DNA of 64,000 bases from Aquabacterium humicola (lineage in GTDB: Bacteria > Pseudomonadota > Gammaproteobacteria > Burkholderiales > Burkholderiaceae_C): the NCBI RefSeq assembly GCF_030167915.1, contig NZ_JARGNB010000008.1:248001-312000 (forward strand), written 5' to 3'. The notes beneath the pieces are model-generated. The model saw only the letters and a list, made by a program, of their open reading frames with translations. It searched no databases and was not told the origin of the DNA. Shown piece after piece: positions 1-64,000 of the stretch. Each line of letters starts with the position of its first letter. Within the stretch, counting starts at the first letter, position 1. Position numbers and translations under genes: made by a program.

Positions 1-88
1 GCCAGGCGCCGACGGACATCGCTCAGCTCTTGGGTTGTTGCGGAGGTTCCAAGCGAACACCGCGGAACCGGCTCTGCCGGGCCGCTGG

Positions 89-138
89 TGTTGCCCCCTT
101 GAGGGGGAGGCGGCCGCAGGCCGCTTCGGGGGTGGGCC
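89..138. repeat. G+C-rich intergenic hairpin repeat
   Basis: Two adjacent hairpins are visible: CCCCCT/AGGGGG arms at 94-107 and GCGGCC/GGCCGC arms at 110-124, followed by CTTCGGGGG. The element ends at the stop codon of the leftward binding-protein gene. From memory, short repeats of this make-up are common between genes in Burkholderiales. It could act as a weak terminator for that gene. Bases 1-88 hold no gene I can support. Confidence 0.55.
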
Positions 139-1344
139 TCATTTCCACGCCGGCTTGCTGGCCACCAGCGACGCCGTGGCGATGCTCTTCGGCCACACCA
201 CCTCGAACTCGCCGTTCTGCCACTGGCTCACCGCGCCCGGCGTCGCGACGTTCTCGCTGCCCTCGAAGCGGATCGGCCCCAGGATGGTCTTGTGCTCGGT
301 CTTCGCGATGTAGTCGCGCAGCGCCTTGCGATCCAGCCCCACCTTGGCAACGCCGGCCTGCAGGATCTCCAGCGACGCCCAGCAGGCGCCCGAGGCCCAG
401 CGGTCGGGCTCCTTGCCGGCGAACTTCTTCGTGTGCGCATCGAAGTAGGCCTTCGCGCCGGCGCTGGTCTTCGAGTTCCACGAGCCCATGCCGAGCACCC
501 CCTCGGCGCCGGCCGGCGTCATCACGTTGCGGTAGAGCTGGAACGCGGTGCCCACCGAGGCGTAGAAGAACTTCGGGTTGAAGCCGATCTCCTTGGCCTG
601 CTTGCTGGCGAGGATGGTGTCGGGCGGGTAGGTGAAGCCGATGAAGGCATCGGGCGCCTTGTCCTTGATGCTGCGCAGCACCGGGGCCAGGTCCTTGACA
701 CCGCCGGGGTAGCTCTTCTCCTCGACCAGGCTGATGCCGCTGCCGGCCAGCGCCACCTTCAGCGCGGCGTAGTTCTCCAGCCCGAACAGGTCGTCGACAT
801 AGATCACCGCGGCGGTCTTCGCGCCGTTGGCCTTCAGCATGTCGACCAGCGCGGTGGTCATCGGCGCCGGCTGCTGCAGCATCAGGAAGAAGTACGGCAG
901 CTTCATCTCGATCAGCTTCTTCGACAACGCGGTCGGCGCGATGAACGGGTAGCCGAAGCGGTTGGCCAGCGGCGCGACCGCGAAGTTCGCGTTCGAGCCC
1001 CAGGGCGGCAGGATCAGGTCGACCTTGTCGCTGCCCATCAGCTTCTCGTAGCTGCGCACGCAGGTCTCGATGTCGCTGCGGTCGTCGGAGCTCACCAGCT
1101 CGATCGGCCGCTTCTTGCCCTTGACGTCGAGGCCGCCGGCGGCATTCACCTGCTCGGCCCACAGCAGGTAGTTCGGTTCCTGGCTGACCTGCGCGCCGCC
1201 GGCCCAGGGGCCCGTGCGGGCGATCGCGTAGCCGATGCGCACGGCAGGTTCCGCGGCGCGCAGCACGGCGGGAAAGGCCAGGCCGGCGGCGAGCGCGGTC
1301 GCGGCGCGGCGGCGCGACGGGTTCGAGGGATGCGATGCAGCCAT
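139..1344 (-). CDS. ABC transporter substrate-binding protein, branched-chain amino acid (LivK) type
   Basis: A 401-residue periplasmic binding protein of the type 1 Leu/Ile/Val family (Peripla_BP_6-like). The N-terminus is basic (SRRRAATALAAG) and is followed by a hydrophobic stretch and an A-A-E cleavage region, so it is exported. The mature part opens with VRIGYAIARTGPWAGG, the usual ligand-binding first strand, and continues with an alternating alpha/beta pattern. The ATG at 1344 was preferred over an in-frame start at 1416 because GAAGGAG lies six to seven bases before it and the signal peptide then begins properly. No permease or ATPase genes adjoin it, so it is an orphan receptor here. 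It is divergent from an AraC regulator that may control it. The ligand is unknown; relatives bind amides, aromatic acids or amino acids. Confidence 0.85.
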   Translation of the reverse strand: MAASHPSNPSRRRAATALAAGLAFPAVLRAAEPAVRIGYAIARTGPWAGGAQVSQEPNYLLWAEQVNAAGGLDVKGKKRPIELVSSDDRSDIETCVRSYEKLMGSDKVDLILPPWGSNANFAVAPLANRFGYPFIAPTALSKKLIEMKLPYFFLMLQQPAPMTTALVDMLKANGAKTAAVIYVDDLFGLENYAALKVALAGSGISLVEEKSYPGGVKDLAPVLRSIKDKAPDAFIGFTYPPDTILASKQAKEIGFNPKFFYASVGTAFQLYRNVMTPAGAEGVLGMGSWNSKTSAGAKAYFDAHTKKFAGKEPDRWASGACWASLEILQAGVAKVGLDRKALRDYIAKTEHKTILGPIRFEGSENVATPGAVSQWQNGEFEVVWPKSIATASLVASKPAWK

Positions 1345-1535
1345 GGCGTCTCCTTCGTCGGTGTGTTGACGGGACAGATCGTAGGAACGACGGTTCGTCA
1401 CGTCTTGCCCGGCCATGCACGCCCGCTTGCCGTTTTGTGCACGCCGCCCCGAGCTTTCCCTAGCGGGTGACCACGGCTCGATGCGGCTTCCGATAATCCG
1501 CGCGGCTGCTGCAAGCCGTGCAGGGAGTCCACGCC

Positions 1536-2510
1536 ATGGCCATCACCACCGCGACGATGAGCACCGACGACGTCAGTGCGCGCGACAAGCTGCCGTACTG
1601 GCGCGACTGGGTCTGGAAGCTGTTCGGCGGGCTCGATTCCGACCTCTACGGCGACACGGTGTTCGACGGCCGCATCAGCACCACGCGCGCCGGCCCGGTG
1701 GTGCTGACGCGGCTGGAATCCGGCCGCCACCGCGTGATGCGCACGCAGTCGCTGGTGCGGCGCAGCGAAGAGGGCTACCTCAAGATCGTCGCGCCGCAGC
1801 GCGGCTGCGCCGGCGTCGAGCAGTTCGGCCGCCAGGCCTGGGTCGGGCCCGGCGAATGGAGCCTCTACGACACCACCCAGACCTACGCGGTTGCCAATCC
1901 CGAGCCGGTGGAGCACCTGATCGTGATGGTGCCCAAGGCCGACCTGGCCGAGCGCGGGCTCAACCTGACGGAACTGGTCGCGCGGCCGCTGGGTGGCGGC
2001 CACGGCATCGCGCGGCTCGCGCTGCAGACCATGCGCAGCGCCTACCAGGAACTGCCGGACATGGGCGACGAGGCCGCACGCGGCGTCGGCGCGGCGATCA
2101 CCCAGCTGGTGCACCTGTCGCTGCTGGACCTGGCCGGCCACGGCACCGCGCTGACGCAGCGCGAGGCGCTGCGCGACCGCATCAAGCAACTGGTCGCGCA
2201 CCGGCTCGGCGATCCGTCGCTCGGCGTCGAGGACATCGCGCTCGCGCTGCGCTGCAGCCGGCGCCAGCTGTACAACGCCTTCGCCGACGAACCCGAGGGC
2301 GTGGCGGGTTATCTGCTGCGCGAGCGCCTGGAGGCGGTGCGGCGCGACCTGGCCGATCCGGCGCAGATGGGGCGATCGATCACCGACATCGCGCTGGATC
2401 GCGGCTTCAACAGCCTGCCGCATTTCAGCCGCGTTTTCGCGCAACGCTTCGGCGTGCCGCCGAGCGTGTATCGGCGGGAGGGTTACGGCCAGGCGGTGCT
2501 CGTGCGCTGA
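1536..2510 (+). CDS. AraC family transcriptional regulator
   Basis: A 324-residue regulator with an N-terminal AraC-binding-like cupin region (about residues 15-190, including WVGPGEWSLYDTTQTY) and a C-terminal double helix-turn-helix (about 225-318, including IALALRCSRRQLYNAF and ITDIALDRGFNSLPHFSRVFAQRFGV in pieces). The second HTH keeps the family signature of G-F, then SRVF, then G-P-P-S-V-Y-R. The ATG at 1536 follows AGGGAG with a suitable spacer; an in-frame start at 1518 has no such site. It is divergent from the orphan binding-protein gene at 139-1344, with about 190 bases between the two starts, so that gene is the most likely target. The inducer cannot be inferred. Confidence 0.85.
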   Translation: MAITTATMSTDDVSARDKLPYWRDWVWKLFGGLDSDLYGDTVFDGRISTTRAGPVVLTRLESGRHRVMRTQSLVRRSEEGYLKIVAPQRGCAGVEQFGRQAWVGPGEWSLYDTTQTYAVANPEPVEHLIVMVPKADLAERGLNLTELVARPLGGGHGIARLALQTMRSAYQELPDMGDEAARGVGAAITQLVHLSLLDLAGHGTALTQREALRDRIKQLVAHRLGDPSLGVEDIALALRCSRRQLYNAFADEPEGVAGYLLRERLEAVRRDLADPAQMGRSITDIALDRGFNSLPHFSRVFAQRFGVPPSVYRREGYGQAVLVR

Positions 2511-2576
2511 CAGCGCCGCCTGGCGGCGGTGCTTGTGCGCTGATGCGCCGATCCGCCCGCCGCGTCGGCCGGCGGG

Positions 2577-2789
2577 TCAGTCCCGCAGCTTCTTGCCGAT
2601 GATCTCGACCGTCTGGACCATGCGGTGACCGACGATCACCACCTGCTGGGCCACCTGGTCGCTGGCGCGCGCCAGCATGTGGTAGGCCCCGTCGCGACCG
2701 CCGAGATGCGTGATCCCGAGCAGCATGAGGAAGGTGATCGCGATCGCCGAGCCGACGGCGAGCGGATGCGTGTAGAAGCGCCTGAACAT
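2577..2789 (-). CDS. small single-pass membrane protein, VVIVGHR family
   Basis: A 70-residue protein starting MFRRFYTHPLAVG, with one hydrophobic helix (about residues 11-27) and an amphipathic C-terminus carrying VVIVGHR and then VEIIGKK. The ATG is preceded by GGAGG. It resembles the 61-residue product of 23880-24065: both begin MF(R/K), have T and A-G positions before the helix, LAR in the middle and VVIVG(K/H)R near the end. Both genes also have a TGTCGC-N17-TA(T/C)AGT promoter. The frame continues upstream without a credible start. I do not recognise a named family; this is an expressed-looking conserved small protein of unknown role, possibly in the inner membrane. Confidence 0.7.
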   Translation of the reverse strand: MFRRFYTHPLAVGSAIAITFLMLLGITHLGGRDGAYHMLARASDQVAQQVVIVGHRMVQTVEIIGKKLRD

Positions 2790-2826
2790 GGCAGCCTCCG
2801 TCGAGGGAAAGCCCCCTCTGGGGAGG

Positions 2827-2855
2827 ACTATAGGCCTGTCATGCGCTTTGCGACA
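2827..2855 (-). promoter_or_regulatory. putative sigma-70 promoter of the small membrane protein gene
   Basis: On the minus strand, TGTCGC (2855-2850) and TATAGT (2832-2827) are separated by exactly 17 bases and lie 38 bases before the ATG at 2789. The same arrangement, TGTCGC-N17-TACAGT, precedes the paralogous gene at 23880-24065. This is a sequence reading only, without transcript data. Confidence 0.5.
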
Positions 2856-2958
2856 GTGCTGCGGCGCGGGCGAGCGGAAGCGGCTTTGACGCAGCGCATG
2901 GCGGCGCGCGCGTGCGCGCCGGGCACGGCGGTGGTGTCGGCGCGGTCCCTGCGTGCGC

Positions 2959-4518
2959 TCAGCGCGCGAACAGCCCCTGGTGCTGCTCGCGCAGCAGGTT
3001 CTTCTGCACCTTGCCCATCGCATTGCGCGGCAGCTCGGGCTCGACGAAGACCTGTTTGGGCACCTTGAAGTTGGCGATGCGGCCCTTCAGCGCGCCGACG
3101 ATGGCCGCGGGATCCAAGGTCGCGCCCGGCTTGGGCACGACGACCGCGATCACGCCTTCGCCGAAGTCCGGATGCGGCAGGCCGACCACCGCCGATTCGG
3201 CGACGCCGGGCATCTCGTTGATGAAGCCCTCGATCTCGGCCGGATAGACGTTGTAGCCGCCGCTGATGATCAGGTCCTTGCTGCGGCCGACGATGCTCAG
3301 GTACCCGCGCTCGTCGAAGCGGCCGACGTCGCCGGTCTTGAACCAGCCGTCGGCGGTGAACTCTTCCTTGGTCTTCTCCGGCATGCGCCAGTAGCCGGAG
3401 AAGACGTTCGGGCCGGTGACCTCGATGCCGCCGATCTCGCCCGTGGGCAGCGTCGCACCGGGCTTGGCGGGATCCGCGATGCGCACGCTGACGCCCGGCA
3501 GCGGGAAGCCCACGGTGCCGGCGCGGCGCTCGCCCTCGACCGCGTGGTACGGGTTCGAGCTCAGCATCACCGTCTCGCTCATGCCGTAGCGCTCGAGGAT
3601 GGTGTGGCCGGTGCGTTCGCGCCACGCGTCGAAGGTCTCGGGCAGCAGCGGTGCCGAACCGGCGATGAACAGGCGCATCGAGCGGCAGACCTCGCGGTTC
3701 AGCCGCTCGTCGGCCAGCATGCGCACATACAGCGTCGGCACGCCCATGAACACCGTGGCCTCGGGCAGCCGGCTGATCACCGCCGCCGGGTCGAAGCGGT
3801 TGAACCAGATCATCCGGCTGCCGTTGAGCAGCGCGCCGTGCGAGGCGACGAAGAGGCCGTGCACATGGAAGATCGGCAGCGCGTGGATCAGCACGTCGCC
3901 TGGTTTCCAGCCCCAGTAGGCCTGCAGGGTGCGCGCGTTCGACAGCAGGTTGCCGTGGCTCAGCATCGCCCCCTTGCTGCGCCCGGTGGTGCCGCTGGTG
4001 TAGAGGATCGCCGCCAGCTCGTCGGCCTGCCGGTCCACCGGCTTGTGCTGGTCGCTGCAGTGCGATGCCCGTTCGAGCAGGCTGCCCGAGCGGTCGTCGC
4101 CCAGCGTGAAGACATGGCTGACGCCGGCCTTGAAGGCGATGCGGCTGACCCACGCGAAGTTCTTCGGCGTGCACACCACCACCGCCGGCTCGGCGTTGCC
4201 GATGAAGTACTCGATCTCGGCCGCCTGGTAGGCGGTGTTCAGCGGCAGGAAGACATGGCCGGCGCGCAGCACCGCCAGGTACAGCATCAGCGCCTCGACG
4301 CTCTTGTCGACCTGCACCGCGATGCGCGTGCTCGCGGGCAGGTCCAGCCCCTTCAGCAGGTTGGCGAGCATCGCGGTGCCGCGCTCCAGGTCGCGCCAGG
4401 TGTAGTGCGCCGGCGTGAAGGGCTGGCCGGCGGGGCCGTCGGCCGTCTCGATCGCCACCGTGTCGAGGTCGGCGGGGAACGCGGCGCGCAGCGCCGAGAA
4501 GAGGTTCTGGTCGTTCAT
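2959..4518 (-). CDS. matB: malonyl-CoA synthetase (malonate--CoA ligase)
   Basis: A 519-residue member of the ANL (acyl/aryl-CoA ligase) superfamily that activates malonate with ATP and CoA to malonyl-CoA in the cytoplasm. It follows rhizobial MatB closely over its length as I recall that sequence: ILYTSGTTGRSKGAMLSHGN (P-loop about 171-190), the ALPIFH(V)HGLF stretch, LFIAGSAPLL, ERYGMSET, and a C-terminal PRNAMGKVQKN with the adenylation lysine near residue 503. It is last of the operon matR-matA-Bug-matB, 19 bases after the binding-protein stop. Neighbouring malonyl-CoA decarboxylase makes the malonate assignment strong; a general short-chain acyl-CoA synthetase is the alternative. Confidence 0.93.
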   Translation of the reverse strand: MNDQNLFSALRAAFPADLDTVAIETADGPAGQPFTPAHYTWRDLERGTAMLANLLKGLDLPASTRIAVQVDKSVEALMLYLAVLRAGHVFLPLNTAYQAAEIEYFIGNAEPAVVVCTPKNFAWVSRIAFKAGVSHVFTLGDDRSGSLLERASHCSDQHKPVDRQADELAAILYTSGTTGRSKGAMLSHGNLLSNARTLQAYWGWKPGDVLIHALPIFHVHGLFVASHGALLNGSRMIWFNRFDPAAVISRLPEATVFMGVPTLYVRMLADERLNREVCRSMRLFIAGSAPLLPETFDAWRERTGHTILERYGMSETVMLSSNPYHAVEGERRAGTVGFPLPGVSVRIADPAKPGATLPTGEIGGIEVTGPNVFSGYWRMPEKTKEEFTADGWFKTGDVGRFDERGYLSIVGRSKDLIISGGYNVYPAEIEGFINEMPGVAESAVVGLPHPDFGEGVIAVVVPKPGATLDPAAIVGALKGRIANFKVPKQVFVEPELPRNAMGKVQKNLLREQHQGLFAR

Positions 4519-4537
4519 GTCGTGGTGCCGCTGGATC

Positions 4538-5530
4538 TCAGTCGAGTTTCGCGCCGGAGCTCTTCACGACTTCATGCCAGCGCTTGACCTCGCTGGAGAC
4601 GAACTTGCCGAAGTCCGGTCCCCAGCTGTTCGGCGGGTTCGCGCCCAGGCCGGCCCAGGTGGCCTTCAGCTCGTCGGAGTTCAGCGCCTTCTTCATCTCG
4701 GCGATCATCGCGTCGACCGCCTCCTTCGGCGTGTTCTTCGGCGCCCACAGGCCGTACCAGGTCGCGACCTGGTAGGTCGGCACGCCGCCCTCGGCCGCGG
4801 TGGGCAGGTCCGGGAAGCCGGGCGCGCGCTTGTCCGACGCGACCGCGATCGCCTTGATGCGGCCGCCCTTGATGTGGCTGGCCGACGAGCCCAGGCCGTC
4901 GAACATCATGTCGACCTGGCCGGCGATCAGGTCCTGCAGCGCCGGGCCGGCGCCGCGGTACGGGATGTGGGTGACGAAGGTCTTGGTCTGCAGCTTGAAC
5001 AGCTCGCCGGCCAGGTGGTGCGAGGTGCCGTTGCCGGCCGAGCCGTAGTTGACCTTGCCGGGGTTCTTGCGCAGGTGCTCCAGCAGGCCCTTCAGGTCGT
5101 TGACCGGCAGCCGCTGCGGATGCACGACGATCACCTGCGGCACGCTGGCGATCAGGCCCACCGGCACGAAGTCGGTCTCCAGCTGGTAGTCGAGCTTCGG
5201 GTACATCGACGGGGCGATCGCGTGGTGGACCGCGCCCATGAAGAAGGTGTAGCCGTCGGGCGCCGCGCGCGACGCGAGGCTGGCGCCCACCGTGCCGCCG
5301 GCGCCGCCCTTGTTGTCGATGATGAACTGCTTGCCGGCGTTCTTCGACATCATCGCGAACAGCGGCCGCGCGAAGGCGTCGGTGCCGCCGCCGGCGGGGA
5401 AGGGCACGACGATGGTCACCGGCTTGACCGGCCAGGCCTGCGCGAGCGCGGAGCCCATCGGCAGCGCGGCCAGGCTGGCAGCAGCGGCGGCGCACAACAG
5501 ATGGCGACGGGCGGAAGATCGAGCAGTCAT
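4538..5530 (-). CDS. Bug/TctC family tricarboxylate-type substrate-binding protein (probable malonate receptor)
   Basis: A 330-residue exported binding protein of the tripartite tricarboxylate transporter receptor family. A signal peptide spans about residues 1-30 (ending ALAQAWPVK). The typical start of the mature protein follows: KPVTIVVPFPAGGGTDAFARP. GG-AGGTVGAS and the IPYRGAGPALQDLIAGQVDMMFD region are standard Bug features. It sits between matA and matB in one operon, which points to malonate or a related dicarboxylate as ligand. No TctA or TctB membrane genes are present here, as is common for Bug proteins in Burkholderiales, so it may borrow a transporter encoded elsewhere or act as a sensor. 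The ATG at 5530 is preceded by GGAGACACC. Confidence 0.88.
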   Translation of the reverse strand: MTARSSARRHLLCAAAAASLAALPMGSALAQAWPVKPVTIVVPFPAGGGTDAFARPLFAMMSKNAGKQFIIDNKGGAGGTVGASLASRAAPDGYTFFMGAVHHAIAPSMYPKLDYQLETDFVPVGLIASVPQVIVVHPQRLPVNDLKGLLEHLRKNPGKVNYGSAGNGTSHHLAGELFKLQTKTFVTHIPYRGAGPALQDLIAGQVDMMFDGLGSSASHIKGGRIKAIAVASDKRAPGFPDLPTAAEGGVPTYQVATWYGLWAPKNTPKEAVDAMIAEMKKALNSDELKATWAGLGANPPNSWGPDFGKFVSSEVKRWHEVVKSSGAKLD

Positions 5531-5572
5531 GGTGTCTCCGTTGTGAAGTGTTGTCGGGAACGTAAGGGGCCG

Positions 5573-6877
5573 TCAGAGCAGTGATCCGACGGCGCGGGAA
5601 TGCACGACGCGGCCATGCACGAAGCGGTCGTGGCAGGTCTCGATGCGGGCCAGGTCGTAGAGGTAGTTGACCATCAGGCCGGCGGATTGTTTCAAGCCCT
5701 TGGCCGACAGGTTGGCGCGCGGGTTCAGGCGCTCCAGCCGCGCGCCGTTGTCGAGGTGGAAGCGCGCCACCGGATCGCCCTGCGGCAGGGGCGAGGCATG
5801 CACCAGGTAGTGCGCGGCCAGCGTCATCAGCGCGGCCTGGCCGTCGTCGTTCAGCGCGTCGAGGCCGGCCGTGGTGGTGATCGCATGCAGGTCGTCGCCG
5901 GCGGCGGCGCGCAGCGCGGCCAGCGTCTGCGCGGCGGCCGCGGCCGCCGGCGCGGGCAGTGCGGCAAACGTGTCCTTGGACTTCTGCAGCCAGGCCATCA
6001 GGCCGGGAATCGGCGACAGCGTGCAGAAGGTCTTCAGCTGCGGCAGCTCGCGCTTGAGCTCATCGGCGACGCGCTTGATCAGGAAGTTGCCCAGCGACAC
6101 GCCGCGCAGGCCCGGCTGGCAGTTGCTGATCGAATAGAAGACCGCCACCTTGAACTGCGAAGGCTCCAGCGGCGCCGACTTCTTGTCGATCAGCGGCGCC
6201 ACCGCCGCGGCCATCTCCGGCACCAGCGCCACCTCGACGAAGATCAGCGGCTCGTCCGGCAGCTGCGGATGGAAGAACGCGAAGCAGCGGCGATCGGGCT
6301 GCAGGCGGCGGCGCAGGTCGTCCCAGCCGTCGATCTCGTGCACCGCCTCGTGCCGGATGATCTGCTCCAGCAGCTGCGCCGGCGAGTTCCAGTCCACCCG
6401 CTTCATCTGCAGGAAGCCCGGGTTGAACCAGCTCGACAGCAGGTGCAGCAAGTCGTTCTCGACGCTGGCCAGCGCGCGCTGCTTCGGTAGGCGCTCGAGC
6501 AGCGCGCGGCGCAGCCGCACGATCGCGCGCGTGCCGCCCGGCGCGCGGTTCAGGCGCCGGAACAGCTCCTGGCGCGGCGGCTCGGCGGCCTGCGTCAGCT
6601 GCAGCAGGCGCTGCGGATCGGTCGGCGTCTGCGCATAGGCCTGCGCCGCGGCGAGCACCTGCTGCACGTCGGGGCCGAAGTCCTGGGCCAGGTGCTCGAA
6701 GAAGCCCAGGCGCTGCTCGTCGGTCAGGTGGTCGAGCTCGCCGACGATGTCCGTGGCGATGGCCGGGCTGTTGGCCTCGCCGCGCTCGGAGAGCAGGCGC
6801 CGGCAGTCGCCGAGCAGCGCGCGCACCGCACGTTCGCTCTGCACGCGCCGCGCGGCGGTTCGCAGTTGTTCAAGCAT
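5573..6877 (-). CDS. matA: malonyl-CoA decarboxylase
   Basis: A 434-residue cytoplasmic enzyme that decarboxylates malonyl-CoA to acetyl-CoA. It has the two-part family build: an all-helical N-terminal region (about 1-170) and a GNAT-like catalytic region. Recognisable family motifs are FFHPQLPDEPLIFVEVAL, the FYSISNCQPGLRGVSLGNF stretch holding the catalytic serine region, LKTFCTLSPIPGL, and FHLDNGARLERLN holding the catalytic histidine. Its first eight bases overlap the end of the GntR gene, so translation is coupled. With MatB it converts malonate to acetyl-CoA. The length matches bacterial members. Confidence 0.94.
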   Translation of the reverse strand: MLEQLRTAARRVQSERAVRALLGDCRRLLSERGEANSPAIATDIVGELDHLTDEQRLGFFEHLAQDFGPDVQQVLAAAQAYAQTPTDPQRLLQLTQAAEPPRQELFRRLNRAPGGTRAIVRLRRALLERLPKQRALASVENDLLHLLSSWFNPGFLQMKRVDWNSPAQLLEQIIRHEAVHEIDGWDDLRRRLQPDRRCFAFFHPQLPDEPLIFVEVALVPEMAAAVAPLIDKKSAPLEPSQFKVAVFYSISNCQPGLRGVSLGNFLIKRVADELKRELPQLKTFCTLSPIPGLMAWLQKSKDTFAALPAPAAAAAAQTLAALRAAAGDDLHAITTTAGLDALNDDGQAALMTLAAHYLVHASPLPQGDPVARFHLDNGARLERLNPRANLSAKGLKQSAGLMVNYLYDLARIETCHDRFVHGRVVHSRAVGSLL

Positions 6878-7568
6878 GCTCTTTGCGTCCCTTTCGTGGC
6901 CGAGCCTGCTCGCTGCGTTGCAGCGCCTTCAGGGCGGCGAGCTGCGCCATCAGGTGGTCGTGCATCGCGCGCTCGGCGCGTGCGGCGTCGCGCTGCTCGA
7001 TGGCGTCGAGCAGCACGCGGTGTTCGTTCAGCGAGGCGGCCAGGCGTCCGTCGAGCTTGAGCTGGCGGCCGCGCCACAGCCGCATGAAGCGCCGCAGGTC
7101 GCCGGCGACGCGGTCCAGCCAGCGGTTCGCGGCCAGGCGCTGCACGGTGGAGTGGAAATCGTGGTTGGCGCGGTAATAACCGTCGATGTCCCCGGCCGCG
7201 GCATGGCGCTCGAGCGCCTCGTGCAGCCGGCGCAGGTGCAGCAGATCGTCATCGGTGGCGCGCTCGGTGGCTTCGAGCGCGCAGCGGCCCTCGAGCATCG
7301 CCATCACCGGGAACAGCTGCTCGGCATCGGCATCGGTCAGCTCGATCACGCGGCAGCCGCGCCGCGGCACCAGCTCGACGAGGCCCTCGGCCGCCAGCAC
7401 CTTCAGCGCCTCGCGCAGCGGCGTGCGGCTGATCTGCCAGGCCGCCGCGAGCTTGAGCTCGTCGATGTACTCGCCCGGGGCCAGCTCGCGCTCGAAGACC
7501 ATCGTGCGCAGCCGGGCGGCGACGCCGTCGTGCAGCGAGGTGCCGCGCAGGGGGACCGGTTCGACCAT
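6870..7568 (-). CDS. matR: GntR family (FCD domain) regulator of malonate catabolism
   Basis: A 232-residue regulator. The winged HTH (about residues 8-75) shows the GntR signature LKLAAAWQISRTPLREALKVL and VELVPRRGCRV. The helical FCD effector domain follows (about 85-215), with the metal-site residues expected in the D-x-x-F-H, E-H and H-D-H positions. The ATG at 7568 was chosen; an in-frame TTG at 7604 would place the N-terminus over the likely operator. It overlaps matA by eight bases and heads the operon. By analogy with MatR of Rhizobium it probably represses mat genes and is released by malonate. Confidence 0.85.
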   Translation of the reverse strand: MVEPVPLRGTSLHDGVAARLRTMVFERELAPGEYIDELKLAAAWQISRTPLREALKVLAAEGLVELVPRRGCRVIELTDADAEQLFPVMAMLEGRCALEATERATDDDLLHLRRLHEALERHAAAGDIDGYYRANHDFHSTVQRLAANRWLDRVAGDLRRFMRLWRGRQLKLDGRLAASLNEHRVLLDAIEQRDAARAERAMHDHLMAQLAALKALQRSEQARPRKGRKEHA

Positions 7569-7579
7569 GCGGCGCACTG

Positions 7580-7600
7580 TAATCCTGTAATTACGTGATG
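7580..7600. promoter_or_regulatory. candidate MatR operator
   Basis: The palindrome GTAATTAC (7587-7594) lies 19 bases before the matR ATG, with a second GTAAT half reading TGTAATCC at 7579-7585 (as ACTGTAATCC). FadR-subfamily GntR proteins bind short A/T-centred palindromes, so this is a reasonable autoregulatory site. The rest of the gap to ydcS (to 7776) has no other clear feature. Confidence 0.4.
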
Positions 7601-7776
7601 ACAAGAAAACTTCTGCGCATCGAGGGGCGCGAATCGGCGGCCAGTCGTTCTGATTCCGCTAGGGCTTACCCCAGGTATCTCGAAAAGAGAGAGCTCGCCG
7701 GCGTTCGATTGCATTTCACAGGGGCCCGGCCCGCGCCGGAAGATCCGCGCCTCGCGCCACCAGCCGGAGAACGCTC

Positions 7777-8958
7777 ATGCGCCGATCCCAGATCCCGTCG
7801 CTCCTCCCTTCGTTCCTTGCCGCCGCGGCCCTGGCCGCCTTCGCCTCGCACGCCGTCGCCCAGAAAGGCATGCTGCAGAAGCTGGGCAAGGGGGAGGGCA
7901 AGGTCGACATCGTCGCCTGGCCGGGCTACATCGAACGCGGCCAGACCGACAAGGCCTTCGACTGGGTCACCGGCTTCGAGCAGAAGACCGGCTGCAAGGT
8001 CAACGTGAAGACCGCCGGCACCTCCGACGAGATGGTCGCGCTGATGAACGAGGGCGGCTTCGACCTCGTCACCGCGTCGGGCGACGCGTCGACCCGCCTG
8101 ATCCGCGGCAAGAAGGTGCAGCCGATCAACACCGCCCTGATCCCGAGCTACAAGAACATCGATCCGCGGCTGCAGAAGGCGCCCTGGCACTACGAGAACA
8201 ACACGCACTACGGCGTGCCCTACCAGTGGGGCTGGAACGTGCTGATGTACAACACGACGGTCTTCAAGGACAAGGCGCCGACCTCGTGGAGCGTCGTCTT
8301 CGAGGAGCAGAACCTGCCCGACGGCAAGAGCAACAAGGGCCGCGTGCAGGCCTTCGACGGGCCGATCTACATCGCCGACGCGGCGCTGTACCTGAAGGCC
8401 AAGAAGCCAGAGCTCGGCATCAAGGACCCCTACGAGCTGACCGAGGCGCAGTACAAGGCCGCGCTCGAGCTGCTGCGCGGGCAGCGCAAGATCGTCGGCA
8501 AGTACTGGCACGACGCCTTCGTGCAGATCGACGACTTCACCAACGAGGGTGTCGTCGCTTCGTCGAGCTGGCAGTTCCAGGCCAACATCCTCGGCTCGAA
8601 GAAGCGGCCGATCGCCACCGTGGTGCCGGTCGAGGGCGCCACCGGCTGGGCCGACTCGACGATGCTGCATGCCGACGCGAAGAACCCCAACTGCGCCTAC
8701 ATGTGGCTGGAGCACTCGCTGAACCCGAAGCTGCAGGGCGACCTCTCGGCCTGGTTCGGCTCGGTGCCCTCGGTGCCCGCGGCCTGCAAGGGCAATGCGC
8801 TGCTCGGCGACGAGGGCTGCAAGCGCCAGGGCTACGAGTCCTTCGACAAGATCTCGTTCTGGCGCACGCCGGTGACGCAGTGCGCCTCGCAGGGCAACCA
8901 GTGCGTGCCGTACCACAAGTGGGTGTCGGACTACATCGCGATCCTCGGTGGCCGTTGA
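7777..8958 (+). CDS. ydcS: YdcS-type polyamine-like ABC transporter substrate-binding protein
   Basis: A 393-residue periplasmic binding protein with a cleavable signal peptide (about 1-28, ASHAVA then QKG). It is colinear with Escherichia coli YdcS as I recall it: VDIVAWPGYIERGQTDKAFD, KTAGTSDEMVALM, LVTASGDAS, VQPINTALIP, EQNLPDGKSNKGRVQA, GPIYIADAAL, TGWADSTMLH and a C-terminal DYIAILGGR. It is followed by ydcTUV-like transporter genes and an aminobutyraldehyde dehydrogenase, so putrescine or a related amine is the probable ligand. In E. coli, YdcS has also been reported to have polyhydroxybutyrate synthase activity. The upstream gap to the divergent matR holds the promoter. Confidence 0.93.
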   Translation: MRRSQIPSLLPSFLAAAALAAFASHAVAQKGMLQKLGKGEGKVDIVAWPGYIERGQTDKAFDWVTGFEQKTGCKVNVKTAGTSDEMVALMNEGGFDLVTASGDASTRLIRGKKVQPINTALIPSYKNIDPRLQKAPWHYENNTHYGVPYQWGWNVLMYNTTVFKDKAPTSWSVVFEEQNLPDGKSNKGRVQAFDGPIYIADAALYLKAKKPELGIKDPYELTEAQYKAALELLRGQRKIVGKYWHDAFVQIDDFTNEGVVASSSWQFQANILGSKKRPIATVVPVEGATGWADSTMLHADAKNPNCAYMWLEHSLNPKLQGDLSAWFGSVPSVPAACKGNALLGDEGCKRQGYESFDKISFWRTPVTQCASQGNQCVPYHKWVSDYIAILGGR

Positions 8959-8986
8959 GGATCTGGTGACGTCCAAAGTGAGCGCC

Positions 8987-9047
8987 AAGCGGGCCGAGCG
9001 CCGGGCCGCCCCAAGCCGGCCCGCATCCCCTCGGGCGAGGGGCGGAC
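8987..9047 (+). repeat. G+C-rich intergenic repeat ending at the ydcT start codon
   Basis: AGCGGGCCGAGCGCCGGGCC, then CCAAGCCGGCCCGC and CCCCTCGGGCGAGGGG, then CGGAC directly before ATG. The same word order occurs at 40323-40407 in front of the DUF484 gene. The GCGGGCC and GGCCCGC halves can pair into a long hairpin. The end of the repeat (GAGGGGCGGAC) appears to serve as the ribosome binding region of the next gene. Confidence 0.7.
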
Positions 9048-10106
9048 ATGTCTGAGGCGGTCCGGCTCGAGGGCGTGCACTGCGTCTTCGGCAGCGGCCC
9101 GCGCGCGGTGCGTGCGGTCGACGGCGTCGACCTTGCCATCGCGCCGGGCGAGTTCTTCACGCTGCTCGGGCCCTCGGGCTCGGGCAAGACGACGGTGCTG
9201 CGCATGATCGGCGGCTTCACGCTGCCCACCGCCGGCCGCATCCTGATCGGCGGCGCCGAGGTCACGCTGCAGCCGCCGTATGCGCGCCCGGTCAACACCG
9301 TCTTCCAGGACTACGCGCTGTTCCCGCACATGTCGATCGCCGACAACGTGGCCTACGGGCTGATGGTGCGCGGCATCGGCAAGACCGAGCGCCGAAAGCA
9401 GGCCAACGAGATGCTGGCGCTGGTGCAGCTCGACGGCGTCGGCGAGCGCCGGCCGGCGCAGCTGTCCGGCGGGCAGCGCCAGCGCGTGGCGCTGGCGCGC
9501 GCCCTGATCAACCGGCCGCAGCTGCTGCTGCTCGACGAGCCGCTGGGCGCGCTGGACCTGAAGCTGCGCGAGCAGATGCAGACCGAGCTCAAGGCGCTGC
9601 AGCGCCGGCTGGGCATCACCTTCGTCTTCGTGACGCACGACCAGCACGAGGCGCTGTCGATGAGCGACCGCATCGGCGTGTTCCACCGCGGCCGGCTCGA
9701 ACAGGTGGGCACGCCGCAGGTGATCTACGACCGGCCGGCGACGCCCTTCGTCGCGCGCTTCGTCGGCGCCGCCAACGTGCTCGACGGCGACGCCGCCCGC
9801 CGGCTCACCGGCTGCGCCAGCGCGATGCTGCGGCCCGAGCGCATCCGCACCGGCGCGTCCGCCGGGGCCCGCGCCGGCGGGCCGGTGATCGAGGTGCAGT
9901 ACTTCGGCGCCTTCACCCGGGTGAAGGTCGACACCGGCATCGCGGTGCTGCAGGCCGACCTGCCGCCGGGCACGCCGGTACCCGAGGCCGGCACGCTGGT
10001 GCACCTGCACTGGGATGCGGCGGCGGTGCACGCGCTGGGCGATGAGCCGCCCGCCGTGTCCAGCGCGGCCCAGGGGGCCCCCGCGCCGCTGGGAGCCGCC
10101 GCGTGA
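9048..10106 (+). CDS. ydcT: YdcT-type ABC transporter ATP-binding protein
   Basis: A 352-residue ATPase of the PotA/spermidine-putrescine importer family. Walker A is GPSGSGKTT (about 42-50), the Q-loop [10 protein letters not shown] follows, the signature [15 protein letters not shown] (about 140) and Walker [13 protein letters not shown] precede the D-loop and the switch histidine in [11 protein letters not shown]-terminal TOBE-like region runs from about 265 to 340. It energises the YdcU/YdcV permease pair. Its stop codon overlaps the GTG start of ydcU. A short G+C-rich repeat lies directly upstream. Confidence 0.92.
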
Positions 10107-11047
10107 ACCTGGCGATGGCGCTGCCCGCGCCGGCGCCCTCGCTGCGCCGCCGGCTCTCGGACCTGCTCTACACCCGCCGCGGCCTGCTGCTGCTGGCGCT
10201 GCTGGCGCCGCCGCTGCTGTGGTTCGGCGTGGTCTACGTCGGTGCGCTGCTGACGCTGCTGGCCAACGCCTTCTTCTCGCTGGACGACTTCACCGGCCAG
10301 GTGGTGAAGGAGCCGACGCTGAAGAACTTCCGCGAGCTGCTGGACGGCGCGAACCTCGACGTCGCGCTGCGCACCGTGGCGATGGCCACCGCGGTCACCG
10401 CGGCGAGCATCGTGCTGGCCTTCCCCCTGGCGTATTACATGGCGCGCCATGCGCGCGGCGCGACCAAGGCCGCGCTGTACCTCGCGGTGATGCTGCCGCT
10501 GTGGTCGAGCTACCTGGTGCGCCTGTATGCCTGGAAGCTGCTGCTGGCCAAGGAAGGCGCGGTGTCGTGGCTGGCGGCGCAGGTGCACATGACCTGGGCG
10601 CTCGAGGCGCTGCTGTCGCTGCCGGGCATCGGCGGGCAATCGCTGAGCTTCTCGACGCTCGGCACTTTCATCGTCTTCGTCTACATGTGGCTGCCGTTCA
10701 TGGTGCTGCCGATCCAGGCCTCGATCGAGCGCATTCCCGGCTCGCTGATCGAAGCCTCGGGCGACCTCGGCGCGCCGCCGTCGACGACGCTGAAGCGGGT
10801 GATCCTGCCGCTCGCTTTGCCGGGTATCGCCGCGGGGTCCATCTTCACCTTCTCGCTGACCTTGGGCGACTACATCGTGCCGCAGGTCATCGGCGACTCG
10901 ACGATGTACATCGGGCAGGTCGTCTACCTGCAGCAGGGCACCGCCGGCAACGTGCCGTTCGCGGCCGCCTTCTCGCTCGTCCCGATCCTGGTGATCGGCG
11001 CGTACCTGTGGTTCGCGCGCCGGCTGGGAGCCTTCGATGCGCTCTGA
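10103..11047 (+). CDS. ydcU: YdcU-type ABC transporter permease
   Basis: A 314-residue inner-membrane permease, about six transmembrane segments, PotB/YdcU family. The cytoplasmic EAA-type loop is visible as [28 protein letters not shown] (in pieces), which couples to the ATPase. The GTG at 10103 overlaps the ydcT stop (GTGA); the next in-frame ATG is at 10115. The end overlaps ydcV by 11 bases, so ydcT, U and V are translationally linked. Confidence 0.9.
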
Positions 11048-11840
11048 TCCGACGAAGGCACCGTGGGCGCTCAAGGCCAGCGCCTGGGGCGTGATCGCCT
11101 TCCTGCACGTGCCGCTGGCGCTGATCATCCTGTACGCCTTCAGCGCCGAGGACAAGAGCTACGTCTTTCCGCCGCCGGAGCTGACCACGCGCTGGTTCGC
11201 GGTGGCCTGGGCGCGCGAGGACGTCTGGGCGGCCATTCGCCTGAGCTTCGAGGTGGCCGCATGGTCCACCGCGATCGCGCTGCTGCTGGGCACGCTGGCC
11301 GCCGCGGCGCTGGCGCGCGCGGATTTCTTCGGCCGCGACAGCATCTCGCTGCTGCTGGTGCTGCCGATCGCGCTGCCCGGCATCATCACCGGCATCGCGC
11401 TGCGCTCGGCCTACGGCACGCTGCAGATCCCGTTCTCGTTCTGGACCATCGTGATCGGCCACGCGACCTTCTGCGTCGTCGTGATCTACAACAACGCGGT
11501 GGCGCGGCTGCGGCGCCTGAACCCCAACCTGATCGAAGCGTCGATGGACCTCGGCGCCGACGGCTTCCAGACGCTGCGCCACATCGTGCTGCCGCAGCTC
11601 GGCTCGGCGCTGCTGGCCGGCGCGCTGCTGGCCTTCGCGCTGAGCTTCGACGAGGTCATCGTCACCACCTTCACCGCCGGGCAGCAGACCACGCTGCCGA
11701 TCTGGATGCTGCAGGAGCTGATCCGCCCGCGCCAGCGGCCGGTGACCAACGTGGTCGCGGTGGTGATCATCGCGCTGACCTTCCTGCCCATCCTCGCCGC
11801 CTATTGGCTGACCCGTTCCGACGAACCGGGCGCCCGCTGA
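11037..11840 (+). CDS. ydcV: YdcV-type ABC transporter permease
   Basis: A 267-residue inner-membrane permease of the PotC/YdcV family with about six hydrophobic segments. The coupling loop reads [20 protein letters not shown] followed by [11 protein letters not shown], and the stretch [13 protein letters not shown] is typical of the family. It pairs with YdcU. It ends 31 bases before the aldehyde dehydrogenase gene, which has GGAG upstream and is probably in the same operon. Confidence 0.9.
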
Positions 11841-11871
11841 CCCGACCTCACTCCCGCCCCTGGAGACCACC

Positions 11872-13311
11872 ATGCCCGAGCTCACCCTGCCCACCCAGCT
11901 GCTGATCGACGGCGCCTTCGTCACTGGCGAGGGCGAGGCCGAGCGTGTGCTGAACCCGGCCACCGGCGAGCTGCTGGCCGCCGTGCCCGAAGCTTCGACC
12001 GAGCAGGTGCACAAGGCCGTGTCGGCCGCGCACCGCGCCTTCGACGGCTGGCGCGACACCACGCCGATGGAGCGCTCGAAGCTGCTGCTGAAGCTCGCCG
12101 ACGCGATCGAGGCGCGGGCCGAGGACTTCGCGCGCCTGGAATCGCTGAACTGCGGCAAGCCCTACGCCCGCGCGCTGGGCGACGAGATCCCGGCCATCGT
12201 CGACTGCTACCGCTACTTCGCCGGCGCCGCGCGCTGCGTCGGCGGGACGGTGGCCAACGAGTACCTCGCCGGCCACACCAGCATGATCCGACGCGATCCG
12301 GTCGGGGTGGTCGGCTCGATCGCGCCGTGGAACTACCCGCTGATGATGGCGGCATGGAAGACCGCACCCGCGCTGGCCGCCGGCAACACCGTGGTCTTGA
12401 AGCCCAGCGAGCAGACGCCGCTCACCGCGCTGCTGCTGGCGCAGATCGCCGCCGAGATCTTCCCGAAGGGCGTGATCAACATCCTCACCGGCCGCGGCGC
12501 CTCGGTCGGCCAGCCGCTGGTCGAACATGCGAAGGTGGCGATGGTCTCGCTGACCGGCGACGTCTCCACCGGCCGCAAGATCCTGCAGGCCGCCAGCACC
12601 AGCCTGAAGCGCACGCACCTCGAGCTCGGCGGCAAGGCGCCGGTGATCGTCTTCGACGACGCCGACCTCGCATCGGTCGTCGAGGGCCTGAAGGTCTTCG
12701 GCTACTACAACGCCGGCCAGGACTGCACCGCGGCCTGCCGCATCTATGCCGGCGCCAAGGTGCACGACAAGCTGGTGGCCGACCTGACCAGCGCGGTCAA
12801 GGGCATCAAGGTCGGCCTGCAGGACGACCCCGACGCCGAGATCGGCCCGCTGATCAGCGACCGCCAGCGCGCGCGTGTCGCGAGCTTCGTCGAGCGTGCG
12901 CAGATGACCGGCCACATGGAGGTCACCACCGGCGGCAAGCTGCGCGCGGGCGCCGGCTTCTTCTACGAGCCGACGGTGATCGCCGGGGCGCGCCAGGACG
13001 ACGAGATCGTCAAGCGCGAGGTCTTCGGCCCGGTGGTCAGCATCACCCGCTTCAGCGATGCCGAGCAGGCCATCGCCTGGGCCAACGACAGCGACTACGG
13101 CCTCGCGTCGTCGGTGTGGACGCAGGACGTCGGCCGCGCGATGAAGGTGGCCCGCGCGCTGCAGTACGGCTGCACCTGGATCAACACGCACTTCATGCTG
13201 GTCAACGAGATGCCGCACGGCGGCATGAAGTCGAGCGGCTATGGCAAGGACATGAGCATGTACGCGCTGGAGGACTACACCGTCGCGCGCCACGTCATGG
13301 TCAAGCTCTGA
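11872..13311 (+). CDS. patD: gamma-aminobutyraldehyde dehydrogenase (PatD/YdcW type)
   Basis: A 479-residue NAD-dependent aldehyde dehydrogenase. Seen motifs: [20 protein letters not shown] for cofactor binding, [17 protein letters not shown] with general base Glu near 251, and [11 protein letters not shown] with catalytic Cys near 285, then [11 protein letters not shown]. The Q-D-C-T-A-A context is that of E. coli YdcW. It would oxidise 4-aminobutanal, formed from putrescine, to GABA. Gene order ydcSTUV then ydcW matches E. coli, supporting the substrate. Betaine aldehyde dehydrogenase is the main alternative. Confidence 0.9.
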
Positions 13312-13347
13312 CGGCGGCGGGCCGCGGCGCCGCGGCCCCGCGGGGCG

Positions 13348-14418
13348 TCAGCCGGTCCCGAATCCGGCCTCGCGCGCCCGCACGATCGCCTGCGCGCGCG
13401 TCTCGACGGCCAGCCGGTCGAAGATGGCGGAGACCTGGTTGCGCACGGTTTTCTCCGACAGCGTCAGGCGTGCCGCGATCTGCGCGTTGTCGAAGCCGCG
13501 CGCGATCAGTTCGAGCAGCTCGCGCTGGCGCGCCGACAGCGCGGGGAACGCGTCGACCAGCGCACCGGCGGGCCGGCCGAGGAACTCGCCCACCGCGTCC
13601 AGCCACAGCCGCCAACCCTCCTCGTGCTCCAGCAGCAGGTGGTTGCCGCTGTCCAGCGGCAGGAAGGCCGCGCCGGGGATCGCGCTGGCGAGCAGCCGGC
13701 CCTCGGCGAACGGCACGCGCATGTCGTGCCGGCTGTGCGACACCAGCGCCGGGCAGCGCACCTGCGGCAGCAGCGGCGTGACGTCGATGGTGTTGAACGC
13801 GCGCATGAACTGCGCGGCGTTCTGCGGCGAGGTCGACAGCCGTTCCATCTCGTTGAACCAGCGGTGCTGCTCGGTCGTGCCGCCGGGGATGAACTGCGTG
13901 GTGAAGAACTGCCGGAACGCCGCATCGTCCTTGCCCCAGCCGATTTCGGCCAGGTGGCACATCGTCTCGGCCTCGTCGCGCTGCTCGGGCGAGGTGCTGC
14001 GCACCAGCCGGCCGCGCGCATAGCCGCCGTGCAGCACCAGGCGGATCACCCGCTCGGGGTGGCGCACCGCGTAGGCGATGGCCACGGCCGCGCCCTGCGA
14101 GATGCCCAGCAGCGCAAAACGTTCCGCGCCGACCGCCTCCACCACCGTCTCCAGGTCGCGCACCCAGCTCTCGAAGGTCAGCTCGGGCACCAGCCAGTCC
14201 GACAGCCCGCAGCCGCGCTCGTCGTAGCGGATGAAGCGGCTGCGCTCCGACAGCGCGCGCAGCAGGTGGCGCCAGACCGGGCTCTCCCAGTCGTGCTCGA
14301 GGTGGCTCAGCCAGGTGGCCGCCTTGATCAGGCACGGCGTGCCCTGGCCGCTGATCGCGTAGGCCAGCCGCACGCCGTCGACGGCCTGGGCGAAGCGGAT
14401 CTGCTGGGCGGCGCGCAT
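13348..14418 (-). CDS. alpha/beta-hydrolase fused to a LuxR-type DNA-binding domain
   Basis: A 356-residue two-domain protein. Residues about 10-275 form an alpha/beta-hydrolase with a complete-looking triad: nucleophile in GISQGAA, an Asp in SRHDMRVPF and a His in SGNHLLLEHE. Residues about 288-350 form a GerE/LuxR helix-turn-helix: LSARQRELLELIARGFDNAQIAARLTLSEKTVRNQVS (in pieces). The hydrolase part may sense or process a small ester or lactone and the tail bind DNA, but this is inference. It is divergent from the cytochrome P450 gene with about 170 bases between them, and is convergent with patD. Single-gene fusions of this kind are annotated as LuxR family regulators; the inducer is unknown. 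Confidence 0.88.
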   Translation of the reverse strand: MRAAQQIRFAQAVDGVRLAYAISGQGTPCLIKAATWLSHLEHDWESPVWRHLLRALSERSRFIRYDERGCGLSDWLVPELTFESWVRDLETVVEAVGAERFALLGISQGAAVAIAYAVRHPERVIRLVLHGGYARGRLVRSTSPEQRDEAETMCHLAEIGWGKDDAAFRQFFTTQFIPGGTTEQHRWFNEMERLSTSPQNAAQFMRAFNTIDVTPLLPQVRCPALVSHSRHDMRVPFAEGRLLASAIPGAAFLPLDSGNHLLLEHEEGWRLWLDAVGEFLGRPAGALVDAFPALSARQRELLELIARGFDNAQIAARLTLSEKTVRNQVSAIFDRLAVETRAQAIVRAREAGFGTG

Positions 14419-14592
14419 CGAAGCATCCTAAGTCGGTGTGCAAAGTCGGGACAAGCGTCCTGCGTCCGTCCGTCGAGGGACCCGCGGCCGCGCCGGATCG
14501 GGACATTGCGCCCATGACGGCCCGCGGCGCCACGCCGACGATGCGTGCACCGCGGCCGCCGTGCCGCTCCTGCTTGACCCGAAGGATCGACG

Positions 14593-16083
14593 ATGAACCC
14601 GAGCCTGTCCCTGCCCCGCACCGCGCCGCGCACGCTGCACGACCTGCCCAGCCCGCCCGCGCTGCCGCTGATCGGCCACCTGCACCGCCTGGATCCCACC
14701 CGCATGCATCTGCAGCTCGAGGCCTGGGCGCGCGAGTTCGGCGGCGCCTACCGCCTGCGGCTGGCCAACCGCGACGTGCTGGTGTTCGACGACCCCGAGC
14801 TCGCGCATGCCGTGCTGCGCGACCGGCCGAAGACGATCAGCCGCGCCGGCATGATCCGGCCCATCTTCGCGGAGCTCGGCATCGACGGCGTCTTCGCCGC
14901 CGAGGGCGACGACTGGCTGCCGCAGCGGCGGCTGATCATGCAGTCGCTCAACGTCACGCACTTCCGCAGCTTCTTCCCGACGATCCAGCGCATCACCGCC
15001 CGCCTGCTGCGGCGCTGGCAGCGGGCCGCCGAACGCGGCGAGGTGCTCGAGATGACGCAGGAACTGATCCGCTACACGGTGGACGTGACCAGCGCGCTGT
15101 CGTTCGGCGAGGACCCGAACACCATCGAGCAGCCCGGCAACGTGATCCAGGATCACCTGGCGTCGATCTTCCCCGCGATCATGAAGCGCACGATGATGCC
15201 GTTCCCGCTGTGGCACTGGCTGAAGCTGCCCGCCGATCGGCGCCTGGACCGCGACCTGAAGGTGGTGCATGCCTATGCGCATGAGCGCATCGCCCGCGCC
15301 CGCGAGCGGCTGCGCGACGATCCGGCCGAGGGCCCGCGCAACGCGCTCGAGGCGATGCTGCTCGAGGTCGACCGCCCCGGCAGCGGCTTCGACGACCGCA
15401 GCGTCGTCGCCAACGTGCTGACGCTGCTGCTCGGTGGCGAGGACACCACCGCGCACAGCCTCGCCTGGACCCTGCTGTACCTCGCGCAGGACCCGGCGCT
15501 GCAGCGCCGCCTGCATGCCCAGGCCTGCCTGGCGCTGGGCGACGATGCGGTGTGCGCCGCGCACGAGCAGGTGCGCGAGCTCGATGCGTTCGAGGCGCTG
15601 GCCACCGAGGCGATGCGGCTGAGGCCGGTGGTCGCCTTTTTGGGGCTGGAGGCGCGCGAGCCGACCGAGGTGGGCGGCATCCACCTGCCGGTCGGCACGC
15701 GGCTGTTCTTCCTCAACCGGCCCGCGCAGGTCGACGAACGGCGTTTTGCCCGGCCGCAGGTCTACGATCCCTCGCGCTGGTCGCGCGCGGTGGCGCCGGC
15801 CGACGGCGCGCACGATGCGCGCGCCTTCCTGCAGTTCGGCGCGGGTCCGCGCGTCTGCCCGGGGCGGCATCTGGCGGGGGTCGAGATGCGCCTGGTGCTG
15901 TCGATGCTGTTGAAGCACTTCGAGGTCGAGCTCGCCTGCCGTCCCGACGAGATCGAGGAACTGCTGCACTTCACGCTGACGCCGAGCCGCATGCCGGTGC
16001 GGCTGCGCTTGCGCCGGAACGCCGCGCCGGCGCCGCGCGCGGCCGCCAAGCCGGCGCGGTCCTGCCCGTTCGGGCACGGCTGA
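14593..16083 (+). CDS. cytochrome P450
   Basis: A 496-residue cytochrome P450, soluble by appearance (no N-terminal membrane anchor). The I-helix oxygen-binding motif is GGEDTTAHS, the K-helix E-x-x-R is EAMR, and the haem loop is FGAGPRVCPGRH with the ligand Cys near 422. The sequence resembles fatty-acid or long-substrate P450s more than camphor-type ones, but the substrate is not clear. The last residues are SCPFGHG, an added Cys-Pro motif at the extreme C-terminus that is outside the fold. No ferredoxin or reductase gene is adjacent. The Tat-exported amine oxidase follows 94 bases downstream, and the divergent hydrolase-LuxR protein is the probable regulator. Confidence 0.92.
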   Translation: MNPSLSLPRTAPRTLHDLPSPPALPLIGHLHRLDPTRMHLQLEAWAREFGGAYRLRLANRDVLVFDDPELAHAVLRDRPKTISRAGMIRPIFAELGIDGVFAAEGDDWLPQRRLIMQSLNVTHFRSFFPTIQRITARLLRRWQRAAERGEVLEMTQELIRYTVDVTSALSFGEDPNTIEQPGNVIQDHLASIFPAIMKRTMMPFPLWHWLKLPADRRLDRDLKVVHAYAHERIARARERLRDDPAEGPRNALEAMLLEVDRPGSGFDDRSVVANVLTLLLGGEDTTAHSLAWTLLYLAQDPALQRRLHAQACLALGDDAVCAAHEQVRELDAFEALATEAMRLRPVVAFLGLEAREPTEVGGIHLPVGTRLFFLNRPAQVDERRFARPQVYDPSRWSRAVAPADGAHDARAFLQFGAGPRVCPGRHLAGVEMRLVLSMLLKHFEVELACRPDEIEELLHFTLTPSRMPVRLRLRRNAAPAPRAAAKPARSCPFGHG

Positions 16084-16177
16084 CGGCGCACGCGGGGCCC
16101 CGGGCCCTCCGGCGGGGGGTGTGCCGCCGGGGCGGCGTCGACTAGCATGCGACGCACCGCCACTCGACGACCACGCC

Positions 16178-17770
16178 ATGAGCCGCAGCGCCGCATTCCG
16201 CTTCCTGGCCCGCTGTGCCGCGACCGCCGCCTGGTGCGACCGCACCGGCCAGCCCGAGGCCGAAGCCGTCGCGCAGCGGCGCGAAGCATCGCGGCAGCGG
16301 CGGCGCCTGCTGCAGGGCGCGGCCGGTGGCGCGGCGCTGATGACGCTCGGTGCGCCGTTCGCGCGCGCGCAGTCGGCGCCGGCCGATGTCGCGATCGTCG
16401 GCGCCGGCTTCGCCGGCCTCTACGCCGCGACCGTGCTGGCGTCCAAGGGCATCGGCGCGCAGCTGTACGAAGCCGGCACGCGCAGCGGCGGCCGCGTCTG
16501 GTCGCTGCGCAACCACTTCCCCGGCCAGGTGGTCGAACGTGGCGCGGAGTTGATCGACACCACGCACAGCACTGTGCGCGGCCTGGCCAATGCGTTCGGC
16601 CTGACGCTGGAAAGCCACGAGAAGCAGCCTGGCGAGGAGTTCTTCTTCTTCATGGGCCGGCAGTGGAGTGAAGCCGAGGTGGTGGCGGAATACCGTGCAT
16701 TCAGCGCGGCCATGAACGACGACCTGAAGCGCCTGTCCGGCGGGCCGACCGCCGACAGCCACAACGCCTACGACGCCGAGCTCGACCGCCTGCCGCTGTC
16801 GGACTACCTCGACTCACGCGGCGCCGGGCCGCTGCTGCGTCGGGTGATGGACACCGCCTACACCATCGAGTTCGGCCGCGAGATTCACCGCCAGAGCAGC
16901 CTGGCGCTGCTGTTCTTCGCGCAGGCCAACAAGCGCAGCCACTTCACGCCCTTCGGCAACTTCAGCGACGAGCGCTTCCACATCGTCGAAGGCAACGACG
17001 CGATCGCCACCGGCCTGGAGCGCGCCCTGCCGCGGGCCGTGGCCTACGGCCATCAACTGCTGCGCGTCGGCCGGCTCGCCGACGGGCGGCTGAAGCTCGC
17101 CTTCGCGCAGGGCAACAAGACCGTCGAGCGGGTGCACGCCGCCGCCATCCTCGCGCTGCCGGCGCCGATGATGCGGCTGGTCGAGTTCGAGGCCGGCGTC
17201 GGGCTCGCGGCGCACAGCCGCAGCGCGATCGCCGGGCTCGACTACGGCACCAACAGCAAGATGATGATCGGCTTCCGCGCACGGCCGTGGCTGGAGCGGC
17301 AGCACTGCAACGGCGGCAGCTACAGCGACCTGCCGAACCACCAGAACACCTGGGAGACCTCGCCCGAGACGGCGCTGGTCGGCCAGCGCGGCGTGATCAC
17401 CGACTACTCCGGCGGCGAGCGCGGCGCGCGCCTCGACCCGGCCAGGCTGCAGACCGAAGCCACGGCCTTCCTCGGTGACCTGGAACGCATCTGGCCCGGC
17501 TGCGGGGCCTTCGTGCGGCGCGATGCGCAGGGCCGGGCGATCGCGCACCTGGAGAACTGGTCGCGCAACCCGCTCTTCCGCGGTGCCTACACCAACAACC
17601 AGCCCGGCTACTTCACGACGCTCGAAGGCCAGTGCGCCAAGCCCGGCGCGCCCGGCCTGTGGTTCGCCGGCGAGCACACCGATTCGTTCTACAGCTATCA
17701 GGGCTTCATGGAAGGCGCGCTGCTGTCCGGGGCGCGCGCGGCGGACCAGGTCTGGCGGGCGCTGCGCTGA
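16178..17770 (+). CDS. Tat-exported flavin monoamine oxidase family protein
   Basis: A 530-residue FAD enzyme. After a 40-residue lead comes a Tat-like signal (RQRRRLLQGAAGGAAL, then FARAQ), and then the dinucleotide-binding motif VAIVGAGFAGLYAA and the GG motif SGGRVWSLRNHFPGQ. The C-terminal FAD motif is GLWFAGEHTDSFYSYQGFMEGA. The family oxidises primary amines or amino acids to aldehydes or imines, giving hydrogen peroxide and ammonia. The ATG at 16178 was chosen because an upstream start at 16121 adds only a low-complexity lead. Folded export fits a periplasmic FAD protein. The substrate is unknown; a link with the P450 is inferred from position. Confidence 0.88.
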   Translation: MSRSAAFRFLARCAATAAWCDRTGQPEAEAVAQRREASRQRRRLLQGAAGGAALMTLGAPFARAQSAPADVAIVGAGFAGLYAATVLASKGIGAQLYEAGTRSGGRVWSLRNHFPGQVVERGAELIDTTHSTVRGLANAFGLTLESHEKQPGEEFFFFMGRQWSEAEVVAEYRAFSAAMNDDLKRLSGGPTADSHNAYDAELDRLPLSDYLDSRGAGPLLRRVMDTAYTIEFGREIHRQSSLALLFFAQANKRSHFTPFGNFSDERFHIVEGNDAIATGLERALPRAVAYGHQLLRVGRLADGRLKLAFAQGNKTVERVHAAAILALPAPMMRLVEFEAGVGLAAHSRSAIAGLDYGTNSKMMIGFRARPWLERQHCNGGSYSDLPNHQNTWETSPETALVGQRGVITDYSGGERGARLDPARLQTEATAFLGDLERIWPGCGAFVRRDAQGRAIAHLENWSRNPLFRGAYTNNQPGYFTTLEGQCAKPGAPGLWFAGEHTDSFYSYQGFMEGALLSGARAADQVWRALR

Positions 17771-17893
17771 CCGGCCGGGCCGCCGCCACCGCCGCAGTGC
17801 ACTAGCGCACAGCGGCGTCGTGCCATTGTGGGACGACCGGCGCGGCGAAGCGCGAGACGATGGGCACCAATCCCCCACGTCACAAGCGCTGCC

Positions 17894-18130
17894 ATGACCC
17901 CCACCCTCGATCAGCCGTCGCCGCCGGCTTCCGCGGCGTTCTGCGACGCCACCGTGACCTCCATCGAGGAAGCCGCGACGACGCTGACCCGTGCCTCCTG
18001 GCAGCGCGGCGTGCCGCTGAACCGCGATGCGGTGTGCTGGCTGCTGGGGCGCGGCTGCGCGGCACCGCGGCCGCCGGCCGAGGCGCTGCGCCCGGCCCTC
18101 GACGACACCACGCAGGCCCCGCCCCGCTGA
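17894..18130 (+). CDS. hypothetical small protein
   Basis: A 78-residue frame starting MTPTLDQPSPPASAAF and ending in a Pro/Ala-rich tail. Third codon positions are almost all G or C, like the real genes around it, and it fills the gap between the amine oxidase and the DUF885 gene. No strong ribosome binding site precedes the ATG and I recognise no family. It contains three cysteines (AFCDA, AVCWLL, GRGCA). It may be real or a chance frame. Confidence 0.42.
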   Translation: MTPTLDQPSPPASAAFCDATVTSIEEAATTLTRASWQRGVPLNRDAVCWLLGRGCAAPRPPAEALRPALDDTTQAPPR

Positions 18131-18192
18131 GCGGCGGTCGCCGGGCTTTGCGCTAGCCTCTCGCCCTTCGACAAGATGAAGGGAGAAAACAG

Positions 18193-20040
18193 ATGATCAC
18201 CCCGCGGGCCCTGACGGCCATCGCGGCGGCGGCGCTGCTCGCGGCCGCCCCGCTGCAGGCGGCCAGCGCCGAACCGCCGCCCGACCGCGCGCTGGCCGCG
18301 CTCTTCGAGCGGGCCCACCAGTGGCAGCTGCAGGACGACCCCGAGAGCGCCACCTACGTCGGCGACCGCCGCTTCGACGATCGCCTGACCGAGCGCACGC
18401 CAGCCGCGCACGCACGGCGCCGCCTGCATTACCAGGGATTGCTGGCCGAGCTGCGGCGCTTCGATGCGCGGCGCCTCAATGCGCAGGACCGGCTGTCGCG
18501 CGCGCTGATGATCGAGGACCTCGAGCTCGGCCAGCGCATCGACGCGCTGTACGGCCCGCTGCCGTTCTCGGGCCTGGGCGGCTGGCAGTTCGTCGGCCCG
18601 ACGAGCGGCCCGCAGCACGACCTGCCGTCGCTGGCCAAGGCCAGCCGCTTCGAGACCGTGGCGGACTACGAGCGGTATCTCAAGCGCCTGGCGCTGGTGC
18701 CGCGATCGCTCGACGAGCAGGTGGCGATGTTGCGCATCGGCATGCGCAGCGGCTGGCTGCCGGCGGCCGAGGCGATGAGCCGGGTGCCGGCGCAGTTCGA
18801 CCCGTTCACCACCGGTGCGCTCGACGCCGACCCGCTGTTCGCGCCGTTCAGGGACTTCGCGGCGGCGATCCCGGCGGCCGAGCGCACTCGGCTCGAAGCG
18901 GCGGCGCGCACCGTTTTCGCCGAACGTGTGCGGCCCGCCTTCGTCGCCTTCCGCCGCTTCGTCGAGCAGGAGTACCTGCCCGCGTGCCGCCAGACGCTGG
19001 CGGCGTCGCAGCTGCCTGCCGGCATGGCGTACTACGAGCTCGCGGTGCGCGAGCACTCGACGACGACGCTGACAGCCCGCCAGGTGCACGACACCGGCCT
19101 GGCCGAGGTCGCCCGAATCGGCCGCGAGATGGATGCGCTGGTGCGGCAGCTGGGCGGCCGCGGCCCGCGCGCCGAGTTCATGGCCGGCCTGCGCGCCGAC
19201 GAGCGCTTCCGCTTCAAGAGCGGCGACGAGATGCTGCGCGCCTACCGCGACATCGCCAAGCGCGTCGACGCCGAGCTGCCCCGGCTCTTCGCCGAGCTGC
19301 CGCGCCTGCCCTACGGCATCCGGGCGATGGAGGCCTACCACGGCGACGCGTCGGAGTTCTACACCTCGGGTGCGCTGGACGGCAGCCGCGCCGGCTTCTT
19401 CGAGGCCAACGTCACCAGCCTGGCCACGCGCCAGACCTACGACATCGAGAACACGCTGCTGCACGAGGCGGTGCCCGGCCACCACCTGCAGACGGCCCGG
19501 GCGCAGGAGATCCGCGGCCTGCCCAAGTTCCGGCGCACCGGCTGGTACGTCGCCTACGGCGAAGGCTGGGCGCTCTACGCCGAGACGCTGGGGCCGGCGC
19601 TGGGCCTGTACAAGGACCCGTACTCGCGCCTGGGCGCCTGGAGCGCCGAGATGCTGCGCGCCTGCCGCCTGGTGGTCGACACCGGGCTGCATGCCTTCGG
19701 CTGGAGCCGCGAACGCGCGATCCGCTACCTCGTCGACGAGGCCGGCCTGCACGAGGCCTACGCGGCGAGCGAGGTCGATCGCTACCTGCTGCAGCCGGGC
19801 CAGGCGCTGGGCTACAAGCTCGGCGAGCTGAAGATCCAGGCGCTGCGGAAGCAGGCGGAAACCACGCTCGGCGAGCGCTTCGACCTGCGGCGGTTCCACA
19901 ACGCGCTGCTCGACGACGGGCCGCTGCCGCTGACCCTGCTGCAGCGGCGCATCGAGGAGTGGATTGCGGGCGAAAGCCGCGCCGCGAAGAACGACGTCAG
20001 GAGCGGCGCGTCTTCGACTGCTCGCGCGCGAGGTCGATGA
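18193..20040 (+). CDS. secreted DUF885 family protein (putative metallopeptidase)
   Basis: A 615-residue exported protein. The signal peptide covers about residues 1-26 (ALLAAAPLQAASA). The DUF885 hallmark LLHEAVPGHHLQ (H-E-x-x-P-G-H-H) lies near residue 425, followed by GWALYAETLG, the expected C-terminal signature with the downstream Glu. These proteins look like zinc peptidases, but the substrates are mostly unknown. The last 15 or so residues (SSTARARGR) are an unusual basic tail: the frame runs 44 bases into the end of the convergent LysR gene. The ATG follows GGGAGAAAAC. Confidence 0.88.
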   Translation: MITPRALTAIAAAALLAAAPLQAASAEPPPDRALAALFERAHQWQLQDDPESATYVGDRRFDDRLTERTPAAHARRRLHYQGLLAELRRFDARRLNAQDRLSRALMIEDLELGQRIDALYGPLPFSGLGGWQFVGPTSGPQHDLPSLAKASRFETVADYERYLKRLALVPRSLDEQVAMLRIGMRSGWLPAAEAMSRVPAQFDPFTTGALDADPLFAPFRDFAAAIPAAERTRLEAAARTVFAERVRPAFVAFRRFVEQEYLPACRQTLAASQLPAGMAYYELAVREHSTTTLTARQVHDTGLAEVARIGREMDALVRQLGGRGPRAEFMAGLRADERFRFKSGDEMLRAYRDIAKRVDAELPRLFAELPRLPYGIRAMEAYHGDASEFYTSGALDGSRAGFFEANVTSLATRQTYDIENTLLHEAVPGHHLQTARAQEIRGLPKFRRTGWYVAYGEGWALYAETLGPALGLYKDPYSRLGAWSAEMLRACRLVVDTGLHAFGWSRERAIRYLVDEAGLHEAYAASEVDRYLLQPGQALGYKLGELKIQALRKQAETTLGERFDLRRFHNALLDDGPLPLTLLQRRIEEWIAGESRAAKNDVRSGASSTARARGR

Positions 20041-20917
20041 ACTCCTGCGCCGCCGGCTTCAGCCCCGAGCCGCGGCGCCAGACCAGGCCGACGTCGACCG
20101 TCGGCACCTCGTCGCGCAGCCGCCGCGCCTCGACATGCTCGGCGTCCAGCGTCCACGGCCGGTACAGGAAGTCCGGCAGCACCGCGATGCCGGCGCCGGC
20201 GCCCACCAGCGAGCGCACCGCCTCCAGCGAGCTGGTGCGCAGCAGCGCGCGCGGCTTCAGCTGGTGGCGGGCCCAGACGCGGGCCATCAGCTCGTCGATG
20301 CGGTCGGCCTCCAGCACCACCTGGTCGTGCAGCGCGCAGTCGGCGAGCGCGATCTCCTCCTGCTCGGCCAGCGCGTGGTTGGCCGGCAGCCAGACGCGGT
20401 TCGCGCTGCGCGTCAGCACTTCCACCACCAGCGCCTGCGGCTCGCCCAGCGCGCTGCTGACCATGATCGCGACATCGACCTCGCCGTTGATCAGCAGGTG
20501 CTCGAGGAAGGGCGGCGTCTCCTCGGTCACCAGCACCTGCACGCCGGGCGCGACACGGCGGAAGCGGCTCAGCAGCTCGCTGAGGTAATAACCCGCGACC
20601 AGACTGGTGACGCCGATCGCCAGCGTGCCGCTGAGGGCGCCGCTGGCCTGCTCGGCATGCAGCCGCACCGCGTCGGCAACCGCGCCGATCACCTTGCGCG
20701 CGCTGGCCAGGAAGCGGTGGCCCTGCGGGGTCAGCGTCATGCCCTTGGAGCTGCGCACGAACAGCGCGCTGCCGAGCTCGTCCTCCAGCTCGCCCAGGCT
20801 CTTGGTCAACGCGCTCTGGGCGATCGCCAGCATGCGGGAGGCGGCGGCGACGGAGCCGCTCTCGGCCACGGCGACGAAGTAGCGGAACTGGCGCAGCGTG
20901 ACGTGGCGCTGGTTCAC
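19997..20917 (-). CDS. LysR family transcriptional regulator
   Basis: A 306-residue regulator with an N-terminal winged HTH (RQFRYFVAVAESGSVAAASR, then LAIAQSALTKSLGELEDELG) and a LysR substrate domain from about residue 90. The start is GTG at 20917; no better ATG exists. It ends inside the 3' end of the convergent DUF885 gene. It runs in the same direction as the next LysR gene, with only a short repeat-like gap (20918-20975) between them. The target is unclear; by family it often controls a transporter or catabolic gene nearby. Confidence 0.85.
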   Translation of the reverse strand: MNQRHVTLRQFRYFVAVAESGSVAAASRMLAIAQSALTKSLGELEDELGSALFVRSSKGMTLTPQGHRFLASARKVIGAVADAVRLHAEQASGALSGTLAIGVTSLVAGYYLSELLSRFRRVAPGVQVLVTEETPPFLEHLLINGEVDVAIMVSSALGEPQALVVEVLTRSANRVWLPANHALAEQEEIALADCALHDQVVLEADRIDELMARVWARHQLKPRALLRTSSLEAVRSLVGAGAGIAVLPDFLYRPWTLDAEHVEARRLRDEVPTVDVGLVWRRGSGLKPAAQEFIDLAREQSKTRRS

Positions 20918-20975
20918 CGGCCCCGACCTCCGCGCTGCGCGCTGCCGAATGAGCCCTTCGGGCGGCCTGGCGTGC
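20918..20975 (-). repeat. short intergenic repeat with a CCCTTCGGGCGGCC core
   Basis: The gap between the two LysR genes contains GAGCCCTTCGGGCGGCC (20949-20965). The CCCTTCGGGCGGCC core also occurs at about 42130-42144 in front of rlmI. CCCTTCGGG can form a small hairpin. As with the other repeats in this window, it sits between closely spaced genes of the same direction. Confidence 0.45.
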
Positions 20976-21884
20976 TCATGTCCGGCTCGCGAACCACGCC
21001 GCCAGCGCGTCCACCAGCACCTTCACGCGGTGCGGCGTGAAGCGGTGGCTCGGCAGCACCGCATACAAGGGCGCCGCCTCGCCGTCGAAGCCGTCGAACA
21101 GGCGCGTCATCTCCCCGCGCTTCACCGGTTCGTGCAGGTCGACCTCGGACAGGTAGACGATGCCGCGCCCCTGCCGCGCCCATTGCAGCGCCACCGCCGC
21201 GTTGTCGCAGGCCAGCCGTCCGTGGACCGGCACATCGAAGGGCTCGCACCCCTGCGCGCGCGGCGTGAAGCGCCAGCGGTCGAGCCGGCGGCCGCGCAGG
21301 CGGCCGATGATGCAGTCGAGCTCGGACAGCTCGGCCGGGTGCCCCGGCGTGCCCTGCCGCGACAGGAACTCGGGGCTGGCGAAGGCCTGGCGATGCGCCG
21401 GCGCGAGCAGCCGCGCGGCGAGCGTCGAGTCGGGCAGCGGGCCGTTGCGCAGCGCGAGGTCGACGCCGTCCTTCACCAGGTCCAGCCAGGAGTCGCTGAC
21501 CTGCAGGTCGATCTCCAGCTTCGGATGCAGCGCGGCGAACTCGCCGAGCCAGCCGGCCAGCAGGCGCTGCGACATCGCGCTCGACGCGGTGATATGGATG
21601 GTGCCGGCCAGCTCACCGCGTTCGCCGCGCACCTTGGCCTGGCCCTCGGCGACGAGGTCGAGCGCGCGCCGGGCATGGTCGACCATCACCTCGCCTTCGG
21701 CGGTCGGTCGCAGCGAGCGCGTCGTGCGGTCGAAGAGCCGCGCGCCGAGCGCGCTCTCCAGCCGCTTCATCGCCGCCGAGACCGCCGCGGTGCTCAGGCC
21801 GCAGCGCCGGCCGGCGGCGGTCAGGCTGCCGGTGTCGGCGGTGGCCAGCAGCACGCGCAGGTCGTCGAGATTGTCAAATTCCAT
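20976..21884 (-). CDS. LysR family transcriptional regulator
   Basis: A 302-residue LysR regulator. The HTH reads DDLRVLLATADTGSLTAAGR followed by CGLSTAAVSAAMKRLESALG, and RLFDRTTRSLRPTAEG is the usual start of the linker. The effector domain contains TIHITASSAMSQRL and DLQVSDSWLDLVKDGVDLAL, as in the CrgA-like branch. It is divergent from gamma-glutamyltransferase with 85 bases between starts, so that gene is the probable target. Confidence 0.88.
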   Translation of the reverse strand: MEFDNLDDLRVLLATADTGSLTAAGRRCGLSTAAVSAAMKRLESALGARLFDRTTRSLRPTAEGEVMVDHARRALDLVAEGQAKVRGERGELAGTIHITASSAMSQRLLAGWLGEFAALHPKLEIDLQVSDSWLDLVKDGVDLALRNGPLPDSTLAARLLAPAHRQAFASPEFLSRQGTPGHPAELSELDCIIGRLRGRRLDRWRFTPRAQGCEPFDVPVHGRLACDNAAVALQWARQGRGIVYLSEVDLHEPVKRGEMTRLFDGFDGEAAPLYAVLPSHRFTPHRVKVLVDALAAWFASRT

Positions 21885-21969
21885 CGAAGAGTCTTTTGGC
21901 GCCGCTGCGATTGTGATCGGCCGCCGGGCTGCCTAGAGTGCCGCGCTGCTGCCACTCGATGTCCATCCG

Positions 21970-23805
21970 ATGACCACGACCGATCGCCGCCTGCGGGACC
22001 GCCTGACCGTCCGCCTCGTGCCCACCGCGCTCGCCGCGCTGCTCGCCGCCTGCGCCAGCGCGCCCGCGGGCTTCCGCTACCAGCCGCCGGCCGACGAAGC
22101 GGCGAAGGTCGAGAAGTACGTCGCGCCCGAAGCCGCCAGCGGCTACACCGAAAAGCCGGGCTGGTCGACGAAGCGCTTCGCGGTCGCCGCGGCGAATCCG
22201 CTGGCCACCGATGCCGGCTACCAGGTGCTGAAGGCCGGCGGCTCGGCGGTCGACGCGGCAATCGCCGTGCAGATGGTGCTGACGCTGGTGGAGCCGCAAT
22301 CCAGCGGCATCGGCGGCGGCGCCTTCGTGCTGCACTGGAACGGCCAGGCGGTCGAGGCCTACGACGGCCGCGAGACCGCGCCGGCCGCCGCCGACGAGAA
22401 GCTGTTCCTGAAGGCCGACGGCAAGCCGATGACGTTCCACGAAGGCGTGGTCGGCGGCCGCTCGGTGGGCACGCCGGGCACCCTGCGCGTGCTGCAGATG
22501 GCGCACCAGCAGCACGGCAAGCTGCCGTGGGCCCAGCTCTTCCAGCCGGCGATCGTGCTGGCCGAGCAGGGCTTCAAGGTGAGCCCGCGGCTGCACACGC
22601 TGCTCAAGGGCGAGAAGTTCCTGAAGCTCGACCCGACCGCCGCCGCCTACTTCTACCAGGCCGACGGCGAGCCCCATCCAGTGGGCACCGTGCTGAAGAA
22701 CCCGGCCCTGGCCGCTGTGCTGCGCGCGGTGGCCGCGCAGGGGCCGGATGCGTTCTACCGCGGCGAGGTGGCGCGCGACATCGTCGCCAAGGTGCGCGGC
22801 CATGCGACGAACCCGGGCACCCTCAGCGAAGCCGACCTCGCCGCCTACCAGCCGAAGAAGCGCGAGTCGATGTGCAGCGACTGGCAGCGCTACCGGCTCT
22901 GCGGCTTCCCGCCGCCGTCGTCGGGCCACATCGCGATCATGCAGATGCTGGGCATGCTGGAGCAGGCGCCGGCCCAGGGCCCGGCGCTGGAGAACGGCCT
23001 GCCGAGCGCCGACCTGCTGCACCGCTACACCGAAGCCGCCCGCCTGGCCTTCGCCGACCGCGCGATGTACCTGGGCGACCCCGACTTCGTCGCGCCGCCG
23101 GCCGGCGACTGGCGCAGCCTCATCGCCCCCGAGTACCTGAAGCAGCGCGCGGCGCTGATCGGCGCGCAGTCGATGAAGGTGGCGCAGCCGGGCACGCCGG
23201 GCGGCGCGAAGCTCGCGCAGGCCGCGATGCCCGAGCAGGTCGAGTACGGCACCTCGCACATCTCGATCGTCGACGGCGACGGCCGCGCGATCGCGATGAC
23301 CACGACCATCGAGGACCAGTTCGGCGCGCGCCAGATGGTGCGCGGCTTCCTGCTGAACAACGAGCTGACCGACTTCTCGTTCGCGCCGGCGGACGCGCAA
23401 GGCAAGCCGATCGCCAACCGCGTGCAGCCCGGCAAGCGCCCGCGGTCGAGCATGAGCCCGACGCTGGTCTTCGACAAGGCGAGCGGGCAGCTGCTGATGA
23501 GCGCCGGTTCGCCGGGCGGCGCGCTGATCATCCACTACACCGCGAAGACGCTGCTCGGCACGCTGGCCTGGGGCCTGAACGCGCAGCAGGCGATCAGCCT
23601 GCCGAACTTCGGCTCGACCAACGGCCCGACCCTGCTGGAGGAGAAGCGCTTCCCGGCGGCGACGGTGGAGGCGCTGAAGGCGCGCGGCCACGAGGTGCGC
23701 GAGACGGCGATGACCAGCGGACTGCAGGCGATCCAGCGGATGCCGGCCGGCGGCCTCTTCGGCGGCGCCGATCCGCGGCGCGAGGGCATCGTCGCCGGCG
23801 ACTGA
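21970..23805 (+). CDS. ggt: gamma-glutamyltransferase, putative lipoprotein
   Basis: A 611-residue periplasmic enzyme that cleaves or transfers the gamma-glutamyl group of glutathione and related compounds. The N-terminus has a lipobox-like LLAAC near residue 30, so it may be anchored by lipid. Family marks: ANPLATDAGYQVLKAGGSAVDAAIA (in pieces), QSSGIGGGAFVLHW, YDGRETAP with the gamma-carboxyl binding Arg, and the self-cleavage site YGTSHISIVD, placing the nucleophilic Thr near residue 428. SMSPTLVF and SAGSPGGALI complete the small subunit. A strong hairpin terminator follows at 23834. The divergent LysR protein is the likely regulator. Confidence 0.92.
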   Translation: MTTTDRRLRDRLTVRLVPTALAALLAACASAPAGFRYQPPADEAAKVEKYVAPEAASGYTEKPGWSTKRFAVAAANPLATDAGYQVLKAGGSAVDAAIAVQMVLTLVEPQSSGIGGGAFVLHWNGQAVEAYDGRETAPAAADEKLFLKADGKPMTFHEGVVGGRSVGTPGTLRVLQMAHQQHGKLPWAQLFQPAIVLAEQGFKVSPRLHTLLKGEKFLKLDPTAAAYFYQADGEPHPVGTVLKNPALAAVLRAVAAQGPDAFYRGEVARDIVAKVRGHATNPGTLSEADLAAYQPKKRESMCSDWQRYRLCGFPPPSSGHIAIMQMLGMLEQAPAQGPALENGLPSADLLHRYTEAARLAFADRAMYLGDPDFVAPPAGDWRSLIAPEYLKQRAALIGAQSMKVAQPGTPGGAKLAQAAMPEQVEYGTSHISIVDGDGRAIAMTTTIEDQFGARQMVRGFLLNNELTDFSFAPADAQGKPIANRVQPGKRPRSSMSPTLVFDKASGQLLMSAGSPGGALIIHYTAKTLLGTLAWGLNAQQAISLPNFGSTNGPTLLEEKRFPAATVEALKARGHEVRETAMTSGLQAIQRMPAGGLFGGADPRREGIVAGD

Positions 23806-23833
23806 TCGGACTCGTCAAGGCGCCTGAAATGCA

Positions 23834-23856
23834 AAAGCCCCGCGATGCGGGGCTTT
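23834..23856. terminator. bidirectional intrinsic terminator
   Basis: Perfect 10-base arms AAAGCCCCGC (23834-23843) and GCGGGGCTTT (23847-23856) around GAT, with A and T runs at the outer ends. It serves ggt on the plus strand and, by symmetry, the small membrane protein gene on the minus strand. Confidence 0.92.
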
Positions 23857-23879
23857 GTCGTTGGGGACGGCCGGCCCGG

Positions 23880-24065
23880 TCAGCTCAGCGCGATGCGCTT
23901 GCCGACGATCACGACGGTGAAGGTCGCCGGCGTCTCGACGCGCGCCAGCTCGGGGTTGGTCGCGGCGCTGTGCGATGCCAGGCTGTTCAGGCTGGCCAGC
24001 GTGGCCAGCGTCACCAGCGCGGCGAAACCGAAGGCGGTGGCTTGGGTGCTGATCTGCTTGAACAT
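23880..24065 (-). CDS. small single-pass membrane protein, VVIVGKR family
   Basis: A 61-residue protein starting MFKQISTQATAFGFAALVTL, with a hydrophobic segment at about 10-30 and the C-terminal motif VVIVGKRIALS. It is a paralogue of the protein at 2577-2789 by its MF(R/K) start, helix position, central LAR and terminal VVIVG(K/H)R, and both have a TGTCGC-N17-TA(T/C)AGT promoter. Its own promoter lies in the 146-base gap after the VIT/vWA gene, so it is probably a separate unit ending at the terminator at 23834. Function unknown. Confidence 0.7.
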   Translation of the reverse strand: MFKQISTQATAFGFAALVTLATLASLNSLASHSAATNPELARVETPATFTVVIVGKRIALS

Positions 24066-24114
24066 GGTGGGCTCCGTCTGCTTTCGTGGGGTGTGGCGTC
24101 TTGCGATGGAGTGG

Positions 24115-24143
24115 ACTGTAGGCAGCGGCCTCGTCACGCGACA
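24115..24143 (-). promoter_or_regulatory. putative sigma-70 promoter of the second small membrane protein gene
   Basis: On the minus strand, TGTCGC (24143-24138) and TACAGT (24120-24115) are 17 bases apart and 50 bases before the ATG at 24065. This is the same hexamer pair and spacing as at 2827-2855 for the paralogue. Confidence 0.5.
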
Positions 24144-24211
24144 GCGGGTTGCGATGAACCGCATCGGCGCGCGGACGAAGCGGCCGCGGCGCCGATGGAT
24201 GTCATCGCCGT

Positions 24212-27200
24212 TCAGTCCTGGAAGGCGCCGACGCGGAATTCGCCGACCCGCACGTCCTCGCCGCTGCCGGACAGGCGCAGCATCACGCGCTGCTCCTTCT
24301 CGGCCGCGGTGCCGAAGCCGGTGACCAGGCGCAGCATCAGCGTGGTCGCCGGCGCCAGCACCTGCTGGCGGTGGCCGTAGAAGCGGGCTCGCACGCTGTA
24401 GACGCCGGGCTTGGGCGAGCGCAGCGCGAACTCCTCGGGACCGTAGCCGCCGGTGAAGTCGGCGGACATGCGGCCGCCCTGGCGCGTGCGCGGCCGGCCG
24501 TAGAAGGCTTCCTCGCCATCGGGGTCGACCACGTGCAGGTCGATGTCGGTGTTGTCGGCATCCCAGCCGAGCACGACGCGCAGGCCGAGTGGCATGTGCA
24601 CCAGCAGGCGCGGGTCCATCGCCGCGGTGTCCACCGGCTTGCCGGCGCGCGCGGCCTTGGCGACCAGCGCGTTGAGCTCGGTGACCGCCGTCAGGTCGAT
24701 GTCCGGGAAGCGGCCCTGCAGGTTGCCGCGGTGCGTCGCGGCCTGCCACAGCGCGTCGGCGGCGCCTTGCCAGCGCTGCGCATCGGCCAGCGCGAGACCC
24801 AGGTCGCGGCTGGATTGCGGCTCGTGCGGCGCGATCGCCAGCACGCGCTCGAACACCGGCACCGCCAGCTCGGCCCGCTCGGCCTGCAGCAGCCGGTAGC
24901 CCAGGATGCGCAGCAGCGAACGGTTCTCCAGTTCCATCTCGGCCAGGTTCGACAGCACGCGCACGCCGAGCGCCGCGTCGCCCTGCTGGAAGAACAGGTC
25001 CGCGGCATCGAGGAAGAACGCGGTGCTCTTCAGGTGCTGCGGGCGTTCGTCGAGGTAGACCGCATAACGCTCTTTCGGCGCGGCCGCGCGCAGGCGGCGG
25101 GCCGAGGGCGTATCGGGCTGCCAGCGGGCCAGGGCGATGGCGGCCGGCGCGGCTTCGCCGCCGGCCGGGGCCTGGCGGGCGTCGGCCGTTGCATTGGCCG
25201 CGCCCCGCAAGGCCGGCGCTGCGGCCAGGGCCGACGGCATCGCCATCGGCGCCGGCGGCGCGACCGGTGCCACCGCAGCGGCCTGCGCGACCGGCGCGGC
25301 CGGCGCGGCCGGGCGCGCCGCTTCGGCGCTCTTGGCCGCCTCCCGCGGGCCGGCCGCGGCCGCGAGATCGCGCCGGGCCTCGGCCCGTTCCTGCAACGCG
25401 CCGATGGCAGCCGTCGCGGTGTCGGCCTCGCGCTTGCGCGCGATCGCCGGGTCGTCCTTCGGGAAGCTCGTCGCCCACCAGCTCTGGCGCTCGCGGAAGC
25501 GCCGCACCAGGTGCTCGATCTGGTCGCGCTGCTGGCGCTGCTCGCCGGCGATCACCGTCGTGCGCTGCTGGTGCCAGGCGGTGCGCAGCGGGCCGGCCGG
25601 CGGCTCGATGCCGTGGCGCACGTAGTCGGCCAGGTTGTCGAGCACGATCAGCGAGGTCTCCGGCGTCGCCAGCCCGAAGCGCTGGCCGATGCGCTGGATC
25701 TCGCGCTGGTGCAGCTTCGGCTGCCCGGCCAAGGCGTCGAGCTTCAGCGTCGCCCAGCGCAGCGCGGGCAGCGGCGGGCTCGAATCGTCGTCCGGCAGCG
25801 CGGTGCCCGGCGGCACGCCGACCGGCGGCAGCGTCGCGGCGCCGGTGTCGGCCGCGGCCGACCAGCGCACGCGCTGCACGTCGACGCCGCGGCCGGGCAG
25901 CTCGAAGCGCGCTTCGAGCACGCCTTCGGCCGCGTGCGCGATGCCGGCCACGGCGAGCCGGCCGTGTTCGGCCGTGCGCGACGCGGCCACCCATTGCGCG
26001 CCGTCGCGGCTGCGCAGCTCGATCAGCCGCGGCAGCTCGTGCGCGATGCGATGCGCGGCCCGCGGCGCCGGCAGCGACAGCAGGTCCAGCACCGCGCCGC
26101 CTTGCGGCTCGACGGCGGCCCGCAGCGCGGCCGGCGCGCTGCCGATGGCCGACTGCAGCACGAAGGCCGGCAGGCCGAACACCGGCGGCGTCGGTGCGCC
26201 GAAGGTCGACTGGCCGTCGCTGAAGACGAGCGCGAGGTCGGCCGATCCGGCGGCCAGGTTGATCGCGCCCAGCTGCGTCGCGCCGTCGAAGGGTTCGGCC
26301 TCGATCGCCTGGCGCAGCGCGGTCCAGTCGCCGCCGCGCACGCTGAAGGCGCGCGCCGGCTCCAGCCGGTCGCGCAGCACGTGCAGCTGCACCTGCACCG
26401 ATGGCCAACGCGCAAAGACAGCGTCCAGCAGCGCCCATTCGGCCGCGCGCTGGCGCTGGGCGCCGGAGCCCGATGCATCCCAGACCAGCGCGATGCGCTT
26501 CGGCGCCGCGCGCGGGCGTTCGATCGCCGGCACCGGCAGCTCGGCATAGACGAAATGCTGGCCGTCGAAGGCCGCCGCCTGCACCGGCGCCGCGGCCGGC
26601 GCGGCGTAGCGCAGCTGCAGCTCGACCGGCTGCTTCAGCGCACGCGGCGCGATCAGCAGCCGCGTGCCGCCGGGCGCGCCGGCGTCGACCTGCAGCGTGC
26701 CGGCCGGCAGCCCGTGGGCGATCGCCTTCAGCCCCGCGCGGTCGACGCCCGCGAGCTTCAGCGACAGCTCGGCGCGCGCCGCGCCGCCGTCGAATCCGAA
26801 GGGCAGGCGCAGCTCGTTGGCCGTGCCCGGCGGCAGCGCCTGCACCAGGTCCATCACCACCGTGCGCTGGCCGTTCGGCGGCAGCGGGTAGACGCGCAGC
26901 TTGTACTGGTTGCCGGCGGTGGCTTCGAGCAGCGCCGGGTCGATGCGGCCGCGAATGGTGTCCTCGAAGACCTGCAGGCCCTTGGCCTTCTCGACCGGCA
27001 CCGCGCGGCGCAGCTGGCCGTCGATGTCCAGCGAGAAACCGGAGACCACCGCGCCGTCGGGCAGCGGGAACTGCAGCTCGCCTTCGAGCACGCGCGGGTT
27101 CGGGTTGTGGAACTGCAAGGTCAGCCGCGTCAGCACCGAGCGGCCGATGACCTCGGTGTCCTGGCGGTAATGGCGCAGCTCGATCGGCTGGCCGGCACCG

Positions 27201-27376
27201 GCCGGCACGACGAAGCGCGGCAGTGCCAGCGGGGGTGGTGTCGCCACCTTGGGCTGCGGCGGCGTCAACGCCTGCGCGAGCGGTACGGCGGCGATCGAGA
27301 GCGCAGCGAGCGCGGCGCGCGCGAGGCCGCGGCGGGTGAGGGCAATGAACGCAGGGATTCGGTGGGGGTCGGGCAT
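24212..27376 (-). CDS. exported VIT / von Willebrand A / DUF2135 domain protein
   Basis: A 1054-residue protein. The N-terminus has a Tat-like or Sec signal (RRGLARAALAALSIAAVPLA, about 15-36). A VIT domain follows (about 60-165; SVLTRLTLQFHNPNPRVLEG, FPLPDGAVVSGFSLDIDG). A vWA-like region begins near 290 (KRIALVWDASGSG) with a divergent metal site. An Ala-rich linker occupies about 660-750. A TPR-like stretch around 800-890 precedes a C-terminal DUF2135 domain (LGWDADNTDIDLHVVDPDGEEAFYG, in pieces). Proteins of this build are large envelope proteins of unknown role, possibly scaffolds. The ATG at 27376 follows AGGAGACC. No partner genes adjoin it. Confidence 0.85.
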   Translation of the reverse strand: MPDPHRIPAFIALTRRGLARAALAALSIAAVPLAQALTPPQPKVATPPPLALPRFVVPAGAGQPIELRHYRQDTEVIGRSVLTRLTLQFHNPNPRVLEGELQFPLPDGAVVSGFSLDIDGQLRRAVPVEKAKGLQVFEDTIRGRIDPALLEATAGNQYKLRVYPLPPNGQRTVVMDLVQALPPGTANELRLPFGFDGGAARAELSLKLAGVDRAGLKAIAHGLPAGTLQVDAGAPGGTRLLIAPRALKQPVELQLRYAAPAAAPVQAAAFDGQHFVYAELPVPAIERPRAAPKRIALVWDASGSGAQRQRAAEWALLDAVFARWPSVQVQLHVLRDRLEPARAFSVRGGDWTALRQAIEAEPFDGATQLGAINLAAGSADLALVFSDGQSTFGAPTPPVFGLPAFVLQSAIGSAPAALRAAVEPQGGAVLDLLSLPAPRAAHRIAHELPRLIELRSRDGAQWVAASRTAEHGRLAVAGIAHAAEGVLEARFELPGRGVDVQRVRWSAAADTGAATLPPVGVPPGTALPDDDSSPPLPALRWATLKLDALAGQPKLHQREIQRIGQRFGLATPETSLIVLDNLADYVRHGIEPPAGPLRTAWHQQRTTVIAGEQRQQRDQIEHLVRRFRERQSWWATSFPKDDPAIARKREADTATAAIGALQERAEARRDLAAAAGPREAAKSAEAARPAAPAAPVAQAAAVAPVAPPAPMAMPSALAAAPALRGAANATADARQAPAGGEAAPAAIALARWQPDTPSARRLRAAAPKERYAVYLDERPQHLKSTAFFLDAADLFFQQGDAALGVRVLSNLAEMELENRSLLRILGYRLLQAERAELAVPVFERVLAIAPHEPQSSRDLGLALADAQRWQGAADALWQAATHRGNLQGRFPDIDLTAVTELNALVAKAARAGKPVDTAAMDPRLLVHMPLGLRVVLGWDADNTDIDLHVVDPDGEEAFYGRPRTRQGGRMSADFTGGYGPEEFALRSPKPGVYSVRARFYGHRQQVLAPATTLMLRLVTGFGTAAEKEQRVMLRLSGSGEDVRVGEFRVGAFQD

Positions 27377-27511
27377 GGTGGTCTCCTCGTCGGATACACC
27401 TTGCACGGCCGGCCGGGCCGAACGGGGTTAGCCCGCGATGCTGGTCGCTTCGACTGTTCTCGGCCCGTTGCGGGCGTTCGTGCTGAGACCTTGCGTGCTT
27501 GCACCGAGCGC

Positions 27512-27638
27512 GCCAAGGCCACTGGGTGCCCGGCTCCGCTCATGTCCCCCGGGCCGTGCGCCGCCGATACGCCTCAGGCCGCATCCCGGCCGGCCCTCCT
27601 CCTTGACTTCGCTACGCCGGGCACCCAGCGCCCTTGGC
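27512..27638 (+). repeat. structured repeat element, copy 1
   Basis: Outer arms 27512-27534 and 27616-27638 are inverted repeats (21 of 23 positions pair). Between them is an 81-base core that begins TCCGCTCATGTCCCCC and ends in CCTCCTTGACTTCGCT. Copy 2 at 27682-27809 has the same core ends in the opposite orientation but quite different outer arms that also pair. The middle 28-29 bases differ between copies. The 498-base gap 27377-27874 holds only these elements and no gene I can support. Confidence 0.75.
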
Positions 27639-27681
27639 TCATGCGACACCGTGGCGTGCGATCCCTTGCCAGGGCGGAGCG

Positions 27682-27809
27682 GATCAGGACGGCGGGGCGC
27701 TCTGTGGAGCGAAGTCAAGGAGGAGGGCCGGCCGGATTTCCGCCATGGCGTCACAGCGCAGCCCGGCCCGGAGGACATGAGCGGAACAGAGCGCCCCGCC
27801 GGCCTGATC
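27682..27809 (-). repeat. structured repeat element, copy 2 (inverted)
   Basis: Outer arms 27682-27705 and 27786-27809 pair at 23 of 24 positions and are unlike the arms of copy 1. The core (27706-27785), read on the minus strand, begins TCCGCTCATGTCCTCC and ends CCTCCTTGACTTCGCT. The last 28 bases of its conserved part (27708-27735) are an exact inverted copy of 27586-27613. It lies 66 bases after the metF stop codon, so it could also end metF transcription. Confidence 0.75.
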
Positions 27810-27874
27810 TTCCACGGTGCATGCATGCGGCACGTGGCGACCGTCCGCGACGGGGCGAGAACGGCAGTACGGGG

Positions 27875-28740
27875 TCAGTCCACCTTCGTCGTGCCGAAGC
27901 CCAGCCGCCGCCCGATCTCCAGCGTCAGCGCAGACTGGTTCAGCGCATAGAAGTGGATGCCCGGCGCGCCGCCGGCGATCAGGCGCTCGCACAGCTTCGT
28001 GACGACGTCGAGCCCGAAGGCGCGGATCGATGCGGCGTCGTCCATGAAGCCTTCCATCTTCAGCGCCACCCAACGCGGGATCTCGATGCCGTCCCGCGCC
28101 GCGAACTGCGCCACGCGCGAGAAGTTGTGGAACGGCATCACGCCCGGCACGATCGGCACGTCCACGCCCATCGCCCGCACTTCGTCGACGAAGTGGAAGT
28201 AGGCGTCCGGGTTGAAGAAAAACTGCGTGATCGCCGAGTTCGCGCCGGCCCGCACCTTGTCGGCGAAGTGCTGCAGGTCGCGCCGCGCGTAGCGCTGCTC
28301 CGGGTGGTACTCGGGGTAGGCGGCGACTTCGATCAGCCAGTCGGGCCCTTGCGTCTCGCGGATGAATCGGATCAGCTCCGCGGCATAGCGGAACTCGCCG
28401 GCGACGGCCGTGCCCGAGGGCAGGTCGCCGCGCAGCGCAACGAGGCGGCGGATGCCCTGCGCGCGGTAGGTGCGCAGGATCTCCGCGATGCCCTCGCGCG
28501 TCGAGCCGACGCAGGACAGGTGCGGCGCGGCCTCGAAGCCGGCTGCGGCAATGTCGCGCACGGTGGCCAGCGTCTTCTCGCGCGTCGAGCCGCCGGCGCC
28601 GTAGGTGACGCTGAAGAACTCCGGCTTCAGCACCGAGAGCTCCTGCACCACCGTCTTCAGCTTCTCGCTGCCGACGGGGGTGTTCGGAGGGAAGAACTCG
28701 ATGCTGACGGGCAAGTCGGGATGAGCGTTGCCCATGGCCA

Positions 28741-28741
<1 letters not shown>
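27875..28741 (-). CDS. metF: 5,10-methylenetetrahydrofolate reductase
   Basis: A 288-residue FAD enzyme reducing methylene-THF to methyl-THF for methionine synthesis. Motifs seen: SIEFFPPNT near the start with the active-site Glu, FFSVTYGAGGSTR, PHLSCVG, LVALRGDLP, IEVAAYPEYHPE, and ITQFFFNPDAYFHFVDE, then the PGVMPFHNF region. The length is normal for bacterial MetF. The ATG overlaps the ahcY stop (TGATG), so the two are coupled; a second ATG lies six bases inside. With ahcY it is under the SAH riboswitch, linking methyl supply to removal of S-adenosylhomocysteine. Confidence 0.96.
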
Positions 28742-30192
<1,451 letters not shown>

Positions 30193-30273
30193 GGGTCTAA
30201 CTCCAGCGGTTGAAAGCCGCAGCGACCTGATGGCAAGGGGTTCTGAAATTTCACCCACCCACGGCCGTTGCGG

Positions 30274-30356
30274 GGTGAGCGCCGTTGCACGTGAACGTGG
30301 TTTCGAGCCTGGGGCCGACGCCGGGTCGGTCGGCCTTGCAACGCTCCTCGAAACGG
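30274..30356 (-). promoter_or_regulatory. SAH riboswitch
   Basis: Read on the minus strand, CCGTTTCGAGGAGCGTTGCA is followed by a variable G+C-rich hairpin (GGCCGAC/GTCGGCC) and CCAGGCTCGAAA, and then by TGCAACGGCGCTC. TTTCGAG (30353-30347) pairs with CTCGAAA (30307-30301) as stem P1, and GAGCG-TTGCA pairs with TGCAA-CGCTC downstream as the pseudoknot-type helix. This matches the SAH riboswitch class known upstream of ahcY in beta- and gammaproteobacteria. It lies 81 bases before the ahcY ATG and probably activates ahcY-metF when SAH is high. Confidence 0.93.
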
Positions 30357-30371
30357 AGGCGGATTCTACGA

Positions 30372-30587
30372 CTACAGCTGGCGGATCTGCGCCAGTTCGG
30401 ACGGCAGCGAATCGGACCAGCGGACGAAATACGCGAACAACTCCGCCGCCTTGATGGCGACCTCGTCGTCGCTGGCCCGCACCCGCTCGATCAGCAGACG
30501 GGTCGGCAGGTGGCCGGTCGACAACGGCACCTGCCGGCTGGCGGCCAGGCGCATCCAGCAGGCATCGGTCAACGGGGGAATGTGCAT
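30372..30587 (-). CDS. hypothetical small protein upstream of ahcY
   Basis: A 71-residue frame starting [20 protein letters not shown] and ending [15 protein letters not shown]. It is mostly helical by composition, without a signal or membrane segment. GAGG lies about ten bases before the ATG. It ends 15 bases before the SAH riboswitch, so the ahcY promoter must lie in this frame or upstream of it, or the two are cotranscribed. I recognise no family. Confidence 0.55.
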
Positions 30588-30616
30588 CTCGGCAACCTCA
30601 CGAGTGCGTCCGGCAG

Positions 30617-30655
30617 ATGTTGCAATTTATCAATTTTATCGATAGTAATGTTGCA
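30617..30655. promoter_or_regulatory. A+T-rich divergent promoter region with a direct repeat
   Basis: ATGTTGCA occurs at 30617-30624 and again at 30648-30655, start to start 31 bases, about three helical turns. The A+T-rich interval between them (TTTATCAATTTTATCGATAG) stands out in this G+C-rich window. It lies between the divergent 71-residue protein gene and the HAD phosphatase gene, so it is a likely promoter and regulator site. Confidence 0.4.
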
Positions 30656-30710
30656 TCGGTGTCGCGGGTTTGTGAAGGCGGTGTCAATCAGCGTGGGAGA
30701 CTGCACGCCG

Positions 30711-31535
30711 ATGAGTGCTCCAAACCCTCCCTCCGCGCGCCGGGACATGCAGCCGCTCGCCGGGCTCGACGCGGCGTCGCTGCACCGCGTGCGCGGCGTG
30801 CTGACGGATGTCGACGACACGCTGACGCGCGACGGCGCGATCGAGCCGGCAGCGCTCGCCGCGCTGCAGGCGCTGCACGACGCCGGCCTGCCCGTGATCG
30901 CGATCACCGGACGCCCCGCCGGCTGGAGCGAGCCCTTCGCGCTGGCCTGGCCGGTGGCGGCGATCGTCGCCGAGAACGGCGGCGTGATGCTGCGCCGCGA
31001 AGCCGACGGCACGCTGCGCCGCGACTTCACCACCGACGAGCCGACCCGCGAGCAGCAGGCCCGGCGCCTGGCCGCGTGCGCCGCCGCGGTGCTGGCCGAG
31101 CTGCCCGGCACCCAGCTGGCGCAGGACAGTGCCGGCCGCCTGACCGACATTGCGATCGACCACAGCGAGTTCACGACCCTCGACGATCCGACGATCGCGC
31201 GCGTCGTCGAGATCATGCGCCGCCACGGCCTGACGGCCACCGTCAGCTCGATCCACGTCAACGGCTGGATCGGCGACCACAGCAAGTGGACCGCGGCGCA
31301 TTGGGCCGTCGAAACCGCGCTGGGGCGCCCCTTCGATCCGGCCGAATGGCTCTTTGTCGGCGACTCGACCAACGACCAGCTGATGTTCGAGCGCCTGCCG
31401 CTGACGGTGGGCGTCGCGAACATCGCGCGCTTCCTGCCGCAGCTGCAGGTGCGGCCCGCCTACGTGACCCTGGCCGAGCGCGGCGAAGGTTTCGCGGAGG
31501 TGGCGGCGGCGCTGCTGGCGGCCTGCGGCCGCTGA
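30711..31535 (+). CDS. HAD superfamily (IIB) phosphatase
   Basis: A 274-residue cytoplasmic phosphatase. Motif I is VLTDVDDTLT with the nucleophilic Asp, followed by VIAITGRPAGW (motif II) and IVAENGGVMLR. KWTAAHWAVE near the C-terminal third gives the conserved Lys, and FVGDSTNDQLMF is motif IV. The arrangement, with the cap between motifs II and III, fits the COF/sucrose-phosphatase-like branch. The substrate is unknown, probably a sugar phosphate. The ATG at 30711 follows GGGAGACTG. The stop codon is one base from the end of the convergent YcaQ-like gene. Confidence 0.82.
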   Translation: MSAPNPPSARRDMQPLAGLDAASLHRVRGVLTDVDDTLTRDGAIEPAALAALQALHDAGLPVIAITGRPAGWSEPFALAWPVAAIVAENGGVMLRREADGTLRRDFTTDEPTREQQARRLAACAAAVLAELPGTQLAQDSAGRLTDIAIDHSEFTTLDDPTIARVVEIMRRHGLTATVSSIHVNGWIGDHSKWTAAHWAVETALGRPFDPAEWLFVGDSTNDQLMFERLPLTVGVANIARFLPQLQVRPAYVTLAERGEGFAEVAAALLAACGR

Positions 31536-31536
31536 A

Positions 31537-32631
31537 TCACGCGTCGTCGCCGAGCGCCAGGAAGGCTTCCATGCGCTGCAGCTCGTCGTCGAGCGCGCGC
31601 CGGAACGCCGCATCGCGCGGCGCACGGCCGTCGACGTAGCCGAGCTCGCGGTGCAGCCGCCCCTCGCGCAGCGCCAGGTTGCCCCAGCCGATCACCCGGT
31701 CGTGCCACAGCAGCGGCAGCGCGTAGTAGCCGCGCACCCGCTTCGGCGCCGGCGTGTAGGCCTCGAAGCGGTAGGCCCAGCCCCACAGCAGCTCGAAGCG
31801 GCGGCGGTCCCAGACGATCGGGTCGAAGGGCGCCAGCAGCCGCACCTCGTCATCGGGCGCGTGGCGCTTCGACGCCGGGTTCTCGTCGGCCGGCCAGTAC
31901 CAGGTGGTGCCGTCGACGGTGGCCGAGGCCAGCCGGTCGCGCAGGCGCCTCAGCACTGCCGCACGCTGGTCGCGCCACTGCGGCGCGCCGCTGCCCAGGT
32001 GGCTCATCAGCTGGCCGAGCGTCGCCGCCGGCAGCGGCGCGTACTTGCCGACGATGACGTCGGCCAGCGCGTCGAGCGCGGCGTCGCGCTCCACCGTCGT
32101 CTCGTCCGCCGGCCGCGCGGCATACAGCCGCACGCCGCCATCGCGCCGCGCGACCCGCAGCAGGCCGCGGTAGTGCATCGCGTCCAGCAGCTGCGTGCTG
32201 GCGTTGCTGGAGCCGCCGAACCAGTTCTTGACCTTGCCGTGCGCGAAGTGCGCATCGACGTCGCGCGGGTGCACGATGCCGCGCTCGCGCACGAAGGCCA
32301 GCACCTCCGCCGCCTGGCGCTCGCGCTGCGCAGGCCATGGCTGGCGCGGCGTGCGCGGATGCATCAGCGCGTGGATCGCGCGCGGCAGGAAGCCGTAGTT
32401 GACGAAGAAGTCCTCCTCGATGCGCAGCCGCGGGTAGCGGCGCTCGAGCTCGCCGGCGCGGTAGTCGGCGACGCGGTGGCGCAGGGTCAGGTCCTGCGCG
32501 CGGGCCGGCGCGCGGATCGGGTCGGCCTGCACGAAACCCAGGCGCTCGATCGCGCGCGGCAGGGTGGTGGGCTTGAACAGCGTGCGGGCGACGGCGTGGC
32601 GGCGCAAGGCATCCAGGGTCAGGGCAGGCAT
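31537..32631 (-). CDS. YcaQ/AlkX-type winged-helix DNA glycosylase
   Basis: A 364-residue protein of the HTH_42 superfamily. The Q-x-D catalytic motif of active YcaQ glycosylases is present as GFVQADPIRAP (Gln near 35, Asp near 37). Other typical stretches are RLRIEEDFFVNYGFLPR, RGIVHPRDVD, GKVKNWFGGSSNAS, MHYRGLLRVARR and LAPFDPIVWDRRRFELLWGW (in pieces). E. coli YcaQ unhooks DNA interstrand crosslinks and removes alkylated bases. The QxD motif suggests this copy is active. No neighbouring resistance gene ties it to a natural product. It is convergent with the HAD gene. Confidence 0.85.
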   Translation of the reverse strand: MPALTLDALRRHAVARTLFKPTTLPRAIERLGFVQADPIRAPARAQDLTLRHRVADYRAGELERRYPRLRIEEDFFVNYGFLPRAIHALMHPRTPRQPWPAQRERQAAEVLAFVRERGIVHPRDVDAHFAHGKVKNWFGGSSNASTQLLDAMHYRGLLRVARRDGGVRLYAARPADETTVERDAALDALADVIVGKYAPLPAATLGQLMSHLGSGAPQWRDQRAAVLRRLRDRLASATVDGTTWYWPADENPASKRHAPDDEVRLLAPFDPIVWDRRRFELLWGWAYRFEAYTPAPKRVRGYYALPLLWHDRVIGWGNLALREGRLHRELGYVDGRAPRDAAFRRALDDELQRMEAFLALGDDA

Positions 32632-32744
32632 CGGTAACGGTCGTGGCGAAGTGCGGAAGTGCGGCGGGAATCAGGACTTGATCGGCTCAAGGCCGGAGGC
32701 CGGCCGGCCGATAGTCCGATCCATCTGCCCCGGAGTGTGCCGCG

Positions 32745-34295
32745 ATGGTTCCTGCTCGTTCTTCCTTCGGTCTCGGCGCCCGCCTGTGGTGCGCCGTCGG
32801 CATTGGCATGCTGGTGCTGGCCGCGCTGTTCGGCGCCGCCGCGTGGCGCATCACCGACGTGCAGCAGCGCAGCACGGCCGAGCTGGGCCTGGCCGACGCC
32901 AAGGTGCGCGGCGCGACCGAGTGGGCCAGCCTCACCGATACCAACGTCGCGCGCATGACCGGCTCGACGCTGGGCTACAACCCCGAGCTGATCGAAGCCT
33001 TCAAGGCGCCGATCGCGAGCTCGTTCGCGCGCATCGACAAGATCCGCGAGGCCATCGGCAAGATGCCGCAGAACGCGCAGGAGAAGAAGCACATCGCGCA
33101 GCTCGACGCCGAACGCACCGCGCTGGTGGCCGCGCAGGCCGAGGCGATGCGCTTCGCCGAGTCGGGCGACATGCAGATGGCCAAGGCCGAGTTCGACAAG
33201 CGCTTCAACCCGGCCGCGCAGGCGTACCTGAAGTCGGTGCAGGCCTACGCGGCGATGCAGCAGGCCGAGGCGAAACAGCTGTCCGAACGTTTCGCGGCTG
33301 AACGCGACGCTGCGCTGAAGGCCACCGGCATCGGGCTGGCCGTGGTGATGCTGGTGATCGCCTTCGGCGCGCGGCAGCTGATCCGCTCGATCCACAAGCC
33401 GCTGCACCAGGCGGTGTCGGTCGCGCGGCGCATCGCCGGCGGCGACCTGACGGCGGCGGTCGAGGTCGACCGCGGCGACGAGTTCGGCGACCTGCAGCGC
33501 TCGCTCGGCGAGATGTCGGCGGCGCTGGCCACGCTGGTCGGCCAGGTGCGCGACACCACCGACGGCGTCGCCGCCGCGTCGCTGCAGATCGCCAGCGGCA
33601 GCCAGGACCTGTCGGACCGCACCGAGCGGGCCGCGGCGTGGCTGCAGCGCACCGCGGGCGCGATGGAGGAACTGACCGGCACGGTGCAGCAGTCGGCCGA
33701 GGCCGCGCGCAGCGCCGACGAGCTGACGCGCGAGGCCACCGCCGCCGCGCAGCGCGGCGGCCGGGTGGTCGGCGACGTGGTGTCGAACATGAACCAGATC
33801 GCCGCGACCGCGCGCCAGATCTCGACCATCATCGGCGTGATCGACGGCATCTCGTTCCAGACCAACATCCTGGCGCTGAACGCCGCGGTCGAAGCCGCTC
33901 GCGCCGGCGAGCAGGGCCGCGGGTTCGCGGTGGTGGCCGGCGAGGTGCGCTCGCTGGCGCAGAACAGCGCCAAGGCCGCGCGCGAGATCAAGGCGCTGAT
34001 CGGCGCATCGCTGGACACGGTGGAGTCGGGCACCAAGCTCGTCGAAGCCGCCGGCAGCAGCATGAACGAGATCGTCGCGTCGATCGCGCGTGTCAACGAC
34101 ACGATGGCGCGCATCACCAGCTCCACCGCCAGCCAGCGCGACGGCCTGGGCCAGGTCAACGACGCCGTGCACCAGCTCGACGACGTAACGCAGCAGAACG
34201 CCGCGCTGGTCGAGGAATCGAGCGCCGCCGCGCGCACGATGAGCGAGCGCGCGAAGGAGCTGTCGGACAAGGTGCACGTGTTCCGCGTCGGTTAG
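32745..34295 (+). CDS. methyl-accepting chemotaxis protein
   Basis: A 516-residue chemoreceptor. The first transmembrane helix is about residues 8-32 and the second about 190-212. Between them is a four-helix-bundle periplasmic sensor of about 155 residues (Tar-like ligand domain, charged and Ala-rich). A HAMP domain follows (about 213-265), and then the signalling domain with the conserved tip ISFQTNILALNAAVEAARAG followed by EQGRGFAVVAGEVRSLAQ. There is no C-terminal pentapeptide tether for CheR. No che genes are nearby, so it is an orphan receptor; the ligand is unknown. Confidence 0.93.
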   Translation: MVPARSSFGLGARLWCAVGIGMLVLAALFGAAAWRITDVQQRSTAELGLADAKVRGATEWASLTDTNVARMTGSTLGYNPELIEAFKAPIASSFARIDKIREAIGKMPQNAQEKKHIAQLDAERTALVAAQAEAMRFAESGDMQMAKAEFDKRFNPAAQAYLKSVQAYAAMQQAEAKQLSERFAAERDAALKATGIGLAVVMLVIAFGARQLIRSIHKPLHQAVSVARRIAGGDLTAAVEVDRGDEFGDLQRSLGEMSAALATLVGQVRDTTDGVAAASLQIASGSQDLSDRTERAAAWLQRTAGAMEELTGTVQQSAEAARSADELTREATAAAQRGGRVVGDVVSNMNQIAATARQISTIIGVIDGISFQTNILALNAAVEAARAGEQGRGFAVVAGEVRSLAQNSAKAAREIKALIGASLDTVESGTKLVEAAGSSMNEIVASIARVNDTMARITSSTASQRDGLGQVNDAVHQLDDVTQQNAALVEESSAAARTMSERAKELSDKVHVFRVG

Positions 34296-34327
34296 GAGTC
34301 TGGTCGGCTTCGCCGCCCGACTCCTAA
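34292..34327 (+). terminator. hairpin overlapping the chemoreceptor stop codon
   Basis: TTAGGAGTC (34292-34300) pairs with GACTCCTAA (34319-34327), with an inner GGC-TTC-GCC loop. The left arm contains the TAG stop codon of the chemoreceptor gene. No T run follows, so termination strength is uncertain. Confidence 0.5.
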
Positions 34328-34401
34328 CCCTGCGGGTTCACCGTTCCGCTCCCCCGAGCCCCCTCCATGAAGGGGCTCCAGCTCGAAGGACCGCTCCCTC
34401 C

Positions 34402-34424
34402 AGCCTCCCTCCAGGAGGGAGGCT
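34402..34424. repeat. perfect short palindrome between convergent genes
   Basis: AGCCTCCCTCC (34402-34412) and GGAGGGAGGCT (34414-34424) are exact inverted arms around one A. It lies in the 164-base gap between the convergent chemoreceptor and M50 protease genes and may terminate both. The rest of that gap is G+C-rich with GAGCCCC and GGGGCTC blocks, and holds no gene. Confidence 0.55.
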
Positions 34425-34459
34425 CCAGTCAGTCTGACGAGCGGCCTGCGGCCGGCGTG

Positions 34460-35191
34460 CTAGCGACCCATGGTCGCCCGGATCGCCTGCAGCTTGTCGT
34501 GGGCCTCGCCCATCATCATCGCCAGGAAGCCGGCGAGCACCAGGTAGATGAGCGCGTACTCCCACTTCTTCGCGGTCGGCACCGCGTAGTAGGTCTTCGC
34601 CTCCTCGCTGTCCGAGCGGTACTTCAGCGCCTTCCATACCTGCGGCGCGGCGATCAGCGCCATCAGCAGCAGCATCGGGCTCGGCCGCCAGAGGAACAGC
34701 GCGCCGAGGATCGGCACGCCCAGCAGCCAGATGCGCGGGCTCAGCACCGCGGTGATGCGGCCGCCGTCGAAGGGCGACAGCGGGATCAGGTTGAACAGGT
34801 TCAGGAAGAAGCCGGCGTAGGCGGCGGCCATCAGCCACGGGGCGTCCCAGGCATTGCCGAGCCACCAGGCGCCGAGCGCACCCACCGCGCCGAGCAGCGG
34901 GCCGCCGAGGCCGACGAAGGCCTCGGTTTCGGCATCGTGCGGCATCTGCTTCATTTCGATCCACGCGCCGACGAAGGGGATGAAGGTCGGCAGGCCGACC
35001 GGCAGCCCGCGCTGGCGCGCCGCGATGTAGTGGCCCATCTCGTGGATGAACAGCAGCGCGATGAAGCCGGCCGCGTAGCGCCAGCCGAAGATGAACGCGT
35101 AGACCACCAGCGACAGCAGCATCGTGCCGCCGGAGGTCAGCAGCTTGCCGAACTTCGCGCCCGACAGCAGCAGTGCAAGCAGCTTCAGCAT
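34460..35191 (-). CDS. site-2 protease family (M50) intramembrane metalloprotease
   Basis: A 243-residue membrane protein with about five to six hydrophobic segments. The zinc site is FIHEMGHYIAARQRG (H-E-x-x-H) in an early helix, and the third ligand is in the later NLIPLSPFDGGR motif. Together they define the S2P/SpoIVFB-like fold. There is no PDZ domain, unlike RseP. It starts ten bases after the DUF2167 gene ends and is probably cotranscribed with it. The target is unknown. Confidence 0.87.
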   Translation of the reverse strand: MLKLLALLLSGAKFGKLLTSGGTMLLSLVVYAFIFGWRYAAGFIALLFIHEMGHYIAARQRGLPVGLPTFIPFVGAWIEMKQMPHDAETEAFVGLGGPLLGAVGALGAWWLGNAWDAPWLMAAAYAGFFLNLFNLIPLSPFDGGRITAVLSPRIWLLGVPILGALFLWRPSPMLLLMALIAAPQVWKALKYRSDSEEAKTYYAVPTAKKWEYALIYLVLAGFLAMMMGEAHDKLQAIRATMGR

Positions 35192-35201
35192 CTGCGACAG
35201 A

Positions 35202-36101
35202 TCAGGCCGTCTTGCCGCGTTTCAAGAACTTGAAGACCGCGCCGCCGACGAAAGCCAGGCCGATGATGATCAGCTTCGCGAACTTGGCGAAGAAGGCCGC
35301 GGCCAGCGCGAGGAAGCCGAGCTTCTTGGCGGCCACGCCGACGACCAGCGCCGCCAGGCCGTACTCGGCCACGTGATCGGTCTTCTCGTCGAAGTCGGCA
35401 TAACGCCGGCCGCTGTTGAACTCCAGCGCGCCGAGCATCGCGTGCGCGGCCGGCTTGTGCGTCGGCAGCGCCTTCAGGTCGGTGACCAGGTTCAGGCTGA
35501 AGTAGCCCTCGCGGCCGAGCGCGTAGGTGTTGTAGTTGACGCCCTGCGGCGCGTCGGCCGCGGCGCCCTTGTCGCGCGAGGACATCGCCCACACCAGGCG
35601 GTGCGTGCCGGCGTCGTAGGCGGGCTTCTCGGCCCAGCCGATGATCTCCATCGGCGTGACGCCCATCTTGATGCGCTCCTCGTTCGCCGCGTCGGTGCCG
35701 TCGCGGTAGCTCTTCAGCAGCTCGTCGGCGTTCCAGTCGCGCGCGTCGTCGTCCTTGACATGGCCGGAGGCTTCGTAGCGCACGGTCATGAACCAGTGGG
35801 CGTCGCTGTCCGGAAACACCAGGCCCTGCAGGCGCGCGTCCTGGCCGGGGTTGCCCATCGCGTTCAGCAGCTGCTGCGCCTGCGGCTGCGGAATGAAGAC
35901 ATGGCCGGCGGGCAGGTGCAGCACGGCCTGGCCGGCCAGCGGGATGTCGACCGGGCCGGGCCTGGCCGCTTGGCGCGCGGCGGCCTGGGCCTGCGTGGCC
36001 TGGCGTTCGCGTTCTTCGGCGGAAGGCGGTGCCGCGAGCGCGGCGCCGGCCAGCGCGAGCAGCAGCGCGCCGGCGGTGGCGCGCAGGGTGCTGAAGATCA
36101 T
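35202..36101 (-). CDS. DUF2167 domain membrane protein
   Basis: A 299-residue protein with a signal peptide (about 1-23, ending AALAAPPS), an extracytoplasmic domain of about 220 residues (including QAVLHLPAGHVFIP, GWAEKPAYDAGTHRLVWA and NYNTYALGREGYFSLNLV) and one or two C-terminal membrane helices (about 240-290), ending in a basic RGKTA tail. This matches DUF2167, whose function is unknown. The ATG at 36101 follows GGGAGG; upstream in-frame starts would only add Arg-rich sequence. It is likely cotranscribed with the M50 protease. Confidence 0.85.
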   Translation of the reverse strand: MIFSTLRATAGALLLALAGAALAAPPSAEERERQATQAQAAARQAARPGPVDIPLAGQAVLHLPAGHVFIPQPQAQQLLNAMGNPGQDARLQGLVFPDSDAHWFMTVRYEASGHVKDDDARDWNADELLKSYRDGTDAANEERIKMGVTPMEIIGWAEKPAYDAGTHRLVWAMSSRDKGAAADAPQGVNYNTYALGREGYFSLNLVTDLKALPTHKPAAHAMLGALEFNSGRRYADFDEKTDHVAEYGLAALVVGVAAKKLGFLALAAAFFAKFAKLIIIGLAFVGGAVFKFLKRGKTA

Positions 36102-36193
36102 CGGGTTCCTCCCTCGTGTGGTGCGCGCCATTGTGTGCGGGCGCCGCACCCGCTTCGCGCCGCGAACGAGGGGGTGGTCCTCCGGCCGGGGGA

Positions 36194-36223
36194 AAGACAA
36201 ACGGCCGGTTGGACACCGGCCGT
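36194..36223 (-). terminator. intrinsic terminator of metK
   Basis: ACGGCCGGT (36201-36209) and ACCGGCCGT (36215-36223) form a 9-base stem. On the minus strand the hairpin is followed by TTGTCTTT, a T-rich tail, 38 bases after the metK stop codon. Confidence 0.8.
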
Positions 36224-36261
36224 CGTGGTCGTTGCGATGGCGCCGCCGCGCCGTCGCGGGC

Positions 36262-37449
36262 TCAGCGCGCGCTGCGGCCCGCCAGGTCGCGCAGCACCTG
36301 GACCTTGTCCGCGCGCTCCCAGCTGAACTCGGGTTCGTCGCGGCCGAAATGGCCATAGGCCGCGGTCTTGCCGTAGATCGGGCGCAGCAGGTCGAGCATC
36401 TGGATGATGCCCTTCGGACGCAGGTCGAAGACCTCGTTGACGATCTCGGCGATGCGCTCGTCGGGGATCACGCCGGTGCCCTCGGTGTAGACGGTGACGT
36501 TCATCGGCCGCGCGACGCCGATCGCGTAGGCGACCTGGATCTGGCACTGGCGCGCCAGGCCGGCGGCAACGACGTTCTTCGCGACATAACGCGCGGCGTA
36601 CGCGGCCGAGCGGTCGACCTTCGTCGGGTCCTTGCCGCTGAAGGCGCCGCCGCCGTGCGGGCAGGCACCGCCGTAGGTGTCGACGATGATCTTGCGGCCG
36701 GTCAGGCCGCAGTCGCCCTGCGGGCCGCCGATGACGAAGCGGCCGGTCGGGTTGACGAGGTAGCGCGTCTCCTTCAGCCACTCGGCCGGCAGCACCGGCT
36801 TGATGATCTCCTCGATCACCGCCTCGTAGAACTCGGGCTTCATCTTGTCGCCCAGGCTCATCTCGGGGCTGTGCTGACTCGACAGCACGACCGTGTCGAT
36901 CGAATGGGGTTTCCCATCCACGTAGCGCATCGTCACCTGGCTCTTCGCGTCCGGACGCAGGAACGGCAGGCGGCCGTCCTTGCGCAGCTGCGCCTGGCGC
37001 TCGACCAGGCGGTGCGCGTAGTAGATCGGCGCGGGCATCAGCTCGGGCGTCTCGTCGCAGGCGTAGCCGAACATCAGGCCCTGGTCGCCGGCGCCGGTGT
37101 TCAGGTGGTCGTCGCTGGCGTGGTTGACGCCCTGCGCGATGTCGTTGCTCTGCTTGTCGTAGGCCACCAGCACCGCGCAGCCCTTGTAGTCGATGCCGTA
37201 GTCGGTGTTGTCGTAGCCGATGCGCTTGATCGTGTCGCGCGCGACCTGGATGTAGTCGACATGCGCGTTGGTCGTGATCTCGCCGGCCAGCACCACGAGG
37301 CCGGTGTTGCACAGCGTCTCGGCCGCGACCCGGCTGCGCGGGTCCTGCGCGAAGATCGCGTCGAGGATCGCGTCGGAGATCTGGTCGGCCACCTTGTCGG
37401 GATGACCCTCCGAGACCGATTCCGAGGTGAAGAGAAAGTCGTTCGCCAC
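36262..37449 (-). CDS. metK: S-adenosylmethionine synthetase
   Basis: A 395-residue cytoplasmic enzyme that makes S-adenosylmethionine from methionine and ATP. Hallmarks: [22 protein letters not shown] (in pieces), [20 protein letters not shown], and the signature [19 protein letters not shown]. The start is GTG at 37449, preceded by AGGAG at a spacing of nine; no ATG fits. A TATAAT on the minus strand at 37619-37624 is a possible promoter element. It is divergent from two lipid A acyltransferase genes, an arrangement I associate with betaproteobacteria. No SAM riboswitch was recognised in its leader. Confidence 0.97.
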
Positions 37450-37632
37450 TTCAATACACTCCTGAGCAGTTGGGGTACTGCGTCGCCGGTTCCGTCAGGG
37501 TGCTTGGGAAGGCGAACGCTTTAGCGGCATTTGGCGGGCCGGCGAACCGGTCCGGCGGCATCGGTGCAGCACCTGCCGCGTCGCCCCGCAAGTTGTCCTT
37601 TAACTCGGCGACCGCCAAATTATACGAACGGC

Positions 37633-38523
37633 ATGCTGGCACTGATGCGATGGTTAGCGGGGCGATCCCTGCCCAGTTTGCACGCAACGGGTGCCTGCAT
37701 CGGATGGCTGGCCTATGCGCTGTCGCCGACCTACCGCGGCCGCCTGCGCGACAACGCCGCGCTGGCCGGTCTGGGCGATGCCGAACGCCGCGCCTCGGTG
37801 GCCGAAGCCGGCCGCATGGTGGCCGAGTTGCCGTGGTTGTGGCTGCGTCCGCATGACCGCCCGCTGGGCCCGCTGCTGCAGTGGCAGGGCGCCGAGCTGA
37901 TCGACGAGGCGCTGGATGCCGGCAAGGGCCTGGTGCTGCTGACGCCGCACCTGGGCTGCTTCGAGGTCTGTGCCCAGGCCATCGCCGAGCGCTGGGGCCA
38001 CCGCACGAAGCTGACGGCGATGTACCGGCCGGCCCGCCAGGCCTGGCTGCGCGAGCTGGAAGAGGGTGCCCGGCGCCGACCGGGCCTGGAGACCGCGCCG
38101 GCCGCGCTGGCCGGCGTGCGGCAGATGATCCGCGCGCTGCGGCGCGGCGAATCGGTCGGCCTGCTGCCCGACCAGGTGCCGCCCGCGGGCATGGGCGTGT
38201 GGGCGCCGTTCTTCGGCAAGCCGGCGTACACGATGACGCTCGCCACGCGCCTGGTGCAGCAGACCGGCGCCGCGCTGCTGCTGATCTGGACCGAGCGCCT
38301 GCCGCGCGGCGCCGGCTTCGTGCTGCGGGTGATGCGGCCGCAGGCCGCGCTGCCGACGATGGCCGCCAGCGACGACGCACTGCAGGTGGCCTGCGCGACG
38401 CAGGTCAACCGCGACATGGAAACGCTGATCCGCCAGAAGCCGCAGCAGTACCTGTGGGGCTATCACCGCTACAAGCAGCCGCGGCCGCTGGACGCCGCGC
38501 CGGCCGAAGGCGCCGCGAAGTGA
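37633..38523 (+). CDS. lipid A biosynthesis acyltransferase (LpxL/HtrB family), first copy
   Basis: A 296-residue inner-membrane acyltransferase that adds a secondary acyl chain to Kdo-lipid A. A hydrophobic N-terminus is followed by the H-x4-E active site in LTPHLGCFEV and by LLPDQVPPAGMGVWAPFFGKPAY (in pieces), typical of the LpxL/LpxM family. The end QYLWGYHRYK is also a family mark. The ATG at 37633 lies right after an A+T-rich promoter-like patch. The stop codon overlaps the GTG start of the second copy. Which acyl position it serves cannot be told from sequence. Confidence 0.9.
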   Translation: MLALMRWLAGRSLPSLHATGACIGWLAYALSPTYRGRLRDNAALAGLGDAERRASVAEAGRMVAELPWLWLRPHDRPLGPLLQWQGAELIDEALDAGKGLVLLTPHLGCFEVCAQAIAERWGHRTKLTAMYRPARQAWLRELEEGARRRPGLETAPAALAGVRQMIRALRRGESVGLLPDQVPPAGMGVWAPFFGKPAYTMTLATRLVQQTGAALLLIWTERLPRGAGFVLRVMRPQAALPTMAASDDALQVACATQVNRDMETLIRQKPQQYLWGYHRYKQPRPLDAAPAEGAAK

Positions 38524-39419
38524 AGCGCGCCCTGCAGGCCGCGCTGTCGCATGCGCTGCTGGGCGGCCTGTGGGCGCTGCACTGGCTGCCGCTGGGCGCG
38601 CAGGCGGCGATCGGGCGCGGCCTCGGCCGCGTGCTGTACCGCCTGGCCGGCTCGCGCCGCAAGGTCGGCCTGCGCAACCTCGAGCTGTGCCTGCCCGAGC
38701 TCGACGCCGCGCAGCGCGAGGCGCTGCTGCGCGAGCACTTCGGCTGGATGGCGCGCAGCCTGCTCGAGCGCGGCATGCTGTGGTACGCGAGCCCCGAGCG
38801 CCTGAAGAAGCTGATCCACATCGAGGGCGACGTGCACCTGGCCGAGCGCAGCGACAAGCCGGTGATGTGGCTGGTGCCGCACTTCGTCGCGCTGGATGTC
38901 GCGGGCGCGTCGACGCAGCTGTTCCAGACCAAGCAGGTGGCGTCGATCTACCAGGCGCAGAGCAATCCGGTGTTCGACAAGGCGATGCGGCGCGGCCGGC
39001 TGCGCTATGGCCAGGGCCAGGTCTTCTCCCGCCATGAGACGGCTCTGCCGCTGGTGCGCGCGATCCGCCGCGACCACGCCTTCTTCAACCTGCCGGACAT
39101 GGACTTCGGCCTCAAGGACGCCGCCTTCGTGCCCTTCTTCGGCGTGCCCGCGGCCACGCTGCTGGCGCCGGCGCGCATGGCGCGCTCGCTGAAGATGCGC
39201 GTGCAGCCGGTGCTGGCCGAGATCCTGCCGGGCGGCCGGGGCTGGCGCGTGCGCTACCTGCCGCCGTGGGACGACTTCCCCGGCGACGACGACATCGCCG
39301 CCGCGACGCGCATGAACCGCTGGATCGAAGAGGAGATCCGCCGCAACCCGGCGCAATACCTGTGGGTGCACCGGCGCTTCAAGACACGGCCGCAGGGTGA
39401 GCCCTCGCTGTACAGCTGA
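38520..39419 (+). CDS. lipid A biosynthesis acyltransferase (LpxL/LpxM family), second copy
   Basis: A 299-residue paralogue of the preceding gene. The GTG at 38520 overlaps the previous stop (GTGA), so the pair is translationally coupled. The H-x4-D active site is VPHFVALDVAG. SIYQAQSNPVFDKAM, FFNLPDMDFGLKDAAFVPFFGVPAAT (in pieces) and QYLWVHRRFKTRP are family features. With the first copy it would give two sequential secondary acylations of lipid A. It is followed 27 bases later by dapF. Confidence 0.9.
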   Translation: MKRALQAALSHALLGGLWALHWLPLGAQAAIGRGLGRVLYRLAGSRRKVGLRNLELCLPELDAAQREALLREHFGWMARSLLERGMLWYASPERLKKLIHIEGDVHLAERSDKPVMWLVPHFVALDVAGASTQLFQTKQVASIYQAQSNPVFDKAMRRGRLRYGQGQVFSRHETALPLVRAIRRDHAFFNLPDMDFGLKDAAFVPFFGVPAATLLAPARMARSLKMRVQPVLAEILPGGRGWRVRYLPPWDDFPGDDDIAAATRMNRWIEEEIRRNPAQYLWVHRRFKTRPQGEPSLYS

Positions 39420-39446
39420 CTTCGGTCCGACGCTGATAATCGGCCG

Positions 39447-40301
39447 ATGAACCTTCGTTTCACCAAGATGCACGGCGCCGGCAACGACTTCGTCGTGCTC
39501 GACGCGACGCGTGCGCCGATCGCGTTGTCGCCCGAGCAGCTGCGCCGGCTGGGCGACCGGCGTTTCGGCGTCGGCGCGGACCAGATCCTCTTCGTCGAGC
39601 CCAGCCGCACAGAAGGCGTCGACTTCCGCTACCGCATCTTCAACAACACCGGCGACGAGGTCGAGCACTGCGGCAACGGCGCGCGCTGCTTCGTGCGCTT
39701 CGTGCACCAGCGCGGGCTCACCCAGCGCAAGCGCATCAAGGTCGAGACCGTCAACAACCTGCTGGAGCTGCAGCTCGAAGACGACGGTCGCGTGACCGTC
39801 GACATGAACAAGCCGATCTTCGACCTCGCGCGGATCCCCTTCGATGCGAGCGGCCTGACCGCGCGCCACGAAGGCGACTTCGACCTCTGGCCGCTGGACA
39901 TCGGCGAGGGCCGCAAGGTCGAGGTCGCGGTGCTGTCGATGGGCAACCCGCATGCGGTGCAGCGCGTGTCCGACGTGCGCGAGGCGCCGGTGCTGGCGCT
40001 GGGCGCACGCATCGAGGCCCACGCGCGCTTCCCGCGCAAGGTCAACGCCGGCTTCCTGCAGGTGCAGTCGCGCGACCATGTCGCGCTGCGCGTCTTCGAG
40101 CGCGATGCCGGCGAGACGCTGGCCTGCGGCACCGGCGCCTGCGCCGCGGTGGTGGCGGGCATCCGCCTGGGCTGGCTCGATCGCCGCGTCGACGTGCAGG
40201 CGCGCGGCGGGCTGCTGACGGTCGACTGGCCGTCCGACGATGACACCGTGCGCATGACCGGCCCGGCCGAGTTTGTCTTTGAAGGGGAGATCGAGTTGTG
40301 A
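39447..40301 (+). CDS. dapF: diaminopimelate epimerase
   Basis: A 284-residue cofactor-free racemase that interconverts LL- and meso-diaminopimelate for lysine and peptidoglycan. Both catalytic cysteines are visible: EHCGNGARC in the first half and [14 protein letters not shown] in the second. The start [14 protein letters not shown] is the standard N-terminus. The length is normal. It leads the conserved set dapF-DUF484-xerC. Confidence 0.97.
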
Positions 40302-40322
40302 TGAGTCCGAAGGCACTCTTCG

Positions 40323-40407
40323 AGCGGGCCGAGCGCCGGGCCGCTCCCAAGCCGGCCCGCGCCCCCTCGGGGGGCCGATCGACGTACTCGTCGAGCGGGG
40401 GGCAGAC
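40323..40407 (+). repeat. G+C-rich intergenic repeat ending at the DUF484 start codon
   Basis: Same word order as 8987-9047: AGCGGGCCGAGCGCCGGGCC, then CCAAGCCGGCCCGC and CCCCTCGGGGGG. Here a further piece, CGACGTACTCGTCG, is inserted before GGGGGGCAGAC and the ATG. The GGGGGG near the start codon may act as the ribosome binding region. It fills the gap between dapF and the DUF484 gene. Confidence 0.7.
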
Positions 40408-41082
40408 ATGACGATCCAGGGTGCGATCACCGAGGGCGACATCGCCAATTACCTGGCGAACACGCCCGGGTTCTTCGAACGCCATGCCGAGCTGCTGGCC
40501 TCGATCCAGCTGACCAGCCCGCATGGCCAGCGCGCCGTCTCGCTGCAGGAGCGGCAGATGGAAATGCTGCGCGAGAAGATCAAGGGCCTCGAGCAGAAGA
40601 TCATGGAGATGATCCGCCACGGGCAGGAGAACGTGGCGATCGCCGATCGGCTGCACCGCTTCACCCGGGCGATCCTGCTGTCGCACGATCCGGCCACGCT
40701 GCCCGAGGCGATGGTCGCGACCTTGCGCCACGAGTTCCTGGTGCCGCAGGCCGCGGTCAAGCTGTGGAACCTCGCGCCCGCGCATGCCGAGCTGCCGTTC
40801 GCGCGCGGCGCGAGCGACGACGTGCGCAGCTTCGCGTCGAGCCTGACCTTGCCGTACTGCGGGCTCAACTCCGGCTTCGAGGCGGTGAACTGGCTGCCCG
40901 ATCCGGGCAGCGTGCTGTCGCTGGCGCTGGTGCCGCTGCGCGCCGGCCGCGACGAGGACGCCTTCGGCCTGCTGGTGCTCGCGTCGCCCGACCCCGCGCG
41001 CTACAGCGCCGAGATGGGCACCGAGTTCCTGATGCGCATCGGCGAGATCGCCAGCGCGGGCCTCGCGCGACTGCTGCCCTGA
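40408..41082 (+). CDS. DUF484 family protein
   Basis: A 224-residue protein: an N-terminal helical lead (ITEGDIANYLANTPGFFERHAELL), a coiled-coil-prone stretch rich in Glu, Lys and Met (about 45-70), and a GAF-like C-terminal domain. DUF484 genes lie between dapF and xerC in many proteobacteria (YigA in E. coli), as here. The function is unknown. It ends 14 bases before xerC. Confidence 0.87.
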   Translation: MTIQGAITEGDIANYLANTPGFFERHAELLASIQLTSPHGQRAVSLQERQMEMLREKIKGLEQKIMEMIRHGQENVAIADRLHRFTRAILLSHDPATLPEAMVATLRHEFLVPQAAVKLWNLAPAHAELPFARGASDDVRSFASSLTLPYCGLNSGFEAVNWLPDPGSVLSLALVPLRAGRDEDAFGLLVLASPDPARYSAEMGTEFLMRIGEIASAGLARLLP

Positions 41083-41096
41083 TCGGCGGGAACGCC

Positions 41097-42038
41097 GTGG
41101 CGGACGCGGCCGAGCCACCGCCGCTGGAGGCGGCGATCGCGCGCTTCGTCGAGCACCTGCGCGTCGAACGCCGCCTCGCGCCGCGCACGCTGGCGCTGTA
41201 CGAGCCGGCGCTGCGCGAGCTGCAGGCCCATGCGGCCGGCGACCACGTGGCGCTGCGCGAGGCGCAAGCCCATCACCTGCGCCGCTGGACCGCGAAGCTG
41301 CGCGAACGCGGCCTCGGCTCGCGCACCATCGCCATCACGCTGGCGGCGTGGCGCGGCCTCTATGCCTACTGGGGCCGCGAGCGCCTCGTCACGCACAACC
41401 CGGTCGACGGCATCCGGCCGCCGAAGCCGCCGCAGACCTTGCCGAAGGCGCTGCCGGTCGAGCAGGCGGTGGCACTCGCCGAGGCCGAATCGGCGAGCGA
41501 ATCGCCGGTGCTGCGCGCGCGCGACCACTGCATCGCCGAGCTGCTGTACGGCTGCGGGCTGCGCATCGGCGAGCTGGTGGCGCTGGACGTGGCGCCCGGG
41601 CCGCACGCGCTGGGCTGGATCGATGCCGCCGACGGCACTGCGCACGTGCTGGGCAAGGGCAGCAAGCGGCGCAGCGTGCCGGTCGGCGGGCCGGCGCTGC
41701 AGGCGCTGGCGGCCTGGCTTGCGCAGCGCGGCGAATTCGCGCGCGCCGACGAGCCGGCGCTCTTCGTCAGCCAGCGCGGCGCGCGGCTGTCGGCCCCGCA
41801 GCTGCGCACCCGGCTGAAGATGCTGGCGCTGCAGGCCGGGCTGCCGACCGACGTGCACCCGCACATGCTGCGCCACAGCTACGCGTCGCACCTGCTGCAG
41901 TCCAGCGGCGACCTGCGTGCGGTGCAGGAGCTGCTGGGCCACGCGAACATCTCGACGACGCAGATCTACACCAAGCTCGACTTCCAGCACCTCGCGAAGG
42001 TCTACGACGCGGCGCATCCGCGCGCGAAGAAGAAGTAG
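41097..42038 (+). CDS. xerC: tyrosine recombinase XerC
   Basis: A 313-residue site-specific recombinase that, with XerD, resolves chromosome dimers at dif. An N-terminal SAM-like core-binding domain (about 8-95) precedes the catalytic domain. The catalytic residues are the Arg in YGCGLRIGEL, the Lys in GKGSKRR, H-x-x-R in HMLRHSYASHLL, the His in LGHANISTTQIY and the Tyr of that last motif. The GTG at 41097 was chosen because it gives the normal XerC length. Its housekeeping context argues against a mobile-element integrase. Confidence 0.93.
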   Translation: MADAAEPPPLEAAIARFVEHLRVERRLAPRTLALYEPALRELQAHAAGDHVALREAQAHHLRRWTAKLRERGLGSRTIAITLAAWRGLYAYWGRERLVTHNPVDGIRPPKPPQTLPKALPVEQAVALAEAESASESPVLRARDHCIAELLYGCGLRIGELVALDVAPGPHALGWIDAADGTAHVLGKGSKRRSVPVGGPALQALAAWLAQRGEFARADEPALFVSQRGARLSAPQLRTRLKMLALQAGLPTDVHPHMLRHSYASHLLQSSGDLRAVQELLGHANISTTQIYTKLDFQHLAKVYDAAHPRAKKK

Positions 42039-42098
42039 CCCTCCGGCGTCGCGCCGGACCCCCGCGCGACAATCCGGTGATGGACGACCCCAAGCTCA

Positions 42099-42156
42099 CT
42101 TCGTTCGCGGCCCCCGAGGGGCGCTCAGTGCCCTTCGGGCGGCCGGGCGGGCACCG
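42099..42156 (+). repeat. G+C-rich intergenic repeat ending at the rlmI start codon
   Basis: CCCCCGAGGGG (hairpin), then CAGTGCCCTTCGGGCGGCC and GGGCGGGCACCG directly before the ATG. GTGCCC and GGGCAC can pair across the element. The CCCTTCGGGCGGCC core recurs between the two LysR genes at 20949-20965. Like the others it ends at a start codon. Confidence 0.6.
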
Positions 42157-43344
42157 ATGAAAAGCATTCGACTGCGCGACGGCAAGGAGCGCTCCCTGCT
42201 GCGCGGCCACCCCTGGGTGTTCCAGGGCTCGATCGCCAAGGGCGGCGGTGATGCCGGCGAGACCGTGCGCATCGAGGCGCACGACGGCAAGTTCCTGGGC
42301 TGGGGCGCGATCAGCCCGAGCTCGCAGATCCGCGTGCGGGCCTGGAGCTTCGACGAGGCCGAGCGCATCGACGAGGCCTTCTTCGAGCGCCGGTTGCGCC
42401 GCGCGATCGCACTGCGCGCGCGCTTGGGGCTAGCCAGCGACGGCCAGCGCCTGGTGCACGGCGAGGCCGACGGCCTGCCCGGGCTGATCGTCGACCGCTA
42501 CGGCGATACGCTGTCGGCGCAGTTCCTCGCCGCCGGCGTCGAGCGCTGGCGCGAGGCCATCGCGTCGCAGCTGCTGGCGATCACCGGCCTGCAGCGCCTG
42601 TACGAACGATCGGACTCCGGCGTGCGCGGCCTCGAAGGCCTGGAGCCGCGCAGCGGCTGGCTGCGCGGCGACGGCGCGACGGCATTGACGATCACCGAAC
42701 ACGACATGGCGCTCGGCCTCGACGTCGCGCTCGGCCACAAGACCGGCTACTACCTCGACCAGCGCGACAACCGCCACCGCTTCGCGCAACTGGTGCGCCA
42801 GCTCGGCTGCCAGCGCGTGCTGAACTGCTACAGCTACACCGGCGGCTTCAGCGTCGCGGCGCTGAAGGGCGGCGCCGGGCATGTCACCAGCGTCGATTCG
42901 TCCGGCCCGGCGCTCGAGCAGGCGCGCGAGAACGTGCGGCGCAACGGCTTCGACGATGCGGCGTCGTGCACCTTCGCCGATGCCGACGTCAACGGCTTCC
43001 TGCGCGAGGCCTTGAAGCGCGGCGACCGCTACGACGCGATCGTGCTCGACCCGCCGAAGTTCGCGCCCAGCGCCGCGCATGCCGACCGGGCGTCGCGCGC
43101 CTACAAGGACATCAACCGGCTGGCGCTGAAGCTGCTCGAGCCCGGCGGCCTGCTGATGACGTACTCCTGCTCCGGCGGCATCGGCGCCGAGCTGTTCCAC
43201 AAGATCGTCGCCGGCGCCGGCCACGACGCGGGTGTCGACGGCTACCTGGTGGAGCGGCTGGAAGCGTCGCCGGACCATCCGACCACGCTGTGCTTCCCGG
43301 AAGGCGAGTACCTGAAGGGGCTGGCGATCATCGTGCGCGCCTGA
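42157..43344 (+). CDS. rlmI: 23S rRNA (cytosine-C5) methyltransferase, RlmI type
   Basis: A 395-residue SAM-dependent enzyme expected to make m5C1962 of 23S rRNA. An N-terminal PUA domain (about 1-75; LRDGKERSLLRGHPWVF) is followed by a linker domain and a Rossmann domain (VLNCYSYTGGFSVAALKGGA, then VTSVDSSGPAL). Motif IV is LDPPKFAPS, and the catalytic Cys is in TYSCSGG. The ATG at 42157 abuts a short repeat; frames starting further upstream only read through it. Confidence 0.9.
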   Translation: MKSIRLRDGKERSLLRGHPWVFQGSIAKGGGDAGETVRIEAHDGKFLGWGAISPSSQIRVRAWSFDEAERIDEAFFERRLRRAIALRARLGLASDGQRLVHGEADGLPGLIVDRYGDTLSAQFLAAGVERWREAIASQLLAITGLQRLYERSDSGVRGLEGLEPRSGWLRGDGATALTITEHDMALGLDVALGHKTGYYLDQRDNRHRFAQLVRQLGCQRVLNCYSYTGGFSVAALKGGAGHVTSVDSSGPALEQARENVRRNGFDDAASCTFADADVNGFLREALKRGDRYDAIVLDPPKFAPSAAHADRASRAYKDINRLALKLLEPGGLLMTYSCSGGIGAELFHKIVAGAGHDAGVDGYLVERLEASPDHPTTLCFPEGEYLKGLAIIVRA

Positions 43345-43432
43345 AGGGGTTTGGGAACGAGGTTCGCCGGCCGCTGTCGCCGGCCGCCGCCGCAGGAGAG
43401 TCCGAACCCGAACGACAGGAAGCGCTGACGCG

Positions 43433-43903
43433 TCAGCCCGAAGGCGCCAGCCGCACGCGCGGCTCGAACTTCGCCCGGTGCACGCTGAAGAAGGCCTTCA
43501 CGTTGCGCACGTTGGCGTCCTGCGTGAACAGGCGCTGTACCAGCGCGTGGTAGGCCGCCATGTCCGGCGCCCAGATCACCAGCATGAAGTCCGGGCCGGG
43601 GGAGACGCGGTAGCACTGCTGCACGCCGTCCTCTGCGACGGCGCGGGCCTCGAAGGCGGCCAGGTGCTCGGCGCCCTGCGCGTCGAGCGACACCTCGACC
43701 AGCGCCGTGAGCCCGGCCACCTGCTGCGGCGAGACGATCGCCACCTGGCGCTCGATGACGCCGGCCTCGACCAGCCGCCGCACGCGGCGCAAGGTTGTCG
43801 CCGGCGAGGCATGGGCCGCCTCGGCCAGCGCCTGGTTCGCGCGCGCGCTGTCCTGCTGCAGCAGCTCCAGCAGGCGCAGGTCCAGTGCGTCGAGCTCGAT
43901 CAT
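43433..43903 (-). CDS. Lrp/AsnC family transcriptional regulator
   Basis: A 156-residue regulator with an N-terminal HTH (LDALDLRLLELLQQDSARAN, then AHASPATTLRRVRRLVEAGVI) and a C-terminal RAM-type ligand domain (about 65-145, with QQCYRVSPGPDFMLVIWAPD). The ATG at 43903 was chosen over a TTG at 43939 that adds 12 residues. It is divergent from glmS with 160 bases between starts, which include A+T-richer sequence. The ligand is probably an amino acid; glmS need not be its target. Confidence 0.87.
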   Translation of the reverse strand: MIELDALDLRLLELLQQDSARANQALAEAAHASPATTLRRVRRLVEAGVIERQVAIVSPQQVAGLTALVEVSLDAQGAEHLAAFEARAVAEDGVQQCYRVSPGPDFMLVIWAPDMAAYHALVQRLFTQDANVRNVKAFFSVHRAKFEPRVRLAPSG

Positions 43904-44063
43904 GTGGCGATCCGTTTCATAGACGCTGAGCTGATGCAATTTTCAACCACGATCTCGTTGCTGTGTTCGAGAATTTCATTCAAGCAGGAATTTTGCACGC
44001 CTGTTTCTCAACGGCCTGCCTAGCATCCCGCCCCATCGATCACCCAACGGGGAGTGTTTCAAC

Positions 44064-45908
<1,845 letters not shown>

Positions 45909-45936
45909 CGCGCGGTACTCGCGTCGATACTGCGTC

Positions 45937-45960
45937 AGAAGGGGCCCGCGGGCCCCTTCT
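45937..45960. terminator. bidirectional intrinsic terminator
   Basis: Perfect 11-base arms AGAAGGGGCCC (45937-45947) and GGGCCCCTTCT (45950-45960) around GC. It lies between glmS and the convergent zincin-like gene and can serve both. Confidence 0.9.
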
Positions 45961-45963
45961 CTG

Positions 45964-47127
45964 TCAGCGCGGCGGCAAGGGCCACAGCGCATTCACCGGC
46001 CGTTCGAGCACCCGCGCGGCGACCGGATGGAACGCGGGCGCATCCAGCCGGCCCGCAGCCGCGGCGTCGGCCAGCCAGCGTTCGATCGAGCCGCCCTGGT
46101 CGACCCAGCGATCCTGCCGCAGCAGTCCGTAGAGGCCGGCGGCGATCACGTGCATGCCGTCGTCGGACTGGCGCCAGCGGTCGGCGGGGTTGCGGGCGAC
46201 GCCCAGCGCCTCGCTGATCAGCTGGTCCAGCGCCTGCGCCAGGTCTTCGTCGACCAGGCCCTTCAGCGTCGTGTAGCCCCAGCGCGGATCGTGCTCGCGC
46301 ACGATCTTCGCGATCAACGGATCGCGCCCGAAGGCGGCCAGCGCGGCGGTGGCGGCCGCCCCGTCCATCGGCACCGGCGGATGCAGCATCTCGTGCGCCG
46401 CGATGCGCACGGTGGTGGCGGTGTCGTAGTCGGCCGCCTGCAGGAAGGTCTGGCCCTGCACCTTGATGCCATGCGGCTTGGAAAACTGCAGCAGCACGAT
46501 CCGGATCTGCGGATCGAAGGTCCGGCCGGTCAGCTTCTCCTGCCAGGACACCACGTCGAAACCGGCCAGCGCGCGCTGCACCTCGCCGATGCGCTGGTCC
46601 AGGCCGCTGCCGACCCGCTCCTGGCGAAAGGCCGCGAAGCCGGCGTGCTGCAGCGCGCTGAAGATCGTTTCGAGCCGGGGCGCCGCGCGATCGAACCAGG
46701 CCCAGTCCTCGGCGCTCCAGTAGCTGCTCGCCCGGTAGGGCGGCAGGATCGACGTGTGCCGCGATCGCAACGCCGCCAGCAGCGTGTCGATCGAGGTGTC
46801 GTGACCATCGGACGAGAACAGCAGCTGCAGGTTGGGGCCGAGCAGGCCGAAGCCGTCCTGGCCCGCGTCCTTCCACAGCCGCGCGATGTCATCGCGAACC
46901 GACTCGGGCAGGCGAGGCGCGAAGGCGGCGGCATCGGCCGCGTAGAAGTCGAGGTACAGCGGCGTGCCCGACAAGGGCCCGAGGAAGGCGATCGCATCGA
47001 AGCCCTCGGAGGCACGGACCTGCCATCGGGTGCGCCGGGTCCTGGTCTGCGCGGCGGCGGGCCCGCGGGTCAGCGGGAAGGTCGACAAGGCCACCAGGGC
47101 CCCGGACAGAAGCGATCGGCGATGCAT
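45964..47127 (-). CDS. exported protein with an HExxH zincin motif
   Basis: A 387-residue protein. A short basic start (MHRRSLLSGALVALSTF) and the PAAAQ cleavage region show export, possibly by Tat. The motif IAAHEMLHPPVPM places H-E-x-x-H at about 245-249, and a Glu in LISEALG about 70 residues later could be the third zinc ligand. The rest (LYLDFYAADAAAFAPRLPES, LQLLFSSDGHDTSIDTLLA) has no family I recognise. It may be a secreted or periplasmic metallopeptidase. It is monocistronic between the glmS terminator and the AraC gene. Confidence 0.72.
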   Translation of the reverse strand: MHRRSLLSGALVALSTFPLTRGPAAAQTRTRRTRWQVRASEGFDAIAFLGPLSGTPLYLDFYAADAAAFAPRLPESVRDDIARLWKDAGQDGFGLLGPNLQLLFSSDGHDTSIDTLLAALRSRHTSILPPYRASSYWSAEDWAWFDRAAPRLETIFSALQHAGFAAFRQERVGSGLDQRIGEVQRALAGFDVVSWQEKLTGRTFDPQIRIVLLQFSKPHGIKVQGQTFLQAADYDTATTVRIAAHEMLHPPVPMDGAAATAALAAFGRDPLIAKIVREHDPRWGYTTLKGLVDEDLAQALDQLISEALGVARNPADRWRQSDDGMHVIAAGLYGLLRQDRWVDQGGSIERWLADAAAAGRLDAPAFHPVAARVLERPVNALWPLPPR

Positions 47128-47169
47128 GCCCGATGCTAGGCAGGCACCCGCACGGCGTCTTGAACGGAC

Positions 47170-47823
47170 TTAACCCACCAGTTGCGTCGGGGTCTGTCCG
47201 GTCAGCGCGACGAGGCTGCGCGTCAGGTGCGCCTGGTCGGCGAAGCCGGTCTCGGCGGCCAGCGTCGCCAGCGAGCCCGGCCAGGCCGGCAGGCGGCGCA
47301 GCGCCTGCAGGGCCCGCATCTCCAGCCGATAGCGCTTCGGGCTGGTGCCGTAGGCGCGGTGGAAGCCCCGGCTCAGCGACTGCGGCGCGATGCCCATCGC
47401 ATCGGCCCACCCGGCGAGGCTCAAGCCCGGGTCGGCAGCGAGCGCCGCGGCCAGCAGGTCCGGCCAGTCTTCGAGCCGGGCGGCCGACGGGCGCACGCTG
47501 CGCCGCAGCAGGTCGGCCGCCTCGTTCACGTCGCGTTCGGCGAGCCGGGCGATCGCGTCGGCATCGTCGACCTGTCCCAGGCCGTCGGCCGGCAACGCAC
47601 CGCGGGCCGGCAGGTTGAGCACGCGCGCCCCGCGGGCCAGGAAGTGGTTCTGGTGCGACTCATGCGCCCCATGGAACACCACCTGGCCGGGGCCGACGCA
47701 CATGCGGCCCCGGTCGCCGGCCTCCAGGTAGCCCCCGGCCAGCACGAGCGCGACATAAGCCTGGCGGTGGCGGTGCCGCGGCAGGCGATCGAAGGCGCCG
47801 TGAAGGGAGATCGCCGTCGTCAT
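47170..47823 (-). CDS. AraC family transcriptional regulator (short)
   Basis: A 217-residue regulator with a short cupin-like sensor (HGAFDRLPRHRHRQAYVALVLAGGY, in pieces, with a HRHR metal-like cluster) and a C-terminal AraC HTH pair (GIAPQSLSRGFHRAYGTSPKRYR and LAAETGFADQAHLTRSLVALTG, in pieces). The start at 47823 is seven bases after the stop of the PaiB-like gene, so the two are one operon. Compact AraC proteins of this size are common regulators of their neighbours. The effector is unknown. Confidence 0.82.
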   Translation of the reverse strand: MTTAISLHGAFDRLPRHRHRQAYVALVLAGGYLEAGDRGRMCVGPGQVVFHGAHESHQNHFLARGARVLNLPARGALPADGLGQVDDADAIARLAERDVNEAADLLRRSVRPSAARLEDWPDLLAAALAADPGLSLAGWADAMGIAPQSLSRGFHRAYGTSPKRYRLEMRALQALRRLPAWPGSLATLAAETGFADQAHLTRSLVALTGQTPTQLVG

Positions 47824-47830
47824 CGATCGC

Positions 47831-48478
47831 TCAAGTCTGCGTCGGTCCGGTCTCGAAGGTCGGCGTCGACGCGTGGTGCCGCAGCATCGCATGGGCCAGT
47901 TCGAGCCGACCGTAGCGCACCAGCCCGGCGATGCCGTCCTCGAGCACGCTCGGCGGGTCGCCCTGTCCGAGCTTGAACTGCACCTGCGTATCGAGGATCG
48001 TCGCGCGGAAGGGCACGATGGCGGTGACCATGTGGTCGAAGCGCGGCCCCATCTCGTCGATGCGCCAGGGGTTCGGGTAGGCGCTGTCCGCATGGGCGAT
48101 CAAGGTCTCCAGCGCTTCGCGCGCAGCGCCGGCGCGGTCGTCCAGCTCGATCTCGACCTTGAAGTGCACCGCCTGGTAGTTCCAGGTCGGCGCGTAGCGG
48201 CGCTCGCGCAGCCACGACGACGAGATGTAGCCCTGGGCGCCCGAGAAGGCCACCAGCGCGCGGCGTTCGCGCCGCACGAGCGCCAGCTGCGGGTTGAAGC
48301 GCGAGAAGTGGCCGATCAGCACGCCCCGGCCGCCGGTGTCCCGCTGCAGCACCAGCGGCAGCGGCGAGGCCTGCAGGTCGCCGTCCACGGCGCTGATCAC
48401 CAGCGCCAGCGGATAGGCCGCGACCAGCCGGTCGATCTCGCGCTCGTCGGTGGGACGGAAGACTTCCGGTGTGTTCAT
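47831..48478 (-). CDS. PaiB-like FMN-binding split-barrel protein
   Basis: A 215-residue member of the FMN_bind_2 / PaiB family, related to pyridoxamine phosphate oxidases. Family marks: FRPTDEREIDRLVAAYPLAL, LIGHFSRFNPQ and YISSSWLRERRYAPTWNYQAVH (in pieces). In Bacillus, PaiB acts as a negative regulator of sporulation and proteases, but in proteobacteria the role is not established, and FMN binding or electron transfer is possible. It is the first gene of a pair with the AraC regulator and is divergent from the YihY gene. Confidence 0.85.
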   Translation of the reverse strand: MNTPEVFRPTDEREIDRLVAAYPLALVISAVDGDLQASPLPLVLQRDTGGRGVLIGHFSRFNPQLALVRRERRALVAFSGAQGYISSSWLRERRYAPTWNYQAVHFKVEIELDDRAGAAREALETLIAHADSAYPNPWRIDEMGPRFDHMVTAIVPFRATILDTQVQFKLGQGDPPSVLEDGIAGLVRYGRLELAHAMLRHHASTPTFETGPTQT

Positions 48479-48577
48479 GGCTCGGTTCTGGGTTCGACAG
48501 GGAATCGAAGGAGCGCGATCATAAGGAGCGCTGGGCATGTCGCTTGCCTCGACCCCTCGACGATTCGCCGCCCCACC

Positions 48578-49639
48578 ATGCCCGCACGCCGCGCCTTCGA
48601 CCTGCTGAAGAAGACCGTCCAGGCCTGGATCGACGATCGGGCGGCGAGCATGGGGGCGGCGCTGTCGTACTACACCGTGTTCTCGATCGCGCCGCTGCTG
48701 CTGATCGTCATCGGGGTCGCCGGCGCCGTCTTCGGCGCCGACGAAGTGCGCGCGGCGGTCGTCACGCAACTGCAGGGCCTGCTCGGCGAACAGGTGGCGG
48801 AGGCCATCGAAGCGCTGCTGAGGAACGTCTCGCAGCCGGGCGAAGGGGTGCTGGCTGCCGCGATCGGCTCGGTGGTGCTGTTCATCGGCGCGACCACCGC
48901 GTTCGCCGAACTGCAGGACGACCTCGACCGCATCTGGCGTGCGCCCGAGCGCAACAAGCCGAGCGGCGTGTGGGGCTGGGTGCGCTCGCGCCTGCTGTCC
49001 TTCGGCATGGTGCTGACGATCGGCTTCCTGCTGATGGTGTCGCTGCTGGCGAGCACCGCGATCGCGGGGGTGGGCGACTGGCTCGGCGAGTCGCTGTCGG
49101 GCTGGCAGTGGCTGGCCCAGGCGCTCAACCTCGCGCTGAGCTTTGGCCTCATCACCGTGATGTTCGCGGCAATCTACCGCTTCATGCCGCATGTCGACGT
49201 GCACTGGCGCGACGTGTGGATCGGCGCCGCGGTGACCTCGCTGCTGTTCACGATCGGCAAGCACCTGATCGGGCTTTACCTCGGCAAGAGCTCGGTGGCC
49301 ACCGGTTTCGGTGCCGCGGGCTCGCTGGCGGTGCTGCTCGTGTGGGTCTACTACTCGGCACAGATCTTCCTGCTCGGCGCGGAGTTCACCTGGATCTGGG
49401 CCGGCGAGCGCCGGGCCGCGCCCGTGGCCGAGGGCAAGGCGCTGCCCGAGGGCGATGCGCGGGTGGATGTCGAGGAGCGGCCGCTGGCGCCGGCTGCGGC
49501 CACGTCACCGGCCCGCGGCGGCGGCTTCGTCGCCACGCACCCGCTGTCCGTGCTCGGCGCGGCCGCCGCCGCCGGGGCGGGTGCGGTGATGCTGGGCCGG
49601 CGGCTCGCCGTGCGCCATCGCCGCCTCGCCTCGACCTGA
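48578..49639 (+). CDS. YihY/BrkB family inner-membrane protein
   Basis: A 353-residue protein with about six membrane helices. The family hallmarks are AWIDDRAASMGAALSYYTVFSIAPLL (in pieces), GATTAFAELQDDLDRIW, AAIYRFMPHVDVHWRDVWIGA (in pieces) and LLVWVYYSAQIFLLGAEFT. These proteins were once called RNase BN in error; their role is unclear and may be transport. The C-terminal 70 residues (Glu/Pro/Ala-rich, then a hydrophobic end) are variable. The ATG at 48578 fits the family start MPARRAFDLLKKT. Confidence 0.9.
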   Translation: MPARRAFDLLKKTVQAWIDDRAASMGAALSYYTVFSIAPLLLIVIGVAGAVFGADEVRAAVVTQLQGLLGEQVAEAIEALLRNVSQPGEGVLAAAIGSVVLFIGATTAFAELQDDLDRIWRAPERNKPSGVWGWVRSRLLSFGMVLTIGFLLMVSLLASTAIAGVGDWLGESLSGWQWLAQALNLALSFGLITVMFAAIYRFMPHVDVHWRDVWIGAAVTSLLFTIGKHLIGLYLGKSSVATGFGAAGSLAVLLVWVYYSAQIFLLGAEFTWIWAGERRAAPVAEGKALPEGDARVDVEERPLAPAAATSPARGGGFVATHPLSVLGAAAAAGAGAVMLGRRLAVRHRRLAST

Positions 49640-49800
49640 CCCGCTCCTACGTGGGCGTGGCGTGCGGGCCTACCGGCGCGCGCGACCGGCGCCGATGCCG
49701 CGCCGTCACCTGGCTGCGCACACTGGGCGATATGCCGCCGCACGCCGCGGCGATCCGTTCAACTGCAGCGCCACCGCTGCCAACGACGAAGGAGTGCACG

Positions 49801-49983
49801 ATGAACAAGCAACAGGTCAAGGGCGCCGTGGAGAAAGCCGTCGGCAAGGCCCAGGAAAAACTCGGCCGCGCCATCGACAGCCCGACCCAGGAAGCCAAGG
49901 GCATCGGCAAGCAGATCAAGGGGCAGGCGCGCAAGAGCGTCGGCGATGCCAAGGAAGTGCTGAAGGACGCCGGCAAGGCCTGA
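49801..49983 (+). CDS. CsbD-like stress protein
   Basis: A 60-residue hydrophilic, Lys-rich protein: MNKQQVKGAVEKAVGKAQEK, then AKGIGKQIKGQARKSVGDAK. This is the CsbD family, small general-stress proteins with little structure and unknown mechanism. GAAGGAG precedes the ATG at good spacing. The 160 bases upstream (49640-49800) are its promoter region. Confidence 0.9.
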   Translation: MNKQQVKGAVEKAVGKAQEKLGRAIDSPTQEAKGIGKQIKGQARKSVGDAKEVLKDAGKA

Positions 49984-50318
49984 GCGATGCGGTCGACCGG
50001 TGATGACGTCTGAAGTACGCGTCATCGCCACCGTCCGGCCCGCGGCGACCCACCCGCCCCAGGGGGTATCGGTCGCCGCGTACAATCCGGTCCGTCGCAC
50101 GCAGCCCGTGCGTCAACCTCCCCGGCATCGCGGACTGCCCCCCAGGGCGTGATGCCGGCCCTTCTCGACCGGCGCGGCCTTTCACACGGCTCCCTCATCG
50201 TCGGTCCAGCCCGAGCGGCGCGCGAGCCCTCCGTCGCGCGCCTTCCGAATGACGCCCCGTCGCCTGCTGGTGGCGTGGCGTCGCGGCCTGCGTGCCGCGA
50301 CCACTGCAAGGAAAGTCA
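49984..50318 (+). other. 335-base gap: probable long leader of the second infA gene
   Basis: No gene is supported here. A TACAAT hexamer at 50081-50086 is a possible -10 box, without a good -35. If used, it gives a leader of about 225 bases. The leader contains an 11-base hairpin, CCGGCATCGCG (50122-50132) with CGTGATGCCGG (50148-50158), one pair being G-T. Nearer csbD, GATGACG (50002-50008) pairs with CGTCATC (50020-50026) and may be a terminator. A long structured leader would suit post-transcriptional control. Confidence 0.4.
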
Positions 50319-50576
50319 TTGGCCAAGGAAGAACTGATCGAGATGCACGGCAAGGTCCAGGAAGTGCTGCCGGACTCCCGTTACCGCGTCACGCTGGACA
50401 ACGGCCATTCGCTGGTCGCCTACACCGCCGGCAAGGTGCGCAAGAACCACATCCGCATCCTGGCCGGCGACAGCGTGTCGCTGGAACTGTCGCCCTACGA
50501 TCTCACGAAGGGCCGGATCACCTTCCGCCATCTCGACCGCCCGGCCGGGGGCCCGCGCCCGCCGCATCGGCGCTGA
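50319..50576 (+). CDS. infA: translation initiation factor IF-1, additional copy
   Basis: An 85-residue S1/OB-fold protein: [40 protein letters not shown], and [14 protein letters not shown] align throughout with E. coli IF-1. The start is taken as TTG at 50319, with AAGGAAAG six bases before it, giving the standard N-terminus AKEE. It has a 13-residue Pro/Arg-rich tail ([12 protein letters not shown]) beyond the normal 72. It is not beside ribosomal protein genes, so it is likely a second infA, as found in other Burkholderiales, where copies are thought to act in cold or stress. Confidence 0.92.
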
Positions 50577-50604
50577 CGCTCGCCGGCGTCGCCCGACGCC
50601 GCCC

Positions 50605-50991
50605 TCAGGGCAGGCTGCGCAACTGCAGCTCGGCTGACGTTCTCTCGTCGAACGCCAGCCGGCCCGTCAACCCGATGTGCTCCGCATACGGGTCCTCGTA
50701 CGACCACGCCGCATCCGGCACTTGCCGGCCCCCGAGCTGCAGGTTGAAGTAGCTCGCCTGCCCCTTGAACGGGCAGTAGGTCAACTTCGCCGAGCGCGTC
50801 AGGTGCTGCATCTGCACGTCGCCTCGCGGGAAGTAGAAGCGCGGCGGATGACCGTCCTCGTCGACCCGCACGACGTTGCGCGAGTCGGCGACGGCCTGGC
50901 CCGCCAGGTCGACCGCCATGCGCCCGTCGACGCGCGATTCGAGCACGCGATGCGCCGGATGCGCCCGGTGTCCAGGTGCGGGGCTGGTCAT
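50605..50991 (-). CDS. DUF427 domain protein
   Basis: A 128-residue protein with the DUF427 pattern: ADSRNVVRVDEDGHPPRFYF, LTYCPFKGQASYFNL and WSYEDPYAEH. The fold is a small beta-barrel with a conserved K-G-x-A region; the function is unknown. The ATG at 50991 follows AAGGAGC. It is convergent with infA, 28 bases apart. Confidence 0.88.
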   Translation of the reverse strand: MTSPAPGHRAHPAHRVLESRVDGRMAVDLAGQAVADSRNVVRVDEDGHPPRFYFPRGDVQMQHLTRSAKLTYCPFKGQASYFNLQLGGRQVPDAAWSYEDPYAEHIGLTGRLAFDERTSAELQLRSLP

Positions 50992-51139
50992 GGTCTGCTC
51001 CTTGGTGTGAGGCGCGCGCGGCAAGCGCTGAGCCTGTGACTTTGTCGGAAGCGGTGATCCTCGGCCGCATCATCGGTCAGTGAGAGGCGGTCGCGAACCG
51101 CTCGGTCGCCGCACAACGCCGGCACGATGCCGCCGGAGC

Positions 51140-51508
51140 TCAACCCGAGGCCAGTTCCTTCAGCAACAGCTTCATGCGCTTGCGCCCGTCGGCATTGGTC
51201 GCGCGCCAGGCCTTCGATGCCAGCGCCAGGAACTGCAGTTCCGCAGCCGTCGGCCCCGACACCGCACGCGCTTCGTCGAGCCAGCCGGCGGGCTGGCCGC
51301 AGGCCGCCTCGATCTGACGCGCCAGCTTGTCGCCGATCGGCCGGCTGCTCTTGATCTGGCTCCACATGCTGGGGCTGATCTGCAGCCGGGCGGCGAAAGC
51401 CTGCTCCAGGCCCTTCGGCGGCGTGCCCGCGCGCATCTGTTCTTCGGCGTAGTGCTGGAACAGGCTCAGCACGTTCTGGCGGCGGTGGACGGGCGTCTGA
51501 TCGGGCAC
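51140..51508 (-). CDS. HTH (XRE-like) DNA-binding protein
   Basis: A 122-residue protein. The middle part LEQAFAARLQISPSMWSQIKSSRPIGDKLARQIEAACG (in pieces) is a Cro/C1-like helix-turn-helix, followed by PAGWLDEA, which is typical of phage-type regulators. The C-terminus ends RKRMKLLLKELASG. The start is taken as GTG at 51508 because the frame further upstream is Arg-rich and crosses the divergent promoter; the true start could be slightly different. It is divergent from a small transcription unit (51551-51817), the natural candidate target. No phage genes are nearby. Confidence 0.72.
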   Translation of the reverse strand: MPDQTPVHRRQNVLSLFQHYAEEQMRAGTPPKGLEQAFAARLQISPSMWSQIKSSRPIGDKLARQIEAACGQPAGWLDEARAVSGPTAAELQFLALASKAWRATNADGRKRMKLLLKELASG

Positions 51509-51550
51509 GAGGGGGCTTGCAACCTGGGGAAGAAAGATTGTCGCACCCGC

Positions 51551-51579
51551 TTGACGACGCGGTGAAGACTCTTTACAGT
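51551..51579 (+). promoter_or_regulatory. near-consensus sigma-70 promoter with an embedded palindrome
   Basis: TTGACG (51551-51556) and TACAGT (51574-51579) are separated by 17 bases. The spacer and -10 include the imperfect palindrome GTGAAGACTCTTTACAG (51562-51578), a possible operator for the divergent HTH protein. A weaker divergent promoter for that gene (TTCACC-N18-GACAAT on the minus strand) overlaps the same stretch. Confidence 0.65.
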
Positions 51580-51646
51580 GCGCGACTTCGCTGCTGCGGC
51601 CTTCGGGCTGCAGCCCCCAGACACCGAACCGCAAGGAGTCCCGACC

Positions 51647-51757
51647 GTGCTGAACCGCCGCCCCGCCACCCTCATGTCGCCGAAGGCCGGCGCATGCATG
51701 GGCGCACGGGCCGCAGGTTCGTTCGATCAAGGCCCTCCGGGCGAAGGCAGCGCATAG
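51647..51757 (+). CDS. small open reading frame (36 codons) in a structured short transcript
   Basis: GTG at 51647 is preceded by AAGGAG with a seven- to eight-base spacer, and the frame encodes MLNRRPATLMSPKAGACMGA and 16 more residues ending GEGSA. It lies between a good promoter (51551-51579), a 9-base hairpin with a TTCG loop at 51593-51614 and a terminator (51785-51817). The peptide is basic at first and has no membrane segment. The unit may be a small mRNA, a dual-function sRNA or a leader. No family is recognised. Confidence 0.45.
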   Translation: MLNRRPATLMSPKAGACMGARAAGSFDQGPPGEGSA

Positions 51758-51784
51758 CGCACACGCCTTCCACTCGATCTTCAT

Positions 51785-51817
51785 CGAGGCCCGGATTCCG
51801 AAAGGATCCGGGCCTCG
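51785..51817 (+). terminator. intrinsic terminator of the small transcription unit
   Basis: CGAGGCCCGGA (51785-51795) pairs with TCCGGGCCTCG (51807-51817), and CTGCTTTCC follows. It lies 28 bases after the stop of the 36-codon frame. Confidence 0.75.
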
Positions 51818-52175
51818 CTGCTTTCCGATCCTGTTTTCGAACTGTTCGATCTCATGGCGGGTGTGCTTCGGCACAACGGCCGAATGTTTCACCCCACAGC
51901 GCAGGGGTGGCCCGGATGTGCGCCGCGGGGACGCCCGCGTCGTGCAGCGAGACAGCGCTGAGCGGATTAGCCGCCCTCGCGCTGGAGCACAACCGCGATG
52001 AGATCAACTTCAAGCCCCTGTAGACGCTCACGCTCCAGGGGTGGAAATCGGCCGCAACGATAGGGCGGCTCCGGAACCCGTCACCGGAACCTTCGATCGG
52101 TGCCCTGCGGGGTGAACGAGATCGACACGGCGTGCTCGAAGTGCCATGAGGCGCGCCGCTTCGAAGGAAACCAAG
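51818..52175. other. 358-base gap before rtcB, relatively A+T-rich
   Basis: No complete gene is supported. The stretch is less G+C-rich than its surroundings. A plus-strand frame ending at 52023 finishes with ALEHNRDEINFKPL, which reads like the end of a real protein but has no credible start, so it could be a decayed remnant. CCCCTG (52015-52020) and CAGGGG (52036-52041) can form a short hairpin. The rtcB promoter should lie here. Confidence 0.35.
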
Positions 52176-53396
<1,221 letters not shown>

Positions 53397-53480
53397 GGCC
53401 GGCGCGAAGGGCGCTGCCAGCGTACGGGGTCGCGCGTCGCAGCTGACGGCCTCCGCTCGGAAGGCCGCTCACTTCAGGCG

Positions 53481-54638
53481 TCAGGCAGCGGCGCGCTGCG
53501 CCGGCGCCGGGCCGAGGATCGCATTCAGGGCGGTCTCCAGGCTGTGCACGGTGCGGTCCGGGTGCTGCAGCTTCTCGATGCCGAACAGGCCCATGCGGAA
53601 GGTCTTGAAGTCGGCCGGTTCGTCGCATTGCAGCGGCACGCCGGCAGCGGTCTGCAGGCCTTGCGCGGCGAAGGCCTTGCCGGTGTGCAGGCCGTCGTCG
53701 TCGGTGTAGGCCACGACGACGCCCGGCGCCTCGAAGCCCTCGGCGGCGACGCTGGGCAGCCCGCGCGCGGCCAGCAACGCGCGCACGCGGCGGCCCAGCG
53801 CCCACTGCTCGGCGCGCAGCTTCTCGAAGCCGCAGGCGCGGGTCTGCAGCATCGCGTCGCGCGTGCGCAGCAGTGCATCGGTGGGCATGGTCGCGTGGTA
53901 CGCGAAGCCGCCCTTCTCGTAGGCCTCGACGATCTGCAGCCACTTCTTCAGGTCCGCGGCGAAGCTGGTGCTGGTGGTGCCGTCGATCGCGGTGCGCGCA
54001 CGCTCGCTCAACATCACGAAGGCGCAGCACGGCGAGCCGCTCCAGCCCTTCTGCGGCGCGCTGACCAGCACGTCGACGCCGGTGGCCTGCATGTCGACCC
54101 ACAGCGCGCCGGACGCGATGCAATCCAGCACGAACAGGCCCCCGACCTCGTGCACCGCATCGGCCACCGCATGCAGGTAGGCATCGGGCAGCACGATGCC
54201 CGAGGCGGTCTCGACATGCGGTGCGAAGACGACGGCCGGGCGCTGCGCGCGGATCGCCGCGATCACCTCGTCCAGCGGCGCCGGCGCGAAGGGCTGCTGG
54301 CGGCCGGCGGCGACGGGCCGTGCCTTCAGCACCTGCTGGTCCTTCGGAATGCGGCCCATCTCGAGGATCTGCGTCCAGCGGAAGCTGAACCAGCCGTTGC
54401 GCAGCACCAGCACGGCCTTGTCGGTGGCGAACTGGCGCGCGACCGCTTCCATGCCGAAGGTGCCGCTGCCCGGCACGATGATGGCCGTCGGCGCGTGGTA
54501 GGCCTCCTTCAGCACGCCGACGATGTCGCGCACGGCCTGCTGGAACTTGCGCGACATGTGGTTGACCGCGCGGTCGGTATAGACCACCGAGTACTCGAGC
54601 AGGCCATCGGGATCGACGTCGGGCAGCAGGCCGGGCAT
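53481..54638 (-). CDS. class V aminotransferase (alanine-glyoxylate/serine-pyruvate type)
   Basis: A 385-residue PLP enzyme. PGSGTFGMEAVARQF forms the phosphate-binding start, VFAPHVETASGIVLPD and FVLDCIASGALWVDM give the cofactor Asp, and SAPQKGWSGSPCCAF holds the Schiff-base Lys near 197. The late stretch FRMGLFGIEK is the usual C-terminal Arg motif. Substrates are probably small amino acids with glyoxylate or pyruvate. The ATG at 54638 follows AGGAGAT. It is divergent from clpP. Confidence 0.88.
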   Translation of the reverse strand: MPGLLPDVDPDGLLEYSVVYTDRAVNHMSRKFQQAVRDIVGVLKEAYHAPTAIIVPGSGTFGMEAVARQFATDKAVLVLRNGWFSFRWTQILEMGRIPKDQQVLKARPVAAGRQQPFAPAPLDEVIAAIRAQRPAVVFAPHVETASGIVLPDAYLHAVADAVHEVGGLFVLDCIASGALWVDMQATGVDVLVSAPQKGWSGSPCCAFVMLSERARTAIDGTTSTSFAADLKKWLQIVEAYEKGGFAYHATMPTDALLRTRDAMLQTRACGFEKLRAEQWALGRRVRALLAARGLPSVAAEGFEAPGVVVAYTDDDGLHTGKAFAAQGLQTAAGVPLQCDEPADFKTFRMGLFGIEKLQHPDRTVHSLETALNAILGPAPAQRAAA

Positions 54639-54741
54639 GGCGGATCTCCTGGATCGGGAACGGGCCGCCGAGCCTACCATCCGAAGCGCCGTCGCCGGCT
54701 GCGCAACAATGCGCCGCAGCACTCATTCAGAGGGGACCCTC

Positions 54742-55338
54742 ATGACGATTCGACTCGCCGACGACAAGCCCGCCGCGCCAACCACCGCCGCCCCCGACCG
54801 CATCGAGGACCAGCTCTCGTTCCGCTCGCGCTACGTGCTGGTGTTCGGCGAGGTCGACGACAAGCTCGCGCATGCCACCTGCCGCCGCCTGCTCGCGCTG
54901 TCGGAGGAATCCGATGCGCCGATCACGATGCTGGTGTCTTCGCCGGGCGGCCATGTCGAGTCGGGCGACGCGATCCACGACATGATCCGCTTCGTGCGCG
55001 CGCCGGTGACCACCGTCGGCACGGGCTGGGTCGCCAGTGCCGGCGCGCACATCTTCCTGGCGCCGCCGAAGGAGCGCCGGGTCTGCCTGCCGAACACGCG
55101 CTTCATGATCCATCAGCCGGCCGGCGGCGCCGGCGGCCAGGCCACCGACATCGCGATCCAGGCCAGGGAGATCCTGCGCACGCGCGAGCGTATCGCCCGC
55201 GTGATCGCGCGCCAGACCGGGAAGACCTATGAAGCCGTGCTGGCCGACATGGAGCGCGACTTCTGGATGAATGCCGACGAGGCGGTGGCCTACGGCATCG
55301 TCTCGCGGGTCATCGAGCAGCAGAAGGAACTGGCCTGA
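54742..55338 (+). CDS. ClpP-type serine protease subunit (paralogue)
   Basis: A 198-residue ClpP-fold protease. The triad is intact: Ser99 in GWVASAGAHIF, His124 in RFMIHQPAGG, and Asp173 in ERDFWM. SSPGGHVESGDAIHDMIRFV (in pieces) is the handle-side signature. It is not beside clpX, tig or lon, and its N-terminus (MTIRLADDKPAAPTTAAPDR) lacks the usual ClpP leader, so it is a second, accessory ClpP rather than the housekeeping copy. It may pair with ClpA/ClpX or form mixed rings. Confidence 0.87.
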   Translation: MTIRLADDKPAAPTTAAPDRIEDQLSFRSRYVLVFGEVDDKLAHATCRRLLALSEESDAPITMLVSSPGGHVESGDAIHDMIRFVRAPVTTVGTGWVASAGAHIFLAPPKERRVCLPNTRFMIHQPAGGAGGQATDIAIQAREILRTRERIARVIARQTGKTYEAVLADMERDFWMNADEAVAYGIVSRVIEQQKELA

Positions 55339-55387
55339 GCGCCGACGGCCGGCTGAGCGCGGGCCGTCTCCCGCCCAGACTGCTAGC

Positions 55388-56266
55388 CTAGCCGACCCGC
55401 GTATCGTCCGGCCGGCGCCAGTTGCCGGCGACGCTGGCGACGCCGCCCTGGATCGCGGTGTCGCCCTCGTGGATCTCCGACGCGCGGCGCTGGCCGTAGG
55501 TGACCGACAAGCTCGCGCGGCGCAGCGCCAGCGGGTAGTCGACGTCCTCGGCGCCGGTGAAAAACACCACCTCGCCGTCATCGCGCAGGCGCTGCAGCGT
55601 CTCGGCGTTCAGCGCCAGCAGCAGCTCGAACACGCCGGCGTGGTATTCGCGGCGCACCAGGCGGCGGGTCTGCCAGGTTTCGTAGCGCAGTGTGCCGTCA
55701 CCGGCGTCGACCGACTCGTTGCGGTCGACCACGATGCCCTGGGTCTGCAGCGAGGCCAGCCGCGGCGCGATGCCGCCGGCGCGCTGGCCGCCCACGGCCA
55801 GGCTGGCGCTGTGCGCCTTGCCGGTCAGGCAGTCGATCTCGTCGCGCTGGTAGACGACGGCGGTGTGCAGGCCGTCGTCGCCGGCCGGGCCGCTGGTCAG
55901 GCGCTTGTACTCGCCGACCTGGCGGCTGGTGGCCAGCGGCATGCCGCCCTGCCAGTCATCGAACGCGACCTTCAGCACCGCGCCGACGATGTCGGCGCGC
56001 TGCCAGCCCTGAGGCGGTTCGCCGAGCGCGCAGCGGCCGGTGAGCACGCCGGTGGCCTCCGGCTGCGGCCAGCCGCCGTCGATCTGCGCCGGGCGGTCGA
56101 CCGTCACCGGCAAGGGTTGCGGCTGGGCGGCGAAGCTGGGCAGCGCGTCGGGCAGGGCCCGTTCGAGGGCCAGGCGCGCGGGGGATGGCGTGGCAGGCGC
56201 GCTGGTGGACTTGGCAGGCGCGGCGGCCGAGGCGGCGGCGGGGTCGGGGCGAAGGGCGGCGGGCAT
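55388..56266 (-). CDS. hypothetical protein
   Basis: A 292-residue protein with an Ala/Pro-rich, disordered N-terminus of about 55 residues, then a folded part with VTVDRPAQIDGGW, FDDWQGGMPLATSRQVGEYKRL (in pieces), RDEIDCLTGKAHSASLAVGG (in pieces), and VVFFTGAEDVDYPLALRRASL (in pieces). No signal peptide or membrane segment is visible, and I do not recognise the family. AGGAGG before the ATG at 56266 and G/C-ended codons support a real gene. It lies between the convergent clpP gene and the cyclophilin gene upstream, which runs in the same direction. Confidence 0.7.
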   Translation of the reverse strand: MPAALRPDPAAASAAAPAKSTSAPATPSPARLALERALPDALPSFAAQPQPLPVTVDRPAQIDGGWPQPEATGVLTGRCALGEPPQGWQRADIVGAVLKVAFDDWQGGMPLATSRQVGEYKRLTSGPAGDDGLHTAVVYQRDEIDCLTGKAHSASLAVGGQRAGGIAPRLASLQTQGIVVDRNESVDAGDGTLRYETWQTRRLVRREYHAGVFELLLALNAETLQRLRDDGEVVFFTGAEDVDYPLALRRASLSVTYGQRRASEIHEGDTAIQGGVASVAGNWRRPDDTRVG

Positions 56267-56385
56267 TCGAGCCTCCTGCGTGGCGACAGCCGCTACTGTC
56301 CGTCTTCCGGGCCCGGCTGTCATCCGGGCTGGGCACTAGTTCACTCGGCCGCCGCCCGACCCCCCGTTTCCAGGGGAGGGGCCGT

Positions 56386-57267
56386 TCAGTAGCCGTTGGC
56401 CTGCGCGGTGGCCAGCAGCTCGTCGATCGAGCCGAGCCGGGTGATCTGGCTGCCCAGCGCGGGCACCAGGTACCACACCTGGCCGTCCTTGGTGCCGACG
56501 TAGGCGTTGGTGGCCGAGTAATAACGGAAATAGTACCCGTCCGTGGTCGCCGATGCGGGGCTGGCCGGCGCGGCGTACTGCGGGTAGGCCGCCTCGAGGT
56601 AGTTGAAGATGCGATCGGACGGCGAGAGGCTGGCCTTCGCGGGCAGCTCGGAGGCCTTGTCGATGAACACCAGGTGTTCGCGCGTCATCGTCTGCCCGGT
56701 GGCCCAGGGCTTGCGCACCGGCAGCTGCGGGAACAGGCCACCGGCGTTGACCACCGTCAGCGCGGCGATCCTGTCGACCACCGCCATGCCCGGCGCCGTG
56801 ACCTGGCCGAACACCGTGAAGCCGCCGTTGTTCGACGGGCCCAGCGTCGTCGTGTTGTCCTTCAGGTTGAAGAACCACTGGCTGGTCGCGCTGTCCGGGT
56901 TGCCGCCCTGCTTGGCCATCGCGATCGTGCCGCGCACGTTCGGACGGTCGGCGCTGTACTCGTTAACGATCGGCGCGCCGGTGGGCACGTAGCCCGCCAC
57001 GTTGCCGACCGGCCAGTTGTAGCCGCCGCCCTGGATCACGAAGTTGGCCTCGTGGCGGTGGATGAACGACTGCATGTACGCGTCCTGGCGCACATAGCTC
57101 AGGAAGTTCTGCACCGTGCCGGCCGCGGTGTTGTCATAGAGGTCGATGTCGATCGGACCGTAGGCGGTGTGGAACCGCACCATCGTCGCCTGGGCGGGCA
57201 CGAGCAGGGTGGAAGCAGCGAGGAAGCCGGCGGCGGCCAGCCGCGGCAGTAGCTTGAACAGGGACAC
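56386..57267 (-). CDS. secreted cyclophilin-type peptidyl-prolyl isomerase with a C-terminal repeat domain
   Basis: A 293-residue exported protein. The signal peptide covers about 1-26 (VSLFKLLPRLAAAGFLA). The cyclophilin domain (about 28-195) has FIHRHEANFVIQGGGYN, GTIAMAKQGGNPDSATSQWFFN (in pieces) and GGFTVFGQV; the active-site Arg is present in FIHR. The last 75 residues (RIFNYLEAAYPQY, YYFRYYSATNAYVGTKDGQVWYL in pieces) form a Y-R-Y-Y type domain that I recall on Burkholderiales surface proteins. The GTG at 57267 was chosen since it begins the signal peptide and GGAGA precedes it. It is divergent from the glucanotransferase gene. Confidence 0.84.
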   Translation of the reverse strand: MSLFKLLPRLAAAGFLAASTLLVPAQATMVRFHTAYGPIDIDLYDNTAAGTVQNFLSYVRQDAYMQSFIHRHEANFVIQGGGYNWPVGNVAGYVPTGAPIVNEYSADRPNVRGTIAMAKQGGNPDSATSQWFFNLKDNTTTLGPSNNGGFTVFGQVTAPGMAVVDRIAALTVVNAGGLFPQLPVRKPWATGQTMTREHLVFIDKASELPAKASLSPSDRIFNYLEAAYPQYAAPASPASATTDGYYFRYYSATNAYVGTKDGQVWYLVPALGSQITRLGSIDELLATAQANGY

Positions 57268-57365
57268 CGGGCAGTCTCCAGACACGGAAGGGGCCGCCGG
57301 ATGGCGGCGAGGGCGTCGATTCTGCCGGAGGCCTTCACAGCCCCATCGTGTAGTCAAAATACATA

Positions 57366-57471
57366 CTTGCAGACTGGCGGCGTTTCATTCCTTCACTCAT
57401 TTCCAGGGGTGAGCAGCAAGAAATCTGGGTTGACGTGCTTGCAGACAGGCCGTGACAAGTAGTACAACTAC
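57366..57471 (+). promoter_or_regulatory. control region of the glucanotransferase gene
   Basis: CTTGCAGAC occurs twice in direct orientation, at 57366-57374 and 57438-57446, 72 bases apart. TTGACG at 57430-57435 could be a -35 box. Next to it is the inverted repeat GTAGT-ACA-ACTAC at 57459-57471, a plausible repressor site near the promoter. The 279-base gap 57268-57546 holds no gene. Confidence 0.45.
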
Positions 57472-57546
57472 ATCACCGCGGTGCACGTCTCGAACTGTTC
57501 CAACCAACATGGCCCGGCTGCGAACGGGCCTCCAGAGGAGCTGACG

Positions 57547-59694
57547 ATGATTCGAAGCATGCAGGCTGCGCTGATGCGCGGCCGGCTGGCCGCTGCACTG
57601 GTGCTGGCGGCGGCCGCATGGAGCGCCACGGCCGCGCCCGACACCCACGTCTCGAACAAGCAGGGGTTCAACACCGACGTCATCTACCAGGTCGTCACCG
57701 ACCGCTTCGTCGACGGCAATGCGGCGAACAACCCGAGCGGTGCCGCCTTCAGCGCCGGCTGCACGCAGCTGAAGCTGTACTGCGGCGGCGACTGGCGCGG
57801 GCTGCAGAACAAGATCGAGGACGGCTACCTCACCGGCATGGGCATCACCGCGATCTGGATCTCGCAGCCGGTCGAGAACATCACCGCGGTGCTGAACTAT
57901 TCCGGCACCAACAGCACCGCCTACCACGGCTACTGGGCGCGCGACTTCAAGCGCACCAACGCCGCCTTCGGCAACTTCACCGACTTCAGCAACATGATCA
58001 CCGCGGCGCATGCCGCGAACATCAAGGTCATCATCGATTTCGCGCCGAACCACACCTCGCCGGCCGATGCGGCGAACGCGGGTTTCGGCGAGAACGGCCG
58101 TCTCTACGACAACGGCGCGCTGGTCGCCAGCTACGCCAGCGACCCCAGCGGCTACTTCCACCACAACGGCGGCACCAGCTTCTCGAACCTCGAGGACGGC
58201 ATCTACCGCAACCTGTTCGACCTGGCCGACCTCGACCACAACAAGGCGCCGATCGACACCTACTTCAAGGACGCGATCAAGCTGTGGCTGGACCTGGGCG
58301 TCGACGGCATCCGCATGGATGCGGTCAAGCACATGCCCTTCGGCTGGCAGCAGAACCTGATGTCGTGGATCCACGGCTACAAGCCGGTGTTCACCTTCGG
58401 CGAGTGGTTCCTGAGCGCCAACGAGGTCGACCCCGCGAACCACTACTTCGCCAACAAGAGCGGCATGAGCCTGCTCGACTTCCAGTTCGGCCAGAAGGTG
58501 CGGCAGGTCTTCAAGGACGGCACGCACGACATGGTGAGCCTGCACCAGATGATCACCGACACCGCGGCGCAGTACGCGCAGGTGCACGACCAGGTGACCT
58601 TCATCGACAACCACGACATGCCGCGCTTCCACACGACCGGCGCGAACCCGCGCAAGCTGGAGCAGGCGCTGGCCTTCACGCTGACCTCGCGCGGCGTGCC
58701 GGCGATCTACTACGGCAGCGAGCACTACATGACCGGCACCGGCGACCCGGCCAACCGCGCGCGGATCACCTCGCTCGGCACCGGCACCACCGCCTACCAG
58801 GTCATCTCGAAGCTCGCGCCGCTGCGCAAGCAGAACCCGGCGCTCGCCTACGGCACGACGCAGCAGCGCTGGCTCAACGGCAACGTCTACATCTACGAGC
58901 GCCAGTTCGGCAACAACGTCGCGCTGGTGGCGATCAACCGCGACCTGGCGAACGCCGTGAACATCGGCGGGCTGGTCACCGCGCTGCCGGCCGGCAGCTA
59001 CACCGACAAGCTCACCGGCACGCTGAACGGGAACGGCATTACCGTCGGCGCGGGCGGCGCGGTGCCGACCTTCTCGCTCGCGGCCGGCGCGGTCGCGGTG
59101 TGGAGCGCAACCCCGGCGATCAGCACGCCGCTGGTCGGGCATGTCGGGCCCGTGCTCGGCAAGGCCGGCAACACGGTGACCATCGACGGCCGCGCCTTCG
59201 GCGCGACCAAGGGCACGGTCTACTTCGGCACCACCGCGGTCACCGGCACCAACATCACGTCCTGGGAAGCGACGCAGATCAAGGTCAAGGTGCCGTCCGT
59301 GGCGCCGGGGACCTACGGCGTCAGCATCAAGACCGCGAGCAACGTCACCAGCAACACCTACAACGGGATGCAGGTGCTCGGCGGTCCGCAGGTCACGGTG
59401 CGCTTCGTCGTCAACAACGCGTTCACCGCGCCGGGCGAGAACATCTTCCTCACCGGCAACCAGTTCGAGCTGACGAACTGGAGCAGCACCGCGCCGCTGG
59501 GCGCACTGTTCAACCAGGTGATGCACGCCTACCCGAGCTGGTACACCGACGTCAGCCTGCCGGCGTCGACCGCGATCCAGTTCAAGTTCCTGAAGAAGGG
59601 CTCGGGCGGCACGGTGTGGGAAGGCGGCAGCAACCACACCTACACGACGCCGGCCAGCGGCACCGGCACGGTGATCGTGAACTGGCAGCCCTGA
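57547..59694 (+). CDS. cyclomaltodextrin glucanotransferase (CGTase)
   Basis: A 715-residue secreted GH13 enzyme that forms cyclodextrins from starch by transglycosylation. The signal peptide ends near residue 27. The five CGTase domains A-E are all present and colinear with the Bacillus circulans enzyme as I recall it. The triad is Asp258 (IRMDAVKHM), Glu286 (TFGEWF) and Asp357 (DNHDM). Phe224 ([11 protein letters not shown]) matches the central aromatic residue 195 of CGTases, against a small residue in amylases. A TIG-like domain D ([17 protein letters not shown], in pieces) and a CBM20 starch-binding domain E (about 610-715) follow. AGAGGAG precedes the ATG. Confidence 0.93.
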
Positions 59695-59715
59695 AGGCAC
59701 GGCCCGCGTGAGCGA

Positions 59716-59747
59716 GCAGTGCTGTCAGTGACAGCACTGCCTACAAT
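59716..59747 (+). promoter_or_regulatory. operator-promoter of the toxin-antitoxin operon
   Basis: GCAGTGCTGTCA (59716-59727) and TGACAGCACTGC (59729-59740) are perfect 12-base inverted arms around one G. A consensus TACAAT -10 box follows at 59742-59747. The palindrome covers the -35 and spacer region, the standard place for autorepression by an antitoxin. It may also weakly terminate the glucanotransferase transcript. Confidence 0.75.
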
Positions 59748-59774
59748 GCATTCCGGTGTTTTCGGAGCTGCAGC

Positions 59775-60074
59775 ATGGCCACGCTCACCATTCGCGACCT
59801 CGACGAAGCGCTCAAGCAGCGACTGCGCATCCGGGCGGCCCATCGCAATCGGTCGATGGAGGAAGAAGCGCGCCAGATCCTGCGCAGTGCGCTGCAAGAG
59901 CCGCCGCCGTCCGGCGACCTGGCACAGCGCATCCGCGCGCGTTTCTCAGGGCTCGGCGACGTCCAGCTGCCGATCGCGCCGCGCGAGGCGGTGCGGCCGC
60001 CCCCCGAGCTGGAGGCGCCCGTCCCGCCCCGCACCACCCGTTCCGGGCCGTCCGCGGCGCGTCGCCGCAAGTGA
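59775..60074 (+). CDS. FitA/VapB-type ribbon-helix-helix antitoxin
   Basis: A 99-residue protein. The N-terminus MATLTIRDLDEALKQRLRIR followed by AAHRNRSMEEEARQILRSAL is a FitA-like ribbon-helix-helix DNA-binding domain. The remaining 50 residues are Pro/Arg-rich and flexible, as expected for the toxin-binding tail, but longer than usual. It sits behind a perfect palindromic operator and overlaps the toxin gene by four bases. Confidence 0.88.
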   Translation: MATLTIRDLDEALKQRLRIRAAHRNRSMEEEARQILRSALQEPPPSGDLAQRIRARFSGLGDVQLPIAPREAVRPPPELEAPVPPRTTRSGPSAARRRK

Positions 60075-60493
60075 CGACGCTGCTCGACACCAACGTGCTG
60101 TCCGAGCTGCTGCGCGCCCGGCCGGACGGCACGGTCCTGGCTTGGTTTGCACAGCAGGCAGCCGACTCGCTGCATGTCAGCGCGGTCACGCAGGCCGAGA
60201 TGCTGCTCGGCGCCCGGCTGCTGCCGGCGGGCAAACGACGGGCACAGCTGGAACAGGCGCTCGACGCGATGTTCAGCGAGGACTTCGGCGCGCGCCTGCT
60301 GCCGTTCGACAGCGCCGCCGCCATCGCCTTCGCGCCGATCGTCGCCACCCGGCGCGCCATGGGCCGGCCGATCTCGCAGTTCGACGCCCAGATCGCGGCC
60401 ATCGCGACCAGCCGCGGCTTGCGGCTCGCGACGCGCAACACCGCTGACTTCGAAGGATGCGGCGTCGGGCTGGTCGATCCGTGGCGTGAATGA
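60071..60493 (+). CDS. FitB/VapC-type PIN domain toxin
   Basis: A 140-residue PIN-domain RNase. Acidic residues of the active site are visible in LLDTNVLSELL, QAEMLLGA, SQFDAQIAAIA and RNTADFEG. The GTG start overlaps the antitoxin stop (GTGA), coupling toxin to antitoxin translation. The Q-F-D-A-Q and T-R-N-T-x-D-F patterns match the FitB branch. A strong terminator begins one base after the stop codon. Confidence 0.9.
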   Translation: MTTLLDTNVLSELLRARPDGTVLAWFAQQAADSLHVSAVTQAEMLLGARLLPAGKRRAQLEQALDAMFSEDFGARLLPFDSAAAIAFAPIVATRRAMGRPISQFDAQIAAIATSRGLRLATRNTADFEGCGVGLVDPWRE

Positions 60494-60517
60494 AAACGGG
60501 CCCCGCGGGGCCCGTTT
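60494..60517. terminator. bidirectional intrinsic terminator
   Basis: AAACGGGCCCC (60494-60504) and GGGGCCCGTTT (60507-60517) form a perfect 11-base stem around GC. It separates the toxin-antitoxin operon from the convergent RND pump gene and can serve both. Confidence 0.9.
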
Positions 60518-60537
60518 CTGTCGGCTCGTCGGGAACC

Positions 60538-63500
60538 TCAGGCCACCGGCGCCGGCTTGCCACCGGCGGTGCGCTGCCAGATCCAACGCCCGGTGCGGAC
60601 CACTACGCGGTAAACGAAGCGCACGAAGGTCAGGAACAGCAGCACCTCGACGAAGGTGACCACGAACGCGGCGAAGGCGTTCCAGCGGTGCATGCGCGCG
60701 TGGAACTTGGCCACCAGGCTGTCGCGCTTGATCTCGATCGAGTCGTAGAAGCTCGGGATCACCAGCAGCGTCAGGAAGGTCGACGTGATCGTTCCGCCGA
60801 TGATGGCCACGGCCATCGGGCGGTAGAACTCGCCGCCTTCGCCGATGCCGATGGCCACCGGCAGCATGCCGGCGATCAGCGCGAAGGTGGTCATCAGGAT
60901 CGGGCGCAGCCGGCGCTGGCCGGCCGCCACCAGCGCCTCCTCGCGGTCCATGCCCTGGGCCTCGCGCACGCGCGCCGCGTCGAGCAGCAGGATGGCGTTC
61001 TTCGCCACCAGGCCGACCAGCATGATGATGCCGATGAAGCTCATCAGGTTCAGCGTATTGCCGGTCGCCAGCAGCGCCAGCACGACGCCGATCGGCGTGA
61101 ACAGCAGCGAGATCATCACCGGCAGCGGCGCGGTGAACGAGCCGAACTGCACGACCAGGATCATGTACATCAGCACGATGCCGCTCAGCAGCGCGATGCC
61201 CATCTCGCGGAACACCTCCTGCTGGTCCTTCGACGCGCCGGCCAGCTCCAGGCCGTAGCCGGGCGGGAAGCTCATCTTCTTCGCCAGCGCCAGCGCGTCC
61301 TGCGTCACGTTGCCGGCCGAGCGGCCCTGCGCGTTGGCCGACACGGCGATCATGCGCTTGCCGTCGGCATGCTGGATCTGCGACGGCCCCTTGCCCATCG
61401 TCACCGTGGCGATCTGCTCCAGCGGCACCATCATGCCGTTCGAGCCCGACACCGCGATCGGCAGGCGCTCGATGTTGCTGGCGTCGACGCGGTCGGCCGG
61501 GTGCAGGCGCACCGCGACGTCGCGCGTCTCGCCGGCGGGGTCGACCCAGTCGCCGACCTCGACGCCGGCGAAGGCCACGCGCAGCGCCTGCGCCGCGTCG
61601 TTCACCGAGATGCCCATGTTGTTCGCCAGGCCGCGGTCGAGCTCGATCTTCAGCTCGTTCTGCGGCTCCAGCTCCGACAGGCCGACGTCCACCGCGCCCG
61701 GCACCTTGCGCAACTGCTCCATGAATTCGTTGGTGATCTCCAGCAGCCGGCGCGAATCGGTGCCCGAGAAGCGGATCTGCACCGGCTTCTGCGCGCCGTT
61801 GTTCAGATCGTCCAGCACCACGTACTCGGCGCCGACCAGGCGCTTGACCTTCTCGCGCAGCTCCTGCGCCACGGCGATCGCCGTGCGCTTGCGCTGCGTG
61901 CTCTTGCCGATGTCGACGTAGATGCGGCCGCCGCCGGTGCCGACGACGCTGTTGGTGGCCCGGGTCTCCGGCAACTCGCGCGCCAGCGCCGCGGCGCTTT
62001 CCATCTTCAGCCGCACGTACTCCAGGCTGCCCGACGACGGCGTGCGCACCTCGATGGCGATGGTGCCGAAGTCGGACGACGGCAGGAAGCTCGAGCCGCC
62101 GTAGGCGCCGTGCAGCGCGAAGGCGCCGATCAGGCTGGCGATCGAGAAGAAGAACATCCATGCACGGTGGTGCAACGCCCACTCGATGACCCGGCCGTAG
62201 CGGTCGGCCTGATGGTCGAACCACTGGTTGAAGCGCTGCAGCAGCCGGCTGATGCCGGCCTTCTGCGTTTCATGGTGCCCCGGCGGGTCGCCCCAGTAGG
62301 CCGACAGCATCGGATCGAGCGTGAAGCTGATGAACAGGCTCACCAGCACCGAGGCGACGACGGTCAGCCCGAAGGGCCGGAACCATTCGCCCGACACACC
62401 AGGCATGAAGGCCACCGGCACGAAGACCGCGACGATCGAGAAGGTCGTCGCCGCCACCGCCAGGCCGATCTCGGCGGTGCCGTTGAGCGCCGCGCTGCGC
62501 CGGTCCTCGCCCATTTCCATGTGGCGCACGATGTTCTCGCGCACCACGATCGCATCGTCGATCAGCACCCCGATCGCCAGCGACAGGCCCAAGAGGCTCA
62601 TGAAGTTCAGCGAGAACCCGCACAGCCACACCGCGATGAACGCGGCGATCACCGAGGTGGGCAGACTCAAGGCCGTGATCAAGGTCGAGCGCCACGAGTT
62701 CAGGAACACGTAGACGACGAAGATCGTCAGGCCGGCGCCGAAGACCAGCGCATGCACCACGTTGTTCAGGCTGTTCTGCGCGCTTTCGCCGCCGTCCTGC
62801 GTGACCTCGAGCTTGGTGCCCTTGGGCAGCGTCTTGTTGATGTCGGCGATCTCCTTGCGGATCTGGTCGGCGACACCGACGGTGCTGGCATCGCGCGTGC
62901 GCGTGATCGACAGCCCGACGTTCGGATGGCCGTTGCGCACCGAGAAGCCCGTCAGCTCGGCGAAGCCGTCGCGCACCTGTGCCACCTGGCCCAGGCGCAC
63001 GATCTCGTCGCCGCGGCGGCGGATCACGATCTGCTCGAACTGCGCCGGCGATTCGATGCGGCCGACCAGGCGGATGCTCTGGTCCTCCAGCGTGCCGCGC
63101 ACCTTGCCGACCGGCGCGGTGGCGTTCTGCGTGCGCACCGCGTTGACCACCTCGCTGACCGACACGCCGAACTCGCGCAGCTTCTCCGCGCGCAGCAGCA
63201 CCGACAGCTCGCGCCGCAGCGCGCCGTTGACGTTGACCGTCGCGACCCCAGCGATCGCCCGGAAGCGGTCGGCGAGGTGGTCTTCCGCCAGCCGCGAGAT
63301 CTCCGCATGCGACAGCGCGGTCGACGACAGCGCCAGCTGCATGATCGGCTGCGCCGCCGGGTCCAGGCGCTGCAGCACCGGCTCGCGCATTTCCACCGGC
63401 AGCTTGTGGCGCACGGTGCCGATCGCGTTGCGCACCTCGTCGGCCGCCTCGATCATGTCCTTGCCGAACTTGAAGATCATCACGACGCGCGCATTGCCTT

Positions 63501-63756
63501 CGCTGGCGGTCGAGCGCACGTCGTCCATGCCCGAGATGCTCTGCAGCGACTTCTCGACGCGGTTGATGATCTCGCGCTCGACGGTGTCGGGCGAGGCGCC
63601 GGGGTAGGCGATGTTGACGACGAGCACCGGCTGCTCGACGTCCGGGATCTGGTTCACCCGCAGCTTCGACAGCGCGAGCAGGCCCACGCTCATCAGCGCG
63701 ATGATGATCATCACCATCGCGATCGGGCGCTTGATGCTGAAGTCCGACAGGAACAT
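60538..63756 (-). CDS. RND family (HAE1) multidrug efflux permease
   Basis: A 1072-residue inner-membrane proton-drug antiporter. It starts MFLSDFSIKRPIAMVMIIIA, with twelve predicted membrane helices and two large periplasmic loops. The proton-relay Asp pair is in GLSLAIGVLIDDAIVVREN, with FVPVAFMPGVSGEWFRPFGL (helix 5-6 region) and the repeat-half FIGIIMLVGLVAKNAILLLD. It is near the MdtB/MexF-like branch; substrates are unknown. It is longer than usual at the C-terminus, which ends in a basic helix (FVRFVYRVVVRTGRWIW). It follows the membrane-fusion gene by three bases. Confidence 0.93.
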   Translation of the reverse strand: MFLSDFSIKRPIAMVMIIIALMSVGLLALSKLRVNQIPDVEQPVLVVNIAYPGASPDTVEREIINRVEKSLQSISGMDDVRSTASEGNARVVMIFKFGKDMIEAADEVRNAIGTVRHKLPVEMREPVLQRLDPAAQPIMQLALSSTALSHAEISRLAEDHLADRFRAIAGVATVNVNGALRRELSVLLRAEKLREFGVSVSEVVNAVRTQNATAPVGKVRGTLEDQSIRLVGRIESPAQFEQIVIRRRGDEIVRLGQVAQVRDGFAELTGFSVRNGHPNVGLSITRTRDASTVGVADQIRKEIADINKTLPKGTKLEVTQDGGESAQNSLNNVVHALVFGAGLTIFVVYVFLNSWRSTLITALSLPTSVIAAFIAVWLCGFSLNFMSLLGLSLAIGVLIDDAIVVRENIVRHMEMGEDRRSAALNGTAEIGLAVAATTFSIVAVFVPVAFMPGVSGEWFRPFGLTVVASVLVSLFISFTLDPMLSAYWGDPPGHHETQKAGISRLLQRFNQWFDHQADRYGRVIEWALHHRAWMFFFSIASLIGAFALHGAYGGSSFLPSSDFGTIAIEVRTPSSGSLEYVRLKMESAAALARELPETRATNSVVGTGGGRIYVDIGKSTQRKRTAIAVAQELREKVKRLVGAEYVVLDDLNNGAQKPVQIRFSGTDSRRLLEITNEFMEQLRKVPGAVDVGLSELEPQNELKIELDRGLANNMGISVNDAAQALRVAFAGVEVGDWVDPAGETRDVAVRLHPADRVDASNIERLPIAVSGSNGMMVPLEQIATVTMGKGPSQIQHADGKRMIAVSANAQGRSAGNVTQDALALAKKMSFPPGYGLELAGASKDQQEVFREMGIALLSGIVLMYMILVVQFGSFTAPLPVMISLLFTPIGVVLALLATGNTLNLMSFIGIIMLVGLVAKNAILLLDAARVREAQGMDREEALVAAGQRRLRPILMTTFALIAGMLPVAIGIGEGGEFYRPMAVAIIGGTITSTFLTLLVIPSFYDSIEIKRDSLVAKFHARMHRWNAFAAFVVTFVEVLLFLTFVRFVYRVVVRTGRWIWQRTAGGKPAPVA

Positions 63757-63759
63757 GGC

Positions 63760-64000
63760 TCAGCTCCTCGCAGGCGCGGAAGACGAGACCGGCGCGGCCG
63801 ACGCGGCGGGCGTCGACACGGCGGCCGCGGCCGGGGCGGACGACGACTTCGCGGCCGTCGCGAACTCCACGCGCTGGCCGTCGGCGACGCTGGAGCCCGG
63901 GTTGCGCAGGACGCGGTCGCCGGCGGCCAGGCCGTCGAGCACCGGGTACTCTCCACGGCGCGCGTCGCGCTCGCCGAGCTTGACGGCCACCTTCTTCAGC
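63760..64000 (-). CDS. RND efflux periplasmic adaptor (membrane fusion protein), C-terminal part only
   Basis: Only the last 79 residues lie in the window; the gene continues past the right edge. LKKVAVKLGERDARRGEYPV, then LDGLAAGDRVLRNPGSSVAD and GQRVEF, is the membrane-proximal end of AcrA/MdtA-type adaptors. A Ser/Ala-rich tail (about 27 residues) follows. Its stop codon is three bases before the start of the RND permease, so they form one operon. Confidence 0.85.
   Translation of the reverse strand, partial: LKKVAVKLGERDARRGEYPVLDGLAAGDRVLRNPGSSVADGQRVEFATAAKSSSAPAAAAVSTPAASAAPVSSSAPARS

Follow-up and report, generated by a model that had tools for sequence, protein, structure and literature searches.

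What are the two inverted hairpins that lie between metF (MTHFR, 27875-28741, - strand) and a VIT-domain protein gene (24212-27376, -) in Aquabacterium humicola, and in which strand does their folding matter? The first-pass annotation of the window (the whole 64,000-nt stretch of DNA analysed here) described two inverted copies of a repeat whose core is conserved and whose bracketing stems differ and still pair, which it took for the signature of a structured RNA or of a DNA element recognised as a hairpin. Its coordinates, cores, and stems held on rereading; by eye, the copies have 21 of 22 bases in common at one core end and an exact 28 at the other.

Architecture and copies of the composite element

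The two copies are the halves of a single composite element of ~407 bp (27456-27862), made up of two hairpins, a spacer, and imperfect inverted outer ends. Half B (27512-27638, + strand; match to model R1 at 27505-27645, +, 105.3 bits) carries its pyrimidine core on the + strand and its purine core on the - strand. Its outer stem (I5) pairs a 5' arm at 27512-27534 with a 3' arm at 27616-27638 (23 nt, 91% complementary), and between these lie the core ends TCCGCTCATGTCC at 27535-27547 (G000:C43:275535-275547) and CTCCTTGACTTCGCT at 27599-27613 (G000:C43:275599-275613), all read on the + strand. Beyond the spacer (27639-27681), half A follows in the inverted orientation (27682-27809, -; R1 match at 27676-27815, -, 117.9 bits); read on the - strand, its outer stem (I3) has its 5' arm at 27786-27809 and its 3' arm at 27682-27705 (24 nt, 96% complementary), with TCCGCTCATGTCC at 27773-27785 (G000:C43:275773-275785) and CTCCTTGACTTCGCT at 27708-27722 (G000:C43:275708-275722). 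Both hairpins were delimited by arm pairing and R1. The halves are inverted copies of one another (I1, 81%; I2, 78%). In tests against dinucleotide shuffles, which covered both strands as DNA and the purine-core strand as RNA, their folding has z-scores between -4.0 and -6.2. At the outer limits, the end motif GTTCTCGGCCCGTTGCGGGCGTTCG at 27456-27480 (+) pairs with its counterpart at 27838-27862 (-), the two being 84% complementary (I4). Sequence conservation among the 16 copies in this genome extends ~45 bp outside the hairpins, where the imperfect inverted ends CGGCCCGTTGCGG are common to them; the span of the window element was set accordingly.

The earlier description of two copies was right as to the repeat; the copies, however, are halves of one composite repeat that is found 16 times. 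In the 7.39-Mb genome, the core end TCCGCTCATGTCC has 15 forward and 15 reverse occurrences, against 0 + 0 for the reversed 13-base control. These matches fall mostly into inverted pairs ~238 bp apart, 28 of the 30 forming 14 such pairs and the other 2 having a partner half that bears an insert; two of the 16 elements carry an insert in one core and one is truncated. Such an exact-pattern search is biased toward intact cores. An R1 scan, with 150 of 13,012 candidates scored, returned 29 matches above 100 bits and, below them, the two insert-bearing halves and opposite-strand echoes only. The stems, which had been called unrelated, do differ and do pair, but they belong to two recurring types, A (GATC...; in this genome GATCAGGCC...CTCTGT) and B (GCCAAGG...; in this genome GCCAAGG...CCCGGC), which reappear as types in other genera and, by eye, have a GGG.G/C.CCC patch in common. 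Identity among the own-genome copies (L006 left out) is 96-99% in the stems and 97-100% in the cores, 69-78% in the apical loops, 77-84% in the spacer-side flanks, and 57-61% in the outer flanks, a pattern more suggestive of constraint at the individual loci than of decay following a jump.

An autonomous element was sought by following the end motif to contig ends, and a second double-hairpin family was found instead. Exact matches to CGGCCCGTTGCGGNC number 16 in the genome, of which 5 are at ends of the window-element family, 10 belong to the second family, and 1 was left unread; only these exact places are meaningful, as allowing one mismatch gives 28 + 23 places against 25 + 24 for the control. 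The second family, with the core GCGCCGTCCATTTAGCTTC...GAGTCAGTTGTCGA, occupies 17 places (L171-L187), among them contig ends of G000 and C4:73665-74002 and C42:318262-318597, and has the outer end motif in common with the first; in places that retain both sides, the double-hairpin design is also the same by eye. Ten of the 17 places are close to a contig end, so the family seems to break the assembly. Several genera also have a nested module, which is built from a free stem of its own plus a 27-bp palindrome of fixed sequence (CACAAACAGTCCACTGGACTGTTTGTG) and enters the hairpin core in the same region. It lies in the core before TCCCCCGG in five loci (palindrome at L001:1235-1261, L028:1753-1779, L151:1735-1761, L271:1698-1724, and L272:1588-1614), with a different left boundary in L271 and L272, and is also present in an element resembling the second family (L062:6140-6166); neither an exact-match scan of viral contigs nor a BLAST search of plasmids returned an instance of it.

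Covarying stems and the strand that folds

In the hairpin of each half, an outer stem of 24 bp encloses an internal loop and then an inner stem, both stems being free in sequence. Scanning named genomes with a pattern gave 40 stretches, 38 of them real (from Rubrivivax MAGs, Rhizobacter, Aquabacterium terrae, and other Burkholderiales); L060 and L061 were chance pattern matches lacking stems and were dropped. The covariation alignment (A1) comprises 40 of the 67 distinct real units. In these 40 units the internal loop between the helices, CGCTCATGTCC / CTTGACTTCGC, is invariant, as follows from the scan pattern, which required those loop sequences; units found as mates or by the model carry core variants, and in several the loop reads CGTTCATG / ACTTCAC, a C-G pair within the core having become T-A (by eye). 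Across the 24-bp outer helix, 93.1% of cells are paired and 20 of the 24 pairs have changed on both sides with pairing kept, and 7 of the 8 inner-helix pairs have changed on both sides. Pairing over the whole structure amounts to 90.3%. Shuffles give 66.1%, none of the 500 reaching the observed value, and slid controls give 35.9-47.8%; the covariation score was likewise reached by 0 of 500 shuffles. One of five covariation measures, the number of further pair types, runs opposite (51 vs. 58.7 in shuffles). In a single genome, G217, nearly the same core is enclosed in eight copies by stems that all differ, and in each of these stems 21-23 of the 24 pairs are Watson-Crick. The covariance model and covariation test that the first-pass annotation recommended yielded strong, significant covariation, which strongly supports its proposal that a conserved core with a covarying stem marks an element recognised as a folded strand. 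Covariation as such does not tell RNA from single-stranded DNA.

The kind of mismatch tolerated in the stems distinguishes the two strands. On the strand as written, the outer-stem mismatches of 98 distinct arm pairs from 125 units comprise 113 A.C and 17 G.T (L052 and L070:2184-2312, which have shifted or broken arms, were left out of these counts); when equal local contexts are collapsed, the numbers are 87 and 16 (p = 5e-13 if contexts are independent), and the inner helix has 14 and 2. The A.C excess is seen in 26 of 29 informative genome or genus groups, with 2 ties (p = 1.5e-5), after merging of overlapping groups and of the identical units L058 = L132 and L063 = L133 (30 of 33 before merging); the three groups of opposite sign are Rubrivivax MAGs with a short 62-nt core. 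Since A.C on the written strand is a G.T or G.U wobble on the purine-core strand, these data indicate that it is the purine-core single strand that folds. Mutation alone should give no such bias, because G-to-A on one arm and C-to-T on the other are the same event on two strands; any preference introduced by a model derived from the written strand would be expected to run towards G.U on that strand. The near-absence of G.U from the written strand had been considered as a sign of double-stranded DNA, an idea dropped since the A.C mismatches are G.U on the other strand. The SAH riboswitch was tried as an RNA control for wobble (39 Watson-Crick, 2 G.U, 2 A.C, and 4 other pairs); it has too few variable pairs to be informative, so the wobble test stands here without a positive RNA control.

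The bias is independent of the direction of transcription. In tandem gene contexts, A.C:G.T is 40:5 where the purine strand is sense and 37:4 where it is antisense. A function in read-through mRNA would be expected to make these ratios differ, and their equality argues against a cis mRNA role; single-stranded DNA, or separate RNAs made from each half, would leave them equal.

Distribution, insertion sites, and the search for a mobiliser

R1 matches were found in 116 of 299 sampled genomes of the family, representing 65 of its 141 genera, and in 19 of 399 genomes of the order, from three families only, the home family and two others (f1, 7; f13, 10; f21, 2); copy counts from these scans, which scored 10 (family) or 8 (order) first-look candidates per genome, are lower bounds. 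A scan of ten genomes, with 150 of 1,829-8,903 candidates scored per genome, gave 142 matches, or 136 halves once 6 opposite-strand echoes are subtracted, at least 2-29 per genome. With the 16 elements of A. humicola itself, these are the further copies and the copy numbers for which the first-pass annotation had suggested looking, and neither of the findings that it named as contrary (no other copies in relatives, flanking stems that do not pair) was encountered. Seventy-six of the 136 halves form 38 adjacent pairs, every one of them inverted (33 +- and 5 -+), with 21-49 nt separating the R1 matches; 60 have no detected neighbour, and in G174 the start of a diverged mate is legible by eye. 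One direct (++) pair was seen outside the ten genomes (L068:7341-7480 and 7564-7687, in the Rubrivivax MAG JAIXRN). A plasmid and phage search with the window element gave no match; four plasmid records carry a short relative.

Gene context was assigned with a simple purpose-made gene finder, checked on the window, for 71 rows (16 own-genome, 28 named-genome, and 27 family loci, one convergent locus being counted twice). Forty-six rows are tandem, 16 convergent, and 2 divergent, 7 are unclassified, and none lies within a gene. Many copies in other genera are only 20-50 nt from both neighbouring genes. Three copies in G174 (L223, L225, L226) follow a terminator-like hairpin and T-run by tens of bases (by eye), which may reflect an insertion preference.

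Comparison with a congener, G143, gives an occupied and an empty site: the same neighbour genes are present there without the element, with 229 vs. 657 bp between the matches (sequence read). For 16 other congeners with a long metF match, the match ends at the gene. The repeat flanking the window element is imperfect (19 nt, 79%), and comparison with the G143 empty site revealed no exact target duplication. G143 has about a dozen BLAST matches of its own subfamily (seven read). When 13 G143 stretches were set against the 16 own loci, two sites (L004/L270 and L022/L272) were occupied in both species, in each species by its own subfamily and in one case in the opposite order. This suggests persistence with conversion, or hot spots; shared sites, together with the high identity of stems and cores, point to homogenisation within genomes or to constraint at each locus.

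The first-pass annotation also advised looking for a RAYT-type transposase. Y1_Tnp was not detected in the A. humicola genome or in 10 of 35 other carriers searched (11 of 36 in all: both genomes searched from the own genus, all three searched from g60, all three from g103, and G096, G266, and G020). It was detected in the other 25 of 36; among 10 loci fetched from 30 Y1_Tnp matches, none had an R1 match in the 1.5-kb flanks. Mobilisation by a RAYT is unsupported in the own genome and weakened, though still conceivable, in general. Foot motifs were scarce: among 100 units, the 12 nt next to the stem contain GTAG in one unit on the left and one on the right, and CTAC in 1 and 3; a CGTC foot was seen in 3 (left) and 8 (right). 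L070, in which the halves are 2.1 kb apart, was considered as an autonomous element, but its half-A arm is broken and it was judged an interrupted element; by eye, the gap holds ORFs resembling IS fragments and a toxin-antitoxin pair.

Candidate explanations and relation to known systems

The repeat is a composite, multi-copy intergenic element, mostly in inverted pairs, with covarying stems, a fixed core, and a constraint on the folding of one strand. Integron attC sites are likewise strand-specific single-strand hairpins that have free stems and fixed motifs; in the present element it is an internal loop that is fixed. REPINs, or REP doublets, are described as inverted pairs of short extragenic repeats. 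They are predicted to fold when single-stranded, show compensatory changes in the hairpin, have no coding capacity, and are thought to be moved in trans by RAYT (TnpA-REP) transposases (PMC3116915, PMC6006769). The present element resembles REPINs so described in its inverted hairpin doublet (38 of 38 adjacent pairs in the ten genomes, with the direct pair L068 elsewhere) and in its extragenic location (0 of 71 rows inside a gene, 7 unclassified). It differs in that each half by itself forms a hairpin of 100-140 nt, in which a 24-bp stem of free sequence encloses an invariant internal loop, in the lack of a GTAG foot, in the 11 of 36 carriers in which Y1_Tnp went undetected and the 10 Y1_Tnp loci that are not hairpin-flanked, and in having at least 2-29 halves per genome. 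As defining features of the RAYT-REP system (a GTAG foot, and a RAYT gene that is present and flanked) did not hold up on testing, we do not file it as a member. CGTC-tagged palindromic repeats form dimers, often from two unlike units, and are reported to do without a transposase dedicated to them (PMC3733652); they are similar in these respects; the element here is much larger, lacks a regular CGTC foot, and has a different core. IS200/IS605-type elements, as outlined in PMC6006769, have strand-specific subterminal hairpins of single-stranded DNA at their ends; the hairpins here, by comparison, are mutually inverted with a spacer of only 33-61 nt between them. A word search of one open library found no description of the hairpin family, which seems to be undescribed.

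Our preferred reading, which we regard as marginally probable, is that of a REPIN-like, strand-specific, nonautonomous mobile hairpin pair whose mobiliser in this genome would be something other than a detectable Y1/RAYT transposase. Besides the inverted pairs, the covariation, the strand bias, and the intergenic sites, the empty site in G143 and the second family of like design speak for it. Since the hairpins are inverted, either DNA strand, when single, would present one active (purine-core) hairpin; a single-strand-specific enzyme acting in trans would recognise the invariant internal loop between the two free-sequence, paired stems and copy or move the pair into intergenic gaps. The folded strand would then be single-stranded DNA rather than RNA, and the folding constraint would serve mobilisation. 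Several observations sit poorly with this proposal: the search for a mobiliser gave none (in the 25 of 36 carriers with Y1_Tnp, a RAYT acting at a distance is conceivable), the flanks show no clean target duplication, the own-genome conservation looks like constraint at each locus, two sites are occupied in both A. humicola and G143, the strand bias also suits RNA made from each half, and there are single halves, a direct pair, and three Rubrivivax groups of opposite sign. If the REPIN-like reading holds, inverted single-strand hairpin pairs persist without a detected RAYT, and an enzyme that recognises an internal loop is predicted. In any case, this is a widespread repeat with very clean covariation, in which A.C vs. 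G.T mismatches provide a simple readout of the folding strand. With somewhat less confidence than an even chance, we also entertain the idea that such strand-specific mobile hairpins make up a modular class apart, with machinery of its own, to which at least two core families of the same design and end motif in one genome, together with the nested module, would point.

A structured noncoding RNA, in which the purine strand of each half (5'-GCGAAGUCAAGGAGG...GGACAUGAGCGG-3') is transcribed divergently from the spacer and bound by protein, appears unlikely to us, with roughly one chance in a handful. The conserved internal loop between two covarying helices, the tolerance of G.U on the purine strand, and an optional extra module within the loop all suit an RNA, and by eye the loop admits an arrangement of GC/GC, tandem G.A, and GUC/GAC, of which RNAalifold also gives the GC and GUC pairs. 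However, two promoters would have to fit into the ~33-61 nt between the stems (gaps + 12), single halves lack a detected mate, the element occurs patchily in few to dozens of copies per genome, and an informal look noticed no conserved neighbour gene. Rfam likewise offers no match, in keeping with the first-pass annotation, which could name no family; its RNA alternative is neither borne out nor removed by this, or by a strand bias that ignores the direction of transcription. At the gathering score, Rfam 15 matched the window only elsewhere, at a SAH riboswitch; 20 related loci gave two matches, both outside the hairpins; and a relaxed search returned microRNA models only, far below their thresholds. 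The riboswitch (RF01057, 63.4 bits) is at 30270-30355 on the - strand, upstream of ahcY and ahead of metF. An AAGGAGG...ACAUG string on the purine strand was considered as a Shine-Dalgarno sequence and start codon and dropped, G217 and some cores having no AUG. Were the RNA reading correct, the element would found a new structured RNA family with few to dozens of copies per genome.

REP/BIME and NEMIS repeats have been proposed to act in mRNA, and a comparable cis element between co-directional genes (a processing site, stabiliser, or bidirectional terminator) is less likely again. All 16 own-genome elements lie between tandem genes, divergent gaps are rare (2 of 64 classified rows), and stems and core are strongly constrained in this genome; a hairpin half (L260:1482-1597) on the Burkholderia anthina plasmid NZ_CP071828.1, typed as conjugative, sits between co-directional 2-hydroxymuconic semialdehyde dehydrogenase and alpha/beta hydrolase genes, two catabolic genes; and, leaving A.C and G.T aside, halves with the purine strand in the mRNA have somewhat fewer mismatches than antisense halves (24 vs. 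37, p = 0.07). Such a role is nevertheless hard to reconcile with the equal A.C/G.T bias of the two mRNA readings, with the even split of own-genome elements between A-first (8) and B-first (8), and with the metF neighbourhood of G143, which does without the element. A MITE, moved by a DDE insertion sequence through recognition of the outer end motif and with the hairpins as passengers or cruciforms, is improbable in spite of the imperfect inverted ends in the own genome and the same end motif in the second family, given that many copies lie 20-50 nt from genes with little room for an end motif, that the hairpins are far better conserved than the ends, that a double-strand palindrome predicts no strand bias, and that the only flanking repeat is the imperfect 19-nt one, with no clear target duplication.

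Two departures from the usual arrangement were observed in individual genomes. All four pairs detected in G149 (genus g21) are everted, -+ rather than +-. Some units in the Rubrivivax MAG JAIXRN (L037, L038, L040, L056) combine arms of the two stem types, the left from one and the right from the other, and stay paired mainly in the inner part of the stem, an apparent outcome of recombination between halves.
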